Of a stretch of DNA of 64,000 bases, positions 1 through 64,000 are shown piece after piece. The position numbers and the translations under genes are program-made. Each line of letters starts with the position of its first letter. Positions within the stretch are counted from its first letter, which is position 1. Origin of the DNA: Methanohalophilus sp. (GTDB lineage: Archaea > Halobacteriota > Methanosarcinia > Methanosarcinales > Methanosarcinaceae); NCBI RefSeq assembly GCF_030156785.1, contig NZ_JASGLW010000011.1, positions 1 through 64,000 of the forward strand. The letters run 5' to 3'. The notes below the pieces were generated by a model, which saw only the letters and a program-made list of their open reading frames with translations, was not told where the DNA came from and searched no databases.

Positions 1-2171
1 ACGGGTAGAAGTATCAACGGCATGTTCAGGAGTATGGCACCAGCTATTGCAATTATCTCCCCAAAATTGGATGAAAGGAGATATCGCGTAAACTTTAAGG
101 TATTGTCATATTCTCGCCGCCCTTCCTCAACACCCGAAACCAGACTTGCAAAGTTGTCATCGACTAGTACCATGTCGCTGGCTTCCTTTGCAACATCAGT
201 ACCCTTGATTCCCATTGCTATACCAATACTTGCACTTTTTAAAGCCGGCGCATCGTTCACACCATCACCTGTCATCGCAATGGTATGTTCCCCTTTTCTC
301 AGGATATCGATTACACGAAGTTTATGCGCAGGTGATACCCTCGCAAGGATTTTTGTTTCAACCAATGCATCTTTCAATTCGAGGTCAGACGCATTATCAA
401 CATCTTTTCCCTGCAGCGTACCATGGCTTTTCAGACCAATTTCCTCTGCAACAGCCTGTGCAGTGAGAGGTGAGTCACCTGTCATCATTATGACATCGAT
501 CCCGGCACTGCGGCAGAATTCCATCGCCTCTTTCACTTCCGGTCGTGCTGGATCTAGGATGCCGGCAAATCCAAGGAATATCAACTCCCTCTCCACCGAA
601 TCTGCGCTCATCTCAATATCCGGCGGCAGATCCCGATACGCTACAGCAAGTACCCGCAGTCCCCTTCCTGCAAGATCTTCGTATGCCTTGCGAAAATCTT
701 CTTTCTTTGATTGAGTCAGGTCAGTTATACTTTCGTCAACCAGATACTTCGTTGACAGCTCAAGTATTATTTCCGGTGCGCCCTTGACATATGCGGTATT
801 TATCTTCTCATTGTGATATATCACCGTCATTCTTTTGCGCACCGAGTTGAAGGAAAACTCTGTAACAACGGGAGATTGAGGAGAAGTTATATCCGTTTTA
901 AATCTTTTTGCCTTGTGGGCGGCCACAACCAGTGCACCCTCAGTAGGCATACCGATTATGGTCCATTTATTTCCGGTATGTGACAGGGCCGTATGGTTAC
1001 ACAAAAGTCCGGCATCCAGGAACCTGATAAGATCTGGATGTTCATCCGGCTCTATAATTTCTTCCCCTATCTTAAACTCACCTTTTGGTTCATATCCGAT
1101 ACCTGTGACCTCATATGTGCCTCCGGGAAGGTATATCGTTTTGACAGTCATTTCGTCTTTGGTGAGTGTACCTGTCTTGTCAGTACAGATAACAGATGTT
1201 GAACCAAGCGTTTCGGATGCAGGAAGCTTTCGTATCAGACAGTTGCGATTAGCCATGTTCTTTATGCCAAGTGCGAGTGTCAATGTGACCACTGCCGGAA
1301 GGCCTTCAGGTATGACTGCAACGGCAAGGGCCACACCTATAAAGAACATCTCGATGAGATCCCGCTGTTGCAGGATTCCCATCAGTGTAATAAGGACTGC
1401 AACAACAAGGGAGATCTCACCAATATGCCTCCCGAGTACATCTAGCCTCTTTGCAAGCGGTGTTTCTTCCTCTTCCACCTCCTGTGCAAGCTCAGCAATT
1501 TTTCCGAATTCGGTGTTCATGCCGGTTTCAACAACCACGCCTTTGCCCCAGCCATTCGTAATTGTCGTACCCATATACCCCATGTTGCTGCGCTCTACCA
1601 GAATTGCTTCTTCCGGCACAACTCCGACGTTCTTTTCAACCGGTGTGGATTCACCGGTCAGCGGGGCCTCATCCATTGACAGACTGTTGGACTCAAAAAT
1701 ATACACATCCGCAGGCAGATTCTCACCGATTTCAAGTACTACGACATCACCCGGAACAATAAGTGTCGCATCGATCTCAGCTATCTCACCTGCGCGAATG
1801 ACCTTTGATCTCTGCCCCAGCATGTGCTTTAGAGCTTCAATTGCTTTTTCTGCTTTCCATTCCTGGGTAAATCCCAACACCGCATTCAGCAATACGATCA
1901 GCATGATTGTGCCGGAATCAACAACCTCACCTATTGCAAAAGAGATAAATGATGCTACCAAAAGTATGATTATGAGGACATTTGCAAACTGCCTGAGAAA
2001 AACCTTCAGTTTTGTTTCTTCTCTCTTGCTTATGATTTCATTTCTGCCGTATTTCTCAAGCCTTTTCTGCGCCTCTACGGTACTTAAACCATCAACTGAT
2101 GTGTCGAGTTTATCAAATACCTCATCAGCTGTGAATGAATGCCATTTAGCCAAGTTTGATGCCCCATGCAC
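1..2171 (-). CDS. Cation-transporting P-type ATPase, P2A (calcium-pump) type, C-terminus cut by the window edge
   Basis: Integral membrane pump expected to move Ca2+ or a related cation using ATP. About 720 residues are visible and the last membrane segments lie beyond base 1. An N-terminal cation-ATPase domain starts with WHSFTADEVFDKLD. Then come the actuator TGES loop (LTGEST), the M4 ion-site motif AVIPEGLPAVVT typical of P2A pumps, the phosphorylated Asp in ICTDKTGTLTKDE (about residue 331) and the hinge TGDGVNDAPALK. No ATG lies in frame at the start. GTG at 2171 is used here, and TTG at 2153 is the alternative with a GGGG run 8 bases upstream. The ion specificity is inferred from the P2A motifs only. 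Confidence 0.9.
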   Translation of the reverse strand, partial: MHGASNLAKWHSFTADEVFDKLDTSVDGLSTVEAQKRLEKYGRNEIISKREETKLKVFLRQFANVLIIILLVASFISFAIGEVVDSGTIMLIVLLNAVLGFTQEWKAEKAIEALKHMLGQRSKVIRAGEIAEIDATLIVPGDVVVLEIGENLPADVYIFESNSLSMDEAPLTGESTPVEKNVGVVPEEAILVERSNMGYMGTTITNGWGKGVVVETGMNTEFGKIAELAQEVEEEETPLAKRLDVLGRHIGEISLVVAVLITLMGILQQRDLIEMFFIGVALAVAVIPEGLPAVVTLTLALGIKNMANRNCLIRKLPASETLGSTSVICTDKTGTLTKDEMTVKTIYLPGGTYEVTGIGYEPKGEFKIGEEIIEPDEHPDLIRFLDAGLLCNHTALSHTGNKWTIIGMPTEGALVVAAHKAKRFKTDITSPQSPVVTEFSFNSVRKRMTVIYHNEKINTAYVKGAPEIILELSTKYLVDESITDLTQSKKEDFRKAYEDLAGRGLRVLAVAYRDLPPDIEMSADSVERELIFLGFAGILDPARPEVKEAMEFCRSAGIDVIMMTGDSPLTAQAVAEEIGLKSHGTLQGKDVDNASDLELKDALVETKILARVSPAHKLRVIDILRKGEHTIAMTGDGVNDAPALKSASIGIAMGIKGTDVAKEASDMVLVDDNFASLVSGVEEGRREYDNTLKFTRYLLSSNFGEIIAIAGAILLNMPLILLP

Positions 2172-2345
2172 TCCTGTATTTGTAAATATTAAGTTGTGGG
2201 ATATTTAATATTTAGGATATAACCATGCTAAACTTGCAATGCCAATAAATCTTAATTTTCGACATTCTTCCTGATCACAAACCTCAACACTGATGAAACA
2301 AGCACCCAAATATGCCAATCGCCTCCAGCACCCTGAAATCATCTG

Positions 2346-2410
2346 AGAGCTAAAAGCAAAGGAGACCCGCACAAATATTCATATAGGCTACTGGAGCCTA
2401 AATTTTATCC
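2346..2410. terminator. Possible terminator hairpin between the ATPase and the antiporter
   Basis: At about 2385-2399 the arms AGGCT and AGCCT enclose a five-base loop and are followed by an A/T-rich tract (AAATTTTA). It lies just past the 3' end of the minus-strand antiporter gene. The hairpin is short, so this is a weak call. The rest of 2172-2404 shows no gene. Confidence 0.25.
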
Positions 2411-3568
2411 TAATTTAGCTATCTTCCACCTATCAATCAGATTGGAGAATAAAACTGGAACAATAAATTTAAAAGCTATGCTTGAGGCTATGATAACAGA
2501 ATATAAATCACTGCCAATTAATCCATTCTCAAATAGAATTTTTATGATGATAATACTGGTACTGAATCTCACCGAAAGACCAATTCCCAATAAAATGGAT
2601 TTTTTTATTCCCAGCTCGTCTCTTGCAACAATGTAACTACCCAGAAGTTTTGATCCATTGGATACTGCAACAACTAAAAGGACAAGTAAGGGATAACTGA
2701 CAAGATAATCCATATCCAATGTAGCCCCTACCCACAAGAAAAATATTGGCGCAAAAAAACCATAACACATTGTTTTTACTTCACTATCTATTAATTTCAA
2801 CCTCTTTTCTGGAAGAAAGTTTCCAATTCCGATTCCCGCAAGCAATGCAGCGAGAGGTGCTGCCTCAGCATATTCTCCTATTCCTAAAAACAAAAACACT
2901 ACAAAAATTGTAAAAAGAAATGTAATTTCAACGTTTAAAAAGTCAAATTTGTTGCCTTGTTGTTTAAGCTTGGTAAATCCTATTGTAAGTATAAAGAGAA
3001 TAAATAATGAAATTATAATCAGACTGATATCAAAATGGACCTGTACACTGGAACCAACTAAAAAAGTGACCAAAATTAAGGCTAATATTTCGATAGTGTC
3101 ATCTAAAGTTCCTATTCCAATTATTGCCTGTCCTAAATCAGTATTTATTAATTTAAATTCGTCTAAGATGGGAATTAAAATAGCCTCTCCAACAGTTGCA
3201 AAGGACATGGCTACAAGAAAAGATATAAACCAGTTATTTCCAAAAATAAAATGAACAAGCAAACTTCCAGAAATAGCTTCCAAAAAAATAATGAAGAATG
3301 TAGCTTTAATAATAAATCTGCCTTTCTTTTTCATTTCCTTCAAATCAATTTCAAGTCCTATCATAAAAAGCAGAAAATACATCCCAAGTTTTGCAAAGAA
3401 AATAAAGATTTCCGAAGAAGTAATAGAAGTAACCGGGTTATATATAGCGAGCAATACACCCAAAAGTAAGGCAGCAAAAATCCAAGGCACTTTTATTTTT
3501 TCTATTTGCCTTCCGATTACAAAAGTGAGTAAAAATGCAATGCTTAGAAACAAGAATATGTTTATCAT
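2405..3568 (-). CDS. Cation:proton antiporter, CPA2 (KefB/Na+-H+ exchanger) family
   Basis: Polytopic membrane antiporter that probably exchanges Na+ or K+ for H+. The roughly 387-residue protein is almost entirely hydrophobic, with about 12 predicted membrane segments. It contains GLEIDLKEMKKKGRF after the fourth segment and the paired acidic motif GIGTLDDTIEI in the ion-binding region expected for CPA2 exchangers. There is no C-terminal TrkA domain. The reading frame is open to 3658, but the Met at 3568 (MINIFLFLSIAF) begins directly at the first membrane helix and is preferred. No clear ribosome-binding site is seen at either start. It sits between two P-type ATPases on the same strand, which suggests an ion-homeostasis neighbourhood. 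Confidence 0.8.
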   Translation of the reverse strand: MINIFLFLSIAFLLTFVIGRQIEKIKVPWIFAALLLGVLLAIYNPVTSITSSEIFIFFAKLGMYFLLFMIGLEIDLKEMKKKGRFIIKATFFIIFLEAISGSLLVHFIFGNNWFISFLVAMSFATVGEAILIPILDEFKLINTDLGQAIIGIGTLDDTIEILALILVTFLVGSSVQVHFDISLIIISLFILFILTIGFTKLKQQGNKFDFLNVEITFLFTIFVVFLFLGIGEYAEAAPLAALLAGIGIGNFLPEKRLKLIDSEVKTMCYGFFAPIFFLWVGATLDMDYLVSYPLLVLLVVAVSNGSKLLGSYIVARDELGIKKSILLGIGLSVRFSTSIIIIKILFENGLIGSDLYSVIIASSIAFKFIVPVLFSNLIDRWKIAKLG

Positions 3569-3964
3569 GATTGTATAGTATTTATTTTGGTGTTGTTTGG
3601 TTGCTATAATAGGCCACGGAAATCTCATTAAACTATAACTGAAATGAACATTTAGCACAAAATTTTTACCTGCCGGACCTCAGAACTCCACTATTTGAGC
3701 CATTTAGTTCCCACAAAATTGATTCATTTTGTCTGTTTTAGCTCGATATGGTTCACATCTCACATAATCCTTATGTCTTGGATTTTATTGCGCAGATTCA
3801 CTTTCCTCCTCAATTCAAGGATGATTATTTATTGTGATGGCTCTTCTATCTTATTGCAGATTTTTGTTTCTGCATTTGAATGATAATCATATCTGATTCG
3901 ATATTGGGCGAGATTATCCAAGTCTTGAATATAAGATCTAAGACAAATATTTCTACAGAATGGG
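3569..3964. other. Intergenic stretch without a supported gene
   Basis: About 400 bases, A/T-rich, between the antiporter start and the end of the proton-pump gene. Short open frames exist on both strands but none has a plausible start with a ribosome-binding site or recognisable protein sequence. Confidence 0.5.
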
Positions 3965-6454
3965 TTATCTGTTTATCCCTGTATGATCAAGCAATTTGTA
4001 GAAAGGAAGTTTAATAAGATCTGTTATAAGAAAGGACGTCAATGAATAACCCCATACAAAAAGTGCTAACCCCCAACCCATTGCAGGAAGTAGGATCCCA
4101 TAAACCGTGATTAATGTAGCAATAAGTTGCGTGACTATCACTGCTATTAATAGGGGCTTTGCTGGTTTCACTGACCAAAAGGGACCTTTTGTTCTTGCTA
4201 CAAACAGTGCAAAATGACCAGCCACAGAAAGTTTTAGATATATAAATGACTGGAGAACTTCGTGGGTTAAATGAAAAATATGCAAGCCTATGTAAAGAAT
4301 TCCAAATGAGCTGGCAACCCCGATAACTCCAAGAAAAGTAGCTATACTTAACAACGTCCTCATATCCCATTTTTCCGGCATATCAGAGTATTTGACATTG
4401 TCGTAAGCAATGGTCATGATTGGTATGTCATTCAGAATTGCTAACAAAACGATCATTAATGCAGTAACTGGATAGAATTGAAATAACATTACGGAAAGGG
4501 TTATGAAAAGCATCACGCGGATTGTTTCATTAATCCTGTAGATGGAATAATTGTTCATGCGCTGGAATATTTTACGGCTTTCCTTGATTGCATCGACAAT
4601 GACGGAAAGTCCCTGGCTTGTTAGCACGATGTCAGCAGCTGATTTGGCTGCGTCCGTAGCACCGGCAACAGCAATGCCTGCATCGGCTTTTTTCAGAGCT
4701 GGTGCATCATTGACCCCGTCTCCAGTCATACCTACAATGTGTCCACTACGCTGTAATATATTAACAATATGATACTTATGCTCAGGGAAAACCTGGGCAA
4801 AACCACTTGCGTTTTCAACAATATCCTCTGCTTTTCTGTCGGGAATATCCAGAAAGGAAGCTACTGGCATGATCCTACTTGAGTTTAGGTTCACCTGCCT
4901 TGCGATTTCCCTGGCAATAGCTAGATGATCTCCGGTAACCATTTTAACATCCACACCCATGGATTGTGCGCTTTTGATGGTTTCTGCTGAATCTTCCCGG
5001 GGTGGGTCGTAAAGGGCAATAAGACCGGTAAAATGCCATACTCCATAAGCATCTGTTCTGGCAACACCTAATGCTCGATATCCTCTGGCAGCAAACTTGT
5101 CAACATATTCATCAATTGGCACGTCAGATACGTCTTTCCTGTCCACAAGTGACAGAATTACGTGAGGCGCACCCTTGGTTACCCTGAACTTATTACCACT
5201 GGAATCCTCTACTGTGGCTTCTGTCCTTTTTGAAACCGGGTCAAATGGTTTGAATGCAATTACCCTATACTTATCAGTTATGCTGGCAAAGTCCTGCATG
5301 TCACTGGTTTTTGTAATAATGGCATTGTCAATCGGATCCTTATCTTCTTCTCTTGATGCAAGTTTGGCAAACAGGAGCACATCTTTTTCGGAAAAATCAC
5401 CAAAGGCTTCTATTCCGGAAAGAGTAAGTTCATTTTTAGTAATAGTGCCCGTCTTATCCGAACACAAAACATCCATGCCGGCTATTTCCTCAATGGAAGC
5501 AAGTTTACTGACAATAGCTCCTTTTTTAGCCAATGACATTGCGCCAGCTGCCATTGTGACTGTAAGTACTGCAGGCAGAGCTGCCGGTATCGCTGCCACA
5601 ATCAGTACCAGTGCAAATTGTAAAAATTCCAGCATACTTTCATGTCGGAAAAGTGCTACAAGAAATATAAGAACTGAAAGTGCAAGGGCAAACACGATCA
5701 GATAATCGCCAATCTTGATTATAGCCTTCTGAAAATGACTTTGTTTTTCGGCCTTTTCCACTAACTTGGCCGTCTTGCCGAAATACGTGCTCATCCCGGT
5801 AGCAACTACCATTGCGTCCATTTCACCCTGACGTATAATGGATCCGGAATATGCAACATCAAGAACATGCTTATCTACAGGGAGGGATTCTCCGGTTAAT
5901 GTAGATTCATCTACCAGCAGAAAATCTCCCTCAATTAGTTTGACATCCGCTGGAACAATGTCCCCTAAGCGTAGCCGCACAATATCACCAGGAACAAGTT
6001 CACGAGCAGGCAGCCAAATCCATTTGTCGTCACGAAGTGCTCGCGCTTTCAGAGCAAGTTTCTGTTTCAATAATTCAATAGCATTATCTGCTTTGTGTTC
6101 CTCTCTAAATCCGACTAGGGCATTTATGATCAGTAGCGAAGTGATGATCCAGAAGTCGGCCCAGCGATGAAGAACTGCTGACAAGACTGCGGCAATCTCG
6201 ATCATCCAGGAAATCGGGCCCCAAAAATAAGATAAGAATTTTATAAATGGATGAGATTTCTTTTCAGTGATCTCGTTTGGCCCATAGTGCAGGAGTCGTT
6301 CTCTTGCTTCCGAAGTAGAAAGACCCTTTTCACTCGATGACAAAATTTCAAATAGTTCACTTGGAGGCAAATTTTTTGCCTCATCTGTGCCTATTACCGG
6401 CAAACCCATAAAAGAGAGATTTACGTCATTCAATAAGTTTGTTATGCCTACCAT
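3965..6454 (-). CDS. Plasma-membrane proton-efflux P-type ATPase (P3A)
   Basis: Electrogenic H+ pump of 829 residues, matching the size of archaeal and plant-type P3A ATPases. Visible features in order are an N-terminal cation-ATPase domain (LSTSEARERLLHYGPNEI), the actuator loop DESTLTGESLPVDKHV, the M4 motif VAAIPAALPAVLTVT without the acidic residue of calcium pumps, the phosphorylated Asp in LCSDKTGTITKNE (about residue 333), TGDHLAIA and the hinge TGDGVNDAPALKKADAG. Six hydrophobic segments follow the catalytic domain. The sequence lacks the long autoinhibitory tail of plant enzymes. Proton specificity is inferred from the P3A pattern. The start is the ATG at 6454; MGLPVIG downstream is an alternative. 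Confidence 0.9.
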   Translation of the reverse strand: MVGITNLLNDVNLSFMGLPVIGTDEAKNLPPSELFEILSSSEKGLSTSEARERLLHYGPNEITEKKSHPFIKFLSYFWGPISWMIEIAAVLSAVLHRWADFWIITSLLIINALVGFREEHKADNAIELLKQKLALKARALRDDKWIWLPARELVPGDIVRLRLGDIVPADVKLIEGDFLLVDESTLTGESLPVDKHVLDVAYSGSIIRQGEMDAMVVATGMSTYFGKTAKLVEKAEKQSHFQKAIIKIGDYLIVFALALSVLIFLVALFRHESMLEFLQFALVLIVAAIPAALPAVLTVTMAAGAMSLAKKGAIVSKLASIEEIAGMDVLCSDKTGTITKNELTLSGIEAFGDFSEKDVLLFAKLASREEDKDPIDNAIITKTSDMQDFASITDKYRVIAFKPFDPVSKRTEATVEDSSGNKFRVTKGAPHVILSLVDRKDVSDVPIDEYVDKFAARGYRALGVARTDAYGVWHFTGLIALYDPPREDSAETIKSAQSMGVDVKMVTGDHLAIAREIARQVNLNSSRIMPVASFLDIPDRKAEDIVENASGFAQVFPEHKYHIVNILQRSGHIVGMTGDGVNDAPALKKADAGIAVAGATDAAKSAADIVLTSQGLSVIVDAIKESRKIFQRMNNYSIYRINETIRVMLFITLSVMLFQFYPVTALMIVLLAILNDIPIMTIAYDNVKYSDMPEKWDMRTLLSIATFLGVIGVASSFGILYIGLHIFHLTHEVLQSFIYLKLSVAGHFALFVARTKGPFWSVKPAKPLLIAVIVTQLIATLITVYGILLPAMGWGLALFVWGYSLTSFLITDLIKLPFYKLLDHTGINR

Positions 6455-6828
6455 TTTCGGGAACTACATTCCGATCAAAGGGACTATGGCTCAAAGTACA
6501 ATCGATCTGAGACGGAAAAGTTGTATATACTGTGTAATCTGACGTATGTCAAAAACGCGACAGAGTTTTTAAAGCAAGTTTTACTTCTGAAATAAACTAC
6601 CATCACGATACCTATATACGCATCGCAGACAGGGAAGAAGAATACATGTTGTGGAAAAAAGTCCAGAAAAACGGTTATGTCTGGAAGCTCTAAAACAACA
6701 TTTGATGTGAAATATCTGCCGATAAGGAATATAAAATATAGGAAAGAACTCTTAAAGGTAAAATTCCTAATATATATGATTTATTTTTGCAGAATTGATA
6801 TTGGAGATTAATTATAACGGCGAGATCA
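6455..6828. other. Intergenic region with an orphan coding-like fragment
   Basis: Holds promoters for the divergent neighbours. A plus-strand frame open from 6538 to 6690 reads protein-like at its end (IADREEEYMLWKKVQKNG) but has no start codon apart from one internal ATG and no family match that I recognise. It may be a decayed gene tail. Confidence 0.3.
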
Positions 6829-7236
6829 ATGGATAACCTTAAAAAATTCTTCAAACTTGATAAATTCGCAGAATTTAGTGGAATTGAATTGCTGGAAGTA
6901 TCAGAAGGATATGCAAAGGCAAGCATGGAGATCACAGAAAAACACTTCAATGGAATCGGAACCGTCCATGGAGGAGCAATTTTTACACTTGCGGATTTCG
7001 CATTTGCAGCCGCTTCAAATTCCCATGGAACTGTCGCTGTCGCTATCAATGCAAATATATCATTTACAAAAGCAGGAATTGCGGGAACACTGTATGCCGA
7101 AGCAAAGGAAACAACGCGAACCCCTAAAATTGCCACATACACAATTACTGTAACCGATGATTCTGGTGATATTGTATCTATTTTTGACGGGATGGCGTAC
7201 CGCAAAAGGCAAAAACTTGAAGATTTTGCTGATTGA
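6829..7236 (+). CDS. PaaI-family hotdog thioesterase
   Basis: 135-residue single-domain hotdog protein. The family hydrolyses acyl-CoA or aryl-CoA thioesters. The sequence has the diagnostic helix motif GTVHGGAIFTLADFAFA, in which the HGG turn and the Asp/Glu in TLAD position the thioester in PaaI enzymes, and then the long strands IAINANISF-like and TPKIATYTITVTD. Start ATG at 6829 with a weak GCGAG element upstream. The substrate is not evident. It is convergent with the HAD phosphatase gene, with 5 bases between the two stops. Confidence 0.85.
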   Translation: MDNLKKFFKLDKFAEFSGIELLEVSEGYAKASMEITEKHFNGIGTVHGGAIFTLADFAFAAASNSHGTVAVAINANISFTKAGIAGTLYAEAKETTRTPKIATYTITVTDDSGDIVSIFDGMAYRKRQKLEDFAD

Positions 7237-7241
7237 TTCAA

Positions 7242-7880
7242 TCAGAGGGATTTCAGATACTCAACCAATTCATCATGGTCCTCAAATATAATATCCGCAT
7301 CTGAGAGCAAGAAAGGTTCTATGTAAGTGGGGACTGCAACACAATACATCCCAGCTTGCTTTGCCGCTTCCACGCCCAATATTGCATTTTCAATGACAAT
7401 ACACTCTTTTTTATCTACACCTAGCATCTCCGCAGCTTTGAGGAAAGGATCAGGGTTTGGCTTTGCAAAATCCACATCGTCGCCTGTTATAACTATGTCG
7501 AAAACAGAAGGATATATGGAATTTATGATGGAATGTACAATGCTTCTGTCCGCACCGGAAACTACTGCAAGAAGAAACTTTTCTTTTAGAGACGGGAGAA
7601 TTAACCTGAGGTTTTCAAATGGAGTAAAAGATGCTCGCTTTTCAAACTCTCTCCGGTATTTTGCCAGAATCCCATCAAGGTCAAGGGAAGATGGATCAAT
7701 ACCCGCCTTCTCAAGAAGCTTATAAACGATATCTATGGTCTTTGCTCCTTCCATCTCGTAAATAATTTCCGGATCTATTGACACGCCTACTTCAGCAAAT
7801 ACTTCTGAGAGAATTGACACATGTGAAGGCATGGAATCAATAAGAATTCCATCCATATCAAAAATTAGTGCTTTGTACAT
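7242..7880 (-). CDS. HAD-superfamily phosphatase, beta-phosphoglucomutase-like
   Basis: 212-residue cytosolic HAD hydrolase. Motif I is FDMDGILIDS (nucleophile Asp and acid/base Asp), motif II VVSGADR, the motif III lysine lies in FAKPNPDPFL, and motif IV has acidic residues in CIVIENAILGVEAAKQAGM. The helical cap between motifs I and II is the small four-helix type seen in beta-phosphoglucomutase and phosphoglycolate phosphatases. The GILIDS sequence and the ENAILGVEAA sequence favour a sugar-phosphate substrate, but this is inference. It is a single gene, divergent from gpmI across a 320-base region. Confidence 0.85.
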   Translation of the reverse strand: MYKALIFDMDGILIDSMPSHVSILSEVFAEVGVSIDPEIIYEMEGAKTIDIVYKLLEKAGIDPSSLDLDGILAKYRREFEKRASFTPFENLRLILPSLKEKFLLAVVSGADRSIVHSIINSIYPSVFDIVITGDDVDFAKPNPDPFLKAAEMLGVDKKECIVIENAILGVEAAKQAGMYCVAVPTYIEPFLLSDADIIFEDHDELVEYLKSL

Positions 7881-8142
7881 AGAAAATCACGATTTAATCA
7901 TTTATCCATCAAATGTTTGTGCCAAAGGATTCCTTTTTTTGGACAAGTACTATTCTGGCACTTTTCATTGTTGCAACCTATTCTGGAGTTTTTATTTAAG
8001 CATAAAAATCTGAAAAATAACTGCTCACAAATTATGTGTCTGTTTTGTCCTAATAATTATGTCATCATACGTAAATTTATTGTGTTTATTCCGACCTGAC
8101 AAACTCTCCTTTTTGAGCAACATTGAAAACAAAAATGCAACA

Positions 8143-8155
8143 CACTATATATGAT
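8143..8155 (+). promoter_or_regulatory. TATA box upstream of gpmI
   Basis: CACTATATATGAT lies about 60-75 bases before the gpmI start, a normal archaeal box A position for a leader of about 30-50 bases. The remainder of 7881-8203 shows no gene. Confidence 0.5.
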
Positions 8156-8203
8156 CTGAATGATACATAAAGGAGATTAATACTATCAGGACACCGTTAA
8201 TAT

Positions 8204-9763
8204 ATGATCAATGCAATGTGTCCCATTATGGGAACTATCGGGAAACCCCTGTTGTTAATAATACTCGACGGATGGGGATATTCACCTGAAAAGGAAGGAA
8301 ATGCTATAGCCTTTGCAAATACACCTAATCTTGATAGGCTGATAAAAGAATACCCGAATTCACTTCTTGATGCGGCAGGAGAGGCAGTTGGATTACCGGA
8401 AGGTCAGATGGGAAATTCGGAAGTTGGACACCTAAATATTGGCGCCGGCCGAATCGTGTATCAGGACCTTACCCGCATAAACCTTGCCATCCGTAACGGT
8501 GATTTTTTCAATAACAAAGAGTTTCTCAGGGCAATCCGGAATGTAAAAGAGAACAATTCCAGTATTCACCTGATGGGACTATTTTCCTATGGTGGCGTTC
8601 ACAGCCACATGAACCATATGCGAGCACTTGTTGAACTGGCAACTCGACAGGGACTAAAGGAAGTCTTCATCCATGCATTCCTAGACGGTAGGGATGTTCC
8701 CCCCAGAACTGCCCTTGGAGATATGAAAAAACATGAGGATTTCTATGCTAATGGAATCGCCAGAATTGCCTCAGTTGCAGGAAGATATTATGCAATGGAC
8801 AGGGACAAACGCTGGGACAGAACAAAACTTGCATACGATGCCTTAACAAAAGGAAAAGGGATTAAAGCAAATAGCAGCGTGGAAGCCGTGCAGAATGCCT
8901 ATGACAGAGGAGAGAACGATGAGTTTGTCAAACCCACCGTTATAGTTGATGAAAACGGTGAACCTATTGCCACCATCAAAGACAATGATTCAGTAATCTT
9001 TTTCAACTTTCGCCCTGATCGAGCTCGCCAGCTAACCTATGCTTTTGTAAAGGATGATTTTGAAGGATTTGAAAGAGATGTAAGACCCCATGTTTACTAT
9101 GTGTGTATGACCCAATATGATGAAAATCTGGATGTGCCAATTGCCTTTCCGCCGGAAGAAATCCGGAATACACTTGGAGAAGTATTGAGCAGGGAAGGAA
9201 AGAAACAGTTACGTATTGCTGAAACCGAAAAATATGCACATGTTACATTTTTTTTCAATGGTGGTGTGGAACACAAATTCGAAGGGGAAGATAGATGCCT
9301 TATACCATCACCAAAAGTTGCCACCTATGATTTAAAACCGGAAATGAGTGCTTATGAAGTAACTGAAGAACTTGTCCGGCACATCCAATCAGGGAAATAT
9401 GATGTAATTGTCCTCAACTACGCAAATATGGACATGGTCGGCCATACCGGATTTTTCGATGCTGCCGTGAAAGCGGTTGAAGCTGTAGACGACTGTGTCG
9501 GCAGGGCCATAAGGGTACTACAATTAGAAGGTGGAGAGGCATTAATAATTGCAGACCATGGAAATGCGGAGAAAATGATAGATCTGGACAGCAAACAACC
9601 GCATACAGCCCACACAAGCAATCCTGTAAGATGTCTCTGTATTTCTAAAAGAGTCAGTAAAATTCGAGACGGAATTCTTGCAGATGTCGCACCTACGATT
9701 CTTGAAATGCTTGGATTGAAAAAGCCACCCGAGATGACCGGCAATTCTCTCATTGAGATTTAG
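8204..9763 (+). CDS. gpmI: 2,3-bisphosphoglycerate-independent phosphoglycerate mutase
   Basis: Interconverts 3- and 2-phosphoglycerate in glycolysis and gluconeogenesis. About 511-519 residues, the usual length of the two-domain alkaline-phosphatase-superfamily enzyme. Visible metal-site motifs are [11 protein letters not shown] at the N-terminus, the catalytic serine in [50 protein letters not shown] and [10 protein letters not shown]. Three in-frame ATGs compete for the start. The third, at 8228 ([15 protein letters not shown]), gives the N-terminus expected for the family. The gene ends in TAG at 9761-9763 and a TGA follows two codons later. It overlaps the convergent fen gene by 4 bases. 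Confidence 0.95.
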
Positions 9764-10779
9764 AACCACTGATCAAGGGTTTTCTGACCACTTTTTTTAG
9801 AAGCAGTCTCCAACCTATCAATTGCTTTGAGGACACGTTCTTCAGAAAAATCGTGTTCACCACACAGAAAGGAAACAATCTTATCCCTATCGGGGAGTTT
9901 CCAGATCAGCTGGTAATCATCGATTACAGGAGGAGACATGAAAAATGCTTTTATCTCATCAAGACCTTCAATATATTGGCCTTTTGATTCCAGTATATTC
10001 TCAATGGTTCCGTATTTATGTACCAGTTTAAGTGCAGTTTTCGGACCCACATTTTCAAGACCTGAATTGAAATCCGTTCCAACACACATTGCAAGAGCAA
10101 TCAGTTGTTCACGATCAATTTTAAGTTTCTTTAAGGACTTATCCAGATCGATAATCTCAGGTTTAACTTCGACATAAATGTTTTTACGTGGGATTTTCCG
10201 TTTTCCTGTAATTGTCAGATTGCGTACGACCCGCGGAGCGCCAAACAAAAGCGAATCATAATCCTGTGATGCACTAAAATCGGCATCTCCCTTAATTACC
10301 ATATACGCTGCCTGGGCTTCACCTTCAGACGGCGCATTGACAATCGGAATACCCATATATTCCAGCAAACGTCTGGAATCATCCACCATTCCGGGTTCAA
10401 GTGATGAAGATGCCTGTGCATACTTATAGGCTTCTTCCATGAGTCCTGCAGCTTTCGCTTTATCTCGCTTAATTGCTGCTTCCTCACGTATTTTCCTCCT
10501 ACATTCCAGTGTCTCTGATTTGAATGAAGGTGGTTTTCCATCAAAAACCATAATTGGACGAATACCTTCTTCAAGAAGGTTTGTAAATCGATAGAGAATA
10601 CCGGAAAGATGGGATGTAACCCTTCCTTTTGAATCCTTTAAGGGAGTACCATCTCGCTGACGTATGATACTTAAAAACTGGTAAAGCGTGTTGTAGGCAT
10701 CAATTGCAACTGTTTTGTTTGAAAGATCTGACAATTCCACCGGGGTTTTTTCCAGCAATTCCCCGATATCAGTACCCAT
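9760..10779 (-). CDS. fen: Flap endonuclease FEN-1
   Basis: Structure-specific nuclease that removes 5' flaps in Okazaki-fragment maturation and base-excision repair. About 339 residues. The N-terminal block begins [11 protein letters not shown], followed by [12 protein letters not shown] with the first metal-binding Asp, and [10 protein letters not shown]. The internal block carries [25 protein letters not shown] and the helix-hairpin-helix region [17 protein letters not shown]. The C-terminus QKTLDQWF is a PCNA-interacting (PIP) motif. The frame is open five codons further, but the conserved MGTDIGELL start at 10779 is correct for this family. Upstream sits the small DUF gene on the same strand. 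Confidence 0.95.
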
Positions 10780-10797
10780 AAGAAAAACCTGCAAAAA

Positions 10798-11115
10798 TTA
10801 TTCGTTTGAAAAAGCAATTGGTTCTGAAACATCTGGACGGATATCTATGACAGAATCATCGTTGGCATTAATTTTGCATATTTTTAGAATATTACCAACC
10901 CTATCGATCACTTTTGCTCTTGAGACCTCCACCTGATGAACATCATCATTATTTCTACTTTTATGAACAACAAGAACTTCCTTGCCTTTAAGCGATGTTT
11001 TTCCTAACTTGGAAACAAGACTTTTGACAATCTCTTCAAATTCTGAATAAATCAGAATTTCCGAATTCTTTCCTGATTTTTTAATAATACCTATAGGTTC
11101 AAGATCAATGCGCAT
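10798..11115 (-). CDS. Small conserved-looking protein of unknown function
   Basis: 105 residues starting MRIDLEPIGIIKKSG. The start at 11115 is set by a GAGG element 9 bases upstream; the frame is open to 11130. The first residues resemble the opening of TrmO/TsaA-type tRNA methyltransferases, but the protein is too short and lacks the rest of that fold, so no function is assigned. No membrane segment or cysteine cluster is visible, and the protein is moderately charged (KSRNNDDVHQVEVSRAK). It lies 18 bases upstream of fen and is probably co-transcribed with it. Confidence 0.65.
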   Translation of the reverse strand: MRIDLEPIGIIKKSGKNSEILIYSEFEEIVKSLVSKLGKTSLKGKEVLVVHKSRNNDDVHQVEVSRAKVIDRVGNILKICKINANDDSVIDIRPDVSEPIAFSNE

Positions 11116-11238
11116 AATACGCAACCTCAAAAGATGAACAGTTAGTATTAAACATCCATACGTGAGAACCTATTAATATCCCTTTCGGCATATGTCGATA
11201 ATTGTTGTGATTAATAGTTACTAATTCGACAAAAAAGA

Positions 11239-11565
11239 TCAGCGGTAATTGCGCCTGTTAAATGCTTCGAGGGCATCTTCAACAACAGCCGTGACCTCGT
11301 TCATTCTGTGATCAATGTTTTCCTCAACGCTCTGCAGGCTTATACGCATGGAACGGTCTCTTGAATCAATGCTCTCTTCGAGACGGCGAAGTCTCATATC
11401 TACAGACAGGATCATGGCTGCCAGCGCACCTACCATGACGATGGCAGAAAGAACTATAAGAGAGTTTGCAGGGCTATACTTGAATCGTCCAAGCCATTCA
11501 TAGGTGAGTACAAAAGCCGAAAACACCATAACAACAGAAAATACTATATCCCTCATCTCCATCAT
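11239..11565 (-). CDS. Small membrane protein with a C-terminal coiled coil
   Basis: 108 residues. Two hydrophobic segments are visible (about residues 7-25 and 34-54: VFSVVMVFSAFVLTYEWLG and SLIVLSAIVMVGALAAMIL). A charged heptad-like stretch follows (RLRRLEESIDSRDRSMRIS to VVEDALEAFNRR), likely a cytosolic coiled coil. I do not recognise a family. The start MMEMRDIVF has a GAGGTCC-type element upstream. It is divergent from the presenilin-like gene. Confidence 0.6.
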   Translation of the reverse strand: MMEMRDIVFSVVMVFSAFVLTYEWLGRFKYSPANSLIVLSAIVMVGALAAMILSVDMRLRRLEESIDSRDRSMRISLQSVEENIDHRMNEVTAVVEDALEAFNRRNYR

Positions 11566-11697
11566 AGGACCTCATCTGCTTGCAATAACTCCAATGTAAG
11601 TGATGTTACTATTTAAGACTTACATAATGTTAAATAGTGTACTGACAATGTGGTTTGCAAATATTTATACAAACTCCTAAAAAAAAGAGATGGTTAA

Positions 11698-12597
11698 TTG
11701 GCTGAAAATAACCGGGATACAACTGCCTACATACCTATAATAGCAATGGGAATACTAATCCTCATCGTACAGGTTATGGCACTTATTCTTGCAAATCCGA
11801 TGGACAAACTGGGAATGCAGGCAGTGGAAGACCCACAATCCACTGCCAATTCCATTTATTATATCGCTATAATTCTCTTATTCACACTTTTCATTCTGAT
11901 AGCAATCAAGAAAAACATAATGTGGATAATCCAGCTTGTAATTCTGGCTGCAGTGGCATCCACACTTTATTACGGATTTTATCCATTACTCTATCTATTG
12001 GGAATAGGTGAAATTATCGCAATGATCCCTTCAGTTTTCCTTGCTTTAGGGCTTACTGTCTTACTTTACAAATATCCCGAATGGTATGTAATCGACATCA
12101 TAGGAGTAGTTATAGGAGCAGCAGCCAGCTCTATTTTTGGGATCTCGTTTGGAATAATACCAGCCATCGTCCTGCTTGGACTGTTGGCAATATACGATGC
12201 TATTTCAGTTTACAAGACAAAACATATGATAGACCTTGCAGAAGGCATCATGGATCTGAAACTTCCAATCCTGTTCGTAATCCCTAAAAAGAAAGATTAT
12301 TCATTTATTGAGGACAAAACCACAGAAGAAGGGGAACACAAAGCATATTTTATGGGATTGGGAGATGCAATTATGCCTACGGTACTTGTAGTTTCCGCAA
12401 ATATATTCACTGAATACAACGGAATCATTTCACCTGCTGCTGCAGGAGCAATGTTTGGAACCCTTACAGGATACATTGCATTAATGGTTCTCGTAATGAG
12501 AGGAAAACCACAGGCAGGATTGCCGTTTCTGAATACCGGAGCAATTGCAGGATACTTCATAGGTGCCCTGATTGCAGGAATGCCTCTTTTAGGCTAA
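11698..12597 (+). CDS. Presenilin/signal-peptide-peptidase-family intramembrane aspartyl protease
   Basis: 299-residue membrane protease of the archaeal PSH type, expected to cut substrates within the membrane. About nine hydrophobic segments are visible. The two catalytic aspartates are in LLAIYDAISVY (about residue 166) and FMGLGDAIMP (about residue 223). The C-terminal PAL region appears as QAGLPFLNTG, so Pro-Ala-Leu is Gly-Leu-Pro-like here, with the core Leu-Pro kept. A hydrophilic loop with the sequence EDKTTEEGEHKAY lies between the aspartates. It starts at TTG 11698 preceded by GAGATGG. The order of motifs gives high confidence in the family; the natural substrate is unknown. Confidence 0.9.
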   Translation: MAENNRDTTAYIPIIAMGILILIVQVMALILANPMDKLGMQAVEDPQSTANSIYYIAIILLFTLFILIAIKKNIMWIIQLVILAAVASTLYYGFYPLLYLLGIGEIIAMIPSVFLALGLTVLLYKYPEWYVIDIIGVVIGAAASSIFGISFGIIPAIVLLGLLAIYDAISVYKTKHMIDLAEGIMDLKLPILFVIPKKKDYSFIEDKTTEEGEHKAYFMGLGDAIMPTVLVVSANIFTEYNGIISPAAAGAMFGTLTGYIALMVLVMRGKPQAGLPFLNTGAIAGYFIGALIAGMPLLG

Positions 12598-12622
12598 AAT
12601 AAAGACAAAATACCGGGACATC

Positions 12623-13078
12623 TCAAACAGTTTCTTTTCTGTTATTGAGATTACATACATCACACTCTTCAGTAGAATCAGAATTGCCATTTATTTCAGA
12701 ATCAAGAGCACGTGTCCCTACGGACAGAACCGAAGCGTTTGAAAGTGCACCACCAATCAAAATAGCATCAAATATCTGCTCCTTGCTCAACCCAAGCCTA
12801 CGGGCCACACGGATATGCATTTTCAGGCAGTGATCGCACCTCAGGGCAGAAGCAACACCAATGCATATTAATTCTATTGTTTCCGGTTCAAGCCGTTCAA
12901 ACTCCCGCATGATGGAATTATCATACATTACCTTTGGAATCAGGAGTTCTGGCATGTCTTTCATGAAATCAAGGATGTAGGGTACCTCACCGTAACGATT
13001 TTTCACCGTAGAAAGTATTTCAGAAACTGCTGTCTCTTCGTCCTTTTCAAGTATTTTTTTTATATCATCGAGATCCAT
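12623..13078 (-). CDS. Carboxymuconolactone decarboxylase / AhpD-like protein
   Basis: 151 residues. The core has the AhpD-type redox motif CDHCLKMHIRVARRLG, with the two cysteines and the His three residues after the second Cys that in AhpD make a thiol relay for peroxide reduction. The preceding helix LICIGVASALR and the following GLSKEQIFDAILIGGALSNAS are typical of this helical family. The C-terminus carries a second pair of cysteines (EECDVCNL) of unknown use. It lies 26 bases downstream of mmp7 on the same strand, so it could be the last gene of the atwA-mmp operon. A thiol or redox role next to an oxygen-sensitive enzyme system is plausible but inferred. Confidence 0.8.
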   Translation of the reverse strand: MDLDDIKKILEKDEETAVSEILSTVKNRYGEVPYILDFMKDMPELLIPKVMYDNSIMREFERLEPETIELICIGVASALRCDHCLKMHIRVARRLGLSKEQIFDAILIGGALSNASVLSVGTRALDSEINGNSDSTEECDVCNLNNRKETV

Positions 13079-13104
13079 ATCCCAAATCCACCTTAAAATG
13101 CCGA

Positions 13105-14040
13105 TTATATGACAAAACCAGTATCTGATTTACGCTTTATTTTTACAAGGATATAGTCTTTCATTTTGGATGGTGTGATGTTAGCTACATCCGAAAGCAC
13201 GGTAGATTCATCCAGCTCTATATTTTCAACTGCTTCATGATACTTGTCAAAAGGAAGCTTAACTCTAATTCCATCAAGCTGCAAAGTCAACGGAGCCGGA
13301 GTTAATACATAATTGATATCCGGAATTTGCTCCTGTATTTCCTTCATAACCCTTGCCGGAAGCACTGACACAGGATCTCTGGAGAGGTTTTCCCTCATCT
13401 GATCCACGATTTCCCCAACAATCCGGTTCATGTTTTCAAGACTCTCAATTTCTTGACCCTTCCTCATGCGATGAGAAATCCTGCCAATATTACCTACATA
13501 AGCATCCGCGCCGGGAACGTCCTCAGTATTAAGATCTGGGCCACCTGTCACAATTATAGGGATGCGGACTCCTTCAAAGAGTTTGGTTTTCTTATTGATA
13601 ATGCAATCGCTGAAAGTTCCGAAAGTGAAAACAGCTACATCATGTTCATTGATGAGCTTACGCTCATAATCAGATGAAAGCGCAACTCTTCGACCCATTC
13701 CTCGAGCCAGGCCGATCATATTAGTATTAGCTCCATCCCGACGGAAGTGTTCGGCAACATCGCATGCTGAATGTGGTAAATGGTGATAAGCAAGAGTGGG
13801 AGTTACTACTGCAATTTCTACTCCTGTAAGGGGAGCTTTTGTCAACTTGCCAAGAAGCTTTTTTGCAAGCTCTTCCACAAGATGAACATCTCTTTTTGGG
13901 ATCAGCATGTTGAGAGTTACTTCAGTTGCAGCAGGAGTCTTCTGTACAATATATCCACCAAGATCCTCCAGAAGTTCAACAAGCAGACTGTGCTTGTGAA
14001 TACCGCCCTCATAAATGTAAGGTTCGAGAACTGCTGCCAT
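13105..14040 (-). CDS. Methanogenesis marker protein 7
   Basis: 311 residues, recognised as the methanogen-specific marker 7 family by MAAVLEPYIYEGGIHKHSL at the N-terminus, VEELAKKLLGKLTKAPLTGVE and GNIGRISHRMRKGQEIE. Published work on Methanococcus maripaludis places Mmp7 with Mmp17, Mmp3, McrC and component A2 in an ATP-driven complex that activates methyl-coenzyme M reductase. The position here next to mmp17 and in one run with mmp3 and atwA fits that. ATG at 14040 has GGAG 10 bases upstream and starts 5 bases after the mmp17 stop. Confidence 0.92.
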   Translation of the reverse strand: MAAVLEPYIYEGGIHKHSLLVELLEDLGGYIVQKTPAATEVTLNMLIPKRDVHLVEELAKKLLGKLTKAPLTGVEIAVVTPTLAYHHLPHSACDVAEHFRRDGANTNMIGLARGMGRRVALSSDYERKLINEHDVAVFTFGTFSDCIINKKTKLFEGVRIPIIVTGGPDLNTEDVPGADAYVGNIGRISHRMRKGQEIESLENMNRIVGEIVDQMRENLSRDPVSVLPARVMKEIQEQIPDINYVLTPAPLTLQLDGIRVKLPFDKYHEAVENIELDESTVLSDVANITPSKMKDYILVKIKRKSDTGFVI

Positions 14041-14045
14041 TCAAA

Positions 14046-14633
14046 TCAATCTCCTTTTAGTTTTTCAAGAAGCATGTTAGCTTCCTCCACCCACTCCGGC
14101 TTCATCTGGTCTTCTGTAGCAACAAAAATAAAATCTGAACCTGTCAGGGAATGATATCTGACCCTAAACCCTTCTGGTGAAGCACGTATTGCCATATCCG
14201 CCAAGGTGGCTTTGAGCGATTTATGAGGATCATCCACAACTATATTTTTGACATTATTCACCTCATCCGAATCTCCGGTAGTTACTATGAGAGTGCGCCT
14301 TTCAGGCTGATCAACACTATTCCTACCATATTTGTCCCACAACAATTCAAGAAGTACAGGCAAAGGTTTCTCTTCAGTAAGTTCTATTAAAACAGTACCT
14401 TCTACTTTTCCCGTGGAAACTTCGGCAATATCAGAAACTTTGATGAGTGGTAAAACTCTCCTGAGTGTAGCCACCATAAGGAAAAGGGATTCTTCCGGCC
14501 TTACAACTACATGAATTCTGGATATTTTTCCTGCCATTGCAAGATCGGTGAGAACATCCTCCACTATCTTACGATAAGGCTTGATTTCGGATTCAAGGGT
14601 TGTTTCAACCACAAACTTCTCGATTGTTGCCAC
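14046..14633 (-). CDS. Methanogenesis marker protein 17
   Basis: 195 residues matching the marker 17 family (MATIEKFVVETTLESEIKPY, VVRPEESLFLMVATLRRV, SPEGFRVRYHSLTGSDFIF). It starts at GTG with a GGAG element 9 bases upstream. The family has been found bound to Mmp7 in the methyl-coenzyme M reductase activation complex; the individual function is not evident from sequence. Only 6 bases separate it from mmp15, and 5 from mmp7, consistent with a single transcript. Confidence 0.9.
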   Translation of the reverse strand: MATIEKFVVETTLESEIKPYRKIVEDVLTDLAMAGKISRIHVVVRPEESLFLMVATLRRVLPLIKVSDIAEVSTGKVEGTVLIELTEEKPLPVLLELLWDKYGRNSVDQPERRTLIVTTGDSDEVNNVKNIVVDDPHKSLKATLADMAIRASPEGFRVRYHSLTGSDFIFVATEDQMKPEWVEEANMLLEKLKGD

Positions 14634-14639
14634 AGGAAA

Positions 14640-15878
14640 TCACTCCTGATCTATGTAACCGGATACCAGAAGAGCGGCACCCACTGCTCCAATCAATTGA
14701 GAATGAGGAGGTACCAGCACTTTTACTTTCAAGAGAGATTCAAGCGCCTTTGGAACACCTGCAATCAGAGATGAACCTCCCACAAGGATAAGTGGTTCCT
14801 TTACTTCAATTTCCTGCAACTGTTGTTCAAATATTTGCTCAACAACACTATGACAAGCTGCAGCTGCCACGTCCTCAGGAGCCGCACCTTTTGCAAGAGA
14901 GTTTACAAGAGACTGGATACCAAATACAATACAGTAGCTGTTCATCTCCACATTTTTGTCGATTCCCTTAACTGCCAGATCACCAAGTTCTGTTATATCC
15001 ACACCTAATCTTTTTGCAGTCATCTCAAGGAAACGACCTGATGCTCCTGCACAAATTCCACCCATGGTAAACATTCCGGGAATTCCGTCCTGTACGGAGA
15101 TAGCTTTGTTATCCATTCCACCTATATCAATTACCGTTGCGCTTCCCTTTTGTTTACCTGCAAGGTAAACAGCCCCTTTCGAATTAACAGTGATTTCTTC
15201 CTGTGCAAGCTGTGCATTAAAATGATCACCAATGAGGAAACGACCATAACCTGTAGTCCCTATAGCCTGGATATCTTCCCTTTTAAGACCCGCCTGATCA
15301 AGAGCCTGCTGAAGTGCCTTCTCCGCACTTTCAATGACCTTTATTGTGGGAACCCAGCCTTCGCCGATAATTTCATTGTCACGCATAATGACAGCCTTGG
15401 TGGTGGTTGAACCCGAATCCAGCCCAGCTGTCAGACCTGTCTGCTTTTCACGGGCAAGCAAGTGTTTGCGGCGTGCAATTGTTGTTAGGGCTTCCATCCT
15501 TGTCAGGAGGGTTGCTGCAGCAGTGCGTTCAGTAAATGAATAGCTGATGACAGGAAGACCCGAATTCTCGAAAATATACCTGCGAACTTCATTACGTACA
15601 ATCGCAGCTTCAGCGCACCTGAAACAGGTTGCAACAAACACACCATCCACATTGGCGATACCTTCAACAACAGCTTTTGCCCTTGCCATCATGAGCTTCA
15701 GATCAGGACTTGCAACTTCAAGTCCGAATTCCTTATCAATGTTATCGAGGGCCGAGATATCCATTTCAGGATAAACAAGTTTTGCATTAAGTGATTCTGC
15801 TGCAGATTCCAGTTCTTTCTGTACACCTGCAAATTCTGAGCCGCAGGAGACCAAAGCAATTTTTACTTTATCCTTCAT
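14640..15878 (-). CDS. Methanogenesis marker protein 15 (ASKHA-fold activator ATPase)
   Basis: 412 residues. The N-terminal about 150 residues carry [15 protein letters not shown] and a cysteine in [10 protein letters not shown]. The C-terminal domain is an acetate kinase/actin-like ATPase of the BcrAD/HgdC activator type: phosphate-1 loop [21 protein letters not shown], phosphate-2 motif [24 protein letters not shown] with the Fe-S ligating Cys of activators, and the adenosine motif [15 protein letters not shown]. Activator relatives deliver low-potential electrons to partner enzymes using ATP. A similar role in reductive activation within this operon is inferred. Confidence 0.92.
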
Positions 15879-16330
15879 GCTTCAACCTCCCCTTCTGGAA
15901 GAGATTTCAGGAATTCAGCTATTCTGTAGACAAAATCATGCCCTTCTTCTTCGGTCCTCGGATAAATTAACTCAAGAATCGGTATATCACGCTGTCTTAT
16001 GAGGAATTTTGTCAGTTCATTGGTCCGGGCACATCCCATACAACCAAATGCTGCAATACTTTCCAGTACGATAATTGCTGCTTCTGCATTCTCAATCATC
16101 GGACCTATAAGAGACATCCTGCCCCTTACACCTGCCGGAACTTCGACTGCTGCATATTTAAGACCGCGCTTGGGGTCTTCGGGGGTAATGTTCATTGGCG
16201 GAGAATCAACGCCAACCGTAGAGATTTTTTCATGTATTTTCTCCATCATTGCCAATGGAGTATGTCCAAACCTTTCTACAAGATCAGAAAGGATTAGACT
16301 GTTTGTGGGATAAATGAAAACTTTTGCCAA
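15875..16330 (-). CDS. Methanogenesis marker protein 5
   Basis: 151 residues of the marker 5 family: [23 protein letters not shown] at the N-terminus and [21 protein letters not shown] in the middle, where a CxxC pair could bind metal or act in redox chemistry. It starts with TTG at 16330 preceded by GAGGTG. The stop overlaps the mmp15 start by 4 bases (ATGA), so translation of the two is probably coupled. The molecular role is not known to me. Confidence 0.9.
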
Positions 16331-16339
16331 AACTACACC

Positions 16340-16777
16340 TCATAATTCAGATTCGATAATCTCTTTCAAATTTGAAACCGGAAGTTTTCCGGAAACTTTC
16401 GGCTTTTCTATTACATTCCCCCTCTCATAGTCATCAAGTGCATGCCCTATAATGGGAAGCATCTGTACTTCCTCTCGCAAATAATGGAAACCTGGCCTCG
16501 GACCTCCACCCCTGCTTGCGCGACATCTTCGTTCGTCTCCCGGCGCGAAGCCTCTTTCTTTTACGAATATATGATTGCGATCAAGAGAACGCACTTCCTC
16601 AACCACTCTCTCCACAGCTTCCCGGGGACCTGTAACCATCGTACCAAAGCAGGTTTCTTTAATGGTAATATCAGTTTCAGACGCATATATTTGCATTGCA
16701 GCATCAGAAGGAAGTACACTATCAGAATCAATAACAACTATCTTAGTCACATTAACCTCATCATTTTCCGTCACCAT
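16340..16777 (-). CDS. Methanogenesis marker protein 6
   Basis: About 145 residues, recognised by KIVVIDSDSVLPSDAAMQIY, ETCFGTMVTGPREAVERV and RGFAPGDERRCRASRGGG followed by FHYLREEVQMLP. The frame opens with GTG at 16780, but ATG at 16777 has GGAGG 5 bases upstream and overlaps the mmp3 stop as ATGA, so it is chosen. The basic Arg-rich loop is unusual for such a small acidic protein and may bind a nucleotide or partner; this is inference. Confidence 0.9.
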   Translation of the reverse strand: MVTENDEVNVTKIVVIDSDSVLPSDAAMQIYASETDITIKETCFGTMVTGPREAVERVVEEVRSLDRNHIFVKERGFAPGDERRCRASRGGGPRPGFHYLREEVQMLPIIGHALDDYERGNVIEKPKVSGKLPVSNLKEIIESEL

Positions 16778-18324
16778 CACTTCCTCCGTTCCATAATGTA
16801 CATGGTATCCCCTTCTTCTAAATTTTCAAGCTTTTCAGGTTCGAGAACTTTTCCTATTATATTAGTACTGGAAAATTTTTCCCCCGTGGAACCAAAAAGA
16901 TTATCATCAACTGTTTTAACACCAATTACACCTGCTCTTTTAGCTGCCTGGTTTGTCACACCAATTTCCATGGCATTAGCCTTGTTCTTAGAAGTGTTTT
17001 CCGGGAGTATTTCCTTGTATTTCTCAGCCTCCTTATCGGCCTTAAACAGGAATGTGTTGCCGTATTTCATGATTAAATTTAGCGAGCCGACCGGCTTGAA
17101 ATTCATTGAAGTCGCATGCCTGAAGAAATCAAGTGTTTTTGGAGCAAGATTGTCATACAATTCCACTTCCACAACAGCATCTTTTGGAACACCTGTTGCT
17201 TTTACAGAACCATTTGCAAGTATCTCAATTGTTGTTTGCGGCTCAATTGAAACGATTATTGCATCATCTCCCTGGTATCCATCAGGAATCAGTTCAATAC
17301 CTCTGGATTCAAGTATCTGTTTTGCTTTTTCAAAACCAATACCCAACAATTTTAGTGGTTCCGGAGATGTCCTCACAAAAAGATTATGGCCTTTCTGTGC
17401 CATATTCACAAGTTCAATTCCATCTGTCACATGACCTATAACCGAATGCATAATGCTGGCAGTTCGATCATCTCGCGATATGAAAAACTTGCCCGTACCA
17501 TAACCCACAGTCCTTACCCAAACGCTACCTGTCTTCCTTGCCTCAAAGTTTTCATATGCACAGGCTTCACCAAGCAAACGGCTGTCTGCAATAAATGAAC
17601 TTGATGCATAATCAATATTGAAAGTCCCATCTTCTTCAATCAATGAAAAAAAATGATCTACGCCTTCAGGTGCTTCTGCATCCATTTCCACGTGAATGTA
17701 CGTGTATAACTGATCACCATCTTCAAGCTTGACACTTACATCATTAGTCAGGAGATGATCGCCTTCTTTCTCCCATTCAATAACAGGCTCGATGGAAACA
17801 ATACTATCACCTTCAGATAAACCGGAAAGGACCTGCTTCCCCGCTACAACCCTTGCGAATGCACCGCCTTCCGGAGTCCCGTAAGTTGCAGTATGAGGAG
17901 TTAAAGAAAAAATTAAATGGTAATTGGAAGGATCAAATCCTCCTGCACCAAAAAAAACCTCGTCACGATTAGCATGGATTTCTTTCCTTGTGGGCACTAG
18001 ATCTTCACTAAAAGGGCCAAAAGCCAGAGCACTCTTAGTACCCCATCTAAATGATATGCCTTCGTAATTCCTGTAATTAGTATGCCATTGTTTTGCCAAA
18101 GGAGACTTAGGGTCAATTAGTTCTATCCGAATGTCACCTTTTGTGGTAGTAAGAAGGTATTCCTTAACTTCTGAAGCCTTTACATTTTCCGTGTGTTTAA
18201 CAATTCCCACGGAAGATCCTGGGGAATACGGAGCATTCGATGACTCGATGGCATCCAACACTGTAGATCCTGCCCGAATTATGCAGTTCTCGCTGTTAAC
18301 CGTGATGTGGATTTCATCGCTCGT
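16777..18324 (-). CDS. Methanogenesis marker protein 3 with a disturbed start
   Basis: About 515 residues including the upstream extension. The family is recognised from YRNYEGISFRWGTKSALAFGP, FGAGGFDPSNYHLIFSL and a cyclophilin-like C-terminal half (VVEVELYDNLAPKTLDFFRHA). Mmp3 is a reported member of the activation complex of methyl-coenzyme M reductase. The first canonical in-frame start is GTG 18261, but coding sequence clearly continues upstream (IHITVNSENCIIRAGSTV). Upstream there is GGAGG, and ACG at 18324 follows 7 bases later in frame. An ATG at 18317 is one base out of frame: a single extra A in its AAA run would give MKIHITVNSE. Confidence 0.85.
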   Translation of the reverse strand, partial: TSDEIHITVNSENCIIRAGSTVLDAIESSNAPYSPGSSVGIVKHTENVKASEVKEYLLTTTKGDIRIELIDPKSPLAKQWHTNYRNYEGISFRWGTKSALAFGPFSEDLVPTRKEIHANRDEVFFGAGGFDPSNYHLIFSLTPHTATYGTPEGGAFARVVAGKQVLSGLSEGDSIVSIEPVIEWEKEGDHLLTNDVSVKLEDGDQLYTYIHVEMDAEAPEGVDHFFSLIEEDGTFNIDYASSSFIADSRLLGEACAYENFEARKTGSVWVRTVGYGTGKFFISRDDRTASIMHSVIGHVTDGIELVNMAQKGHNLFVRTSPEPLKLLGIGFEKAKQILESRGIELIPDGYQGDDAIIVSIEPQTTIEILANGSVKATGVPKDAVVEVELYDNLAPKTLDFFRHATSMNFKPVGSLNLIMKYGNTFLFKADKEAEKYKEILPENTSKNKANAMEIGVTNQAAKRAGVIGVKTVDDNLFGSTGEKFSSTNIIGKVLEPEKLENLEEGDTMYIMERRK

Positions 18325-18368
18325 ATAAACTCCTCCAAAGAAATATAAAGGATAACTGGCTGATAAAG

Positions 18369-19982
18369 TTACTCCCTTGCAGCCTCTCTAAGCTCTTCTT
18401 CGCTCAACTGAGAAAGAACAGTCTCCGGTTCGCCAATATCCACTATTTTTGATTCTCTCATTAATGCAACCCTATCACATATATCTTTGAGGAAATCCAT
18501 GTCATGTGATACAATAACAAAAGTATCCCCCATTTCATCCCGCGCTTTCAGAATAGATTTTGCAACTTCAACACGAGTAATTGGATCCATTGTACCTGTA
18601 GGCTCGTCCATAATAATAATGTTCGGCTCTTTCATCAAGATCTGGGCAAGAGCCACCCTGTGGCGTTCACCTTCGCTGATCTCATCTGGCATTTTTGGTA
18701 AAATCGAACGTGCTTTGTTTTCTGTGAAACCTGTTGTAACAAGAGTCTGGATTGCTTTGTGTACCGCAAGTTCATAGGGCAAATCAATTCCAATGGACTC
18801 CGTAAGGTTATCAATAATAGTGCGATGAGTGTAAAGTCCATATTCCTGATGCAGGATGCCCATATATTTGACTGCACGACCCCTGTTCTCAGGACCAGGA
18901 ACCGTCATATCCACCCATTCATCACCGACTCTCACACAGACGGTACCGCTTGTAGGTTGTATATTGCCCATCAGGATTTCGGAAGTTGTGGTTTTACCGG
19001 CGCCACTTGTACCTGCAAGACCAAATATTTCCCCTTCTCTAACATCGAAACTTATACCATTAACTGCATAGACAACGCCCCTTGACACAGATATATATTT
19101 CTTAACAAGATCCCGTACTTTTATAATCGGTTCGCCAAGAACAGCATCTCCGTTCGCTTCAAGAGAAGAAATATCTTTCATGAACTCCCCTGCAACCTCA
19201 CAGGAATCGCCTTCACAAATAATTTCCCCGTCTTCAAGGATGATTGCCTTGTCAGCCAGATCTTTAATTACCTCGGACCAGTGAGAGGTTATAACCATGG
19301 TCATATTGTAGGTTCTGACTGCATTTTCAATCACATCATGCACGACTTTCGCAGTGCGTGGATCAAGTGTTCCTGTAGGTTCATCCGCCAAAAGCAGCAT
19401 AGGGTTTCTGACAAGCTGACGAGCCAATACAACCCTCTGCTTTTCACCTCCGCTCAAATCACGTGCCACATGCATCATACGGTGACTAAGGCGCACTTCT
19501 TCCAGCAATTCAACCGCCTTTTCCATTGCATCCGGACCACTGTAACCAATTTCCGTGAGGGAATTCATAACATTGGTAATTACCCTGTCATCACCGTAGA
19601 GAGCAAATGTACGCTGAAGCATGATAGCTATTCTTTTCGTAATGGATCTCCGTTCGTGATCATGCAGGGGAAGTTTTACAAAATCAGCTTCAAATGGCTG
19701 TAGCGTGCCTTTGCCGCAGGAGGAGCATTCTTTGCCAACCATGCTTGGAGGCTCCATATAGCCACATTTTTCACAGCGTGCAAGGTGATACAGAATAGAG
19801 CCTGAAATATCATCATATTCTTCACTACCCCTTAGAGCATGCATCAGTACAGTTTTCCCTGAACCGCTTCTTCCCAGTATACCTACAATCTCGCCTTCAT
19901 TTATGTTGAGATTAATATTCTTTAGGACTTTTACTCCTTCATAGGATATTGTAAGATCTTTGATCTCAATGAACAGTGGCAT
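18369..19982 (-). CDS. atwA: Methyl-coenzyme M reductase activation component A2 (double ABC ATPase)
   Basis: 537 residues with two ABC nucleotide-binding domains, no membrane segments. Domain 1 has Walker A GRSGSGKTV, a domain insert with two CxxC pairs (CEKCGYMEPP and CSSCGKG, probably a zinc knuckle), signature LSGGEKQRV and Walker B LLLADEPTG. Domain 2 has GTSGAGKTTTS, the altered signature ISEGERHRV and IIIMDEPTG. A2 is the ATP-hydrolysing part of the complex that reduces nickel in cofactor F430 of methyl-coenzyme M reductase. The frame opens at 20030, but ATG 19982 (MPLFIEIKDL) has GGAGG exactly 8 bases upstream. It is the first gene of the mmp operon. Confidence 0.95.
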   Translation of the reverse strand: MPLFIEIKDLTISYEGVKVLKNINLNINEGEIVGILGRSGSGKTVLMHALRGSEEYDDISGSILYHLARCEKCGYMEPPSMVGKECSSCGKGTLQPFEADFVKLPLHDHERRSITKRIAIMLQRTFALYGDDRVITNVMNSLTEIGYSGPDAMEKAVELLEEVRLSHRMMHVARDLSGGEKQRVVLARQLVRNPMLLLADEPTGTLDPRTAKVVHDVIENAVRTYNMTMVITSHWSEVIKDLADKAIILEDGEIICEGDSCEVAGEFMKDISSLEANGDAVLGEPIIKVRDLVKKYISVSRGVVYAVNGISFDVREGEIFGLAGTSGAGKTTTSEILMGNIQPTSGTVCVRVGDEWVDMTVPGPENRGRAVKYMGILHQEYGLYTHRTIIDNLTESIGIDLPYELAVHKAIQTLVTTGFTENKARSILPKMPDEISEGERHRVALAQILMKEPNIIIMDEPTGTMDPITRVEVAKSILKARDEMGDTFVIVSHDMDFLKDICDRVALMRESKIVDIGEPETVLSQLSEEELREAARE

Positions 19983-20021
19983 CAAAGTTTCCTCCAGCAC
20001 GGAATGTAAAACGCACCCTTT

Positions 20022-20040
20022 TTTATACAATATATAATTT
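20022..20040 (-). promoter_or_regulatory. TATA box of the atwA-mmp operon
   Basis: On the minus strand AAATTATATATTGTATAAAA lies about 45-60 bases upstream of the atwA ATG. That leaves a leader of roughly 25 bases that includes the GGAGG ribosome-binding site. Confidence 0.5.
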
Positions 20041-20185
20041 GCTTGACAGTATCAATTGCCTACACAAGATTTTGCAGTTGAAAGGCACATCTGCATTAAA
20101 TGAAGCCATACATAAACATAACGCATCAAAGCATCACTGTTAACATTTGAAAGTTGGCCATTGATAACGATTATGCTATAAGAGG

Positions 20186-20977
20186 CTAAACTATGTCAAT
20201 GACCTCTGCAATATCATCTATTACCCTGTCAGCTACATTAAATAAAACATCTGGTCTATTATCCCCCTGCTGCCTCGTGACGACCGCAACATCTGCCGCA
20301 CGCAAAGCAAGGAGATCATTCAAACCATCTCCAACCATAACAACGCTTGAATATTGCTTCTGGAGTTCCTTGACTATATTTTTCTTGTCTTCAGGAGTTG
20401 CTATGTCATAAACCCCTTCAAGAGGGATTTCAAGATGTTTTGCAAGCCTTTTGAGATTCCACATACTGTCCCCGGAAGCAATATACGCGTCGACACCGTG
20501 TTCCTTGAGCCATGAAAGAACCTTACGGCTGCAGGGAAAAAGACGTCCTCCGGTACTCAATACATAACTAATATCCTCCAGATCCTTATCGACAATCAAA
20601 CCTGCTTCAACATAAAAGATATTAGGACATCGTTTTCGAACCCTGCAAATAACTTCTTTGAGATCACTAATAGGGACATTGCTACTTTTTATTATGGCTC
20701 GTGTTTGCTCAATGGAAAAATCACCATTGCTACACACTATGTCAATTTCAATATTATTTCGGATGATGAAATCAGCTATTGTAATATCCTCTGACTTATT
20801 AAAAATCTCCTCACAATTCATATGCATCACAATAAGGGCACGACCGGGATACTCTGCAACCAGCATAGTGGTTTCGATATCCTCGAGTATTTTTCCGTCA
20901 GCCGTTGACTTGGCAACCCTATACATATGAAGCAAGGTTCCGGCACTGTCAAACACAACAGCCACTTTCTTACCCAT
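20186..20977 (-). CDS. Soluble P-type-ATPase-like HAD phosphatase (MJ0968-like)
   Basis: 263 residues without membrane segments. Motif I reads VVFDSAGTLLHMYR: the nucleophile Asp is present, but the usual second Asp is Ala, as in the DKTGT motif of P-type ATPases. Motif II is IASGDSMWNLKRL and motif IV is VMVGDGLNDLLALRAADVAVV, the P-type hinge pattern. The overall order resembles the stand-alone soluble P-type-ATPase-like phosphatase of Methanocaldococcus (MJ0968). The gene ends in TAG at 20186-20188, and an in-frame TAA follows four codons later. The substrate is unknown. Confidence 0.8.
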   Translation of the reverse strand: MGKKVAVVFDSAGTLLHMYRVAKSTADGKILEDIETTMLVAEYPGRALIVMHMNCEEIFNKSEDITIADFIIRNNIEIDIVCSNGDFSIEQTRAIIKSSNVPISDLKEVICRVRKRCPNIFYVEAGLIVDKDLEDISYVLSTGGRLFPCSRKVLSWLKEHGVDAYIASGDSMWNLKRLAKHLEIPLEGVYDIATPEDKKNIVKELQKQYSSVVMVGDGLNDLLALRAADVAVVTRQQGDNRPDVLFNVADRVIDDIAEVIDIV

Positions 20978-21112
20978 GCCAAATAATCAGAGGAGGGGGA
21001 TTAATAGTTTGTGTCTGGTGATATAAAGATTTTACATTCACAGAGTGTTTAAGTCATTGATTAATAGTTCTGAAAATAATGTTAACCACCTTATGCATGA
21101 TTGAAACACCTT

Positions 21113-21883
21113 TTATTCCACTATTTCAATCTGCGAAGGCTCGTTTACAATAATCTCGGGACTCCCTGAATACTCCTGTATAAGCCCTGTTACCCGAACT
21201 TTCTTTCCATAATACATGGAATCAGGAGAATCCGGGAACTTATCCCAGTCATCCGACCAGATAACCACCGAAAAATACCCTTCATACGGGTCATGGAAAT
21301 TGAGGAAGATAATTCCTTTGTCCTCAACCTTTGAAGTGCTTACCACAAATCCTTCGACGATTTTTGTTTCCCCCACATAGCGGCCTGCATCCAGATAATC
21401 AACAACCTCACCGATCAGGTTTGTTTTAATTCCCCATATTCCCAGCCTGTTTTGCTTTGCATACTCTTCCGCATTCTCAAACCGATGCTGGTATTTAACA
21501 TCCGGTTCATAGGCCTTTGCTTCCGCAAATCCATCCCGGACAAGCTGTTCATTTACAAGAACTCCATCGACCCAGACATATCGCAAGAGTCTTCCATACT
21601 TGTCCCGGTTGCTTGTATCGCCTTCAAGCAGGACTTGCTTTCCCATTACAAGTTCTGAAAGAGCGTATGTTGCTTCACTATAATAAGGTTCATCGACCTC
21701 AGGAGTATCAATTCCTATGAGACGGACTTTCTCACCTGAAGAGATCACAAAAGTATCACCATCCACCACCCTAACAACAGTATCGGTACTGTTTGGGATT
21801 CCTGAATCAAAAGGACTGATACAGCCGGAAAAAGCGATCCCCAGCAGCAGGAAAAAATACAGCAAAAACCTTACGCAAACCAT
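21113..21883 (-). CDS. Secreted thermonuclease-family nuclease, predicted lipoprotein
   Basis: 256 residues. A signal peptide ends in a lipobox (LLLGIAFSGC), so the protein is probably anchored outside the cell. The SNase domain follows: VVDGDTFVISSGEKVRLIGI with the calcium-site Asp, DTPEVDEPYYSEA, the catalytic Arg in KVRLIG and the second Arg/Glu region in RDKYGRLLRYVW. The last about 90 residues (from VVDYLDAGRYVGETKIVEG) form an OB-fold-like domain (KKVRVTGLIQEYSGSPEIIV). A role in degrading environmental DNA for nutrients or defence is inferred. Divergent from the matrixin-like gene. Confidence 0.88.
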   Translation of the reverse strand: MVCVRFLLYFFLLLGIAFSGCISPFDSGIPNSTDTVVRVVDGDTFVISSGEKVRLIGIDTPEVDEPYYSEATYALSELVMGKQVLLEGDTSNRDKYGRLLRYVWVDGVLVNEQLVRDGFAEAKAYEPDVKYQHRFENAEEYAKQNRLGIWGIKTNLIGEVVDYLDAGRYVGETKIVEGFVVSTSKVEDKGIIFLNFHDPYEGYFSVVIWSDDWDKFPDSPDSMYYGKKVRVTGLIQEYSGSPEIIVNEPSQIEIVE

Positions 21884-21962
21884 TCAATTATAAAAAATTG
21901 TCTACTTATATAAAACTGTTTTGAATCCATGCCCGTTAACATTTTACTAAAAGAACAGATAT

Positions 21963-22670
21963 ATGCAGAGCAGATACAAAATGCACATTTCAAAAACTGT
22001 GATCCTTATAGCAATCCTGATAGTATTTCTGCAACCTGCTGCAGCACAGGACATAGAGTACCTTTCAAAGCAGCCTTGGGATCATAACCCAATCACCGTG
22101 TTCATAGACGAGGCAAATGTTCCAGAACATTACAGCCCGACATACCGAGAGCAAGTAGAGATTGCTCTTGAATACTGGGAACAGGGCGGAAATGGAAAAC
22201 TGTTCTACACACCTGTTTTTCAGATAGTGGATGACCGAAATGCAGACATTTACATCCGCTGGATAGAAAACCTCGAGGGAATGGAAGGAGCGTCTGAAGG
22301 TGTTGCAGGATATGCAGCCCCGACATTTGCAGGAGACAGATTCCTTCATGTGGATATCGTGCTTGAAGTCGGAAATTATCAGGGCTATTCGTGGGTCCAG
22401 TATGGTGATGCAAACATGCAGGAGCTGGCCAAACATGAACTGGGTCATGCACTTGGCCTTGGGCACAGCTCTAATAAGCGAGATATAATGTATCCCACTT
22501 ATGAGCAGAGGGATAACCTCAATCCCATACTTCTCAACAGAACATGGCCGTATATTGCAGCAATCAGTATTGTGATTCTGGCTATAATTGTATACCATGC
22601 AGCAGGCTGGGCACTCATGAAAAGACGAAGGAAAGAAATTGAAGAGGAGGTCTTCAAACGAAATCCTTGA
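21963..22670 (+). CDS. Matrixin-like membrane-anchored zinc metalloprotease
   Basis: 235 residues. An N-terminal signal segment (ILIAILIVFLQPAAAQ) is followed by the protease domain. The extended zinc site HELGHALGLGHSS gives the three histidines and catalytic Glu, and DIMYPTYEQRD supplies the Met-turn, the hallmark of metzincins/matrixins. A C-terminal membrane helix (YIAAISIVILAIIVYHAAGWA) is followed by a basic tail, so the catalytic domain faces outside the cell. ATG 21963 and ATG 21981 are both possible starts. The TGA stop overlaps the TTG start of ogt. Confidence 0.88.
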   Translation: MQSRYKMHISKTVILIAILIVFLQPAAAQDIEYLSKQPWDHNPITVFIDEANVPEHYSPTYREQVEIALEYWEQGGNGKLFYTPVFQIVDDRNADIYIRWIENLEGMEGASEGVAGYAAPTFAGDRFLHVDIVLEVGNYQGYSWVQYGDANMQELAKHELGHALGLGHSSNKRDIMYPTYEQRDNLNPILLNRTWPYIAAISIVILAIIVYHAAGWALMKRRRKEIEEEVFKRNP

Positions 22671-23020
22671 ACATTTCTGAAATCTGCAAGGACATACTGC
22701 GTTATTTTGCAGGCGAATAGGTTGATTTTTCAGGATATGAACTGGATCTCTCAGAACTTTCTGATTTTGAAAGACGTGTTCTGCAATTCACACGCCTGAT
22801 CCCCTATGGTAAAACCCTTACATATTCCGAACTTGCAGAAGCAATTGGAAACCATGGGGCTGCAAGGGCAGTGGGAACAGCACTAAGAAAAAATCCATAT
22901 CCTCTGCTGATACCCTGCCACAGGGTTGTGAGAAAAGATGGCATCGGGAACTATGCCTTTGGGGGTACGGATCTTAAAAGAAAGCTGATTGAAATGGAAA
23001 AAGATGGCTGTAGATCGTGA
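22667..23020 (+). CDS. ogt: Methylated-DNA--protein-cysteine methyltransferase with an in-frame TAG (probable pyrrolysine)
   Basis: Repairs O6-alkylguanine by transfer of the alkyl group to its own cysteine. The frame from TTG 22667 (overlapping the previous TGA) reads LNISEICKDILRYFAGE, then TAG at 22718-22720 (residue 18), then VDFSGYELDLSELSDFERRV and the catalytic block with helix-turn-helix GNHGAARAVGTALRKNPYPL and active site IPCHRVVRKDG. Homology is continuous across the TAG (YFAGE-x-VDFSGYELDL is the normal family pattern), and there is no alternative ATG, GTG or TTG just downstream of it. About 117 residues, shorter than many relatives. Pyrrolysine insertion is the favoured reading; a nonsense mutation is the alternative. 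Confidence 0.85.
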
Positions 23021-23054
23021 AAAAGCTCAGGACTTTGAAATCCGCAATTCATAA

Positions 23055-23070
23055 ACTACATATAATATAG
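23055..23070 (+). promoter_or_regulatory. TATA box upstream of the eIF5A gene
   Basis: ACTACATATAATATAG about 90-105 bases before the start, implying a leader of roughly 65-75 bases. The leader carries an AAAGGAG ribosome-binding element (about 23145-23151) close to the ATG. Confidence 0.45.
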
Positions 23071-23159
23071 ATTCCGTTATTTCGTTAACTTGATATAGGG
23101 ACAACTGTTATTCCCAACAATTAATTAACCGATTATTATTCCCAAAAGGAGTATGTTAC

Positions 23160-23543
23160 ATGAAACAGCAGGTTGAAGTGAAAGAACTCAAGGAAGGCAA
23201 ATACGTAATTATCGATGACGAACCCTGTGTAATCAAGAGCATTTCAAAATCCAAACCCGGAAAGCATGGTTCTGCAAAAGCACGTATTGATGCAATTGGA
23301 CTCTTTGACAATCAGAAGCGCTCCATTGTCAGTTCCGTATCTTCCAAAATCTATGTACCAATAGTCGAGAGAAAAACTGCACAGGTACTTTCTATCTCAG
23401 GAGATGTTGCTCAGTTAATGGACATGGGTGACTATTCCACATTTGAATTGAAAATTCCTGATGAATACAAGGACAGGGTCAAGGAAGGAGAGGATATTAG
23501 CTACATTACTTCCCTTGGCAAGATGAGAATTGATCTTAGATAA
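23160..23543 (+). CDS. Translation factor eIF5A/aIF5A
   Basis: 127 residues, the usual archaeal length. An SH3-like N-terminal domain carries the hypusine loop SKSKPGKHGSAKAR, where the Lys between Gly and His is the expected site of deoxyhypusine modification. The OB-like C-terminal domain runs from KIYVPIVERKTAQV to SLGKMRIDLR. The factor helps ribosomes pass difficult peptide bonds. The enzyme that modifies it, deoxyhypusine synthase, is encoded about 33 kb away in this window, and the next gene makes putrescine. Agmatinase starts 4 bases after its stop, so the two are probably co-transcribed. Confidence 0.95.
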   Translation: MKQQVEVKELKEGKYVIIDDEPCVIKSISKSKPGKHGSAKARIDAIGLFDNQKRSIVSSVSSKIYVPIVERKTAQVLSISGDVAQLMDMGDYSTFELKIPDEYKDRVKEGEDISYITSLGKMRIDLR

Positions 23544-23546
23544 CAT

Positions 23547-24422
23547 ATGTTTTACCAGCCTTTAATGATGGATGCTCTGGCGGACTACAGGGATGCCCAA
23601 TATGTGATATTTGGTGTTCCCTTTGACCGCACTTCATCCTACAGGGCCGGAAGCAGGCATGCGCCCGATGCCATGAGAAAAGCATCGGAAAACTTTGAAA
23701 GCTATAACCACTTTTTTGGAATTGATCTGGCAGAACTTCCCATCCACGACGCCGGGAATCTTGAAATTTATGCAAACGTAGAAGATACTCTGCGCGATCT
23801 CTATTATGATGTGCGGGAAATTGTAAAGGATGAGAAGATCCCAATAATGATGGGTGGTGAGCACTCATTATCCCTTTCCTGCATAAAGGCATGTGCAAAG
23901 GATACAGAAGATATTGGAGTTGTGGTTCTTGATGCGCATCTTGATTTCCGAGATGAGTTTGAAGGTGAAAAATACAGCCATGCATGTGTTTCAAGGCATA
24001 TCATTGAAGAAGTTACGGATAATTATGTGAGCATCGGCGTTCGCAGCGGACCACTGGAAGAATGGAAATTAGCTAAAGAAAAAGGTATCAGATATTATAC
24101 CCCTGAAGATGTTTTAGAAACCGGTCCTGAAGATATTGTCAGGGAAACAATGGAATATATGGACACCGAAAAAATCTACCTTTCCATAGATATGGATGCA
24201 CTTGATCCCGCATACGCGCCGGGGCTTGGAACACCGGAACCATTTGGCTTACAATCCATGCAGGTAAGAGATCTGATACGGGGTTTTGCCCCTTATGCAA
24301 TTGGTTTTGATGTAGTGGAAATATCACCTCTTTTCGATAATGGACAGACTGCAATCCTCGGGGCAAAGCTATTGAGGGAATTCATCGCAGCACATGCATA
24401 CAACAACAGAGGCAGCAAGTAA
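23547..24422 (+). CDS. speB: Agmatinase (ureohydrolase family)
   Basis: 291 residues. Hydrolyses agmatine to putrescine and urea. The binuclear manganese site is complete: PIMMGGEHSLS, LDAHLDFRDEF with the AHxD pattern, SHACVSRHIIE, SIDMDALDPAYAPGLGTPEP, and VEISPLFDNGQTA. The N-terminal FGVPFDRTSSYRAGSRHAP is typical of agmatinases. Together with pdaD at 58.5 kb it completes an arginine-agmatine-putrescine route. Proximity to the eIF5A gene connects it to hypusine, because deoxyhypusine synthase uses spermidine or a related polyamine. Other ureohydrolase substrates cannot be excluded by sequence alone. Confidence 0.9.
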   Translation: MFYQPLMMDALADYRDAQYVIFGVPFDRTSSYRAGSRHAPDAMRKASENFESYNHFFGIDLAELPIHDAGNLEIYANVEDTLRDLYYDVREIVKDEKIPIMMGGEHSLSLSCIKACAKDTEDIGVVVLDAHLDFRDEFEGEKYSHACVSRHIIEEVTDNYVSIGVRSGPLEEWKLAKEKGIRYYTPEDVLETGPEDIVRETMEYMDTEKIYLSIDMDALDPAYAPGLGTPEPFGLQSMQVRDLIRGFAPYAIGFDVVEISPLFDNGQTAILGAKLLREFIAAHAYNNRGSK

Positions 24423-24453
24423 ATATATGCCTTATAACCTATTTTTGATCATA

Positions 24454-25101
24454 ATGAGTCAGGAAATTGAAGTTAAGTGCCCGGCATGCTCTCCGAATGA
24501 GCCGACATGGCACAAAATAATTAAGCAAGGACAGAATCCACTGGCAAAATGCAGCAATTGTGGTGATATTCATCCTTTTGAAGAGAAAAAACCAAAGATG
24601 AAATTGCTGCGTGCAATAATCAGCCGTGAAGATGAATCATTCACATTCCACGTTCCTTTTGAAGAAGATGACATGAGGTTTGTGGGCGAGGAAATAATGC
24701 TCGAGGATGAAAAAAGCGGTGAAGTATGCCCTGCTATCATAACATCCATCGAGGCTATGGGAAAGAGGGTTGAAGAAGCGATGGTATCTTCTATAGACAC
24801 CTTGTGGGCAAGGGCTATAGATCAGGTAATAGTCAAAGTTGCAATACAGCGCGGGGGTCGTACTGTATCCCAGACACTAAGTGTTCCGGGAGATCAGGAA
24901 TTTGAAATTGGACTTGACGTCAGGGTCGGCGGTGAAAACTTCCGGATAACGCACATAAAGATCCGAGATGGGCAGTTTCTGTATAGTAGGGGAAAAAAGG
25001 TTGAAGCAAAATATATCAAGAGAATTTTTGCAAGACCTGCCAACAAGAAATGGGGAGATGGAAGAACTGCATGGAGTATGAAGAGGAGCGCCAGAGACTG
25101 A
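24454..25101 (+). CDS. HVO_0476-type zinc-finger protein
   Basis: About 215 residues. An N-terminal zinc ribbon [11 protein letters not shown] with a second pair [10 protein letters not shown] precedes a long beta-rich region ([40 protein letters not shown]). I recognise the archaeal HVO_0476 family, whose function is not established. ATG 24454 ([12 protein letters not shown]) is preferred over earlier in-frame Mets. An AAATATATGC box about 30 bases upstream would make this transcript almost leaderless. Overlaps the start of pcm by about 50 bases. Confidence 0.75.
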
Positions 25102-25721
25102 TTGATTCACTTCGCGAACAGGGTATTGGGGAAAAAGTACTTGAGGCAATGAACAGAGTACCAAGAGATCTCTTTATACCCAAAAAGCTCCAGAGTGCTG
25201 CTTATTGCGATTCGCCACTGCCGATTGGAAACAAGCAAACAATATCTGCACCTCATATGGTTGCTATCATGTGCGATCTTCTTGAAATCAAAAAGGGAGA
25301 CATTATTCTTGAAATCGGCGCAGGTTCTGGATATAACGCTGCCGTCATGGCAGAATTGACTGGACCGGAAGGAAAAATATACTCAATCGAAAGAATTCCA
25401 GCATTGGGAAAATTTGCAAAGGAAAACCTTCTGAAAGCGGGATACGATAACGTTACGGTAATTGTTGCAGACGGAACTATGGGATATAAAGAACATGCAC
25501 CATACGATCGTATTTGTGTAACATCTGCGGCACCATCTATTCCAGAACCCCTTGTTGAACAACTCCGGGAAGGCGGTATTATGGTGATACCTGTGGGGAA
25601 ATATATGCAGCGTCTGTTGCTAATCAGAAAGCAACTCGATGGTTCCATCGAAGAAAGGGACTGTGGAGGAGTTATTTTTGTACCGCTTGTAGGAAAATAT
25701 GGATTCCATATCCACGAATGA
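25050..25721 (+). CDS. pcm: Protein-L-isoaspartate O-methyltransferase
   Basis: 216-223 residues. Repairs isoaspartyl damage in aged proteins using S-adenosylmethionine. The N-terminal [20 protein letters not shown] and [15 protein letters not shown] are the PCMT substrate region. The SAM site is [18 protein letters not shown], followed by [18 protein letters not shown] and [21 protein letters not shown]. Starts are possible at ATG 25050 or ATG 25071 ([10 protein letters not shown]). The second has GGGGAG upstream and fits the family better. It overlaps the zinc-finger gene. Confidence 0.93.
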
Positions 25722-25760
25722 TAAGTCGTTCTTTTCGATGAACATATATATCATTGCACA

Positions 25761-25782
25761 TTCTATATATCGATATATAGAA
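25761..25782. promoter_or_regulatory. Perfect 22-bp palindrome upstream of the AbrB-PhoU gene
   Basis: Half-site TTCTATATAT, then CG at the centre, then the exact inverse. It lies about 20 bases before the coding region and contains TATA-like sequence, so it could combine a promoter element with an operator. The downstream AbrB-type DNA-binding domain could bind it; that is inference. Confidence 0.5.
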
Positions 25783-25802
25783 TAATTGGATGAGGGATAT
25801 AC

Positions 25803-26810
25803 ATCGAAACAAGAAAGGTTCAGCAAACAGGCGGTTCCACGTACATAATTTCCCTGCCCAAACAATGGGCTGTTAATGCCGGCATACAGGCAGGTTCAAG
25901 GGTAGCTATAAATAACCAGCCGGACGGCAGTCTTAATATTACAGCACTTGAAAGATCTTCCCAACCAAAAAAAATGAAAATGGACATAAGCAACCAAAGA
26001 GGTGCAGCACTTGTCCGGAATCTTATTGCAGCTTATGTTGCAGGATATGACATAATTGAATTAAAATCAAGTCGCATTTTGGCTGAGCAAAAAAAGGTAA
26101 TACGTGACGTATGCCACAAACTAATAGGCCCCGAAATTATTGAGGAAACTTCAAAAAGCGTACTTATTCAAGACCTGCTAAATCCTGAAGAAGTTTCCAT
26201 TAAAAAAAGTATTCGAAGGATGTTCCTTATATCCAACTCTATGCTAAAAGACGCAATTTCATCCCTCAAAAATGCTGAAAAAGACCTTGCGCTCGATGTT
26301 ATGTTAAGGGACGACGAAGTGGACAGGCTCTTTTTATTAATTTCAAAGCAATTCAGATCCCTCTTCAGGGGCACTCGCCTTGCAGACATGAGAGAAACAT
26401 CAGTGGACGAATACCACGACTTCAGGGTAGTAGCTACATCCCTTGAGCGTATAGCAGACCACGCACAAAGAATCGCTTCTGTTGCCAAAAGGCTGGATGC
26501 TCCCGTTCCTGAGGATTTGATGACATCGCTTGAGGAAGCCAGCACTGAATCGAGGATAATTGTTGAAAACGGTATCGAAGCATTATATGGGGCTGACGTT
26601 AAATTAGCAAACAAGGTGCTTAACGAGATGGGACACTTTAAAACAAAAATCGATACTTTAAACGCCAGTTTTCTGAAACTGGACAACATGGAAATGGCAA
26701 TTGGATTGGGAAGCGTGGTAGACAGTATTGAGCGTACTGCGGATTATGGAGCCAACATTGCAGAAACTGCCATTAACATGGCAATTGCTACAAAAGCTGG
26801 GGATAATTGA
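25803..26810 (+). CDS. Phosphate-uptake regulator: AbrB-type DNA-binding domain fused to PhoU
   Basis: About 335 residues. The N-terminal SpoVT/AbrB-like domain reads ETRKVQQTGGSTYIISLPKQ then WAVNAGIQAGSRVAI. Two PhoU-type helical repeats follow, with FRGTRLADMRETSVDEYHDF and ERIADHAQRIASVAK (metal-binding pattern) and again SIERTADYGANIAETAI. Archaeal PhoU proteins of this layout are thought to control phosphate transport. No ATG, GTG or TTG is present in frame between the stop at 25791 and ATG 25974, which would delete the whole DNA-binding domain. GAGG followed 7 bases later by ATC at 25803 suggests a near-cognate start. A one-base deletion in GGG would instead join ATG 25790. Confidence 0.8.
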   Translation: METRKVQQTGGSTYIISLPKQWAVNAGIQAGSRVAINNQPDGSLNITALERSSQPKKMKMDISNQRGAALVRNLIAAYVAGYDIIELKSSRILAEQKKVIRDVCHKLIGPEIIEETSKSVLIQDLLNPEEVSIKKSIRRMFLISNSMLKDAISSLKNAEKDLALDVMLRDDEVDRLFLLISKQFRSLFRGTRLADMRETSVDEYHDFRVVATSLERIADHAQRIASVAKRLDAPVPEDLMTSLEEASTESRIIVENGIEALYGADVKLANKVLNEMGHFKTKIDTLNASFLKLDNMEMAIGLGSVVDSIERTADYGANIAETAINMAIATKAGDN

Positions 26811-26886
26811 ACATCAACAACGATTATTTATAGAATAATAATGTCTTCATCAATGGCTATCTCCACATCAAAATGGAGGATATAAA

Positions 26887-27522
26887 TTGGGTGTAATAAG
26901 ATCATTAAAAAGGAATTTTTCCGGATTTTTCCGTAAGCTTTTCAACAAGAAAAATGCACGGATAGGAATATATGGTCCGCCAAATGCCGGCAAGACCACT
27001 CTTGCAAACCGTATCCTCAGGGACTGGACCGGAGATGCAATGGGCTCCGTATCAAGTATCGCCCATGAAACCCGCCGAGCCCGAAGAAGAGAAGGTGTCA
27101 CAATACAGGCTAACGGCAATTCCCTTACACTGGACATTATCGATACACCAGGCCTTGCAACTAAAATCGATTTCCATGAGTTTATGGAACAGGGGATGAA
27201 TGAAGCAGATTCAAAGAGGCGTGCAAAGGAAGCAACTGAGGGCGTGATTGAAGCGGTCAAATGGCTGGAAAATCTGGACGGTGTAATCCTTGTTATGGAC
27301 GCTACTGAGGACCCATTTACACAGGTAAATGTAACTGTCATAGGAAATATGGAAGCCCGCAGCCTTCCATTATTGATTGTGGCTAACAAGATTGATTTGC
27401 CGGAAGCAAACCCCTCCACAATAAGAGATGCGTTCCCACAGCACCCACTCGTGGCGATTTCTGCACTTGAAGGGAATAATATTGATACTCTCTATGAAGA
27501 GATAGCAAAGAGGTTCGGGTGA
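26887..27522 (+). CDS. Archaeal Era-like GTPase
   Basis: 211-residue small GTPase. G1 is GPPNAGKTTLANR, G3 IIDTPGLATKID, G4 VANKIDLPEA and G5 ISALEGNN. The G2 segment carries SSIAHETRRARRREGV. There is no C-terminal KH domain, unlike bacterial Era. The start is TTG 26887 with GGAGG 7 bases upstream. It is followed after 4 bases by the DUF2073 gene, an arrangement common in euryarchaea; the partner relationship and any role in ribosome assembly are inferred. Confidence 0.88.
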   Translation: MGVIRSLKRNFSGFFRKLFNKKNARIGIYGPPNAGKTTLANRILRDWTGDAMGSVSSIAHETRRARRREGVTIQANGNSLTLDIIDTPGLATKIDFHEFMEQGMNEADSKRRAKEATEGVIEAVKWLENLDGVILVMDATEDPFTQVNVTVIGNMEARSLPLLIVANKIDLPEANPSTIRDAFPQHPLVAISALEGNNIDTLYEEIAKRFG

Positions 27523-27526
27523 TCAT

Positions 27527-27886
27527 ATGCAGGGCATTCAAATGGATCTTTTGTCAGAAGACAGGCTTTCCAGAATGACCACTGTTGAAAAAATCAGGTT
27601 TATTCTGGATGAAGTTAAAAGTGGAAAAATCCTTGTGCTTGAAAGGGGTCTCACCCCGCAGGAAGAAGCAAACCTCATAGAAATGACCATGACACTTATT
27701 GACCCTGATGACTTTGCAGGTATTGAAATGGAAACGTATCCGGCACACGAGGATACTTCACTGATGGGTAAGCTTTTCAAAAAGCAACCTAAAACACGCC
27801 TGACCGTAATCGGACCTGCAAACAAGATCAAAACCCTCCGTAAAGACAGGGACATGATCACTGCACTTGTATCTGCGACAAAGTAA
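27527..27886 (+). CDS. DUF2073-family protein
   Basis: 119 residues. Reads MQGIQMDLLSEDRLSRMTTV, then EKIRFILDEVKSGKILVLER and GLTPQEEANLIEMTMTLID. I recognise the archaeal DUF2073 family, which lies next to the Era-like GTPase in many methanogens and haloarchaea. No catalytic motif is visible. Likely a partner of the GTPase, by context only. Confidence 0.8.
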   Translation: MQGIQMDLLSEDRLSRMTTVEKIRFILDEVKSGKILVLERGLTPQEEANLIEMTMTLIDPDDFAGIEMETYPAHEDTSLMGKLFKKQPKTRLTVIGPANKIKTLRKDRDMITALVSATK

Positions 27887-27899
27887 ATGACGGATACCT

Positions 27900-28403
27900 A
27901 TGGAGGAAACTGAACCACTAGAAAAAACAGTTCCTGCCTCACAATCTCTATCATCTTTTGAAATGGGCAGGGATGACGTTAATGTAGTCTGTAGCTATGG
28001 AAAAATATCTATCTGGTTCGGTAGGCAAACGCCTGAAGTTGTGGTAGGAAAAGTCCTGATTGGTATTTCATCAGTAGATCGCACGGCAGTCCATGAAATG
28101 GATATTGTCTGTCCATTTGAAAAAATTACAGAATATGAAAGCTATGGATATACCCTAGTCTCATATGCAAAATGCAGTCAAGGGTACAGAGCAACGTTCC
28201 AGATTTCATTTAATAACAATAAGGCTTTATTCCACCTTGCTGAACACATCCTGCAAAAACTCAAAACCAGTGATATGAACATGGATGTATACTGGACCGG
28301 GGATGATTCGGACATCACAAAATTATCCGAACAGCTCAAGGATATCAATGGCTGGAATATTAAGGAAATAAATTACAAGGAAAACAGCGGCAAGGATAAG
28401 TAA
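27900..28403 (+). CDS. Protein of unknown function downstream of the Era-like GTPase
   Basis: 167 residues, soluble, no signal or membrane segment. The sequence has an acidic N-terminus, a beta-rich middle (NVVCSYGKISIWFGRQTPEV) and a charged C-terminus (WNIKEINYKENSGKDK). I recognise no domain. The start ATG at 27900 lies 13 bases after the DUF2073 stop, and hxlB follows 15 bases later, so it is probably in the same transcript. Confidence 0.65.
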   Translation: MEETEPLEKTVPASQSLSSFEMGRDDVNVVCSYGKISIWFGRQTPEVVVGKVLIGISSVDRTAVHEMDIVCPFEKITEYESYGYTLVSYAKCSQGYRATFQISFNNNKALFHLAEHILQKLKTSDMNMDVYWTGDDSDITKLSEQLKDINGWNIKEINYKENSGKDK

Positions 28404-28418
28404 ACTTGAGGAAATTAC

Positions 28419-29030
28419 ATGATACAAAAAAAATCTTGTGATGCGTGTGAACATCTAAAATCATCCATGAAACTTATGGCCAATCACCTGCTTGATGTGG
28501 CAAACGGACTGGATGAGGAAAGTATCAAGCAGGCAATAAAGAACATTCTTGATGCCAAGGCCATTTTTGTGATGGGAGCAGGAAGGTCTGGGCTTGTTGG
28601 AAAAGCATTTGCAATGAGACTCATGCACCTTGGATTCACTTCATATGTTGTAGGGGAATCTACCACACCTGCAGTACACAAGGGAGATCTTGTGATTGCG
28701 ATATCCGGATCAGGAGAAACACGCTCCATAGCTGACCTTGGGGCCATTGCAAAAGAAATTGGTGCAACACTTCTGACTGTTACATCCAACAAGGACTCCA
28801 CCCTTGGTCGGATATCTGACACCGTAACAGAAATTGCAGGCCGCACAAAAAATGACAGTGGTGGATACCTCGAGAGGCATATGAAAGGAGATTACACTCT
28901 CCTGACACCTCTTGGCACTTCTTTTGAAATCACATCTCTCGTATTCCTTGATGCTTTGGTTGCAGAACTTATATACATCACCGGTGCATCCGAGGCAGAT
29001 CTTAAATCCCGCCATGCAAAGCTTGAATGA
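28419..29030 (+). CDS. hxlB: 6-phospho-3-hexuloisomerase
   Basis: 203 residues, SIS-domain sugar isomerase. It interconverts 3-hexulose 6-phosphate and fructose 6-phosphate, part of the ribulose monophosphate route that archaea use to make ribulose 5-phosphate and to handle formaldehyde. Motifs are AIFVMGAGRSGLVGKAFAMR, GESTTPAVHKGDLVIAISGS, GETRSIADLGAIAKEIGATL and the catalytic-region Glu/His near RHMKGDYTLLTPLGTSFE. An extra N-terminal Cys pair (SCDACEHLKS) is present. The partner 3-hexulose-6-phosphate synthase is not in this window. Confidence 0.88.
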   Translation: MIQKKSCDACEHLKSSMKLMANHLLDVANGLDEESIKQAIKNILDAKAIFVMGAGRSGLVGKAFAMRLMHLGFTSYVVGESTTPAVHKGDLVIAISGSGETRSIADLGAIAKEIGATLLTVTSNKDSTLGRISDTVTEIAGRTKNDSGGYLERHMKGDYTLLTPLGTSFEITSLVFLDALVAELIYITGASEADLKSRHAKLE

Positions 29031-29031
29031 G

Positions 29032-30147
29032 ATGATGAATATGGTAAGCACCTTTGCAGAAAGAGTTCAAGAAATTGACATATCTGGAATCAGAAAAATG
29101 TTTGAGGGTGCTGGCCCAAATGCTATCAACCTCGGCATAGGCCAACCGGATTTTGATACCCCCGAACACATAAAAAAAGCTGCAATACAGGCAATTGAAG
29201 AGGGATTTACCGGTTACACCGCAGGACCCGGAATACCTGAATTAAGAGAAGCATTGAGCCACAAATTCTGGGAGGAAAATTCAATTGAAGTTTCTCCTGA
29301 TAATATTATCGTAACATCCGGAGCTTCTGAGGCTCTTGAGCTTGCCCTTGGTGCATTTGTAAATACAGGAGACGAGGTTCTCATAGCCGACCCCGGGTTT
29401 GTTTCTTACAAAGCTTTAACTGAAATTATGGGCGGGTACATAACAGGCATTCCTCTTAATGAAAAGCTTTGCATGGACCCGGAAACCGTTAATGAAATGA
29501 TTTCACCAAATACCAAAGCGCTCATAATTAATTCACCTGCAAATCCTACCGGTGCAGTCCAATCAAAAAGCGATATGAAAGCATTTGCAGAAATTGCAGA
29601 TGATAACAACATAATGCTTATCTCAGACGAAGTGTATGAGCACTTCATCTACGAAGGAGAGCATGTAAGCCCTGCTATATATTCTGACAATGTTATCACA
29701 GTCAATGCAGTATCCAAAACCTATTCGATGACTGGCTGGAGACTGGGATATGTGGCTGCTTCACCTGAAATCACACAACAGATGTTGAAAATTCACCAAT
29801 ATGTCCAGGCATGTGCAACCTCCATATCACAAAAAGCAGCCCTTGCCGCCATCGAGGGCCCAATGGATCCTATAATGGAAATGAAAGAAGAATTCAGGAA
29901 AAGAAGAGACCTGCTACTTTGGGGCCTGGGCAAACTTGGAATGAAATGCACAAAGCCTGATGGTGCATTCTATGCATTTCCGGAAGCTGAATCAGGTACA
30001 GCAGAAAAACTTATTTCAGAAGGAGTTATTGTTGTTCCCGGTGAAGCCTTTGGAGAAAATGGTAGTGGCCATATACGGATTTCGTATGCAACTTCAAAGG
30101 AGAACATCAAAAAAGCGCTGGCCATCATGCAAGAGGTTCTTTTATAA
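29032..30147 (+). CDS. PLP-dependent class I/II aminotransferase
   Basis: About 371 residues from MMNMVSTFAERVQEIDISGI. Fold-type I aminotransferase: INLGIGQPDFDTPEHIKKAA, GYTAGPGIPELREAL, VTSGASEALELAL, NSPANPTGAVQ with the PLP-binding Asn, DEVYEHFIYEGEH, the PLP lysine in AVSKTYSMTGWRLGY and the carboxylate-binding Arg in SGHIRISYATS. The sequence is closest to aspartate or alanine aminotransferases of the archaeal type; the exact amino acid is not decidable here. The frame is open further upstream inside hxlB, but homology begins at the ATGs near 29032-29041. Confidence 0.88.
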   Translation: MMNMVSTFAERVQEIDISGIRKMFEGAGPNAINLGIGQPDFDTPEHIKKAAIQAIEEGFTGYTAGPGIPELREALSHKFWEENSIEVSPDNIIVTSGASEALELALGAFVNTGDEVLIADPGFVSYKALTEIMGGYITGIPLNEKLCMDPETVNEMISPNTKALIINSPANPTGAVQSKSDMKAFAEIADDNNIMLISDEVYEHFIYEGEHVSPAIYSDNVITVNAVSKTYSMTGWRLGYVAASPEITQQMLKIHQYVQACATSISQKAALAAIEGPMDPIMEMKEEFRKRRDLLLWGLGKLGMKCTKPDGAFYAFPEAESGTAEKLISEGVIVVPGEAFGENGSGHIRISYATSKENIKKALAIMQEVLL

Positions 30148-31096
30148 CCTTTTCGTTTAACATTTTGATAAGCATGTCAACTGCATTATCAACCCCTTCA
30201 CCTGTCATGGTAGACATCTGAACATCTGCTTCGGACTTAATGTTGTTCAGATCTTTTTTATTGGCACCTACCAGCATTGGAAGAGGAAAATTTTCTTTTA
30301 TTTCATACATCAACCTCAACTGATCCTTCATTTCATAGCCACAGTATTCACTTGGGTCAAGGATAAAGAACACAATGGCATCGAGGTGCTTCAGGGCTGC
30401 TATCGCCTGCATCTCCGCTTCATTCCTGTCTGCCATTGGCCTGTCAAGTAATCCTGGAGTATCAAGTACCTGATACCTCACGCCGTCACGTATGAAATGC
30501 CCTATTGATACACCTTTGGTTGTAAAGGGGTATGATGCAATTTCAGGTCGTGCCCCGGTAATCGAGGATACAAAGCTTGACTTCCCAACATTCGGGTAAC
30601 CTGCGACTACTATAGTTGGCTCATCCCTCACATCCGGGAGTTTGCGTAGCTTATTGCGGACATCATTAAGATAAAGGAGATCATCTTCAATTGATCCCAT
30701 GATAGAAGCCATCCTGCCAAAAGCCTGTTTACGAATCTGCTGTGGGGATTCGCTTTTCCGGATTTTCTGCACATGCTGGCGGGATATTTCATGGATTTTG
30801 GAAGATGCCCATCCGATTCTTGAAAGGGACTGCCTGAGATCATCAACACCTGCTATAACGTCAACCACATCATAATAGAAAGGTGACAGGTGTTCAAAAC
30901 TCGGAAAACGGCGGACTATATTCCCCAAGTTATCAGAAAGTATGTTTGCTGCTGTCAGCATCATGGATTCGTTTGCTTTTAGAAGTGACTCCCTGCCACT
31001 TACCTGCTTACCTGCCATTGCACGGCTAGCTCTCCTGAAAGCTTTATCCAGTAATTCATCGGATGTAGGGACAGTATTTATTTTTTCAAAAATCAT
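30125..31096 (-). CDS. Nog1/OBG-family GTPase
   Basis: 323 residues. A helical N-terminal domain (TVPTSDELLDKAFRRASRAM; YYDVVDVIAGVDDLRQSLSR) typical of Nog1 is followed by the G domain: G1 VAGYPNVGKSSFVSSITGA, G2 ASYPFTTKGVSIGHF, G3 LDTPGLLDRPMADRN, G4 GANKKDL. The protein ends soon after G5, without the long C-terminal region of eukaryotic Nog1, as expected for archaea. The family acts in large-ribosomal-subunit assembly. It is divergent from the HTH-CBS gene and overlaps the aminotransferase end by 23 bases. Confidence 0.88.
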   Translation of the reverse strand: MIFEKINTVPTSDELLDKAFRRASRAMAGKQVSGRESLLKANESMMLTAANILSDNLGNIVRRFPSFEHLSPFYYDVVDVIAGVDDLRQSLSRIGWASSKIHEISRQHVQKIRKSESPQQIRKQAFGRMASIMGSIEDDLLYLNDVRNKLRKLPDVRDEPTIVVAGYPNVGKSSFVSSITGARPEIASYPFTTKGVSIGHFIRDGVRYQVLDTPGLLDRPMADRNEAEMQAIAALKHLDAIVFFILDPSEYCGYEMKDQLRLMYEIKENFPLPMLVGANKKDLNNIKSEADVQMSTMTGEGVDNAVDMLIKMLNEKVIKEPLA

Positions 31097-31134
31097 TGTA
31101 TTGTAACCTTCCGCACATGTAAAACGTGATAATG

Positions 31135-31153
31135 TTATATATTGTTATATAAT
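31135..31153. promoter_or_regulatory. A/T-rich promoter region between the Nog1-like and HTH-CBS genes
   Basis: AATGTTATATATTGTTATA lies between the divergent starts and can be read as a TATA box on both strands, about 40 bases from the Nog1-like start and about 70-85 bases from the CBS gene start. Confidence 0.45.
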
Positions 31154-31219
31154 AGTATTGCCAGAGCTAATTACTTATACCATTACCACTGACATTTCCA
31201 ATAAGAATAGGGTGATCGA

Positions 31220-32095
31220 ATGGAACTTACACCTATCCAAAAAGAAATACTCATTGCTGTTATCAATTTACAGAGACAAAAAGACGGTGCAGTTAAAGGT
31301 GAAGAGATAGCAGAGCTTATTGATCGGAACCCTGGAACCGTCCGGAACCAGATGCAATCCCTGAAAATGCTTGGATTGGTGGAAGGAGTTCCCGGACCAA
31401 AAGGAGGTTATCGGGCCACGGGAGATGCATATGAAGCTCTCAATATGACTGCAATGGATCATGAAGCTGTTGTACCCTTATACCTCAATGGAGAGATTGT
31501 AGAAGGCACAACTGCCTCTGAAATCAGTTTTACAACCGTGCGGCATCCAAAAATGTGCAGTGGTAAAATACGGGTAATCGGCAACATACGTGATTTCCAG
31601 ACCGGGGATCAGATACAGGTGGGCCCAACCCCTGTTAATCGTTTGATTGTCAGGGGAGACATTGTAGGAAGAGATGATTCCGAGAATGCCCTTTTGTTCT
31701 CAATAACTGAAATGGTATCCCTACCTAAAAAAACCGTAAAACAGTATATTACCCACAAACCTATCACCGTAAACCTCAACTCATCAATACAGGAAGCTGC
31801 AAAAGTACTCGTTCATAACAATATCCATGGTGCAACTGTGGAAGATGGGGGAAAAATCGTAGGAATAGTCACATTTACAGATATTGGAGAGGCACTTGCA
31901 AACGGTAAAATTGACCTTAAGGTAAAGGATATAATGTCTGAAGATCTGATCACGATTGATGGCGAGGCTTCACTTATCGATGCCGTCAAGATGTTCAATG
32001 AGCATGAAATCGGCAGGCTGGTGGTCACAATCGATGGAGTCCCAAAAGGAATTCTTTCACGGACAGATGTACTCCATGAACTTATAGTATACTGA
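31220..32095 (+). CDS. HTH - CBS-pair regulatory protein
   Basis: 291 residues. A winged-helix domain (LTPIQKEILIAVINLQRQKD, GEEIAELIDRNPGTVRNQMQ, LVEGVPGPKGGYRAT) is followed by an about 80-residue linker domain with beta strands (CSGKIRVIGNIRDFQTGDQI). Two CBS motifs follow (VKQYITHKPITVNLNSSIQE; VKDIMSEDLITIDGEASLID). CBS pairs bind adenosine ligands, so this is probably a ligand-responsive transcription regulator. ATG 31220 follows GGGTGATCGA. It converges on hisE with no gap between the two stops. Confidence 0.85.
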   Translation: MELTPIQKEILIAVINLQRQKDGAVKGEEIAELIDRNPGTVRNQMQSLKMLGLVEGVPGPKGGYRATGDAYEALNMTAMDHEAVVPLYLNGEIVEGTTASEISFTTVRHPKMCSGKIRVIGNIRDFQTGDQIQVGPTPVNRLIVRGDIVGRDDSENALLFSITEMVSLPKKTVKQYITHKPITVNLNSSIQEAAKVLVHNNIHGATVEDGGKIVGIVTFTDIGEALANGKIDLKVKDIMSEDLITIDGEASLIDAVKMFNEHEIGRLVVTIDGVPKGILSRTDVLHELIVY

Positions 32096-32392
32096 TTAGT
32101 GACGTCTGCGTTTAAATTCCTCAGCAATTTCCTCAAGGGAAATGTCGTTTGCTGAAAGCATTACAAGCAGATGGAAGAGTAAATCACTTGATTCGGCAAT
32201 GATCCTATCCTTGTCACCATTTTTCACGGCAAGAACAGTTTCAAAGGCTTCTTCACCTACTTTTTCCAGTATTTTGTCCATACCTTTTCGGTGCTGGAAC
32301 AAGGAGCAAACATAAGAACCTTCAACTGTATTTGATTTTCGATCTTCAATTGTGTCATAAACGTCTTCCAGCACAGATAACTTGCTTTCCAT
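32096..32392 (-). CDS. hisE: Phosphoribosyl-ATP pyrophosphatase
   Basis: 98 residues. Second step of histidine synthesis: removes pyrophosphate from phosphoribosyl-ATP. The all-helical fold shows [40 protein letters not shown] and [20 protein letters not shown], with the E/E/D metal-binding residues of MazG-like enzymes. It is a stand-alone protein not fused to HisI; no other his gene lies nearby. ATG 32392 has AAGGAG upstream. Confidence 0.92.
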
Positions 32393-32714
32393 AAAAAATT
32401 CTCCTTAGACTTAAGATGGCTAACGGGCATCATAAATATTATTGTTTTCCTTTTTGTGCACCATTATATAAAATCAAAACCAAATTTGCTCTATGAGTGG
32501 TTTCGCTGCACTTTGAAGTAACCGCCACGGAAGTGGCAGGTATACGCTGTTGTTGCCGTTGATGCATCTGGACAAACTTTCTGGATTGTTAATAACATAT
32601 AAAAAATAACTTGTTGACGTTGACAGAAAACCAATATGACGGTAGACCCTTAGCTTTCTAGCCAACGTCTGATCGTGAGATATTCAATGATAAATATATC
32701 TTTTTTGGTTGCTT
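32393..32714. other. Gene-poor stretch with one small hairpin
   Basis: About 320 bases. GCCAC-GGAA-GTGGC forms a hairpin near 32523-32536. Open frames on both strands (for example 32474-32665 minus) show no recognisable family and are interrupted in related frames. A decayed insertion element is possible but not supported by terminal repeats that I can see. Confidence 0.35.
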
Positions 32715-33992
32715 TTAAATTTTTCTTGGATCCGTAATCTCACCATAAAGCGCAGCAGCTGCCGCCGTTGCAGGAGATCCAAGATATACAAATGACTCGG
32801 GGCTTCCTTCCCTTCCACGGAAATTACGATTGGAAGTTGCGAGACCCACTTCGCCGTCACCCAGCAGTCCGAAGGAACCACCCATACATGGACCACAGCA
32901 TGGAGATTCTACAATAGCACCTGCTTCTACCAGCTGTTCCACATAACCCGCTTTCAGAGCTTTCATATATTCAGCTCTTGAAGCAGGAATCACAAGCAGC
33001 CTCACACCAGAAGCTACCGGTTCGTTACCCATGAGCTGTGCAAGTATCTCTATATCCTCAAAGCGACCGTTGGTACATGAACCTACAAACACCTGATCAA
33101 CTTTTGTGCCTTCCACTTCAGAAATTGGCTTTACGTTGTCAACGTTGTGCGGACATGCAACCTGTGGTTCAAGACCTGACACATCGTACTGACGAATGTC
33201 ATGATAGGAGGCACCTTCATCTGGTGTCCATTGTGGATCGAGTTTGAATCCGGGAATCCTTTCCTGAAGATATTTCTCCGTAACTTCATCCTGTTCAATG
33301 ATACCAGCTTTTCCGCCCATTTCAATGGCCATGTTCGACATTGTCATCCTTTCGGAGATGCTAAGGGAGGATACTGTGGGTCCTGCATATTCGGCTGCCA
33401 TGTATCTGGCACCCTCCGCCCCCACATCACCAATGAGATAGAGGATCAGATCTTTGGAATAAACCCTCTTCTGTAGCTTTCCGCTCACTTCAAAACGAAT
33501 AGTTTGTGGAACCTTAAACCAGAGTTTTCCTGAGGCCAATACTGCAGCCATATCTGTTGAGCCGACCCCTGTTGAGAATGCACCAAGTGAACCATAGGCA
33601 CATGTGTGTGAGTCAGAACCTACCACAAGGTCACCGGGTTTTACGTGACCCTTTTCAGGAATTACCTGATGGCAAACCCCTTCATAAATATCATAGTTCT
33701 TGATGCCCTGCTCAGAAGCAAACTTCCTGAGTTTGATGTGGTTTGCTGCTGCATTCAGTGAATCTGCAGGAACCTGGTGATCAAAGATAATAACAATTTT
33801 TGAAGGGTCCCAGACTTTTGACTCTTCTTTATCCTTCATAATTTCATAAAAGCCATCCACGGCCAGAGGCCCTGTGATATCATGGGTCATGGCAAGATCG
33901 ATGTTCGCAAGGACAAAATCACCCGCCTTAACATCGTTGCCGGAAGCCTTTGAAAAAATTTTTTCTGCAATGGTCATTGGATTATCGGACAT
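32715..33992 (-). CDS. Large subunit of 3-isopropylmalate/homoaconitate dehydratase family
   Basis: About 425 residues. Aconitase-superfamily large subunit with three [4Fe-4S] ligand cysteines in the expected settings: [13 protein letters not shown] and [14 protein letters not shown]. Other motifs are [20 protein letters not shown] and [20 protein letters not shown]. Methanogens carry two such pairs, LeuCD for leucine/isoleucine and HacAB for coenzyme B synthesis. The large subunit alone does not decide which, and the small subunit is not adjacent. ATG 33992 ([13 protein letters not shown]) is preferred over 34001. Confidence 0.88.
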
Positions 33993-34033
33993 GGCAATCA
34001 TGGCAGTTTAATGCACCTTTCATAAATAAACCA

Positions 34034-34377
34034 ATCGCTGGATGAAGAATGCTGTATCCTTCAAGCTCTCCTCTGATACCGGCAGACTATATGAGAACAT
34101 GGTTTTTATCCGGCTCCTGCAGTTGGGTCAGGAGATCTACTACTGGCAGAACCAAAAAGGTCATGAGGTCGATTTCGTCACAAAGAAAGGGCTTGAACCA
34201 ACCCAACTGATACAGGTTTGCTACGATCTGTCCGACCCCGATACAAAAAAACGCGAAATTAACGGTCTGCTCGCCGGCATGAAGAACTTCAGGATGAAAG
34301 AAGGTCTCATAATCACGTCTAATGAGTTCGGCGAGGATGAAATTGAGGGAAAGAAGGTGAGGTATGTGCCGTTGTGA
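34034..34377 (+). pseudogene. C-terminal remnant of a DUF4143-type AAA ATPase
   Basis: About 110 residues remain, reading KNAVSFKLSSDTGRLYENMV, QEIYYWQNQKGHEVDFVTK and GKKVRYVPL, the C-terminal nuclease-like DUF4143 domain of the large archaeal ATPase family. The ATPase domain is missing, and an in-frame TAA sits just upstream at 34027. The fragment begins at the residue that normally follows the DxGL motif of intact proteins. It is a dead copy left by a deletion or insertion upstream of the aconitase-family gene. Confidence 0.75.
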
Positions 34378-34530
34378 TATTGGATACTGGAGGACGGGGA
34401 TTAAATGATCATCGGCCAGCTATTCCCGGATTTGGTGAAAATGTCGGCTAATTCAGTTTTCACGAGTAAAGCAATGACCGGGTGCAAAATATTGACTATC
34501 TTCAAGCAAAATATACATACAATTGAAATT

Positions 34531-35196
34531 TTATAACCTGCTAAGGTCAAACTCAGACGTCCCTTTCGTATCATATACGATTATCCGAGAAGCCTTACAA
34601 ATGTCGGATGACAACCTTTCTTCAAGGACAACACCGGATTCAAGGAATTTCTCATATATTTTTATTGTATCCATTAATTCCACGACTTTCCTGTGGACAA
34701 CATGAACAGCGAGATTCCTTGCAGCTTCCAGAGAAATGAATTTTCCAAGACCTTCGCACTCGCACACTTCCAGCTTACCATTATTCAAGAAAAAAGGATA
34801 AGTCCGGCAAAGATACGGACGATGATCATAGATCTGGCATTCTGAATTATTGTTAAGGAAAATACAATCCATATCAGGAGTTCTTTTCAACATCCAGCCA
34901 AATGTATGAAGTATACCGTTTTTGTCAACTAACTGCCATTGTTCTTTATCAGAAAGATCTATCATTGGGATTACAAAACCATCTTTTAATGATTGTTTTT
35001 CAAGGAGAGTCATGTCTTCAGAATTTAAGAGGACTGAATTATCCCCAAAACTTCCCCTACAACATTTTCCACAACGTATACATTCAAAACCAATTGACAT
35101 TATCTGGCTGGCAATTGAATCGATATCGAGATTTTCAATGACCTCCAGCTCTTCATAAACGGAAGAAAATAGGGCAGAAGTGTTGGATTTACTCAT
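34531..35196 (-). CDS. YkgJ-family cysteine-cluster (Fe-S or zinc) protein
   Basis: 221 residues. Cluster motif FECIRCGKCCRGSFGDN at the N-terminus, then CQIYDHRPYLCRTYPFF and KLEVCECEG: the conserved CxxCxxCC plus C-x8-C pattern of the YkgJ/UPF0153 family, whose biochemical role is unknown. The gene starts within the end of the TrkA-DHH gene (8-base overlap), so the two are co-transcribed. Confidence 0.85.
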   Translation of the reverse strand: MSKSNTSALFSSVYEELEVIENLDIDSIASQIMSIGFECIRCGKCCRGSFGDNSVLLNSEDMTLLEKQSLKDGFVIPMIDLSDKEQWQLVDKNGILHTFGWMLKRTPDMDCIFLNNNSECQIYDHRPYLCRTYPFFLNNGKLEVCECEGLGKFISLEAARNLAVHVVHRKVVELMDTIKIYEKFLESGVVLEERLSSDICKASRIIVYDTKGTSEFDLSRL

Positions 35197-36658
35197 CCAG
35201 TTCCTCTACACCAACCGCATTCAGGAATTTCTTGACTACCGCCTCATTCACAAGGCGTAGGAGAGTCTGGCGATCCTTTATCCCGCTGAAGACACCAAGC
35301 GGGATCTGGGCAGCTGCAGCAGTGCTGTGACCCCCTGCTGAATTTTCACCAAATGCTTTCTTCAGAACTTCACCCAGATTTATCCGAATGTCATTGCTCC
35401 TGCCGGATATGTAAATCCACTCATCCGAAACACCGAAAACAATGGTTGTAAAAATACCTTCCAGATTCAGCAAATATTCCGCTGCCTGTGGCAGGGTATC
35501 CCTGTCCCTGATGGTCCCCACATTTGAAAGGAGATAGCTTCCAAAAACCTGCCGGTTCTTGATTGCTTCCCCGAGAACATCAAGAGTTTCAATAGACATT
35601 GACGGTCTTTCAAGTTGCTCCAAAATCTCATGATCTGCCAGAGGATACAGATAAGAAGCTGCCGAAAGATCGGCTGATTCGGTATTCCTCTTAAAATCCA
35701 TTGTATCTGTCCGGATACCATAAAGAAGAGCTGTAGAAAGTACACTATCTATTTCAATATTAAGCTCCTGGAGGTATTTTGTCATGATAGTGGACGTGGC
35801 TCCTACATTCGGGCGAATATCAACAAAATCCGCATCCACTTCAACATCACCAACCGGGTGATGATCAAATATTAGTCCGACATGTTGCCCTTCTTCCAAC
35901 ATGTTATTCGCACCGGGTACAGCACAATCCACAAGGGCAAGCTCATCAAATTCCTCAATGGAATGATTTTCCATCCTATGAAGTTCAATGCCTAACAGAT
36001 TTACAAATGCCTTGTTTTCTTGATGGCCGATTTCACCATGATACAAAATTGTGGCTTGTACTTCATGATGCTCCGCAATTTTTTGAAGGGCAAGTGCACT
36101 GGCCATTGCATCCGGATCAGGGTTATCATGAACAATAATTCCAAGCTTTTTATGTGCACGTTTTTTGAGCCAGCCTGACAGTTTGCTTCCAAGCATCATT
36201 GATTCAGCCCTCCCAAGGGATATTGCAATCGATTTGGAAACAATCTTGGAGGGCACGAATACAAAGTTTGCACCCAGCTTCTCCATTTCCTGTTTATTGA
36301 TAATGTCTGATGATCTGGCTATACAATAAGTGTCCGGCCCGAACAGATCCCTAGCATTTTTGATTGCCTTTTTATTGGCATCATTATCAGAACTTACTAC
36401 CAGGACTCCACTCAATTTTTTACCAACGAATTGTTTGAGTGTCTTAAGGTCTGCAATATCACCTTCTGTAGCTTCATACGCTTCTTCGCGAAGGGTCTCA
36501 ACCTTTTGAGGGTCCTTATCAACGATAATGAGATCTTTTCCCATTTCTCGCAGTTCTTTAGCAATTGCAAAGCCTATACTTCCGCTTCCAAGAATAAGAT
36601 AAACGGGTTTAAAACGTGTCTTTTCAGGAGCTTCTGAATCATTTGATCCGGCGGGTAT
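35189..36658 (-). CDS. TrkA-N domain - DHH phosphoesterase fusion protein
   Basis: About 489 residues. A Rossmann NAD-binding TrkA-N domain (VYLILGSGSIGFAIAKELRE, MGKDLIIVDKDPQKVETL, then ATEGDIADLKTLKQFVG) is fused to a DHH/DHHA1 phosphoesterase: IIVHDNPDPDAMASALALQK, LVDCAVPGANN, FDHHPVGDVEVDADF and the C-terminal GGHSTAAAAQIP. The first ATG in frame, 36544, lies inside the Rossmann domain after its glycine loop. Upstream coding sequence has no ATG, GTG or TTG before the TAG at about 36690. GGAGG followed 8 bases later by ATA at 36658 is the best start. A small indel joining the ATG right after the GGAGG is an alternative. Confidence 0.8.
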   Translation of the reverse strand: MPAGSNDSEAPEKTRFKPVYLILGSGSIGFAIAKELREMGKDLIIVDKDPQKVETLREEAYEATEGDIADLKTLKQFVGKKLSGVLVVSSDNDANKKAIKNARDLFGPDTYCIARSSDIINKQEMEKLGANFVFVPSKIVSKSIAISLGRAESMMLGSKLSGWLKKRAHKKLGIIVHDNPDPDAMASALALQKIAEHHEVQATILYHGEIGHQENKAFVNLLGIELHRMENHSIEEFDELALVDCAVPGANNMLEEGQHVGLIFDHHPVGDVEVDADFVDIRPNVGATSTIMTKYLQELNIEIDSVLSTALLYGIRTDTMDFKRNTESADLSAASYLYPLADHEILEQLERPSMSIETLDVLGEAIKNRQVFGSYLLSNVGTIRDRDTLPQAAEYLLNLEGIFTTIVFGVSDEWIYISGRSNDIRINLGEVLKKAFGENSAGGHSTAAAAQIPLGVFSGIKDRQTLLRLVNEAVVKKFLNAVGVEELDE

Positions 36659-36783
36659 AAACCATACCTCCCTGCTACAATAGAAATACTATCTGATATT
36701 AAGATATTTTGGAGAAACTATTTGAAGGAGAGAATGTCAAACAATAAATAATAATAGCAACAGAAGATGAATACGGGGTTATC

Positions 36784-38268
36784 ATGGATTCTATCACATC
36801 TGCCAGGATGAGGGCAATCGACGCCAATTGTTCCTACCTTGGTTTAAAGGGCATACAGTTAATGGAAAATGCAGGTGCAGCAATTGCCCGGGAGGTTACC
36901 TACAATGTCAGCAACGGGAATGTGCTAATTGTAGGAGGCAGAGGAAACAATGGTGGAGATGGATTTGTAGCGGCAAGGCACCTGTCGGCACTTAAGGATT
37001 TGAAAGTGAAGATTATCCTCACTGGAAAGCCCGACACCATCCGCACCGAGGATGCAAAAGCAAATTTCAAGTTGCTTGAACACTGCGATATTGAAGATAT
37101 TCGTGTCTTTGACAATTCTCCCATGACACATGATTGGTTCAAAAGTGCAGATGTCATTATTGACGCACTCCTTGGCACAGGAGTAAGAGGAAGAATCAGA
37201 GAGCCTGAATCCACATTAATTGAACTAATTAATTCCAGCAATGCGAAAGTAATTGCAGTTGATACTCCATCCGGGATTGATCCTGACACCGGAGCCGTTT
37301 CCGGTAAGGCAGTCAAAGCAGACATAACTCTGACGTTCCATCGAATGAAAACCGGACTTGAGTCCTCAGGAGCAAAAGAATTTACCGGGAAAATCAAAGT
37401 AATTCCCATAGGCGTCTGTAGGGATGCAGAAGTTCATGTCGGCAGAGGAGATCTTGAACAGATTACCAGAAGAAATCCTGACAGCCACAAGGGTGATTCC
37501 GGAAGAATCCTCATCATTGGCGGTGGCGCATATTCAGGTGCACCGGCTCTTGCAGCAACAGCTTCCCTGCGAACGGGTGCAGATATCGTAACCATTGCAG
37601 CACCAAAGAGTGTCGCAAAAACAATTGCATCGTTTTCCCCTAACTTAATCGTGAAAGAATTAACCTCTGACAGGTTATGTATGGAAGACATTCCTATACT
37701 TGAAGAGCTTATTAAAGAACATGACGTTACAGTAATGGGGATGGGTCTGGGGAGAGATAAAAAGACACTTGAAGCCGTGAAACAAATAATTCCATTATGT
37801 AACAAACTTGTGCTGGATGCGGATGCGTTGTATAAACTGGAGTTTCCAACGCCTACTGACTGCGATATAATAATTACACCCCATGCCGGAGAGTTTCGAA
37901 AACTTGCAGGCAGTATTCCTGAAGCCCCCGATGATAAAATTAACTTTGTGACAAAGTTTTCCCTCCAGAAAAATGTAACTACCCTACTAAAAGGCAGCAC
38001 GGATATTATTTCAGATGGAAAACAATACAGGTTAAACAAAACTGGTAACCCCGGAATGACAGTAGGAGGAACCGGAGACGTACTTGCGGGAATTGTCGGG
38101 GCATTGTTTGCACGTTGCGATGCGATTGATGCGGCAGGAAATGGAGCATTTATCAGCGGTGTTGCCGGAGACCTTGTGTTTGTGGAAAAGGGATACGGTC
38201 TTCTTGCAACGGACATAATTGAAAAAATCCCAGAAGCAATAATGAGGGGAGGTACAAAACATGACTGA
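36784..38268 (+). CDS. nnrDE: Bifunctional NAD(P)H-hydrate epimerase / ADP-dependent dehydratase
   Basis: 494 residues. Repairs hydrated NADH and NADPH. The N-terminal epimerase has NVLIVGGRGNNGGDGFVAAR, VDTPSGIDPDTGAVSGKAVK and LTFHRMKTGL. The C-terminal ribokinase-like dehydratase has GDSGRILIIGGGAYSGAPAL, GMGLGRDKKTLEAV, VLDADALYKL, ITPHAGEFRKLAGS and the signature GGTGDVLAGIVGALFA. This is the complete two-domain arrangement. ATG 36784 is reached after a GGGGTT element. The end overlaps the next small gene by 8 bases. Confidence 0.93.
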   Translation: MDSITSARMRAIDANCSYLGLKGIQLMENAGAAIAREVTYNVSNGNVLIVGGRGNNGGDGFVAARHLSALKDLKVKIILTGKPDTIRTEDAKANFKLLEHCDIEDIRVFDNSPMTHDWFKSADVIIDALLGTGVRGRIREPESTLIELINSSNAKVIAVDTPSGIDPDTGAVSGKAVKADITLTFHRMKTGLESSGAKEFTGKIKVIPIGVCRDAEVHVGRGDLEQITRRNPDSHKGDSGRILIIGGGAYSGAPALAATASLRTGADIVTIAAPKSVAKTIASFSPNLIVKELTSDRLCMEDIPILEELIKEHDVTVMGMGLGRDKKTLEAVKQIIPLCNKLVLDADALYKLEFPTPTDCDIIITPHAGEFRKLAGSIPEAPDDKINFVTKFSLQKNVTTLLKGSTDIISDGKQYRLNKTGNPGMTVGGTGDVLAGIVGALFARCDAIDAAGNGAFISGVAGDLVFVEKGYGLLATDIIEKIPEAIMRGGTKHD

Positions 38269-38443
38269 AAAAAACCGGAAAATATCTGTGGATATCGAAA
38301 GGCACAGACTCAGGATAATCATCAATCACGGAGAAGATGAGGAAATAATAAAGCTTAATATAACGGAAGCACACAACCTGCTAAAAGCGCTTGAAGAGAC
38401 ATTGAAAGATTACGAGCAAAGGCAGAACATTCGAATAGACTAA
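38261..38443 (+). CDS. Small protein of unknown function
   Basis: 60 residues: MTEKNRKISVDIERHRLRII, then NHGEDEEIIKLNITEAHNLL. It is charged, probably a beta hairpin followed by a helix. The start overlaps the nnrDE stop by 8 bases and moaC follows after 14 bases, which argues that it is translated. No family recognised. Confidence 0.55.
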   Translation: MTEKNRKISVDIERHRLRIIINHGEDEEIIKLNITEAHNLLKALEETLKDYEQRQNIRID

Positions 38444-38457
38444 AGAAATAAGGTGGT

Positions 38458-38949
38458 TTGTTGAAAGATTTTACCCATATTAAAAACGGCCGTGCCCAGA
38501 TGGTGGATATTGCAGGGAAGAAAAGATCTTATCGCAGGGCTACTGCCTCCGGTAAAATCTATTTGTCAGAGGACAGTTTGACCCGGATTCAGAAAGGAGA
38601 AGTAGAAAAAGGTAATGTGCTGGCAACTGCCCGTGTTGCCGGAATCATGGCTATTAAAAAAACACCGGAATTAATCCCTTTGTGTCATCCACTTCCAATT
38701 GACGGGATTGAGATGGATTTTGAGGTAGATAAAGATGGAATTTCCGTACAGGCAACCGTGAAATCCATTGGTAAAACCGGTGTGGAAATGGAAGCAATTA
38801 CGGGAGTCAGCTGTGCACTTCTCACAATATGGGACATGGTAAAAGCAATTGAAAAAGATGATACTGGAAACTATCCTACAACTTCCATCGGTGATATCAA
38901 GGTACTTGAAAAAGTAAAAGAAGAACTTGAGGATCCCAAGTCCTTATAA
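38458..38949 (+). CDS. moaC: Cyclic pyranopterin monophosphate synthase (molybdenum cofactor)
   Basis: 163 residues. Second enzyme of molybdopterin synthesis, converting the MoaA product to cyclic pyranopterin monophosphate. Motifs are AQMVDIAGKKRSYRRATASG, IPLCHPLPIDGIEMDF and GKTGVEMEAITGVSCALLTI with the catalytic KTGVEMEA block, followed by WDMVKAIEK. It starts with TTG (38458 or 38461) behind AAGGTGG. No other moa gene is adjacent. Formylmethanofuran dehydrogenase is the likely user of the cofactor in a methanogen. Confidence 0.92.
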   Translation: MLKDFTHIKNGRAQMVDIAGKKRSYRRATASGKIYLSEDSLTRIQKGEVEKGNVLATARVAGIMAIKKTPELIPLCHPLPIDGIEMDFEVDKDGISVQATVKSIGKTGVEMEAITGVSCALLTIWDMVKAIEKDDTGNYPTTSIGDIKVLEKVKEELEDPKSL

Positions 38950-39001
38950 ATCACAAATGCATTGCTAACTAATCATATCATTATTTAAGAGGGGGAATAT
39001 T

Positions 39002-39850
39002 ATGAAAATAATACCCGGACCTGCATCACAATTACTCGCTTCAAGGGTTGCCCAGCAACTTGGAATCCAGCCTACAATCTGTGAATATAGGCAATTTCCA
39101 GATGGTGAATTCTATACACGCATCCTTGACGATGGAATAGATGACGTAACCATAATCCAGAGTACACCACAGGATTCTGACCTGATAGCACTTCTTCAGC
39201 TCATTGATGCATGCGAGGAGGCACCACAAATCAATGTTGTTATTCCATATATGGGATATGCACGACAGGATAAGGTATTCAAACCCGGAGAACCAGTCAG
39301 CGCCCGCGCCATCGCCCGGACTATAAATGCAGACAGGGTTTTTACTGTGAACGTCCACGAACAAACAGTTCTTGAACATTTTAACGCAGATTCTTTCGAC
39401 TTGGATGCATCACACCTTTTGGGAGATTACATCCGTTCATTGAATCTAAAAGACCCGCTTATTATTGCACCTGATGCAGGAGCACTGGACCTTGCTGAAA
39501 CTGCAGCGACTGATGTGGGAGTCCCTTATGATTACTTTGAGAAAACCAGGCACAGTGGAGAAAGTGTCACCATAAAGGACAAGGAAATCGATGTTGTGGG
39601 GAAGGAAGTAATTATTATTGACGATATGATTGCAACTGGTGGGACAATGGCAGAGTCAATCCGTATGCTGAAAGAGCAGGGCGCTACTGAGGTCTATGTT
39701 GCATGTGTTCATCCGGTACTTACAAGGAATGCCGTTGTAAGACTTTATAATGCAGGTGTTACAGACATAATATCCACCGATACCCTTGAGAAGGTACAGA
39801 GCAAAATTACTGTTGCACCACTGATTGCCGATGCAATAAAAAAGCTCTGA
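39002..39850 (+). CDS. prs: Ribose-phosphate pyrophosphokinase
   Basis: 282 residues, class III-like archaeal length. Makes PRPP from ribose 5-phosphate and ATP. Motifs are YRQFPDGEFYTRI, YMGYARQDKVFKPGEPVSAR with the ATP-binding flexible loop, FTVNVHEQTVLEHF, IAPDAGALDLAE and the PRPP-binding loop VIIIDDMIATGGTMAESIRM. ATG 39002 is preceded by GAGGGGGAA. The next gene starts 15 bases after the stop. Confidence 0.94.
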   Translation: MKIIPGPASQLLASRVAQQLGIQPTICEYRQFPDGEFYTRILDDGIDDVTIIQSTPQDSDLIALLQLIDACEEAPQINVVIPYMGYARQDKVFKPGEPVSARAIARTINADRVFTVNVHEQTVLEHFNADSFDLDASHLLGDYIRSLNLKDPLIIAPDAGALDLAETAATDVGVPYDYFEKTRHSGESVTIKDKEIDVVGKEVIIIDDMIATGGTMAESIRMLKEQGATEVYVACVHPVLTRNAVVRLYNAGVTDIISTDTLEKVQSKITVAPLIADAIKKL

Positions 39851-39865
39851 GAGGAGTGAAACCAG

Positions 39866-40234
39866 ATGACTCTTCCACAAAAATGTCCCCTTGGCAACAC
39901 TGACGGATGCAGAGGCAGGGATTGCCATCTGTACCACATCGACTGGAGAACCGGCGAGGAAAACTGTTCTATCGGATATCGCTATACTCACAAGACAAAA
40001 GGGTCTTCCCACACCATTGAAGATACATATGCAAGGGATGTAAAACTTCGCAAAATGGAAGCTGCAAGAAAAAGAACAGAAGTTGTGGAAGAAACAGCCA
40101 AAGACACTTCAAACTCTAACATAGATGAAGAACCCCCGGTTTCCAAAGAAGGGGAAAAAACATCAAAACTTGATTCCCTGATGGACGAACTCCCCGAAAA
40201 CTACGAAGAGGAGTTCTGGGCGAATGAAAGTTGA
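39866..40234 (+). CDS. Cysteine-containing small protein of unknown function
   Basis: 122 residues. The N-terminal third has five cysteines (CPLGNTDGCRGRDCHLYHID, then GEENCSIGYRY), suggesting a metal or Fe-S site. The rest is a charged, probably disordered tail rich in Glu, Lys, Thr and Ser. No family recognised. It lies between prs and the DNA glycosylase gene, overlapping the latter by 11 bases. Confidence 0.65.
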   Translation: MTLPQKCPLGNTDGCRGRDCHLYHIDWRTGEENCSIGYRYTHKTKGSSHTIEDTYARDVKLRKMEAARKRTEVVEETAKDTSNSNIDEEPPVSKEGEKTSKLDSLMDELPENYEEEFWANES

Positions 40235-40889
40235 AAAACCTGAGAAATATAATCACAGATCTCTTGTAGTCGGGATCTATAACAAACTTTTTGATGAATT
40301 CGGGAAACAGAATTGGTGGCCTGCCGAAACTCCCTTTGAAGTAGTTGTTGGTGCTCTGCTTACGCAGCAAACCAAATGGCAGAATGTGGAAGAGGCCATC
40401 AAAAATCTTAAGCAAAGGGGTCTGATGGATGCGGAAAGTATTGCATCTTCAGATATTGAATTGCTGGAAGAAACTATTTATTGCACCGGTTTTTACCGCC
40501 AGAAAGCCAAACGTTTAAAGCAAATATCTACTTTTTTTTCGGAAAATAAGATGGAAGAAGTGTTTTCTCTCCCTCTGGACGAACTCCGCAACACTCTCCT
40601 TTCACTCAACGGCGTGGGACCGGAAACCGCAGACAGCATTATACTTTATGCCGCCAACAGACAAAAGTTTGTTATAGATGTTTATACCAAGAGAATTATG
40701 AAATGTCTTGGCATTGAAGGAAATTATTCGCAACTACAGGAGTTGTTTGAAAAGAATCTTCCGGATGATGTCGACGTCTACAAGGAATACCACGCTTTGA
40801 TTGTGGAATACGCAAAGAAATATTGCGTTAAGAAAAAATGCGATATATGTCCCCTTACCGGAGAATTCAATGGACCGGATTACCTATGA
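40224..40889 (+). CDS. HhH-GPD DNA glycosylase, endonuclease III superfamily
   Basis: 221 residues. Base-excision-repair glycosylase. The motifs are ETPFEVVVGALLTQQTKWQN, the helix-hairpin-helix LNGVGPETADSIILYAANRQ and the catalytic Asp in FVIDVYTKRIMK. The position of the endonuclease III lysine in the hairpin is Glu here, so a monofunctional glycosylase like MagIII is more likely than a lyase. The C-terminal cluster has only three cysteines (YCVKKKCDICPL) and lacks the fourth, so an Fe-S cluster is doubtful. The substrate may be an alkylated base; this is inferred. Confidence 0.88.
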   Translation: MKVEKPEKYNHRSLVVGIYNKLFDEFGKQNWWPAETPFEVVVGALLTQQTKWQNVEEAIKNLKQRGLMDAESIASSDIELLEETIYCTGFYRQKAKRLKQISTFFSENKMEEVFSLPLDELRNTLLSLNGVGPETADSIILYAANRQKFVIDVYTKRIMKCLGIEGNYSQLQELFEKNLPDDVDVYKEYHALIVEYAKKYCVKKKCDICPLTGEFNGPDYL

Positions 40890-41664
40890 TCAGATCAGCA
40901 AGTCAGTCCATACGATTGATGATATTGAAAGTATCTCACTTGAGTTTGGACAACCAAGAGGCGTTATCGGCACTATTCTGAACCAGAAAATTGTGGAACA
41001 CGTGAAAAAGAATTTTCACAATATGCAAAAGAATGCAGAGAAGAATCTGACACTCTGGATGAACGGCATGAGCATTATTGAAATAGCTGAGATATACAAA
41101 TTTCCACCTACTCTTGTAATATCCAACCTTCTGAGGCAAATGGGATACTCTAAAAAGTATACCATCAATCATCTTGAGGAACTTCCGGACAGGAGACTTG
41201 CGTCTGAGATTTCTGAAGCACTTGATTCAGACGCCTTTTTCTCACCATGGGCACACCACATGCAGGCTCACAGGGGTCAGATGGGGGAGGAAATAATTGC
41301 AGAGTGGCTTGACGAGAAAGATATTACTTACTATACTGAAGAAGATTTAAGAGACAAAAATTTGTCCAAAACACCTGATTTTTTGCTGGAGGTACCGCTG
41401 GAAGTTGAAGGAAAAAAAGTCAGATGGATTGAGAGTAAAGCAGTATTTGGAAGTCAGCAAGAACACGAGCATTATATCAAAAGGCAATTTAGTGAATATG
41501 AGAGGTTATACGGAAGCGGGCTGATTGTTTACTGGTATGGCTATCTTGATGACATATCCCTGGAAAAACATGTGATAAAAGATTACAAACTTGAAGAGGA
41601 AATAGAAAATAATACTTCAAGAAAGATCATTGAACTGCTGAACTTTGTGCCGGGTCTTTCATGA
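40870..41664 (+). CDS. TPD-motif nuclease-like protein (archaeal CDIN1/C15orf41 homologue)
   Basis: 264 residues from ATG 40870 (MDRITYDQISKSV). An N-terminal helical/HTH region (TLWMNGMSIIEIAEIYKFPP) is followed by a PD-(D/E)XK-like domain with GEEIIAEWLDEKDI, the TPD signature LSKTPDFLLEVPLEV and the catalytic-type WIESKAVFGS. The same layout is known from the CDIN1 family found in archaea and animals. The gene overlaps the preceding glycosylase by 20 bases, implying coupled expression and perhaps a DNA-repair or chromatin role. Confidence 0.8.
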   Translation: MDRITYDQISKSVHTIDDIESISLEFGQPRGVIGTILNQKIVEHVKKNFHNMQKNAEKNLTLWMNGMSIIEIAEIYKFPPTLVISNLLRQMGYSKKYTINHLEELPDRRLASEISEALDSDAFFSPWAHHMQAHRGQMGEEIIAEWLDEKDITYYTEEDLRDKNLSKTPDFLLEVPLEVEGKKVRWIESKAVFGSQQEHEHYIKRQFSEYERLYGSGLIVYWYGYLDDISLEKHVIKDYKLEEEIENNTSRKIIELLNFVPGLS

Positions 41665-41898
41665 GTTGTTTTTATAAAGTGTCTTTTTTGTGTGTACATG
41701 AGAGAGTTCAGATCCATTGTACACCACAATTTTTTCAGCCAAATATGCGTGAGTTCCCAGAGATTCAAGCAACGAGTCAACTTCAGCACTTTCAGGATCC
41801 TGTTCCGTGTTCATCTCTAAAATATCCTTCATAACAGACATTGCGTTTTTTTGAGTAGGACTAGTTATCCGAGTCATTGGAATAAAATTAATTGGCAA
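41659..41898 (-). CDS. Short protein of unknown function
   Basis: 79 residues (or fewer from an internal Met: MSVMKDILEMNTEQDPESAE and EVDSLLESLGTHAYLAEKI). Acidic and probably helical. It is convergent with and overlaps the TPD gene end by 6 bases. It could be a real small gene, but no family or strong ribosome-binding site supports it. Confidence 0.4.
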   Translation of the reverse strand: MPINFIPMTRITSPTQKNAMSVMKDILEMNTEQDPESAEVDSLLESLGTHAYLAEKIVVYNGSELSHVHTKKTLYKNNS

Positions 41899-42135
41899 GT
41901 ATTAAAAATCTGTCGATTTTTTATTTTCGCCTGCGATACCATGAGATCAGAGATGAACATGATTGATTGTTTTAAAGAAAGGAGGCTGACAAATTATTGC
42001 TTATCCATCCAGATATACATTGTGATAAATTCTCAAAAGAAAGTGTTTTTGTCATGTGAATTTAAAGGTTGAAAGAAACCTAAAAGGAAAATTAACTGCA
42101 GCATATGCAGGATTTCTAACTTGAACATAATAATA

Positions 42136-42147
42136 AAATTTATATGG
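42136..42147 (+). promoter_or_regulatory. TATA box of the hsdM gene
   Basis: AAATTTATATGG about 50-60 bases before the hsdM start. The rest of 41899-42196 contains no supported gene. Confidence 0.45.
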
Positions 42148-42196
42148 ATTCTCGGACTTACCCCTACTAAATCTACAATCAAGTGAGCTGTGCAAA

Positions 42197-43717
42197 ATGG
42201 TCAATGGTGCGAATCTCGGTTTTGAAGAAAAACTTTGGCAGGCGGCGGATAAATTAAGGAACAACATGGACGCTGCTGAGTACAAGCATGTAGTCCTGGG
42301 TTTGATTTTCCTGAAATACATTTCAGATGCATTTGAGGAGAGGTATGTGGAGCTTGAAAATGATGAGTGGGCAGACCCCGAGGATCTGGATTACTATTTG
42401 GAAAAAAATATATTCTGGGTTCCACCTGAAGCCCGCTGGGAATACCTCCAGAAAAACGCAAAACATCCAACTATCGGGAAGCTCGTTGACGATGCCATGA
42501 CTGCCATTGAGAGAGATAACTCTTCCCTCAAAGGTGTTCTTCCGAAAAACTATGCACGGGAGGCATTGGATAAACAGAGGCTTGGTGAGCTTATTGATCT
42601 TATCGGAACAATCGGCCTTGGGGACCGGGAAAATCGCAGCAAGGACATCCTTGGGAGAGTGTACGAATATTTCCTTGGGATGTTTGCGGATGCGGAAGGC
42701 AAGCGTGGAGGCCAGTTCTACACTCCCCGGAGCATCGTGAGGGTGCTTGTAGAGATGATCGAGCCGTATCATGGCAGAGTGTACGACCCGTGTTGCGGCT
42801 CCGGCGGGATGTTCGTGCAGAGTGAGAAGTTCATCGAGGCACATGGCGGACGGATTGACGATATTGCAGTGTATGGTCAGGAGTCCAACCAGACAACATG
42901 GCGGTTGTGCAAGATGAACCTCGCAATCAGGGGAATTGATGCAAATATCAAATGGGGAGACTCATTTCACAATGACCAGCATAAGGACCTGAAGGCGGAT
43001 TTCATCCTTTCAAATCCTCCATTTAATGATTCCGACTGGAAAGGTGATCAGCTTACCGATGACAAAAGATGGAAATTTGGGATCCCACCAAGAGGCAATG
43101 CGAATTTTGCATGGGTGCAACATTACATCCATCATTTGTCCCCCACGGGTATTGCAGGATTTGTGCTTGCCAACGGATCTATGTCCTCGAATACTTCTGG
43201 CGAGGGGCAAATCAGGAAAAACATTATCGAAGCCGACCTTGTGGATTGTATGATTGCCCTTCCGGGGCAGTTGTTCTACAATACCGGTATCCCGGCATGC
43301 CTGTGGTTTGTCGCCCGGGACAAGAAGAACAACAAATTTAGAGATCGGCGGGGCGAGATCCTGTTCATCGACGCCAGAAATATGGGTGTCCTTCGGGACC
43401 GCACCCACCGGGAACTTACGGAGGAGGAAATTCAGAAGATCGCCGATACATACCACGCATGGCGCGGTGAAGGCGGCGAGTATGAAGACGTCCCCGGTTT
43501 CTGCAAGTCCGCAACCCTCGATGAGGTCAAGAAACATGATTACATCCTGACACCCGGGCGTTACGTAGGTTTTGCCGAGGAAGAAGAAGATGACGAGCCC
43601 TTTGAGGAGAAGATGGAACGGCTGACCTCGGAACTGGCGGAGCAATTTAAGGAGTCACGGGAGCTGGAGGAGAAAATCAGGAAGAATTTGGCGGAGATTG
43701 GGTTTGATTTCAGTTGA
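42197..43717 (+). CDS. hsdM: Type I restriction-modification DNA methyltransferase subunit
   Basis: 506 residues. N-terminal HsdM helical domain ([35 protein letters not shown]) is followed by the N6-adenine methyltransferase domain: [22 protein letters not shown] loop [15 protein letters not shown] and catalytic [11 protein letters not shown]. The C-terminal coiled region ([19 protein letters not shown]) contacts HsdS in the family. It methylates one recognition sequence together with HsdS (46.4 kb) and HsdR (50.5 kb). Several genes intervene between hsdM and the rest, unlike a compact hsd operon. Confidence 0.95.
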
Positions 43718-45092
43718 AGAATGTGATTTTATAATCAGGGAAAAGAAGCTGGATTATGCGCTTCCTCTGAAAGAAAATGAAACTGTTGAACTGAAACTGT
43801 CTACTTCCGAGCTCAAGGAAGCAATCATATCTATTGTTGCTATTCTGAATAAACACCAGAGTGGGGAACTGTATTTTGGTGTGAAGGATGATGGCACGGT
43901 TTTGGGGCAACAGCTTGGCAGGGGTACCTTAAGGGATATTTCAAGAGCGATTTCGGAGAATATAGAGCCATCTGTCCATCCATCGATCTATCAGGTGGAG
44001 ATTTCGGGTAAAAAGTGTGTTCTTGTGGAATTTTCGGGAAATAAAGTTCCTTATTTTGCTTATGGACGGGCTTATATCCGTGTGGCTGATGAGGACAGGC
44101 GGTTGAGTGTCCATGAACTTGAGAATATGATCCTGAGTAAGAATCGGGATAAGCTGCGCTGGGATACTGAGGTATGCAGGGATGCGACACTGGATGATAT
44201 CAGTGAAAGGAAGCTACTTTCGTTCTTGAAAGATGCCGAAAGGCAGTTCGATGGCGATTTACGTAGTTCTCTTGACAAATTGAAGTTGCTTTCCAATGAC
44301 AAGCCTACGAATGCGGCTATTATTCTTTTCGGGAAGGCGCCTGAAGACTTTTTCCCGAATGCGAGGTTGAGGTGTGCCATGTTTGCAAGGGATGATACCT
44401 CTTTAATCCTTGATATGCAGGATTATTACGGTGATCTCTTTTACCTGATAGCCCGGGCTGAGAAGTATGTGCTTTCAAATATCCATGTGGGTATGAGACT
44501 TGATGGCCTGAAGCGGGTTGATGTGCCGGAAATCGACAGGGATGCCTTGAGAGAGGGAATTATCAATGCATTCTGCCACAGGGATTATTTTGAGTATGAT
44601 TCGGTGAATGTGGCGGTTTTTAAAGATCGGGTGGAGATCAGGAATAAGGGTCGCCTCTATGGCGGGCTTTCGGTTGAAAAAATCAGGTCAGGAATGTTTT
44701 CTGAGCGCAGGAACGAGTTAATCGCCGACATTTTCCACGAGGCCGGTCTGATTGAGAAATGGGGCACTGGAATCCAAAAAATCCTGAATGCTGAACCGGA
44801 AACGTGTTTTGAGGAAGTAGGTACGCAGTTTATTGTAACTTTTAGAAGAAATGTGTCAGAAGAGATCAACATCACTGGAGATGAGCCTGATGATGGTTTG
44901 CAGGAAAATCAGAGGATAATTCTACAGCTTATGAAAAGTAACCCCCGTATTTCTAAAAGGAAAATTGCCGAAATTATCAGGATTAACAGCAGTGCAATTG
45001 ACAAGAATATTGCTACACTAAAAAAGAAAGGATTTCTCAGACGAGTAGGTTCACCAAAGAGCGGGCATTGGGAAGTGCTCTCCGATAAATGA
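43698..45092 (+). CDS. Schlafen/AlbA-2 domain ATP-binding regulator with C-terminal winged helix
   Basis: About 464 residues starting at TTG inside the hsdM end. AlbA-2 domain: [40 protein letters not shown], and [12 protein letters not shown]. The middle AAA-4-associated region has [20 protein letters not shown] and [15 protein letters not shown]. The C-terminal winged helix is [20 protein letters not shown] to [13 protein letters not shown]. Such genes often accompany type I systems and may regulate or modulate them. The overlap with hsdM by 20 bases suggests coupling. Confidence 0.82.
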
Positions 45093-45096
45093 ACAG

Positions 45097-45132
45097 GGTG
45101 GGTAGAAAGGTGGGTAGAAAGGTGGGTAGAAA
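45097..45132 (+). repeat. Three perfect 12-bp tandem repeats
   Basis: GGTGGGTAGAAA occurs three times without mismatch directly after the stop of the Schlafen-type gene. In one frame it reads Val-Gly-Arg-Lys repeated, followed by a short open frame to a TAA at about 45181. It may be a decayed coding tail or a slippage site. 45133-45297 shows no other gene. Confidence 0.8.
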
Positions 45133-45297
45133 CATGAAAATAAGGATCAATAAAGGCATCGTACCAGAGAAGAAAACAGGGTAAACATTAGATAAAACAG
45201 GGAAGTAACAGAAAGACATACTATTAAAATTGGTGCTCAGATGAATGGTCAAAAAGGTAGTCAGAGTCATTAGTAAAAGCGCAGGAAGGGTGCATAA

Positions 45298-46431
45298 ATG
45301 ACCGCAAAAGAAGGTGTTAAGGAAGCTGAAATCGGGCTGATTCCTGAAGATTGGGGACTTAAAATAGAGAATGTAAAAGATACTATCGAGATTGAGATTT
45401 ATGCTGATGAGATCGTACTCCCTAAGGATTTCAATAATAAAACGAAAAACTTTATTTGCATAGGATGTTTATTTGTTCCCCTTTCAGAAAAAAAGAAGTT
45501 GGTGCATAATTTAAGCAATTCCAGGTGTTTGTATGAGAAAAATGAAGAATGGACTTGGGATTATAAAAAATGCTTGTTTTCAAGAGATGGAGATTCTCAA
45601 TGTAAAAAACAATGGCATGACCAAAATACGTGTGAGATTCATCATGCTGACTTAAGAAGTTCTCGCTCAAATAAGTCACAGAAAGATATCTCTAAAAAAT
45701 GGTTAGATCTTCTTATTAGGCATAATAAGCGAGATAAAAGAGAAATCTATTTTAATATACTATATATTGAGTTAGACAAATTACAAATTGAAAATTTTGG
45801 TCAAGAAAAAGTCCATGAGAATATATATAATAGATTTTTTAGAACAACTATTGATTATGGAATGAAATATTTTTTTAGTGGCAATAAAAAAATAGTTGTT
45901 AAAAAAGTTATCCACGACAAAGGAAGTATGGAATTTCATAAATATTTTCCTTATTTAAATCTAATTAAACTGGATTTTCAATTAGGAGAAAACATGGCTA
46001 TAGAAAATACTGATGTCATTTTTGTCGATTCAGATCATAGAAATTATTTAGAAGATGATTACGAATTAGTAAATGAAAGTCAGTTAATACAATTTATAGA
46101 TTTAATAATTGGTTCAACAACTCAAAATATCTTTTACCTTTCTAATGATTCATTAAAAAAAGAAGTTGCTATGATTATACGACCTTTGGTCAAGAGATTG
46201 TTAGAAAATCCATATAATAAGCATAGCTCTTACAATTACTTTAAAAAACAAAAAATAACTTTTTTCCCAAAAAATAAAATCGAAGATGCAAAAAGAATAT
46301 CATCTGATTTGTACTCTAATCTTTTTGAAGAGTTTGGAAAGGATAATTTTTACACTAAAAAAACATTAGACATGCCTGCATATGACCCCAACCAAACTGA
46401 GTTGTCCTCATGGTGTTCGAATGAAAACTAA
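45298..46431 (+). CDS. DUF3800-like protein with an HsdS-like N-terminal tag
   Basis: 377 residues. The first 20 (MTAKEGVKEAEIGLIPEDWG) match the opening of many HsdS subunits, then sequence changes to a DUF3800-like body: IEIYADEIVLP with the acidic pair, FICIGCLFVPLSEKK, CEIHHADLRSS, DVIFVDSDHRNYLEDDY and the late QLIQFIDLIIGSTTQNIFY. DUF3800 proteins are suspected nucleases that often lie in defence or mobile regions. The gene is clearly more A/T-rich than its neighbours, pointing to recent acquisition. The start has GGAAGGG upstream. It splits hsdM from hsdS. Confidence 0.65.
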   Translation: MTAKEGVKEAEIGLIPEDWGLKIENVKDTIEIEIYADEIVLPKDFNNKTKNFICIGCLFVPLSEKKKLVHNLSNSRCLYEKNEEWTWDYKKCLFSRDGDSQCKKQWHDQNTCEIHHADLRSSRSNKSQKDISKKWLDLLIRHNKRDKREIYFNILYIELDKLQIENFGQEKVHENIYNRFFRTTIDYGMKYFFSGNKKIVVKKVIHDKGSMEFHKYFPYLNLIKLDFQLGENMAIENTDVIFVDSDHRNYLEDDYELVNESQLIQFIDLIIGSTTQNIFYLSNDSLKKEVAMIIRPLVKRLLENPYNKHSSYNYFKKQKITFFPKNKIEDAKRISSDLYSNLFEEFGKDNFYTKKTLDMPAYDPNQTELSSWCSNEN

Positions 46432-47698
46432 AAATGAATTCAAAGAAAGTGAAACCAGCAAGATTCCAGAAGGTTTTCATCTGATCACCCTTGGAAAATT
46501 AGTTACCTTCCAAAGAGGCTATGATTTACCCAAGAAAAAGCGAAAAAAAGGCAATTATCCCGTTGTAGCTTCTAATGGAATTGTTGATTATCATAATGAA
46601 TTTAGAGTAGAAGGAGCAGGTGTAACAATTGGTAGGAGTGGAAATTTAGGAGAGCCATTATACATAAAACAAGATTATTGGCCATTAAATACTACATTGT
46701 ATGTTAAAAAATTTCACAATTCAGATCCGCTTTTTGTTTATTATTTTTTAAACACATTAGATCTAAAAAAATACAATTCTGGAAGTGCTGTTCCAAGTCT
46801 GAACAGAAACTATATTCATCCTATCAAAATAATCGTTCCTGAAAATATTGAAGAGCAAAAAAAGATATCTTCATTTTTGAGATTATTTGACGACAAAATC
46901 GAACTCAACCGCCGGATGAACACCACCCTCGAACAAATCGCACAAGCAATTTTCAAACACTGGTTTATCGACTTCGAGTTCCCGGATGAGAACGGGCAGC
47001 CCTACCGATCCAGCGGCGGCGAGATGGTGGATTCGGAGCTGGGGGAGATTCCGGCGGGGTGGATGTATAAATCTGCAGAAAGTATTGCTAATGTAGGGAT
47101 AGGAAAAACTCCTCCTAGGAAACAGGCAGAGTTGTTTTCGAAAGATTGTAATGACGTTAGATGGGTTTCTATACGCGACATGGGTGAATCTGGAACATAC
47201 ATGCTCGATACAAGCGAGTATCTTACAGAATCTGCTGTGAATAAGTTTAACGTGCGCGTTGTACCTAATAATACGGTTTTATTAAGTTTTAAACTAACAA
47301 TTGGACGTGTGGTTCTCACAGATGGTGAAATGACTACTAACGAAGCAATTGCTCATTTCAAACTTACCCATGAGCCATATGTTTCAAGTGAGTATCTCTA
47401 CCTTTATCTACGAAATTTTGATTATGAGAGACTTGGAAGTACATCCTCTATCGCCCAAGCTGTTAATTCAAAAACAATAAAATCTATGCCAATCCTTGTT
47501 CCGCAGCGAGAAGTACTTAATGAATTTACTGCTAAGATATCTACTATTTTTGAAATGATAAAGTCCAATCAAAAGGAATCTAGGAATCTTGCTCAAATGC
47601 GTGATGCATTGTTGCCCAAGCTGATTTCAGGAAAATTGCGAGTGAATACTATCGGCAAAAATGGAGGTCAAATATATGAGAATGAAGAGTTTAGTTAA
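46421..47698 (+). CDS. hsdS: Type I restriction-modification specificity subunit
   Basis: 425 residues with two target-recognition domains. TRD1 covers about 20-150, ending in the conserved coiled coil EEQKKISSFLRLFDDKIELN then RRMNTTLEQIAQAIFKHWF. TRD2 begins at LGEIPAGWMYKSAESIANVG and ends with a second helix ending in MRDALLPKLISGKLRV. Each domain reads half of a bipartite DNA site. ATG 46421 is preferred over the earlier in-frame start. The KESETSKIPEGFHLITLGKL opening is a normal HsdS start, so the tag on the preceding gene is a second copy. TRD1 is A/T-rich while the central coiled coil is not, suggesting domain exchange. Confidence 0.92.
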   Translation: MKTKNEFKESETSKIPEGFHLITLGKLVTFQRGYDLPKKKRKKGNYPVVASNGIVDYHNEFRVEGAGVTIGRSGNLGEPLYIKQDYWPLNTTLYVKKFHNSDPLFVYYFLNTLDLKKYNSGSAVPSLNRNYIHPIKIIVPENIEEQKKISSFLRLFDDKIELNRRMNTTLEQIAQAIFKHWFIDFEFPDENGQPYRSSGGEMVDSELGEIPAGWMYKSAESIANVGIGKTPPRKQAELFSKDCNDVRWVSIRDMGESGTYMLDTSEYLTESAVNKFNVRVVPNNTVLLSFKLTIGRVVLTDGEMTTNEAIAHFKLTHEPYVSSEYLYLYLRNFDYERLGSTSSIAQAVNSKTIKSMPILVPQREVLNEFTAKISTIFEMIKSNQKESRNLAQMRDALLPKLISGKLRVNTIGKNGGQIYENEEFS

Positions 47699-49373
47699 TT
47701 ACTTAGAACAGCAGCAAAAGCCCCTAATTTCTTCAGAAGATTCACTCAAAGCTTGGTACAGTCAAGATGATTCTTTAAATTTTCTCCTTAACTCAACGGA
47801 TGACGATGTTCCGGTCTACATATGTGGGAAAAATTATTTTCTTTATTCACTCATTGTTCCATCGGACAAATTGAAAAAGGGTTATGTAGAAGATTTGCTT
47901 GGATGGAATTTCAATGCAGACAGTGGTTACGGTTATGGATACTCTTTTTCAAAAAACGAGCCAGTTCCTTTTCTTAGCGATCCAATGGAAAATACTGGTT
48001 CAAAAGTATTAGATGGCAGCTTACCTTTATTTTTCTTACGTTATTTCTATGGTTATAAGGATCATGAAAGTTATGTTGAAATTAACCAGAAAATCAGCCA
48101 TGTGCTTGATATCCATTGGGTTGAGGAAAAACATGCTTGGTGCAAACTGAATAAGTTAGGAGAGATCATACCGATTGTAAATTGGATAGAACAAGATGAT
48201 CTTACTTTGTGCACCCTTCGCAAAGAAGAGCTTGACTTTTACTTATTTTTAGCCAATGCCTGCTTAATTAGAGTGTTTGATGTCTCCCGATCATTAGATT
48301 GGACGTCTGGTAGTGAACTTGAAAAATCATTCATGGATGAAGAAAACGAGATATATGCGCATCATACGCTAATAGGAGATCCCAATAACCCTACGGCAAG
48401 TATTCTTCGTGGTTTTCAAATCATCCGCTGTAAGAAGCCCCGTGAAAAAATGATATTAAGACTGAAAGGCAAAGAACCTCGCAAATACGTCAGATTCATT
48501 ATATGGGACTGGAAGCATAAGAAAGAACAAGAATGGACGTCTGATCCAGAACAGATCGGAAACTATTTTGTAGAGTCTAATTATCCTTTCGGAACATCAC
48601 CAGCCTTTTTCAAGCCAGATGTCCTATCAAAATATCGCCAAAACCCTTCACGTTATAAAATACATGATCGATGGATTGAGTGCAAAGGTGCTTGGTCCTT
48701 GCGATATGATATCAATGAAGAAGGACAGATTCATGTTTACATCTGCGATTTAAGCTACCTTCCATATGAGGAACAGCTATATTGGAGATCTTTTAATGAG
48801 CCCCCTAAAGCTGGCATCTCTTCACGTTCTTTCAAGACTGATTTTGAAGGACAGTGCGATCCTTCTTACGATCCCTTACACTCTCTAAAAGATACTCTTA
48901 CTCAGTTTCCACAGAACGATGAAAAAGGGAATCCATGCTCCATATGGAAAATACCACAAGTTTCAGAAACCTGTGATTTAACATTCTTAGGATATGTCGT
49001 AACCGACTCACGTAAAGAATGGGAAGATCAAATCCTAGTACTTGCTAAAATTATTGTTGAAGGGTTAAATAAATCATATATTAATGAACTTGCTGAAGCA
49101 AAACGCTGTCGTGATAAGAACCTTGGTTCCATTAAGCAACTTGGGCGAATACTAGAATGTGTTTCTCTTTCTCCAGAAGATATTAAGATAACAATTGATC
49201 CTCTTAATGAACTTTGGCGTCTTCGTTCTGCTATTGTTGCACATGCTGGTGGTGATCCACCAAAGGAAAAACTTAGTATACATTTTAAGAAGTTGCTCAC
49301 TGATTGTGACTCTGCAATGCAGAAGCTAGCTGAATTGGTTAAAACAGGAACCTTGTTGCAAAAGGGTGACTGA
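47676..49373 (+). CDS. Unrecognised 565-residue protein with a C-terminal HEPN-like motif, in the restriction island
   Basis: I recognise no full-length family. The start at 47676 is set by GGAGG 8 bases upstream and overlaps hsdS. The N-terminus is soluble and aromatic-rich (YICGKNYFLYSLIVPSDKLK, GWNFNADSGYGYGYSF); the centre is beta-rich (RFIIWDWKHKKEQEWT; DRWIECKGAWSLRYD). The last about 60 residues read ELWRLRSAIVAHAGGDPP, an R-x5-H pattern (R517, H523) like the active site of HEPN ribonucleases, flanked by helices. A toxin-like effector or accessory of the hsd system is possible, but this is inference from position and one motif. Confidence 0.6.
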   Translation: MRMKSLVNYLEQQQKPLISSEDSLKAWYSQDDSLNFLLNSTDDDVPVYICGKNYFLYSLIVPSDKLKKGYVEDLLGWNFNADSGYGYGYSFSKNEPVPFLSDPMENTGSKVLDGSLPLFFLRYFYGYKDHESYVEINQKISHVLDIHWVEEKHAWCKLNKLGEIIPIVNWIEQDDLTLCTLRKEELDFYLFLANACLIRVFDVSRSLDWTSGSELEKSFMDEENEIYAHHTLIGDPNNPTASILRGFQIIRCKKPREKMILRLKGKEPRKYVRFIIWDWKHKKEQEWTSDPEQIGNYFVESNYPFGTSPAFFKPDVLSKYRQNPSRYKIHDRWIECKGAWSLRYDINEEGQIHVYICDLSYLPYEEQLYWRSFNEPPKAGISSRSFKTDFEGQCDPSYDPLHSLKDTLTQFPQNDEKGNPCSIWKIPQVSETCDLTFLGYVVTDSRKEWEDQILVLAKIIVEGLNKSYINELAEAKRCRDKNLGSIKQLGRILECVSLSPEDIKITIDPLNELWRLRSAIVAHAGGDPPKEKLSIHFKKLLTDCDSAMQKLAELVKTGTLLQKGD

Positions 49374-49391
49374 GATTAAGACAATTATCAT

Positions 49392-49404
49392 TAATTATAT
49401 AAGT
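49392..49404 (+). promoter_or_regulatory. Candidate TATA box of hicB
   Basis: TTAATTATATAAG about 100 bases before hicB and about 30 bases upstream of the first 34-bp repeat, placing the repeat near the expected transcription start, where a repressor could act. Confidence 0.4.
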
Positions 49405-49432
49405 GAAAAATAATAGTCCTATTTTGGAAAAT

Positions 49433-49466
49433 TACCAAAAACTACCAATTTCTACCAGATTGGTAG
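49433..49466. repeat. 34-bp direct repeat, copy 1, containing an inverted repeat
   Basis: Starts TACCAAAAACTACCAATTTC and ends GATTGGTAG. Within it CTACCAAT and ATTGGTAG form an inverted repeat around a 9-base centre. A second copy with a single A/G difference lies at 50010-50043, on the other side of the hicBA genes. Confidence 0.9.
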
Positions 49467-49505
49467 TAATCACATTTAATATAACAGAAACACTGATGGA
49501 TAACT

Positions 49506-49712
49506 ATGCAATACACAGTGGTTCTTGAGGTTGCAGAAGAGGGCGGATACACTGCACGCTGTCTGGAACTTCCGGCGGCCATAAGTGAAGGCGACACAAA
49601 AGAAGAAGCCCTTGAGAACATTCGGGAAGCCATAGAACTGGTGCTTGAAGTCACACAGGAACAGGCCAGGGTACTTGGCGAAATTGCAAAGGTTGATGTT
49701 GCAAGTGTCTGA
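49506..49712 (+). CDS. hicB: HicB-family antitoxin
   Basis: 68 residues. UPF0150/HicB fold with YTVVLEVAEEGGYTARCLEL, AAISEGDTKEEALENIREAI and ELVLEVTQ. It lacks a C-terminal DNA-binding domain, as many short HicB proteins do. In intact pairs HicB binds and neutralises the HicA mRNA interferase and represses the operon. Here the partner gene overlaps by 17 bases but is frameshifted. The inverted repeat upstream could be the operator. Confidence 0.85.
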   Translation: MQYTVVLEVAEEGGYTARCLELPAAISEGDTKEEALENIREAIELVLEVTQEQARVLGEIAKVDVASV

Positions 49713-49924
49713 ACTGCCAGTAATCTCCGGTCAGAAAGCCATCACAGCCCTGGTGAAACTGGGCTTTGTAGTTGTCAGGCAGAAAAGGCAGTCACGTTTT
49801 TTTACAACGCGGGAGTGATACAGTAACCGTGCCCTTGCATGATCCCCTTAAAAAAGGGACTCTAAAAAGCATCCTCAGACAGGCAAATGTTGAGCCTGAG
49901 GAATTATTGGGATTTCTGAAATAA
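49696..49924 (+). pseudogene. hicA: HicA-family toxin gene with a one-base frameshift
   Basis: The frame from ATG 49696 reads ELPVISGQKAITALVKLGFV then VVRQK and is diverted to a TGA after TTRE. In the next frame HicA continues: GSHVFLQRGSDTVTVPLHDP, LKKGTLKSILRQANVEPEEL, LGFLK. The catalytic GSH is in the second part. One extra A in the AAAA run at about 49784-49787 explains it. The toxin is inactive as read, unless the base is a sequencing error or is bypassed by slippage. Confidence 0.85.
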
Positions 49925-50009
49925 TGAGATGGGATTTTTAAGTAGACTAAGATGTCAAAAAGCGGTTGAATTGCACATCAAAGTTCTTGTTGTATGCAAT
50001 AGCCATAAC

Positions 50010-50043
50010 TACCAAAAACTACCAATTTCTACCGGATTGGTAG
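50010..50043. repeat. 34-bp direct repeat, copy 2
   Basis: Same orientation and sequence as 49433-49466 except one base (G for A at the 25th position). It retains the CTACCAAT/ATTGGTAG inverted repeat. It closes a segment of about 610 bases that carries hicB and hicA. Confidence 0.9.
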
Positions 50044-50076
50044 ATATTGCCACACTATCTCTGTGAACTCCGGGCC

Positions 50077-50126
50077 CTGCGCGTATTGCAGGCGCAGCAG
50101 ACATCCACCTTCTGCGGTGATGGATG
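50077..50126 (+). other. Two adjacent potential hairpins in the intergenic region
   Basis: CTGCGC/GCGCAG (50077-50097) and CATCCA/TGGATG with inner CACC/GGTG (50102-50126). This G/C-rich stretch stands out from its A/T-rich surroundings. It could be a structured RNA or a recombination remnant. 49925-50264 holds no protein gene. Confidence 0.3.
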
Positions 50127-50264
50127 CCCTCTGTGGTTACATTTGTTCACATTCTTGTTTTTCACATAGATCTGGAGAGTCAAAGAAAATCCCCGATAAA
50201 TAAAAGACTTTTAATAGATGTAAAAATACTATTTCCTACAACTGCACATGTAAAGGTAATCAAC

Positions 50265-50471
50265 ATGAGTGAAAAGAAAACACATGGTGTACCCGCATTA
50301 TTATCATTTTTTATGCCGGGCTTAGGGCAAATCATAAAGGGGGAAATTTTCAAGGCCATAGGCATATGGATAGGACTGGCTACTGGTTACTTGCTAAGCT
50401 TCGTACTTATAGGATTTATACTCGTCCCCATTATCTGGCTATGGCAGATATATGATGCCTACAACAACTGA
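50265..50471 (+). CDS. Small TM2-like membrane protein
   Basis: 68 residues from ATG 50265. MSEKKTHGVPALLSFFMPGL then GQIIKGEIFKAIGIWIGLA, followed by a second hydrophobic segment (LLSFVLIGFILVPIIWLWQI) ending in YDAYNN. The PGLGQ turn between helices and the terminal aromatic-Asp-Ala-Tyr are typical of TM2/DUF5683-type small membrane proteins. The role is unknown. Placed directly upstream of hsdR, which begins 42 bases after its stop. Confidence 0.7.
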   Translation: MSEKKTHGVPALLSFFMPGLGQIIKGEIFKAIGIWIGLATGYLLSFVLIGFILVPIIWLWQIYDAYNN

Positions 50472-50512
50472 ATTGAGGAAAACTGCCCCTTTAGCACTTT
50501 AAAGGAATACCT

Positions 50513-53500
50513 ATGACTTCTATAATCCCCGAATCCGAAGTAGAGGAAGCCGCCCTCGACATACTCATATCCGATCTGGGTTATGGATACCGCTACGGTC
50601 CCGATATAGCCCCGGACATGCCGGATGCTGAAAGGGAAGGCTACGGGGATGTTGTGCTTATTGGCCGCCTCCGGGAAGCCATAGATGCTCTAAACCCTAA
50701 CATTCCCGAAAGTGCCAGGGATGAAGCCCTCAAAAAAGTTCTCAGGGAGGAAAGTCAGGACCTTGTGCATAGCAACCGTGCATTCCATAGAATGCTGGTA
50801 AACGGCGTTGATATCGAATATCAGGGAGTGGACGGGGAAACGGTTTATGACAAAATCTGGCTTTTTGATTTTGATGAACCTGAGAACAACGACTTCCTTG
50901 CGGTAAACCAGTTTACGGTCATTGAAGACAGGAACGAACGCAGACCCGATGTTATCCTTTTTGTAAATGGGCTCCCCCTTGTAGTTATCGAACTCAAAAG
51001 ACCCGATAATGCCAATGAATTCGAGGACAATGAGACAATAGACAACGCCTTCAACCAGCTTCAGACCTACAAAAAAGAAATACCCTCCCTTTTCAGATAC
51101 AATGCCTTCCTTGTGATCAGTGATGGGCAGGATGCCCGCGCCGGCAGCCTGACTGCCAGCAGCGAATGGTTTGTCCCGTGGAAAACCATCGAGGGGGAAA
51201 AATAGCCGAATTCACGATTCCTCCCATTGAAGTTCTTCTCAAGGGTATGTGCAACAAAAAAGTCCTTCTCGATATTATACGCAACTTCATCGTTTTTGAG
51301 GACAATCATGGTTCCATAACCAAAAAGCTTGCAAGATACCACCAATACCACGCTGTCAACAAAGCCGTAGAAAAAACAAAGCTTGCATCCCATCCCGACG
51401 GAGACCGAAGATGTGGTGTCATCTGGCACACACAAGGCTCTGGAAAAAGCCTCTCCATGGTTTTTTATTCGGGAAAACTTGTACTTGAACTCGACAATCC
51501 TACCATAGTGGTAATTACTGACCGAAACGATCTTGATGGTCAGCTCTTTGAGAACTTTGCAAGATGTAAGGATCTTCTCCGCCAGCAGCCAGTTCAGGCA
51601 GAATCAAGGGCAAATTTAAGGGAACTTCTCTCCGTCGCATCCGGCGGAATTGTTTTCACAACCATACAAAAATTCCTCCCCGGGGAAGACGAAGACAGGT
51701 ATCCGATCCTTTCTGAAAGAAGAAACATTGTTGTCATAGCCGACGAGGCTCACAGGAGCCAGTACGGGTTTGATGCGAAGATCACACAGAAGAAAGACAC
51801 TGCTCAGATAAACTATGGTTTTGCACAGCACATGAGGGATGCCCTCCCAAACGCCTCTTTCATTGGTTTTACAGGGACCCCGGTCGAACTGGATGACAGA
51901 AATACTCCAGCGGTTTTTGGAGATTATATTGATATCTACGACATTGAACAGGCAGTCCGTGATAAAGTAACTGTCCCCATCTACTATGAGAGCCGCCTCT
52001 CAAAGCTGGAAATTGCAGATGAAGTCCGTGAAACTCTTGATGCGGAATTTTACGGGATAACCGAAGGTCGTGCAGAATACGAAACCGAATCGCTGAAATC
52101 AAAATGGTCAAGACTTGAGGCAGTGGTTGGAAGCGAAGATAACCTGAAAAAACTTGCAGTGGACATAGTAAACCATTTTGAGAAGAGACTGGAAGACGGA
52201 ATGGAAGGAAAAGCCATGATAGTCTGCATGAGCAGACGAGTATGTGCAGACCTGTACAATGAAATAATCAAACTGAGACCTCAGTGGCATGATAAAGATG
52301 ATCTGAAAGGTCAAATAAAAGTAATTATTACCGGCAGTGCAGCAGATGATAAATCTCTGCAACCTCACATAAGGAGCAAACAACGCAGGCTCAAAATAAG
52401 AGATCGAATGCAAGACCCCAGTGATCCCCTAAAACTCGTCATCGTCTGTGACATGTGGCTTACAGGTTTTGATGCACCATGCCTGCACACAATGTACTTC
52501 ATAAAATGGCTCACAGGACATAACCTAATGCAGGCAATTGCACGTGTGAACAGGGTATTTGGAGATAAACCCGGAGGTCTTATTGTAGATTATGTAGGAC
52601 TACTGTACGACCTAAAACGTGCCATGGCAACCTATACTGATAGTGGAGGACGTGGCAGTCCAACAAACTACAAAGAAGAAGCCGTAAAAATCATGATGGA
52701 AAAGTACGAAATCGTACGTGACATGTTCTATGGCTTTGATTACTTGCGCATTTTTTCAGTCCCACCCAGGGAAAAACTTCAAGTTGTAAGGGAGGGTGCG
52801 GATTTCATTCTTTCAAAAGGAAGTACAGAAGAGGAAAGGACTCGTGAGAAAAAACGATTTATTCAGCATGTAACCGAACTATCAAAAGCCTTTGCACTAT
52901 CCGCCCCACACTATGAAGCTGATAAAATAAGAGATGAAGTCGGATATTTCCAGTCTGTACGGGCAATTCTTGTAAAAATAGAAAGGAAATCCGGAAAATC
53001 AAAACAGGAAATCAACTCCGCAATAAAACACCTTGTATCAAAATCAATTGTAACAGATGAGATTATAGACATCTTTGACGCTGCTGGACTCAAAAAACCT
53101 AATATATCGATTCTTTCAGAAGACTTCCTTACCGAAGTCCGGGACCTCCCCCAGAAAAATCTGGCCTATGAAGTACTAAAGAAACTCCTTAATGACGAGA
53201 TCAGAACAAGATCAAAAAAGAATCTCATCCAGAGCAGATCTTTTGCTGAAATGCTTGAAAAATCAATTAATAAATACAAAAGCAGGAGTATCGACACAGT
53301 ACAGATAATCGAAGAATTAATCGAGCTTGCCAGAAAGATGAAGGAAGCGGATAGGAGGGGAGAGGATCTGGGTCTCAATGAAAAAGAAATTGCATTCTAT
53401 GATGCCCTTGCTGCTAATGAAAGTGCAATTGATGTTCTTGGTGACAGGACATTGAAACTGATGGCTACAGAACTTGTAGATCTCATAAGACAAAATGCGA

Positions 53501-53667
53501 CAATCGACTGGACCCTCAGGAAAAATATTCAGGCAAAAATGAGAGCCAGTGTAAAAAGATTATTGAATAAATATGGCTATCCTCCTGACATGCGAAAGCT
53601 CGCAACCCAAAACATTATAAAACAGGCAGAAATGATCTGCAAAGATGTTGCTGTTGGCTCTGCATGA
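50513..53667 (+). pseudogene. hsdR: Type I restriction endonuclease subunit with a one-base frameshift
   Basis: The first part (50513-51205) has the nuclease core RPDVILFVNGLPLVVIELKR and stops at TAG after KTIEGEK. The second part, in another frame up to 53667, resumes with [20 protein letters not shown] and carries the helicase motor: Walker [36 protein letters not shown] and [12 protein letters not shown]. One missing base in the GGGGGAAAAA run at about 51193-51202 restores EGEKIAEFT. Both parts are otherwise intact (about 1050 residues in all). As read, cleavage activity would be lost while methylation remains possible. Confidence 0.88.
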
Positions 53668-53717
53668 AATGAAAGATTGGAGTAACACAATAGCGAACTT
53701 TTAGCAATATAAGATAC

Positions 53718-55706
53718 TCAAATTATTCCACCCCAATATTTCGCAACATAGTTGATTATTGCACCTACTGTAAATGCAAGGACAATTGTAAACGTTGATA
53801 TTGCTACTGTATCCCTGCTTCCAAGCTCATGTTTAAGTATTGCAATTGTTGCAACACATGGCATATAGATAGTTGTTATGACCGCAAACACATACATCTG
53901 CAAAGGTGTCATGATAAGCAGGAAATTTGCAGTTCCCGCAAGTACTGCAAGGATTTCAAGAGCCATTTCTTTTCGCAATATTCCAAAAACAAGAGCTGTA
54001 GCTGCAAACGCAGGAAGCCCCAGAAGTCCTACTGATACCGGGGATACAAAATCATCAAACGTATCCAGAACACCCGTAACTTCAAGTGCGCCCAGTATAG
54101 CACTTCCTACAATCAAAAGGGGGAATGCAACATAGATGAATTCGCTAATTCGTATCCATGTTTTTTTCAGGGTCGCTACAGCGTCGGGTTTTCTCAATGG
54201 ACTGATTTCCATAATTAAACCGGAGTGTTCTCCCGGAAGAGCCCTCCCCAGCATCCAGCCAACTGAAAGTATGATGACTGTCTCAAGAACGTAAATGGAC
54301 ACCGCCGCCCAGAATCCTACAAAAGTTCCTACAAGGCCCAGAATAATAACTGTACGGGCAGAGCAGGGAATTAAGGAAATAAGTAATGAAGCAATCCTGC
54401 GCTCCCTCATTGTATTAAGAGATCGTGTGGCCATTATTGCCGGAACACTGCAACCAAATCCCAATACAAGAGGTATCACAGAACGTCCGTGCAATCCAAG
54501 ATAATGGGTTAAATGGTCCACGATATAAGATGCACGGCTAAGATAACCCGAATCCTCAAAAAGAGAGAGGATTATATAGAAAATTCCAATGTAGGGTATT
54601 GCAATTGCAAAACCTGCTTCGATACCTATAAGGGAATAAATCACAACGTTGCGAATAACAGGATTGGAATCTGCCATCATCAATCGTACAGGTTCAATCA
54701 AATATGTTTCAAAAAGATATACAATGCCTTCTTCAAGGAAACCCCCTCCACGGAACACAACAAAGAAAGTCAAAAGCAAAGCCATAACAAGACCAAATAT
54801 TCCAACATATTCAGATGTCAATATCGAATCGATACGACATTTAAGCTTACTTTCCACTTCATGCTGGGAAGCAACAATCCGGGCAATCTGCCCTGCCTCA
54901 CCATAAAGATCCCTTGCAATTGTATCTGAAACAGGTATACCATGCACCTGCTCAATTTTTTTTGCGATAGTGGATGCTTCATTGAAAAGGTATTCAGCTA
55001 CCTTTTTTTCACACATTAGTTCTATAAATTCCACATCACCTTCAAGCGCACGCAGTATTGTAACTTCATCTACATCCGGGAATTTAGCACCAAGATCTTC
55101 AACTGCATATCGTATGTGATTGTCATAGTGAACATGAATTCTGCCGACACTGGATAGAGAAGGATCCACAGCCTTTTTCATAACCTCATCCAGTCCTATC
55201 CCTTTGGTGGCAATTGTGGGAATGACAGGAACACCAAGCAGTTCAGAGAGTTTTTTGGAATCGATTTCAATTCCCATTTCACGGGCAGCATCAACCTGGT
55301 TAAGTGCAACCACTGTGGGTATCCCGAGTTCAAGTACCTGAAGAGTTAAAAACAGGTTGCGCTCCAGACGGGTTGCATCAACCACATTAACAATAACATC
55401 CGGTTTCTCCTTTAACAGATAGCGCTTGGATACTTTCTCGTCTTCAGTTGCCGCACCAAGCGAATAAATACCTGGTAAATCCACGACATTTACTACCCTG
55501 TTGCCTATCTGAACACTACCCTGTGTAATTTCCACAGTTGTACCAGGGTAGTTGGAAACAATCACTCCTATTCCGGTAATCCTTGAGAAAAAAGCACTTT
55601 TCCCTACACTGGGGTTCCCTACAAAAGCAATATTTTTGGAACGGATGTCTATGGGCTGATTTGAAGAAGATGGGCAACAATGTTTAATCAACTTCACCTC
55701 CAGCAT
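53718..55706 (-). CDS. feoB: Ferrous iron transport protein B
   Basis: 662 residues. N-terminal G domain: G1 VGNPSVGKSAFFSRITG, G2 SNYPGTTVEI, G3 VVDLPGIYSLGAA, G4 ALNQVDAAREM. The C-terminal part has about 8-10 membrane segments with the paired GATE motifs (VLGFGCSVPAIMATRS; LISLIPCSARTVIILG) carrying the conserved cysteines. Takes up Fe2+. No separate feoA is present; a FeoA domain is fused to the upstream regulator. Its start overlaps the end of that regulator by 23 bases, so the two are coupled. Confidence 0.94.
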   Translation of the reverse strand: MLEVKLIKHCCPSSSNQPIDIRSKNIAFVGNPSVGKSAFFSRITGIGVIVSNYPGTTVEITQGSVQIGNRVVNVVDLPGIYSLGAATEDEKVSKRYLLKEKPDVIVNVVDATRLERNLFLTLQVLELGIPTVVALNQVDAAREMGIEIDSKKLSELLGVPVIPTIATKGIGLDEVMKKAVDPSLSSVGRIHVHYDNHIRYAVEDLGAKFPDVDEVTILRALEGDVEFIELMCEKKVAEYLFNEASTIAKKIEQVHGIPVSDTIARDLYGEAGQIARIVASQHEVESKLKCRIDSILTSEYVGIFGLVMALLLTFFVVFRGGGFLEEGIVYLFETYLIEPVRLMMADSNPVIRNVVIYSLIGIEAGFAIAIPYIGIFYIILSLFEDSGYLSRASYIVDHLTHYLGLHGRSVIPLVLGFGCSVPAIMATRSLNTMRERRIASLLISLIPCSARTVIILGLVGTFVGFWAAVSIYVLETVIILSVGWMLGRALPGEHSGLIMEISPLRKPDAVATLKKTWIRISEFIYVAFPLLIVGSAILGALEVTGVLDTFDDFVSPVSVGLLGLPAFAATALVFGILRKEMALEILAVLAGTANFLLIMTPLQMYVFAVITTIYMPCVATIAILKHELGSRDTVAISTFTIVLAFTVGAIINYVAKYWGGII

Positions 55707-56364
55707 TATGCAGACACTTTCGCATTACGAATATTTTGTTTGCTATGACCTTACCCAGCGCAATTTCAGTTCCCTTCACAAGAATGGAAATACAACCCTG
55801 CTTTTGCCTTCGTTTAATTTCCACATCTTCACCTGTAATAATACCCAGAGATGTTAGCCTGTCGCGGTCCGATTTAGGGAGATGAATAAGTGCAACTATT
55901 GCCTTTTCTCCTTCATGAAGATCACTGAGGCGGATATAGTCACCTTCTGTGCTGCGGCATGTGTTTGAAACATCGGAAATATGCTTGCGGACAATTCCCT
56001 TCTCTTCCATATATGCCACCATACTCTCAAGTACAATATCCGAAGCAGAATGCTCAAGTACACAGGCTTCCCTGTCTGCAGCTACATCATCAATGTGCAG
56101 AACCTGAGACAGAAAATCACGGAGAATATTGTGCTTGTGCTGCAATTCCCTGGCTTTTTTAATACCTTTATCCGTTAATTCAACGCCCCTGTAAGGGATG
56201 TATTTGACAAAACCCTCATCTGACAACCTCTTGATCATTTCAGTAACCGTTGCCGGGGCTATGTCCATCTCATCCGCAATATCCTTGTTTTTTACTGGAT
56301 AGTAATTCTTGCAGATAAGACTGAGAATTGTTTCAAGATATTCTTCTGTTTTTCCGGATGCCAT
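55684..56364 (-). CDS. DtxR-family metal-dependent regulator fused to FeoA
   Basis: 226 residues. Winged helix (TEEYLETILSLICKNYYPVK, NKDIADEMDIAPATVTEMIK, then RLSDEGFVKYIPYRGVELTD), metal-binding/dimerisation domain with EHSASDIVLESMVAYME, and an SH3-like FeoA domain at the end (IRLSDLHEGEKAIVALIHLP, LTSLGIITGEDVEI). Likely senses Fe2+ and represses feoB and itself. The fused FeoA domain may instead contact FeoB. First gene of the feo operon. Confidence 0.88.
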   Translation of the reverse strand: MASGKTEEYLETILSLICKNYYPVKNKDIADEMDIAPATVTEMIKRLSDEGFVKYIPYRGVELTDKGIKKARELQHKHNILRDFLSQVLHIDDVAADREACVLEHSASDIVLESMVAYMEEKGIVRKHISDVSNTCRSTEGDYIRLSDLHEGEKAIVALIHLPKSDRDRLTSLGIITGEDVEIKRRQKQGCISILVKGTEIALGKVIANKIFVMRKCLHNAGGEVD

Positions 56365-56390
56365 GCAGCAATCACACCAAAATCCAACTT

Positions 56391-56408
56391 TTTGGGTATA
56401 CTAATTTT
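56391..56408 (-). promoter_or_regulatory. Candidate DtxR-type operator downstream of a TATA box
   Basis: TTTGGGTATACTAATTTT contains an imperfect dyad centred on GTATAC. On the minus strand a TATA box (GTTATATATGC, about 56412-56422) lies 5-15 bases upstream, so the dyad falls near the expected transcription start of the regulator-feoB operon. Operator function is inferred. Confidence 0.4.
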
Positions 56409-56539
56409 GCTTGCATATATAACTTTTGTTTTCCCGAAAAGCTAAAACTCACAAACACTTTTTTAAACAAAAACTGCTTCTACGACTATACATAGATAAT
56501 ATCGATAAAAGTAGGATTCATGCACAATCGTGATTACTA

Positions 56540-57481
56540 ATGGTAAGGGTAAAAGATCTTCGATGGAAAAAAGATATGCGTGTCTCGGAATTGGTTGATT
56601 CCTATGAGCATGTAGGATTCCAGAGTGTTGAATTGCAGCGGGCATCAGATGTTATAATTAAAATGAAAAAGGATTCTGCTAAAATCTTCCTCACATTTAC
56701 ATCCAACATGGTTACATCCGGACTTCGGGGATTTTTTGCACAGCTTATTGAACTGGGAATTGCCGATGTTATTGTTACAACAGTAGGCGGGCTTGAAGAA
56801 GACATTATGAAAGCCACAGGAGAAGTTTTCAGGATAGGGGATTTCCAGACGGACGATGTGGAACTTCATGAGCAGGGGATCAACCGTGTGGGAAACCTCC
56901 TGATCCAGAATGAAAGCTACATGAATTTCGAGGATTTGATTACCGATATCCTCGGAAAACTGTACGAAAAACAGAAACGATGGACTGTTTCCGGAATGCT
57001 CAGGGAAATCGGCTTATTGCTGGAGGATTCCCAGTCCATTCTGTATCAGGCTGCAAAAAACGATGTCCCGATATTCTGCCCAGCAATTACAGACGGAGCT
57101 TTTGGATTTCACCTTTACCTTTTCCAGCAGGATCATCCTGATTTCATGGTAGATGTGGTTAAGGACTTCGGAAATATTCTGTATGCAACAAGCTATGACG
57201 ATAGAAAAGGAGTAATTGCACTTGGTGGCTCCATTTCCAAACATCATGCCATTCTTTCCACGTTGCTCAACGGCGGTGCAGAATATGCTGTTTACATGAC
57301 TACGGCACATCGCACTTCCGGTAGTATGTCCGGTGCGAATACCAGTGAAGCAAAATCCTGGGGTAAAGTAAAGGATGAAAGTGATGTGGCAACTGTCATC
57401 GGAGATGTTAGCATTACTTTCCCTCTTGCTATGATCAGGGCACTGGACGAACTCGATAGCGAAGGGCTGTTGAAAAACTAA
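56540..57481 (+). CDS. dys: Deoxyhypusine synthase
   Basis: 313 residues. Transfers the aminobutyl group of spermidine to the eIF5A lysine, first step of hypusine formation. Motifs are FLTFTSNMVTSGLRGFFAQL, VTTVGGLEEDIMKATGE, FCPAITDGAFGFHLYLFQQD, GVIALGGSISKHHAIL with the catalytic Lys region, and RTSGSMSGANTSEAKSWGKV. Substrate eIF5A is at 23.2 kb. It begins 175 bases from the divergent DtxR gene. The PLP decarboxylase follows 21 bases after the stop. Confidence 0.94.
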   Translation: MVRVKDLRWKKDMRVSELVDSYEHVGFQSVELQRASDVIIKMKKDSAKIFLTFTSNMVTSGLRGFFAQLIELGIADVIVTTVGGLEEDIMKATGEVFRIGDFQTDDVELHEQGINRVGNLLIQNESYMNFEDLITDILGKLYEKQKRWTVSGMLREIGLLLEDSQSILYQAAKNDVPIFCPAITDGAFGFHLYLFQQDHPDFMVDVVKDFGNILYATSYDDRKGVIALGGSISKHHAILSTLLNGGAEYAVYMTTAHRTSGSMSGANTSEAKSWGKVKDESDVATVIGDVSITFPLAMIRALDELDSEGLLKN

Positions 57482-57502
57482 AAAACATATCCGGAGATCT
57501 AA

Positions 57503-58546
57503 ATGACCGTTCCTGAACCCAAATTCATCATTTCCAAAAAAGCTGTTCTTGAGCAATACCACAAGGTAAGCGAAATTGCTGATATTGTATCCTATAGTTC
57601 CAAAACCAACCAGAAAGTCAGCCACATTCTTGAGGATAATACTGAAAGCTTTTTCAGTGTCCACATGGAAAATGAACTCAAGCACATCCGGGACATGTCA
57701 AGGATAATATTCCTTGCACAGGGGTGGACACCAGATCAGATTGAAGGGCTTTACAGGCGGGGAATCCGCTATTTTGTGGTGGACAACGAGTTTGACCTTG
57801 ATCTTCTACTTAAAACCCTTAAAAACAGGGATTGGAAAATCAATCTCATGCTGCGTCTCAAGCTGAGGGAAAAATCCCTTCGTACAGAACGCTATTTTGT
57901 ATTTGGCATGCCTTCTGCAGTTATCAACCGTCGCATCGGAGAATTAAGGGATAACCCGAAAATCGGGAAACTTGGAGTCCATTTCCACAGGAAAACCCAG
58001 AATGTCAGCGAATGGAAACTGCAACGGGATATTGAAGATGTACTGTCCCGGGAAACCATCGATGCCATTGATGTACTTAATATAGGTGGCGGATTGCCCT
58101 CACAATATGCAAACAGTAATGCTGATGTCATTGGCGGGATATTCAAGCGCATTGCCGATTTCAGGGATTATCTTCATAAGAAAAACGTGCAGTTGATGAT
58201 TGAACCGGGACGATTTATAGCTGCTCCTGCAGGGAAACTTGTCACGTATGTGACCGGTGTTTATGACAACAATATCATCGTTAATGCTTCCGTTTACAAC
58301 AGTGATATGGATGCGATTCTTGTTCCGGTTAAACTACGTGTTGAAGGAGAGCTTGACAACAAATCCGGCGAACCTTTTGTTATCAAAGGATGCACTCCAT
58401 GTTCAATGGATTTATTCAGGTACCGGGTCTACCTTGATAAAAAACCGGTAATTGGGGATGCAATTACTTTCATCAATGCTGGCGCATACAACTTCAGGTC
58501 TGACTTCTGTGACCTTGAAGAAATCAGGACCGATATTGTTGACTGA
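57503..58546 (+). CDS. PLP-dependent fold-type III decarboxylase, ornithine/lysine/carboxynorspermidine type
   Basis: 347 residues. Alanine-racemase-fold decarboxylase. The PLP lysine is in IVSYSSKTNQKV, and the barrel carries GKLGVHFHRKTQN, VLNIGGGLPSQY and MIEPGRFIAAPAGKLV. The C-terminal Cys/Asp element is GCTPCSMDLFRYRV. The substrate is uncertain. Its operon-like position 3' of deoxyhypusine synthase and opposite arginine decarboxylase favours a polyamine precursor (ornithine or carboxynorspermidine) over diaminopimelate. It ends exactly where the convergent pdaD gene ends. Confidence 0.82.
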   Translation: MTVPEPKFIISKKAVLEQYHKVSEIADIVSYSSKTNQKVSHILEDNTESFFSVHMENELKHIRDMSRIIFLAQGWTPDQIEGLYRRGIRYFVVDNEFDLDLLLKTLKNRDWKINLMLRLKLREKSLRTERYFVFGMPSAVINRRIGELRDNPKIGKLGVHFHRKTQNVSEWKLQRDIEDVLSRETIDAIDVLNIGGGLPSQYANSNADVIGGIFKRIADFRDYLHKKNVQLMIEPGRFIAAPAGKLVTYVTGVYDNNIIVNASVYNSDMDAILVPVKLRVEGELDNKSGEPFVIKGCTPCSMDLFRYRVYLDKKPVIGDAITFINAGAYNFRSDFCDLEEIRTDIVD

Positions 58547-59089
58547 TTATTCCACAAAGACCATGGCTGCAACTACCGTGGTCCATAGACCGTTCTTGTT
58601 CCCTTTCGCAACCTGACAGATGTGAGTTGTATTGAAGATGTGCCCGCTTGCCTTGTAAATCTGTTCCCTCTCCTGCCATGCGGAATCCACATCAAATTCT
58701 ATTCCAAGCGTTGTTGCAAGCATGGTTGCTGCGATATCCTCGGCATACATACCGGCAGTATCCTCATCTTCCCCGAATGAACTGTGTTCGGAAATGTAGC
58801 CATAGTTTTCCTCATTCTGGGGTATGGCGGTTCCTATTGCAGATGCTATCAAACGATGCGGCTCATTGGTCTGATTTCTGGCAAGAACACAATAGACGAT
58901 TTCGCCGGGACTTAGGTATTTAAGTCCTTCTTCTTGTGTGACAACCTTACAGCTCGGGGGAAGGATGCTTGATACACATACAAGGTTGAATTTTTCAATC
59001 CCTGCGTCTCTCAGTGCAAGTTCGAATGAGGCAAGCTTATCCCTGTGGACGCCTGTGCCTCTGGTCAAAAACGCTTTTTTGGGGATCAT
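58547..59089 (-). CDS. pdaD: Pyruvoyl-dependent arginine decarboxylase
   Basis: 180 residues. Makes agmatine from arginine. The proenzyme self-cleaves at the double serine in LVCVSSILPPSCKV to form the pyruvoyl group. Other motifs are PKKAFLTRGTGVHRDKLASF, YCVLARNQTNEPHRLI, SAIGTAIPQNEENYGYISEH and FNTTHICQVAKGNKNGLWTT. It supplies agmatine to the agmatinase at 23.5 kb. ATG 59089 follows GGAGTAGTCCAT in the minus sense. Confidence 0.94.
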   Translation of the reverse strand: MIPKKAFLTRGTGVHRDKLASFELALRDAGIEKFNLVCVSSILPPSCKVVTQEEGLKYLSPGEIVYCVLARNQTNEPHRLIASAIGTAIPQNEENYGYISEHSSFGEDEDTAGMYAEDIAATMLATTLGIEFDVDSAWQEREQIYKASGHIFNTTHICQVAKGNKNGLWTTVVAAMVFVE

Positions 59090-59142
59090 ATGGACTACTC
59101 CTATATTCCTCTATAAATATATTACACAATGGTAAGCCGGAA

Positions 59143-59242
59143 TTAATGTACAACGAGTACTTCACAGTTTGAGTGTCTGACAGCGTTTTCTGCAATACTT
59201 TCGACCATCTTCAGTGCTATTAGCCCATTATTATTGCACCAT
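59143..59242 (-). pseudogene. C-terminal remnant of a universal stress protein
   Basis: The minus strand reads GLIALKMVESIAENAVRHSN then CEVLVVH and a TAA stop, the nucleotide-binding tail of UspA-family proteins (SVAE-x-VVRHS-x-CPVLVV pattern). Nothing upstream of it continues the family and the glycine-rich loop before it is degraded. It is a relic. The rest of 59090-59548 has no supported gene; a start-less plus-strand frame at 59274-59435 reads protein-like at its end (LDEYTAVHGKVLGEINNLIK). Confidence 0.65.
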
Positions 59243-59548
59243 TTTTAAATATAAAAACCACCAGAGGATATGGTGAAGGAAAAAACGAAAAAAGCCTTGT
59301 AGCAAATATGTTCCATATTTATTTCAGCAGCCAGATAGATCCGAAAACCACCTTAAGAGAATTGAACCTTTAGACGAATATACTGCGGTTCATGGCAAAG
59401 TATTAGGGGAAATAAATAATCTTATCAAATCCTGATTTCCCATGAGAGGCACAAAACACTTTAAGATGAATCCTAACCGCAGTCCTAAAGTAATAAATGG
59501 ATTTTTTCTTTGTAATTTATTCATAATCATACCAAAATGGTGAATTTT

Positions 59549-61135
59549 ATGGCAGATATAAAACATTGGGCAGAAGTAGTAGCTGATGATGTCCTTGAGC
59601 ATGGAAACAGGCATATTGTGTCCACAGGCATCACTCCTTCAGGTCACATCCACATTGGAAATATGCGGGAAGTAGTAACCGCAGATGCTGTATACAGAGT
59701 ACTTCTTGAACGCGATGCTGACGTTGAGCTTATCTACATGGCAGACAATTTCGACCCACTACGGAAAGTTTACCCGTTTCTTCCGGAAAGCTTTGCAGAA
59801 CATGTGGGAAAACCTATATCCGAAATCCCCTGCCCCTGCGGAGAATGCGAAAACTATGCTGATCATTTCCTGAAACCGTTTCTTGAAGGACTTGAAAAAC
59901 TGGGGATCCACCCTACTGTCTACAAAGCCGATGAACTTTACAAGAGCGGAAAATTTACAGAAGCAATAAAAACAGCCCTTCTGAAAAGGAATGAGATTGC
60001 AAAGATTCTCCTGAAAGTTTCAGGAAAAGAAGTTGACCCTGAATGGAGTCCTTTCAACCCCATATGCAATGAGTGTGGGAAAATGGATACAACCACCGTA
60101 ACAGGATTTAATATTGATGATGAAACTGTTAACTACTCATGTTCATGCGGCTCCAATGGCACCGTCTCAATGGCAGGAGGAGGAAAACTCACCTGGCGTG
60201 TTGACTGGCCCGCCAAATGGAAGATGTTTGGTGTTACAGTGGAACCCTTCGGAAAGGACCACGCTTCCCGTGGCGGTTCCTACGATACCGGCAAGAGAAT
60301 CTCTAAAGAAATATTCGGATATGAACCCCCAAAACCCATCATCTACGAATGGATAATGCTGGGAAAGGAGGGTGCAATGTCGTCATCCACAGGTGTGGTC
60401 GTATCCATCTCGGACATGTTGAAAGTTGTACCACCAGAAGTACTGAGATACCTGATCATCCGCACAAAACCCGAAAAACACATAAGGTTCGATCCGGCAA
60501 TACCGCTGCTTACACTCGTGGATAATTTTGAACGCCTCCACTCCGCCGACAAACTTTCGGAATATGACAAAACCGTGCTGAGGCTTTCCCACGCCTCCGG
60601 CCTCTGCCACACTGACATCCCGTTCAAGCACATGACCACCATTTACCAGGTTGCACATGGTGACTTTGATAAAATAATGAAAATAGTGAGACGTGCCGGT
60701 TATGATGCTGAAAAGGAAAAGTGTATCAAGGAACTGGCCGACAACGTGGCTTCATGGCTGGACATGTTTGCTCCTGACATGGTCAAATTCAGTGTTCAGG
60801 AAAACATCCCGCCAATTGCTGCCACCCTCTCGGATGAACAACGGGCATTCCTGAAAGCCATGGCAGAATTCCTGCAGGATGCCGACGAACTGGACGGAGA
60901 GGATTATCACAACCTCATCTACTCTGCAAAGGAAGAAAACGGAGAGCTTCACAAAAGGATTAAGGAAATCCTCGGCGTGGATGAACTCTCACTCAGCCCG
61001 AAAACTCTCTTTAAGGCAATATATATTTCAGTCCTCGGACAGGCTTCCGGACCAAAAGCAGGCTGGTTCCTTTCATCCCTTGAGAAAGATTTCCTTGTCA
61101 AAAGATTTGCTGAAGCTGCCGATTTCCGCCCATGA
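59549..61135 (+). CDS. lysS: Class I lysyl-tRNA synthetase
   Basis: 528 residues. Charges tRNA-Lys using a class I Rossmann core found mainly in archaea. The HIGH motif is [17 protein letters not shown], the KMSKS-like motif [13 protein letters not shown], and zinc ligands are seen in CPCGECENY and ICNECGKMD with CSCGSNG. Starts [19 protein letters not shown] at 59549; four extra in-frame codons lie upstream. In some pyrrolysine-using methanogens both class I and class II LysRS occur; only class I is seen here. The stop overlaps the ATG of the following methyltransferase. Confidence 0.95.
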
Positions 61136-61764
61136 CAAATAGACCGCATTTTGATGCCTGGGAAGAAGAACACAGACACGTGCGCTGGACAGAAGCACGT
61201 AATCTACCTGAAATCAAAGGTCTGCTTTAGGATAATTCGAGGATTCTGGACCTGGGATGCGGCAAGGGGAGATACTGTCTTCCCCTTTCAAAAAAATATG
61301 AGATATTCGGAACAGATGTTTCCATTACCGCCTTGGGAAAATTGGAAAAAAAAGCAGAAGACAGGAACATTTCGCTGCCCCTGTTTCACTCAAGTGCCAC
61401 ACATATTCCCTTCAGAGATGAATCCTTCGACGCGGTGCTTTGCACAGGAGTCCTGCAACATCTTCTGGAAAACGAAAGAAAAGAAACGGCAGATGAAATC
61501 ACGCGGGTTCTCAAGCCGGAAGGTATCCTTTTTTTAGAAGCCTTTGGGAGAGATGATTTCCGCTACGGTGGAGATGAAATTGAACCTCACACCTTTGCCA
61601 GGAAAAATGGAATAATTTACCACTATTTTACAAAAGATGAACTTAAAGAACTGTTTTGGAGTTTTGAGTATATTGATTTTAAGGAAGAAAAAAAGGAAAA
61701 GATTTTTCATGGGAAGAGATATTCCCGCCATTCAATTTTCTTTGTTGCAATGAAAAATGCTTAA
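61132..61764 (+). CDS. SAM-dependent methyltransferase with an in-frame TAG (probable pyrrolysine)
   Basis: 210 residues from ATG 61132, which overlaps the lysS TGA as ATGA. Reads [20 protein letters not shown] and [12 protein letters not shown], then TAG at 61228-61230 (residue 33), then [20 protein letters not shown] with the SAM loop, [19 protein letters not shown] and [20 protein letters not shown]. The TAG lies just before the SAM loop and nothing else is broken. Starting instead at the downstream ATG 61333 would lose the SAM site. The substrate is unknown; linkage to lysS could suggest tRNA or small-molecule methylation. Pyrrolysine insertion is favoured. Confidence 0.85.
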
Positions 61765-62012
61765 AAGCTGAAAATCCCAAGATATTCAAGAAGTATAATC
61801 AGAAAAGCACCAATCGGACCTCCAATTGCACAGGTGAGAATTACCACTGCCGAATACGAGATTCCCAGCCCTAAGATTATATTACCCCCAAAAATAATTG
61901 CCAGACCGACTGCGGTGTTAACTATAAGGCTTTTAACAGTCTTGAGAGTTTTATATATTACCAATGCTACGATTATAGCAACCAGGACGAGAAGTATCTC
62001 AGCTCCAACCAT
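61761..62012 (-). CDS. BofA-like small membrane protein
   Basis: 83 residues, nearly all hydrophobic. MVGAEILLVLVAIIVALVIY is followed by a short charged turn (KTLKTVKSLIVNTAVGLAII) and the conserved tail ILTCAIGGPIGAFLIILLEY. The pattern matches the pro-sigmaK processing inhibitor BofA family as annotated in archaea, where its role is unknown. It overlaps the convergent methyltransferase by 4 bases. Confidence 0.75.
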   Translation of the reverse strand: MVGAEILLVLVAIIVALVIYKTLKTVKSLIVNTAVGLAIIFGGNIILGLGISYSAVVILTCAIGGPIGAFLIILLEYLGIFSF

Positions 62013-62040
62013 GTATTAAAATACGCACGTTCAATATTTA

Positions 62041-62466
62041 TTATTTGCCTATGATGGATAAAAAGAATTTACTGATGATTTGTTCCAGTTCCCAAAAATC
62101 TGAATAAGCTTCCACCCTGAGATGTGCATTTGTGTTCCCCAGAATCATAGCCGAAACCATTGAACCTTCTTCGTAAACACATAACACGGGAAGTTCCCTA
62201 TGAAGAGCAGAACATACCTCATACCCCACACCTGTTGAAGCAACTGATACTTCCGCAACCATACAGTCACTCCTGTCGAGAAGATGTATATCCCGACTGA
62301 AAATTTCCGATTCCGGCATTGTTACTTCTTTTTTTTCTACATATGGATCTGCAACATGATAGCTGGTAATTTCATGACCCAATTCTTCTATAATCTTTGT
62401 CATCGTCCGGTACGTTGAGAGCTTCTGTCTTCCGCCACGAATCGAACCAGAAAGAAATACCTTCAT
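62041..62466 (-). CDS. Nucleoside 2-deoxyribosyltransferase-like protein
   Basis: 141 residues. Rossmann-like fold with MKVFLSGSIRGGRQKLSTYR at the N-terminus, SRDIHLLDRSDCMVAEVSVA with the conserved Asp, and STGVGYEVCSALHRELPVLC with the catalytic Glu region, as in the family of deoxyribosyltransferases and DNPH1 hydrolases. It cleaves or transfers (deoxy)nucleosides or their 5'-phosphates; which of these cannot be told. The start overlaps the U32 gene stop by 4 bases. Confidence 0.8.
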   Translation of the reverse strand: MKVFLSGSIRGGRQKLSTYRTMTKIIEELGHEITSYHVADPYVEKKEVTMPESEIFSRDIHLLDRSDCMVAEVSVASTGVGYEVCSALHRELPVLCVYEEGSMVSAMILGNTNAHLRVEAYSDFWELEQIISKFFLSIIGK

Positions 62467-64000
62467 AGAACACCCCTGTAATAGTGACCTCTTGTGTAGA
62501 CATTGCCCTTTCTCTCCACTATTTTTCCCGTATCCAGGGCTTTTCTGTAGGCTGCAATCACTCCTTTGATATTATTCTCATCCCATCTGGCATCAATGCG
62601 GATACTGCTCACCCCCGTGTCTATGAGATCCTGCAGCTTTCCAAGCATACTGAGCTTTTTTGAATTAAGAATATGAGTTCTGCAATGCTCATCGGTAATA
62701 ACTGGGAAGGAAAAGCCCTTCTCATCAACAAACTCATATCTTGCCTTTTTGCATGCACTCTCCGAAGGACCTCTGCACCCAAGAAGTTCCGCAAGCAGGC
62801 AATACTCGGAAACCATCAGCTCCAACCTGCCTTCAACTATTGCCTCCGATTCAAACGATATGGCGATTTCATTGATTTCCTTAAGGGTCAATTCCGGTGA
62901 GACTGTGGATAAAATACAGCCTTTTCCTTTCAGGAACGAAGATGAATAGCGATTGAATATATTCAGCGTTGAATCAGCTATCATCGGAATTTTTCTCTGG
63001 CTTGCCATATTGAGAACTGCTGCATTGGATGCCACAATGCCGTCGCATTCTGAAGACATATCAAGGATTTTAAGAACATCCGCCATTTCGGAATCCATGA
63101 CAATCCGGGGAGTGAAGAGGTAAAGCTTACAATCGTGCTTCCGGCATAAAAATAAAGCCCTTTTAAAGTCCAGTTCTGAAAATCTATCTAAATATATGGC
63201 ATTTGCCCCAGCAAGCACTGCCTCTTCAACACCTTTTAGGGAGGATACAGCAACTGCCAGTAAAATATCCCTCTCATGAAAATTAATTGGGATATTAGGA
63301 AGAGCAGGTCGTCTACAATCCCTGTGATATATTTCTGAACGCATCTTAGCAAGTTTTTCGGCAGCTTCATTCCGGAGATTATTGATTGCTTTTAGTGGAA
63401 CAAAAACATTGCCTTCAAGTTTCACATCAATGTTGTGAGCTTCAAATACTGTATTTCCAAGTTTGTTCAATTGCTCTTCGATCTTTTCAGGAGTTATTGG
63501 ATGACTTTTTGCTTCTTCCACATCGAAATCAGAGGAAACAAGAACCGACAGTGAATCCTTATCCCTCATTCGGATTTCAAGAGGTATTCCTGCTTTAATT
63601 CTAGCCTCAATGTCAATAGGAATTTTTCTCAGGGGATGTGGTGAAGAATAAGTTTTCTGAAGCACATCCATCTGGGATGAATCGGATGTTTTGAAAACAA
63701 TTCTTTCTTTTTTCACCAAAGGAGACAAGATTTCAACAATATCTTCTGGAAAAGCTTTCTTAACTCTTTTCCCATTACGAAAAATTGCAGTTGCATGATA
63801 TCCTGTTTCTCCGATGGATATACCGTCACCCTGTGTCAATGAACGTTTTAATTTTACCCTGACCCGTCCGTGATTACGATTGTAACCAATAACCTTACCC
63901 AGCTCCAATCCACGATTTGCAGGGTATTCCCTGCTCATCATACCACGACTTTTGCCTTCAAGGTAAGCAGAAGTAAAACCACGATTGAATAACTGCATTA
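62463..64000 (-). CDS. U32-family peptidase/hydroxylase, N-terminus beyond the window
   Basis: At least 511 residues are visible, running off the right edge. The stretch LFNRGFTSAYLEGKSRGMMS follows the missing catalytic U32 barrel. Then come a beta domain (GKVIGYNRNHGRVRVKLKRS), DUF3656-like sequence (IPLEIRMRDKDSLSVLVSSD) and a second U32-type barrel whose cysteines (HDCKLYLFTP, LLGCRGPSESACKKARYEF, DEHCRTHILNS) may bind a cluster. Bacterial homologues of U32 proteins act in ubiquinone or tRNA/rRNA hydroxylation; the archaeal role is unclear. The Met at 63998 is internal, not the start. Confidence 0.82.
   Translation of the reverse strand, partial: MQLFNRGFTSAYLEGKSRGMMSREYPANRGLELGKVIGYNRNHGRVRVKLKRSLTQGDGISIGETGYHATAIFRNGKRVKKAFPEDIVEILSPLVKKERIVFKTSDSSQMDVLQKTYSSPHPLRKIPIDIEARIKAGIPLEIRMRDKDSLSVLVSSDFDVEEAKSHPITPEKIEEQLNKLGNTVFEAHNIDVKLEGNVFVPLKAINNLRNEAAEKLAKMRSEIYHRDCRRPALPNIPINFHERDILLAVAVSSLKGVEEAVLAGANAIYLDRFSELDFKRALFLCRKHDCKLYLFTPRIVMDSEMADVLKILDMSSECDGIVASNAAVLNMASQRKIPMIADSTLNIFNRYSSSFLKGKGCILSTVSPELTLKEINEIAISFESEAIVEGRLELMVSEYCLLAELLGCRGPSESACKKARYEFVDEKGFSFPVITDEHCRTHILNSKKLSMLGKLQDLIDTGVSSIRIDARWDENNIKGVIAAYRKALDTGKIVERKGNVYTRGHYYRGVL

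Follow-up and report, generated by a model that had tools for sequence, protein, structure and literature searches.

The window analysed here, a stretch of 64,000 nucleotides from a Methanohalophilus genome, carries on its plus strand a gene of 335 codons plus stop (25803-26810) for a regulator of the archaeal AbrB-PhoU type (SpoVT/AbrB plus PhoU). An ortholog of this gene was identified in 93 of 111 genomes of the family. The N-terminal part is an AbrB/MazE-like DNA-binding domain (25821-25934; PF04014, residues 10-47 of the frame counted from 25794), followed by two PhoU domains at 26211-26480 and 26538-26768 (both plus strand, PF01895). The frame runs from 25794 to 26810, and after the stop codon TGA at 25791-25793 it reads GGG ATA TAC ATC GAA ACA AGA AAG GTT CAG CAA ACA GGC GGT. 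The first ATG, GTG or TTG within this frame is ATG 25974, located past the AbrB domain, so that a protein initiated there would lose this domain wholly. The original prediction stated that no canonical start lies between TGA 25791 and ATG 25974, that an AbrB domain is encoded ahead of ATG 25974, and that GAGG precedes ATC 25803 by 7 bases. On the window sequence no canonical codon was found in that interval, the PF04014 match scored 27.5 bits against a cutoff of 24.7, and GAGG (25792-25795) was located exactly 7 bases upstream of ATC 25803. As judged from sequence, the observation is correct in each checkable detail, and it extends far beyond the window.

By comparison with orthologs, ATC at 25803-25805 was assigned as the near-cognate start codon, presumably read as Met. 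The Shine-Dalgarno (SD) element GAGGGAT (25792-25798, plus strand) is located 5-11 bases upstream of this codon, and its columns (-11 to -5) are conserved among the 93 orthologs with an information content of 0.71-1.83 bits, while the bases from -4 to -1 are hypervariable (0.16-0.37 bits). The 3' tail of 16S rRNA was absent from the assembly of the window, and the tail of relatives, ending in GGATCACCTCCT and present in all five relatives tested, was used as the anti-SD sequence. The duplex energy was estimated to be -7.7 kcal/mol for AbrB-PhoU, and -9.3 and -11.4 kcal/mol for two companion genes described below, mmp3 and TrkA-DHH. Canonically started genes of the window, 29 of them picked by hand, gave a mean of -4.9 kcal/mol (range, +2.7 to -12.2), four of the 29 having an SD stronger than -8.5. 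Among the AbrB-PhoU orthologs, the mean SD energy was -7.13 with ATA, -6.65 with ATC and -5.8 with ATG, but the difference is slight and is not taken to show that a weaker start codon is balanced by a stronger SD.

A TATA-box-like sequence, CTATATA, is located at 25763-25769 (plus strand), at -40 from the start codon. Of the 93 orthologs, 59 have a TATA-like match in the final 60 bases upstream, and in 50 of these 59 it is positioned between -38 and -45. This position suggests that the AbrB-PhoU leader may be short, roughly 10-20 bases. Conserved RNA structure was not detected by RNAalifold within 84 distinct 48-base leaders.

For comparison of the codon aligned with 25803, a total of 111 Methanosarcinaceae genomes, including that of the window, were searched, among which 107 gave some match and four gave none. 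By setting the criterion at 55% identity or more over 166 residues, 93 genomes were accepted as carrying an ortholog, and 14 carried matches at the paralog level only; loci L037-L050, some of which duplicate genomes already included, were excluded from the 93. The codon was ATA in 70, ATC in 15 and ATG in eight orthologs, these counts being non-independent since the species are related, and none of the 93 carried ATT, GTG or TTG. A codon other than AUG, GUG or UUG is thus kept across species at a fixed spacing from the SD in 85 of the 93 orthologs, spanning 11 genera, and the comparison of start codons in relatives, named in the original prediction as a check, gave a family-wide result. The eight ATG codons belong to two divergent genera, g9 and g10 (six of six genomes), and to Methanococcoides (g3; two of 11 genomes). 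Other genus labels are g5 for Methanolobus and g6 for Methanohalobium, together with g1 and g8, which we take to be Methanohalophilus and Methanosarcina.

Outside the near-cognate group, the alignment placed ATG in the same column in 13 genomes, namely all five of family f2, all three of f3, the one readable genome of f4, and all four that were read of g9 and g10, and also in three paralogs. ATG was hence found at this column in three of four other families. In family f5, three of three genomes lacked ATG at this column, and the column was not readable in genome G059; the pattern of a conserved near-cognate start with its position set by a homologous AUG was therefore found except with respect to f5. 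The AbrB-PhoU proteins of f3, f4 and f5 may be paralogs, because their identity is only 33-41%. On a tree of 30 full-length orthologs, four changes were needed among ATA, ATC and ATG.

The ATC at 25803 was taken as the start position because the homologous codon is ATG in the 13 genomes and three paralogs. In genome G087, a TAA stop is located immediately upstream of its ATA. Among the 85 near-cognate orthologs, 58 are free of any canonical codon in the interval from codon 1 back to the nearest upstream stop, and in 40 of these 58 the stop is within five codons. In-frame canonical codons are present upstream in 24 of the 85, at a distance of two or three codons in 15 of them; these include six genomes of Methanohalophilus, the genus of the window, in which an ATG two codons upstream overlaps the SD (for example, ATGGATATA). 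Five orthologs had no resolved upstream stop. Species with an upstream in-frame canonical codon could use that codon, an option not open to the window and its relative G005.

The usage of codons also separates codon 1 from internal isoleucine codons. Within the 30 full-length orthologs, internal isoleucine is encoded by ATA 459, ATT 356 and ATC 288 times, and ATT is the most frequent of the three at columns 15 and 16 (97 of 165). As against 356 of 1103 internal codons, ATT occupies codon 1 in none of the 85 near-cognate orthologs, again in counts over related and hence non-independent species, and codon 1 of AbrB-PhoU does not behave as isoleucine. Since residues 2-20 are almost invariant in the 93 orthologs while their synonymous positions vary widely, the N-terminus appears to be made. 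The comparison of sequences altogether establishes the start position, the codon set, the conservation of the codon and the SD, and a start site at 25803 is well supported.

The original prediction listed three window genes in which a near-cognate codon follows a strong ribosome-binding site, and all three were confirmed in the window (ATC for AbrB-PhoU, ACG 18324 for mmp3 and ATA 36658 for TrkA-DHH), while in relatives the ACG of mmp3 is less certain (see below). The TrkA-DHH gene, with matches to TrkA and DHH-type domains, is located on the minus strand (coding part 35189-36658), with a putative start codon ATA at 36656-36658 assigned by comparison of 30 loci and a ribosome-binding site GGGAGGT at 36666-36672; the first canonical codon is the 49th of the frame. 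The 30 loci were found among 40 genomes searched, including that of the window, and the codons were read by eye. The SD-spaced codon was ATT in 10 loci, ATA in eight, ATC in three, ATG in four, TTG in four and unclear in one. Near-cognate starts (ATA, ATT or ATC) were accordingly read in 21 of the 30 loci, and 29 of the 30 carry AUG or a codon one base from AUG at a single SD-spaced position; three of the 21 near-cognate loci (in genomes G005, G011 and G019) have in addition a canonical codon two or five codons upstream. All four loci of f2 and both loci of f5 are among the ATA and ATC cases, and because of these loci the near-cognate state of TrkA-DHH may predate Methanosarcinaceae.

AUU is the commonest TrkA-DHH start (10 of 30: loci L053-L057, L062, L066, L067, L069 and L072) and is absent from all 93 AbrB-PhoU orthologs. 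The set of near-cognate codons that is tolerated seems to differ between the two genes.

The mmp3 gene, identified by a match to TIGR03268 with 568.9 bits, is also located on the minus strand (coding part 16777-18324). Its putative start codon, assigned from family loci, is ACG at 18322-18324, preceded by a ribosome-binding site GGAGG at 18332-18336, and the frame reaches a canonical codon only at its 43rd position. Among 24 family loci, the SD-spaced codon was ACG in 19, CTG or ATC in two, GTG in one, ATG in one and unclear in one; in other families, GTG was found at the SD-spaced position in six of six loci. An upstream canonical codon is absent from only five of the 19 ACG loci, those of the window and of genomes G005, G011, G012 and G024. 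The other 14 carry one in frame, mostly two to six codons away, and for this reason the ACG is less certain in the relatives; in four of the 19, ATT is located directly upstream of ACG and is SD-spaced as well. By these comparisons, initiation at ACG is well supported for the window and likely for the other loci.

Further cases were looked for by a synteny survey of 175 kb of G005, which retained 143 conserved reading frames; a loose rule flagged 43 of them. AbrB-PhoU and mmp3 were clear among the flagged frames, and the other 41 were read codon by codon. Most of these 41 had a plausibly placed canonical start, and some of the flagged frames were stop-interrupted frames, antisense or off-frame stretches, or a tRNA. 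In G005 the rule overlooked TrkA-DHH, since its ATA has a GTG two codons upstream; the rule misses genes with an upstream canonical codon, and the survey therefore gives a lower bound. A similar rule applied to the window flagged all three genes, together with many antisense shadows and other frames, nine of which were read. A possible fourth near-cognate start was noted in G005 (C3; 118148-118975 on the minus strand of the joined stretch from C3:35001), where the frame reads ATC AGA ATT AGC as against ATG AGA ATA AGT in genome G007, but it has no clear SD and is doubtful.

In-frame TAG codons were observed in the course of this reading. One is located at 22718-22720 of the window (...ILRYFAGE-TAG-VDFSGYELD...) within a DNA-methyltransferase-like frame of the ogt type, for which G005 has AAA and the others a sense codon. 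Pyrrolysine read-through is known in Methanosarcinaceae, and this TAG could represent either such read-through or a broken gene. Another is located at 61228-61230 within a SAM-methyltransferase-like frame (CGG in G005), and G005 itself carries a TAG (GIYN-TAG-LLNEFGK) in a frame at 25977-26567 of the joined stretch on the minus strand, for which the counterpart frame of the window (40182-40889) has AAA (GIYNKLFDEFGK). Judging from this last pair, in-frame TAG codons come and go among close relatives.

With respect to the mechanism, we consider it probable that ATC 25803 is an SD-dependent start recognized by a mismatched initiator Met-tRNA, that AUA and AUC have been selected for keeping expression low and sensitive to initiation stringency, and that TrkA-DHH and mmp3 behave alike. 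The SD at 25792-25798 would position the 30S subunit so that the initiator Met-tRNA (anticodon CAU) pairs with AUC except at the third position, giving a protein that begins with Met-Glu-Thr-Arg-Lys. The ancestral start was probably ATG, converted within Methanosarcinaceae to ATA and later, in some lineages, to ATC, and AUA and AUC would have been retained by selection. Inefficient initiation behind a strong SD most likely keeps the level of this DNA-binding regulator low, and its output may depend on initiation stringency as affected by aIF1 and the growth state; TrkA-DHH (AUA, AUU or AUC) and mmp3 (ACG) would follow the same mode of initiation. From the pattern in relatives we infer the ancestral ATG, the use of the initiator Met-tRNA, the low yield and the regulation, with low and possibly tunable expression as the presumable purpose of the near-cognate start. 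A weak start by itself fails to explain why ATT, GTG and TTG are avoided at AbrB-PhoU. A study of Sulfolobus indicates that aIF1 favors discrimination against non-canonical starts (PMC6237735). The gene for aIF1 (SUI1) was found as a separate gene in all 20 genomes tested, including that of the window; autoregulation of the IF3 or aIF1 type, as for infC, does not apply here, the gene being AbrB-PhoU and aIF1 being encoded elsewhere.

The main rival explanation keeps the same start but regards it as an unregulated relic that is tolerated, the strong SD compensating for the codon and a low demand for the protein lifting the pressure toward AUG. It has a smaller yet appreciable chance of being correct. 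In prokaryotes non-AUG starts are associated with stronger SDs, as here, an association interpreted there as compensation (PMC5622118), and besides the strong SDs the ATG in two Methanococcoides genomes is in agreement with this explanation. ATG within the near-cognate genera is, however, confined to these two of 11 genomes of a single genus. The wide variation at nearby synonymous positions implies that the time was ample for a one-base transition to ATG, and the third base does change, as the ATC label requires three changes on the 30-taxon tree. The complete lack of ATT, GTG and TTG in the 93 orthologs also argues against a relic.

A start a little ahead of 25803, whether at ATA 25797 or at a different near-cognate codon, would give a longer protein, and in many orthologs ATA or ATT is indeed present two codons upstream, overlapping the SD. 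In the window, however, GAGG is only 1 base apart from ATA 25797; codon -1 shows no regularity in the amino acid it would encode, and G087 has the stop TAA there; and the more distant relatives carry ATG at the 25803 column. This upstream start, which is very unlikely, was rejected on the basis of the stops and the hypervariable codons just upstream. Reading of the codon by an initiator tRNA of its own, or after editing, is improbable to a similar degree. It would account for AUA and AUC being the sole non-AUG codons at AbrB-PhoU, but the ACG and AUU of the other genes would require more such tRNAs. Among 49 tRNA matches in G007, 42 were resolved by ARAGORN and no special tRNA was found among these; its resolved Met and Ile tRNA genes carry CAU or GAU, and none carries UAU. 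Of the remaining seven matches, three gave no resolved tRNA and four have scores that point to probable further copies of the Ala and Cys genes. The resolved Met and Ile genes of G007 include two identical ones with what we take to be the look of an archaeal initiator.

The original prediction named two findings that would speak against it, and both were tested. The first is that only a short form lacking the AbrB domain is made from ATG 25974, which is the first canonical codon of the frame in the window. The near invariance of residues 2-20 despite variable synonymous positions contradicts such a product, and so does the shifting place of the next canonical codon, which is found at +5, +15, +17, +25 or elsewhere depending on the ortholog, as far as the available stretches reach; a short form is thus highly improbable. 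The second is a miscount of the GGG at 25794-25796, where one base fewer would bring ATG 25790 in frame, and the probability of such a sequencing or assembly error is negligible and the idea was rejected, since the base run is common to relatives: G005, 88% identical, reads GTGAGGGATTAACATCGAAACA, and 85 of the 93 orthologs lack a canonical codon at this column.

The near-cognate start of AbrB-PhoU, with its proposed selection for low expression, has parallels in bacteria. In Escherichia coli, infC and pcnB start with AUU, and infC is under autoregulation by IF3. In these, as proposed here, poor initiation restricts a protein that is regulatory or may do harm, but AbrB-PhoU, TrkA-DHH and mmp3 all lack an annotation as initiation factor. 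The experimentally tested case closest to the present one is ccpN of Staphylococcus aureus; in this species and its relatives, near-cognate starts with strong SDs are described for ccpN (AUA), cvfC1 (AUU) and infC (AUA) (PMC13009471). In poor medium, the yield of the ccpN, cvfC1 and citZ reporters was about 10% of that with AUG, and for ccpN it reached as much as 30% when the medium was rich (PMC13009471). The starts of ccpN and cvfC1 resemble the present case in being conserved between species and accompanied by a strong SD, and ccpN encodes a transcriptional regulator (repressor), as does AbrB-PhoU. The differences are that initiation in S. aureus is of the bacterial IF3-based type as against aIF1, aIF1A and aIF2 here, that the genes are unrelated by name, that the codon set here includes AUC and ACG, and that the present case was drawn from sequence comparison.

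In a comparison of 36 genome triplets, only two of 61,358 ancestral AUG starts had changed to CUG and one to AUU, and the accessible part lists no change to AUA, AUC or ACG (PMC5622118). That work, so far as available, concerns essentially GUG and UUG, whereas here most members of a family carry AUA or AUC at one gene. In a Ribo-seq study of Methanosarcina mazei, CTG is mentioned for small ORFs, and the term ATA is absent from the main text (PMC11456600). No report of conserved AUA, AUC or ACG starts in archaea was found in the literature searched, mostly without subscription papers, nor in the accessible parts of PMC8211752, PMC4350412, PMC11456600, PMC7531240 and PMC6237735. Conserved near-cognate starts are known in bacteria; their occurrence in archaea, throughout a family and with other codons, appears to be new.

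A start caller limited to ATG, GTG and TTG would place the AbrB-PhoU start too far downstream, with the DNA-binding domain being lost in part or wholly. The AUA or AUC start in most species examined suggests that the output of AbrB-PhoU is held down, or can be adjusted, as translation begins, and a conserved non-AUG start of this kind provides a natural test of start-codon choice by archaeal ribosomes. As a more speculative extension, which we regard as unlikely on balance, the near-cognate starts of AbrB-PhoU, TrkA-DHH and mmp3 might constitute a translational regulon of Methanosarcinaceae, in part of the whole order. If so, the output of this regulon would move jointly with start-codon stringency, as set by the level or activity of aIF1, the initiator tRNA and the growth state, and it would represent an archaeal counterpart to the IF3- and eIF1-sensitive genes.
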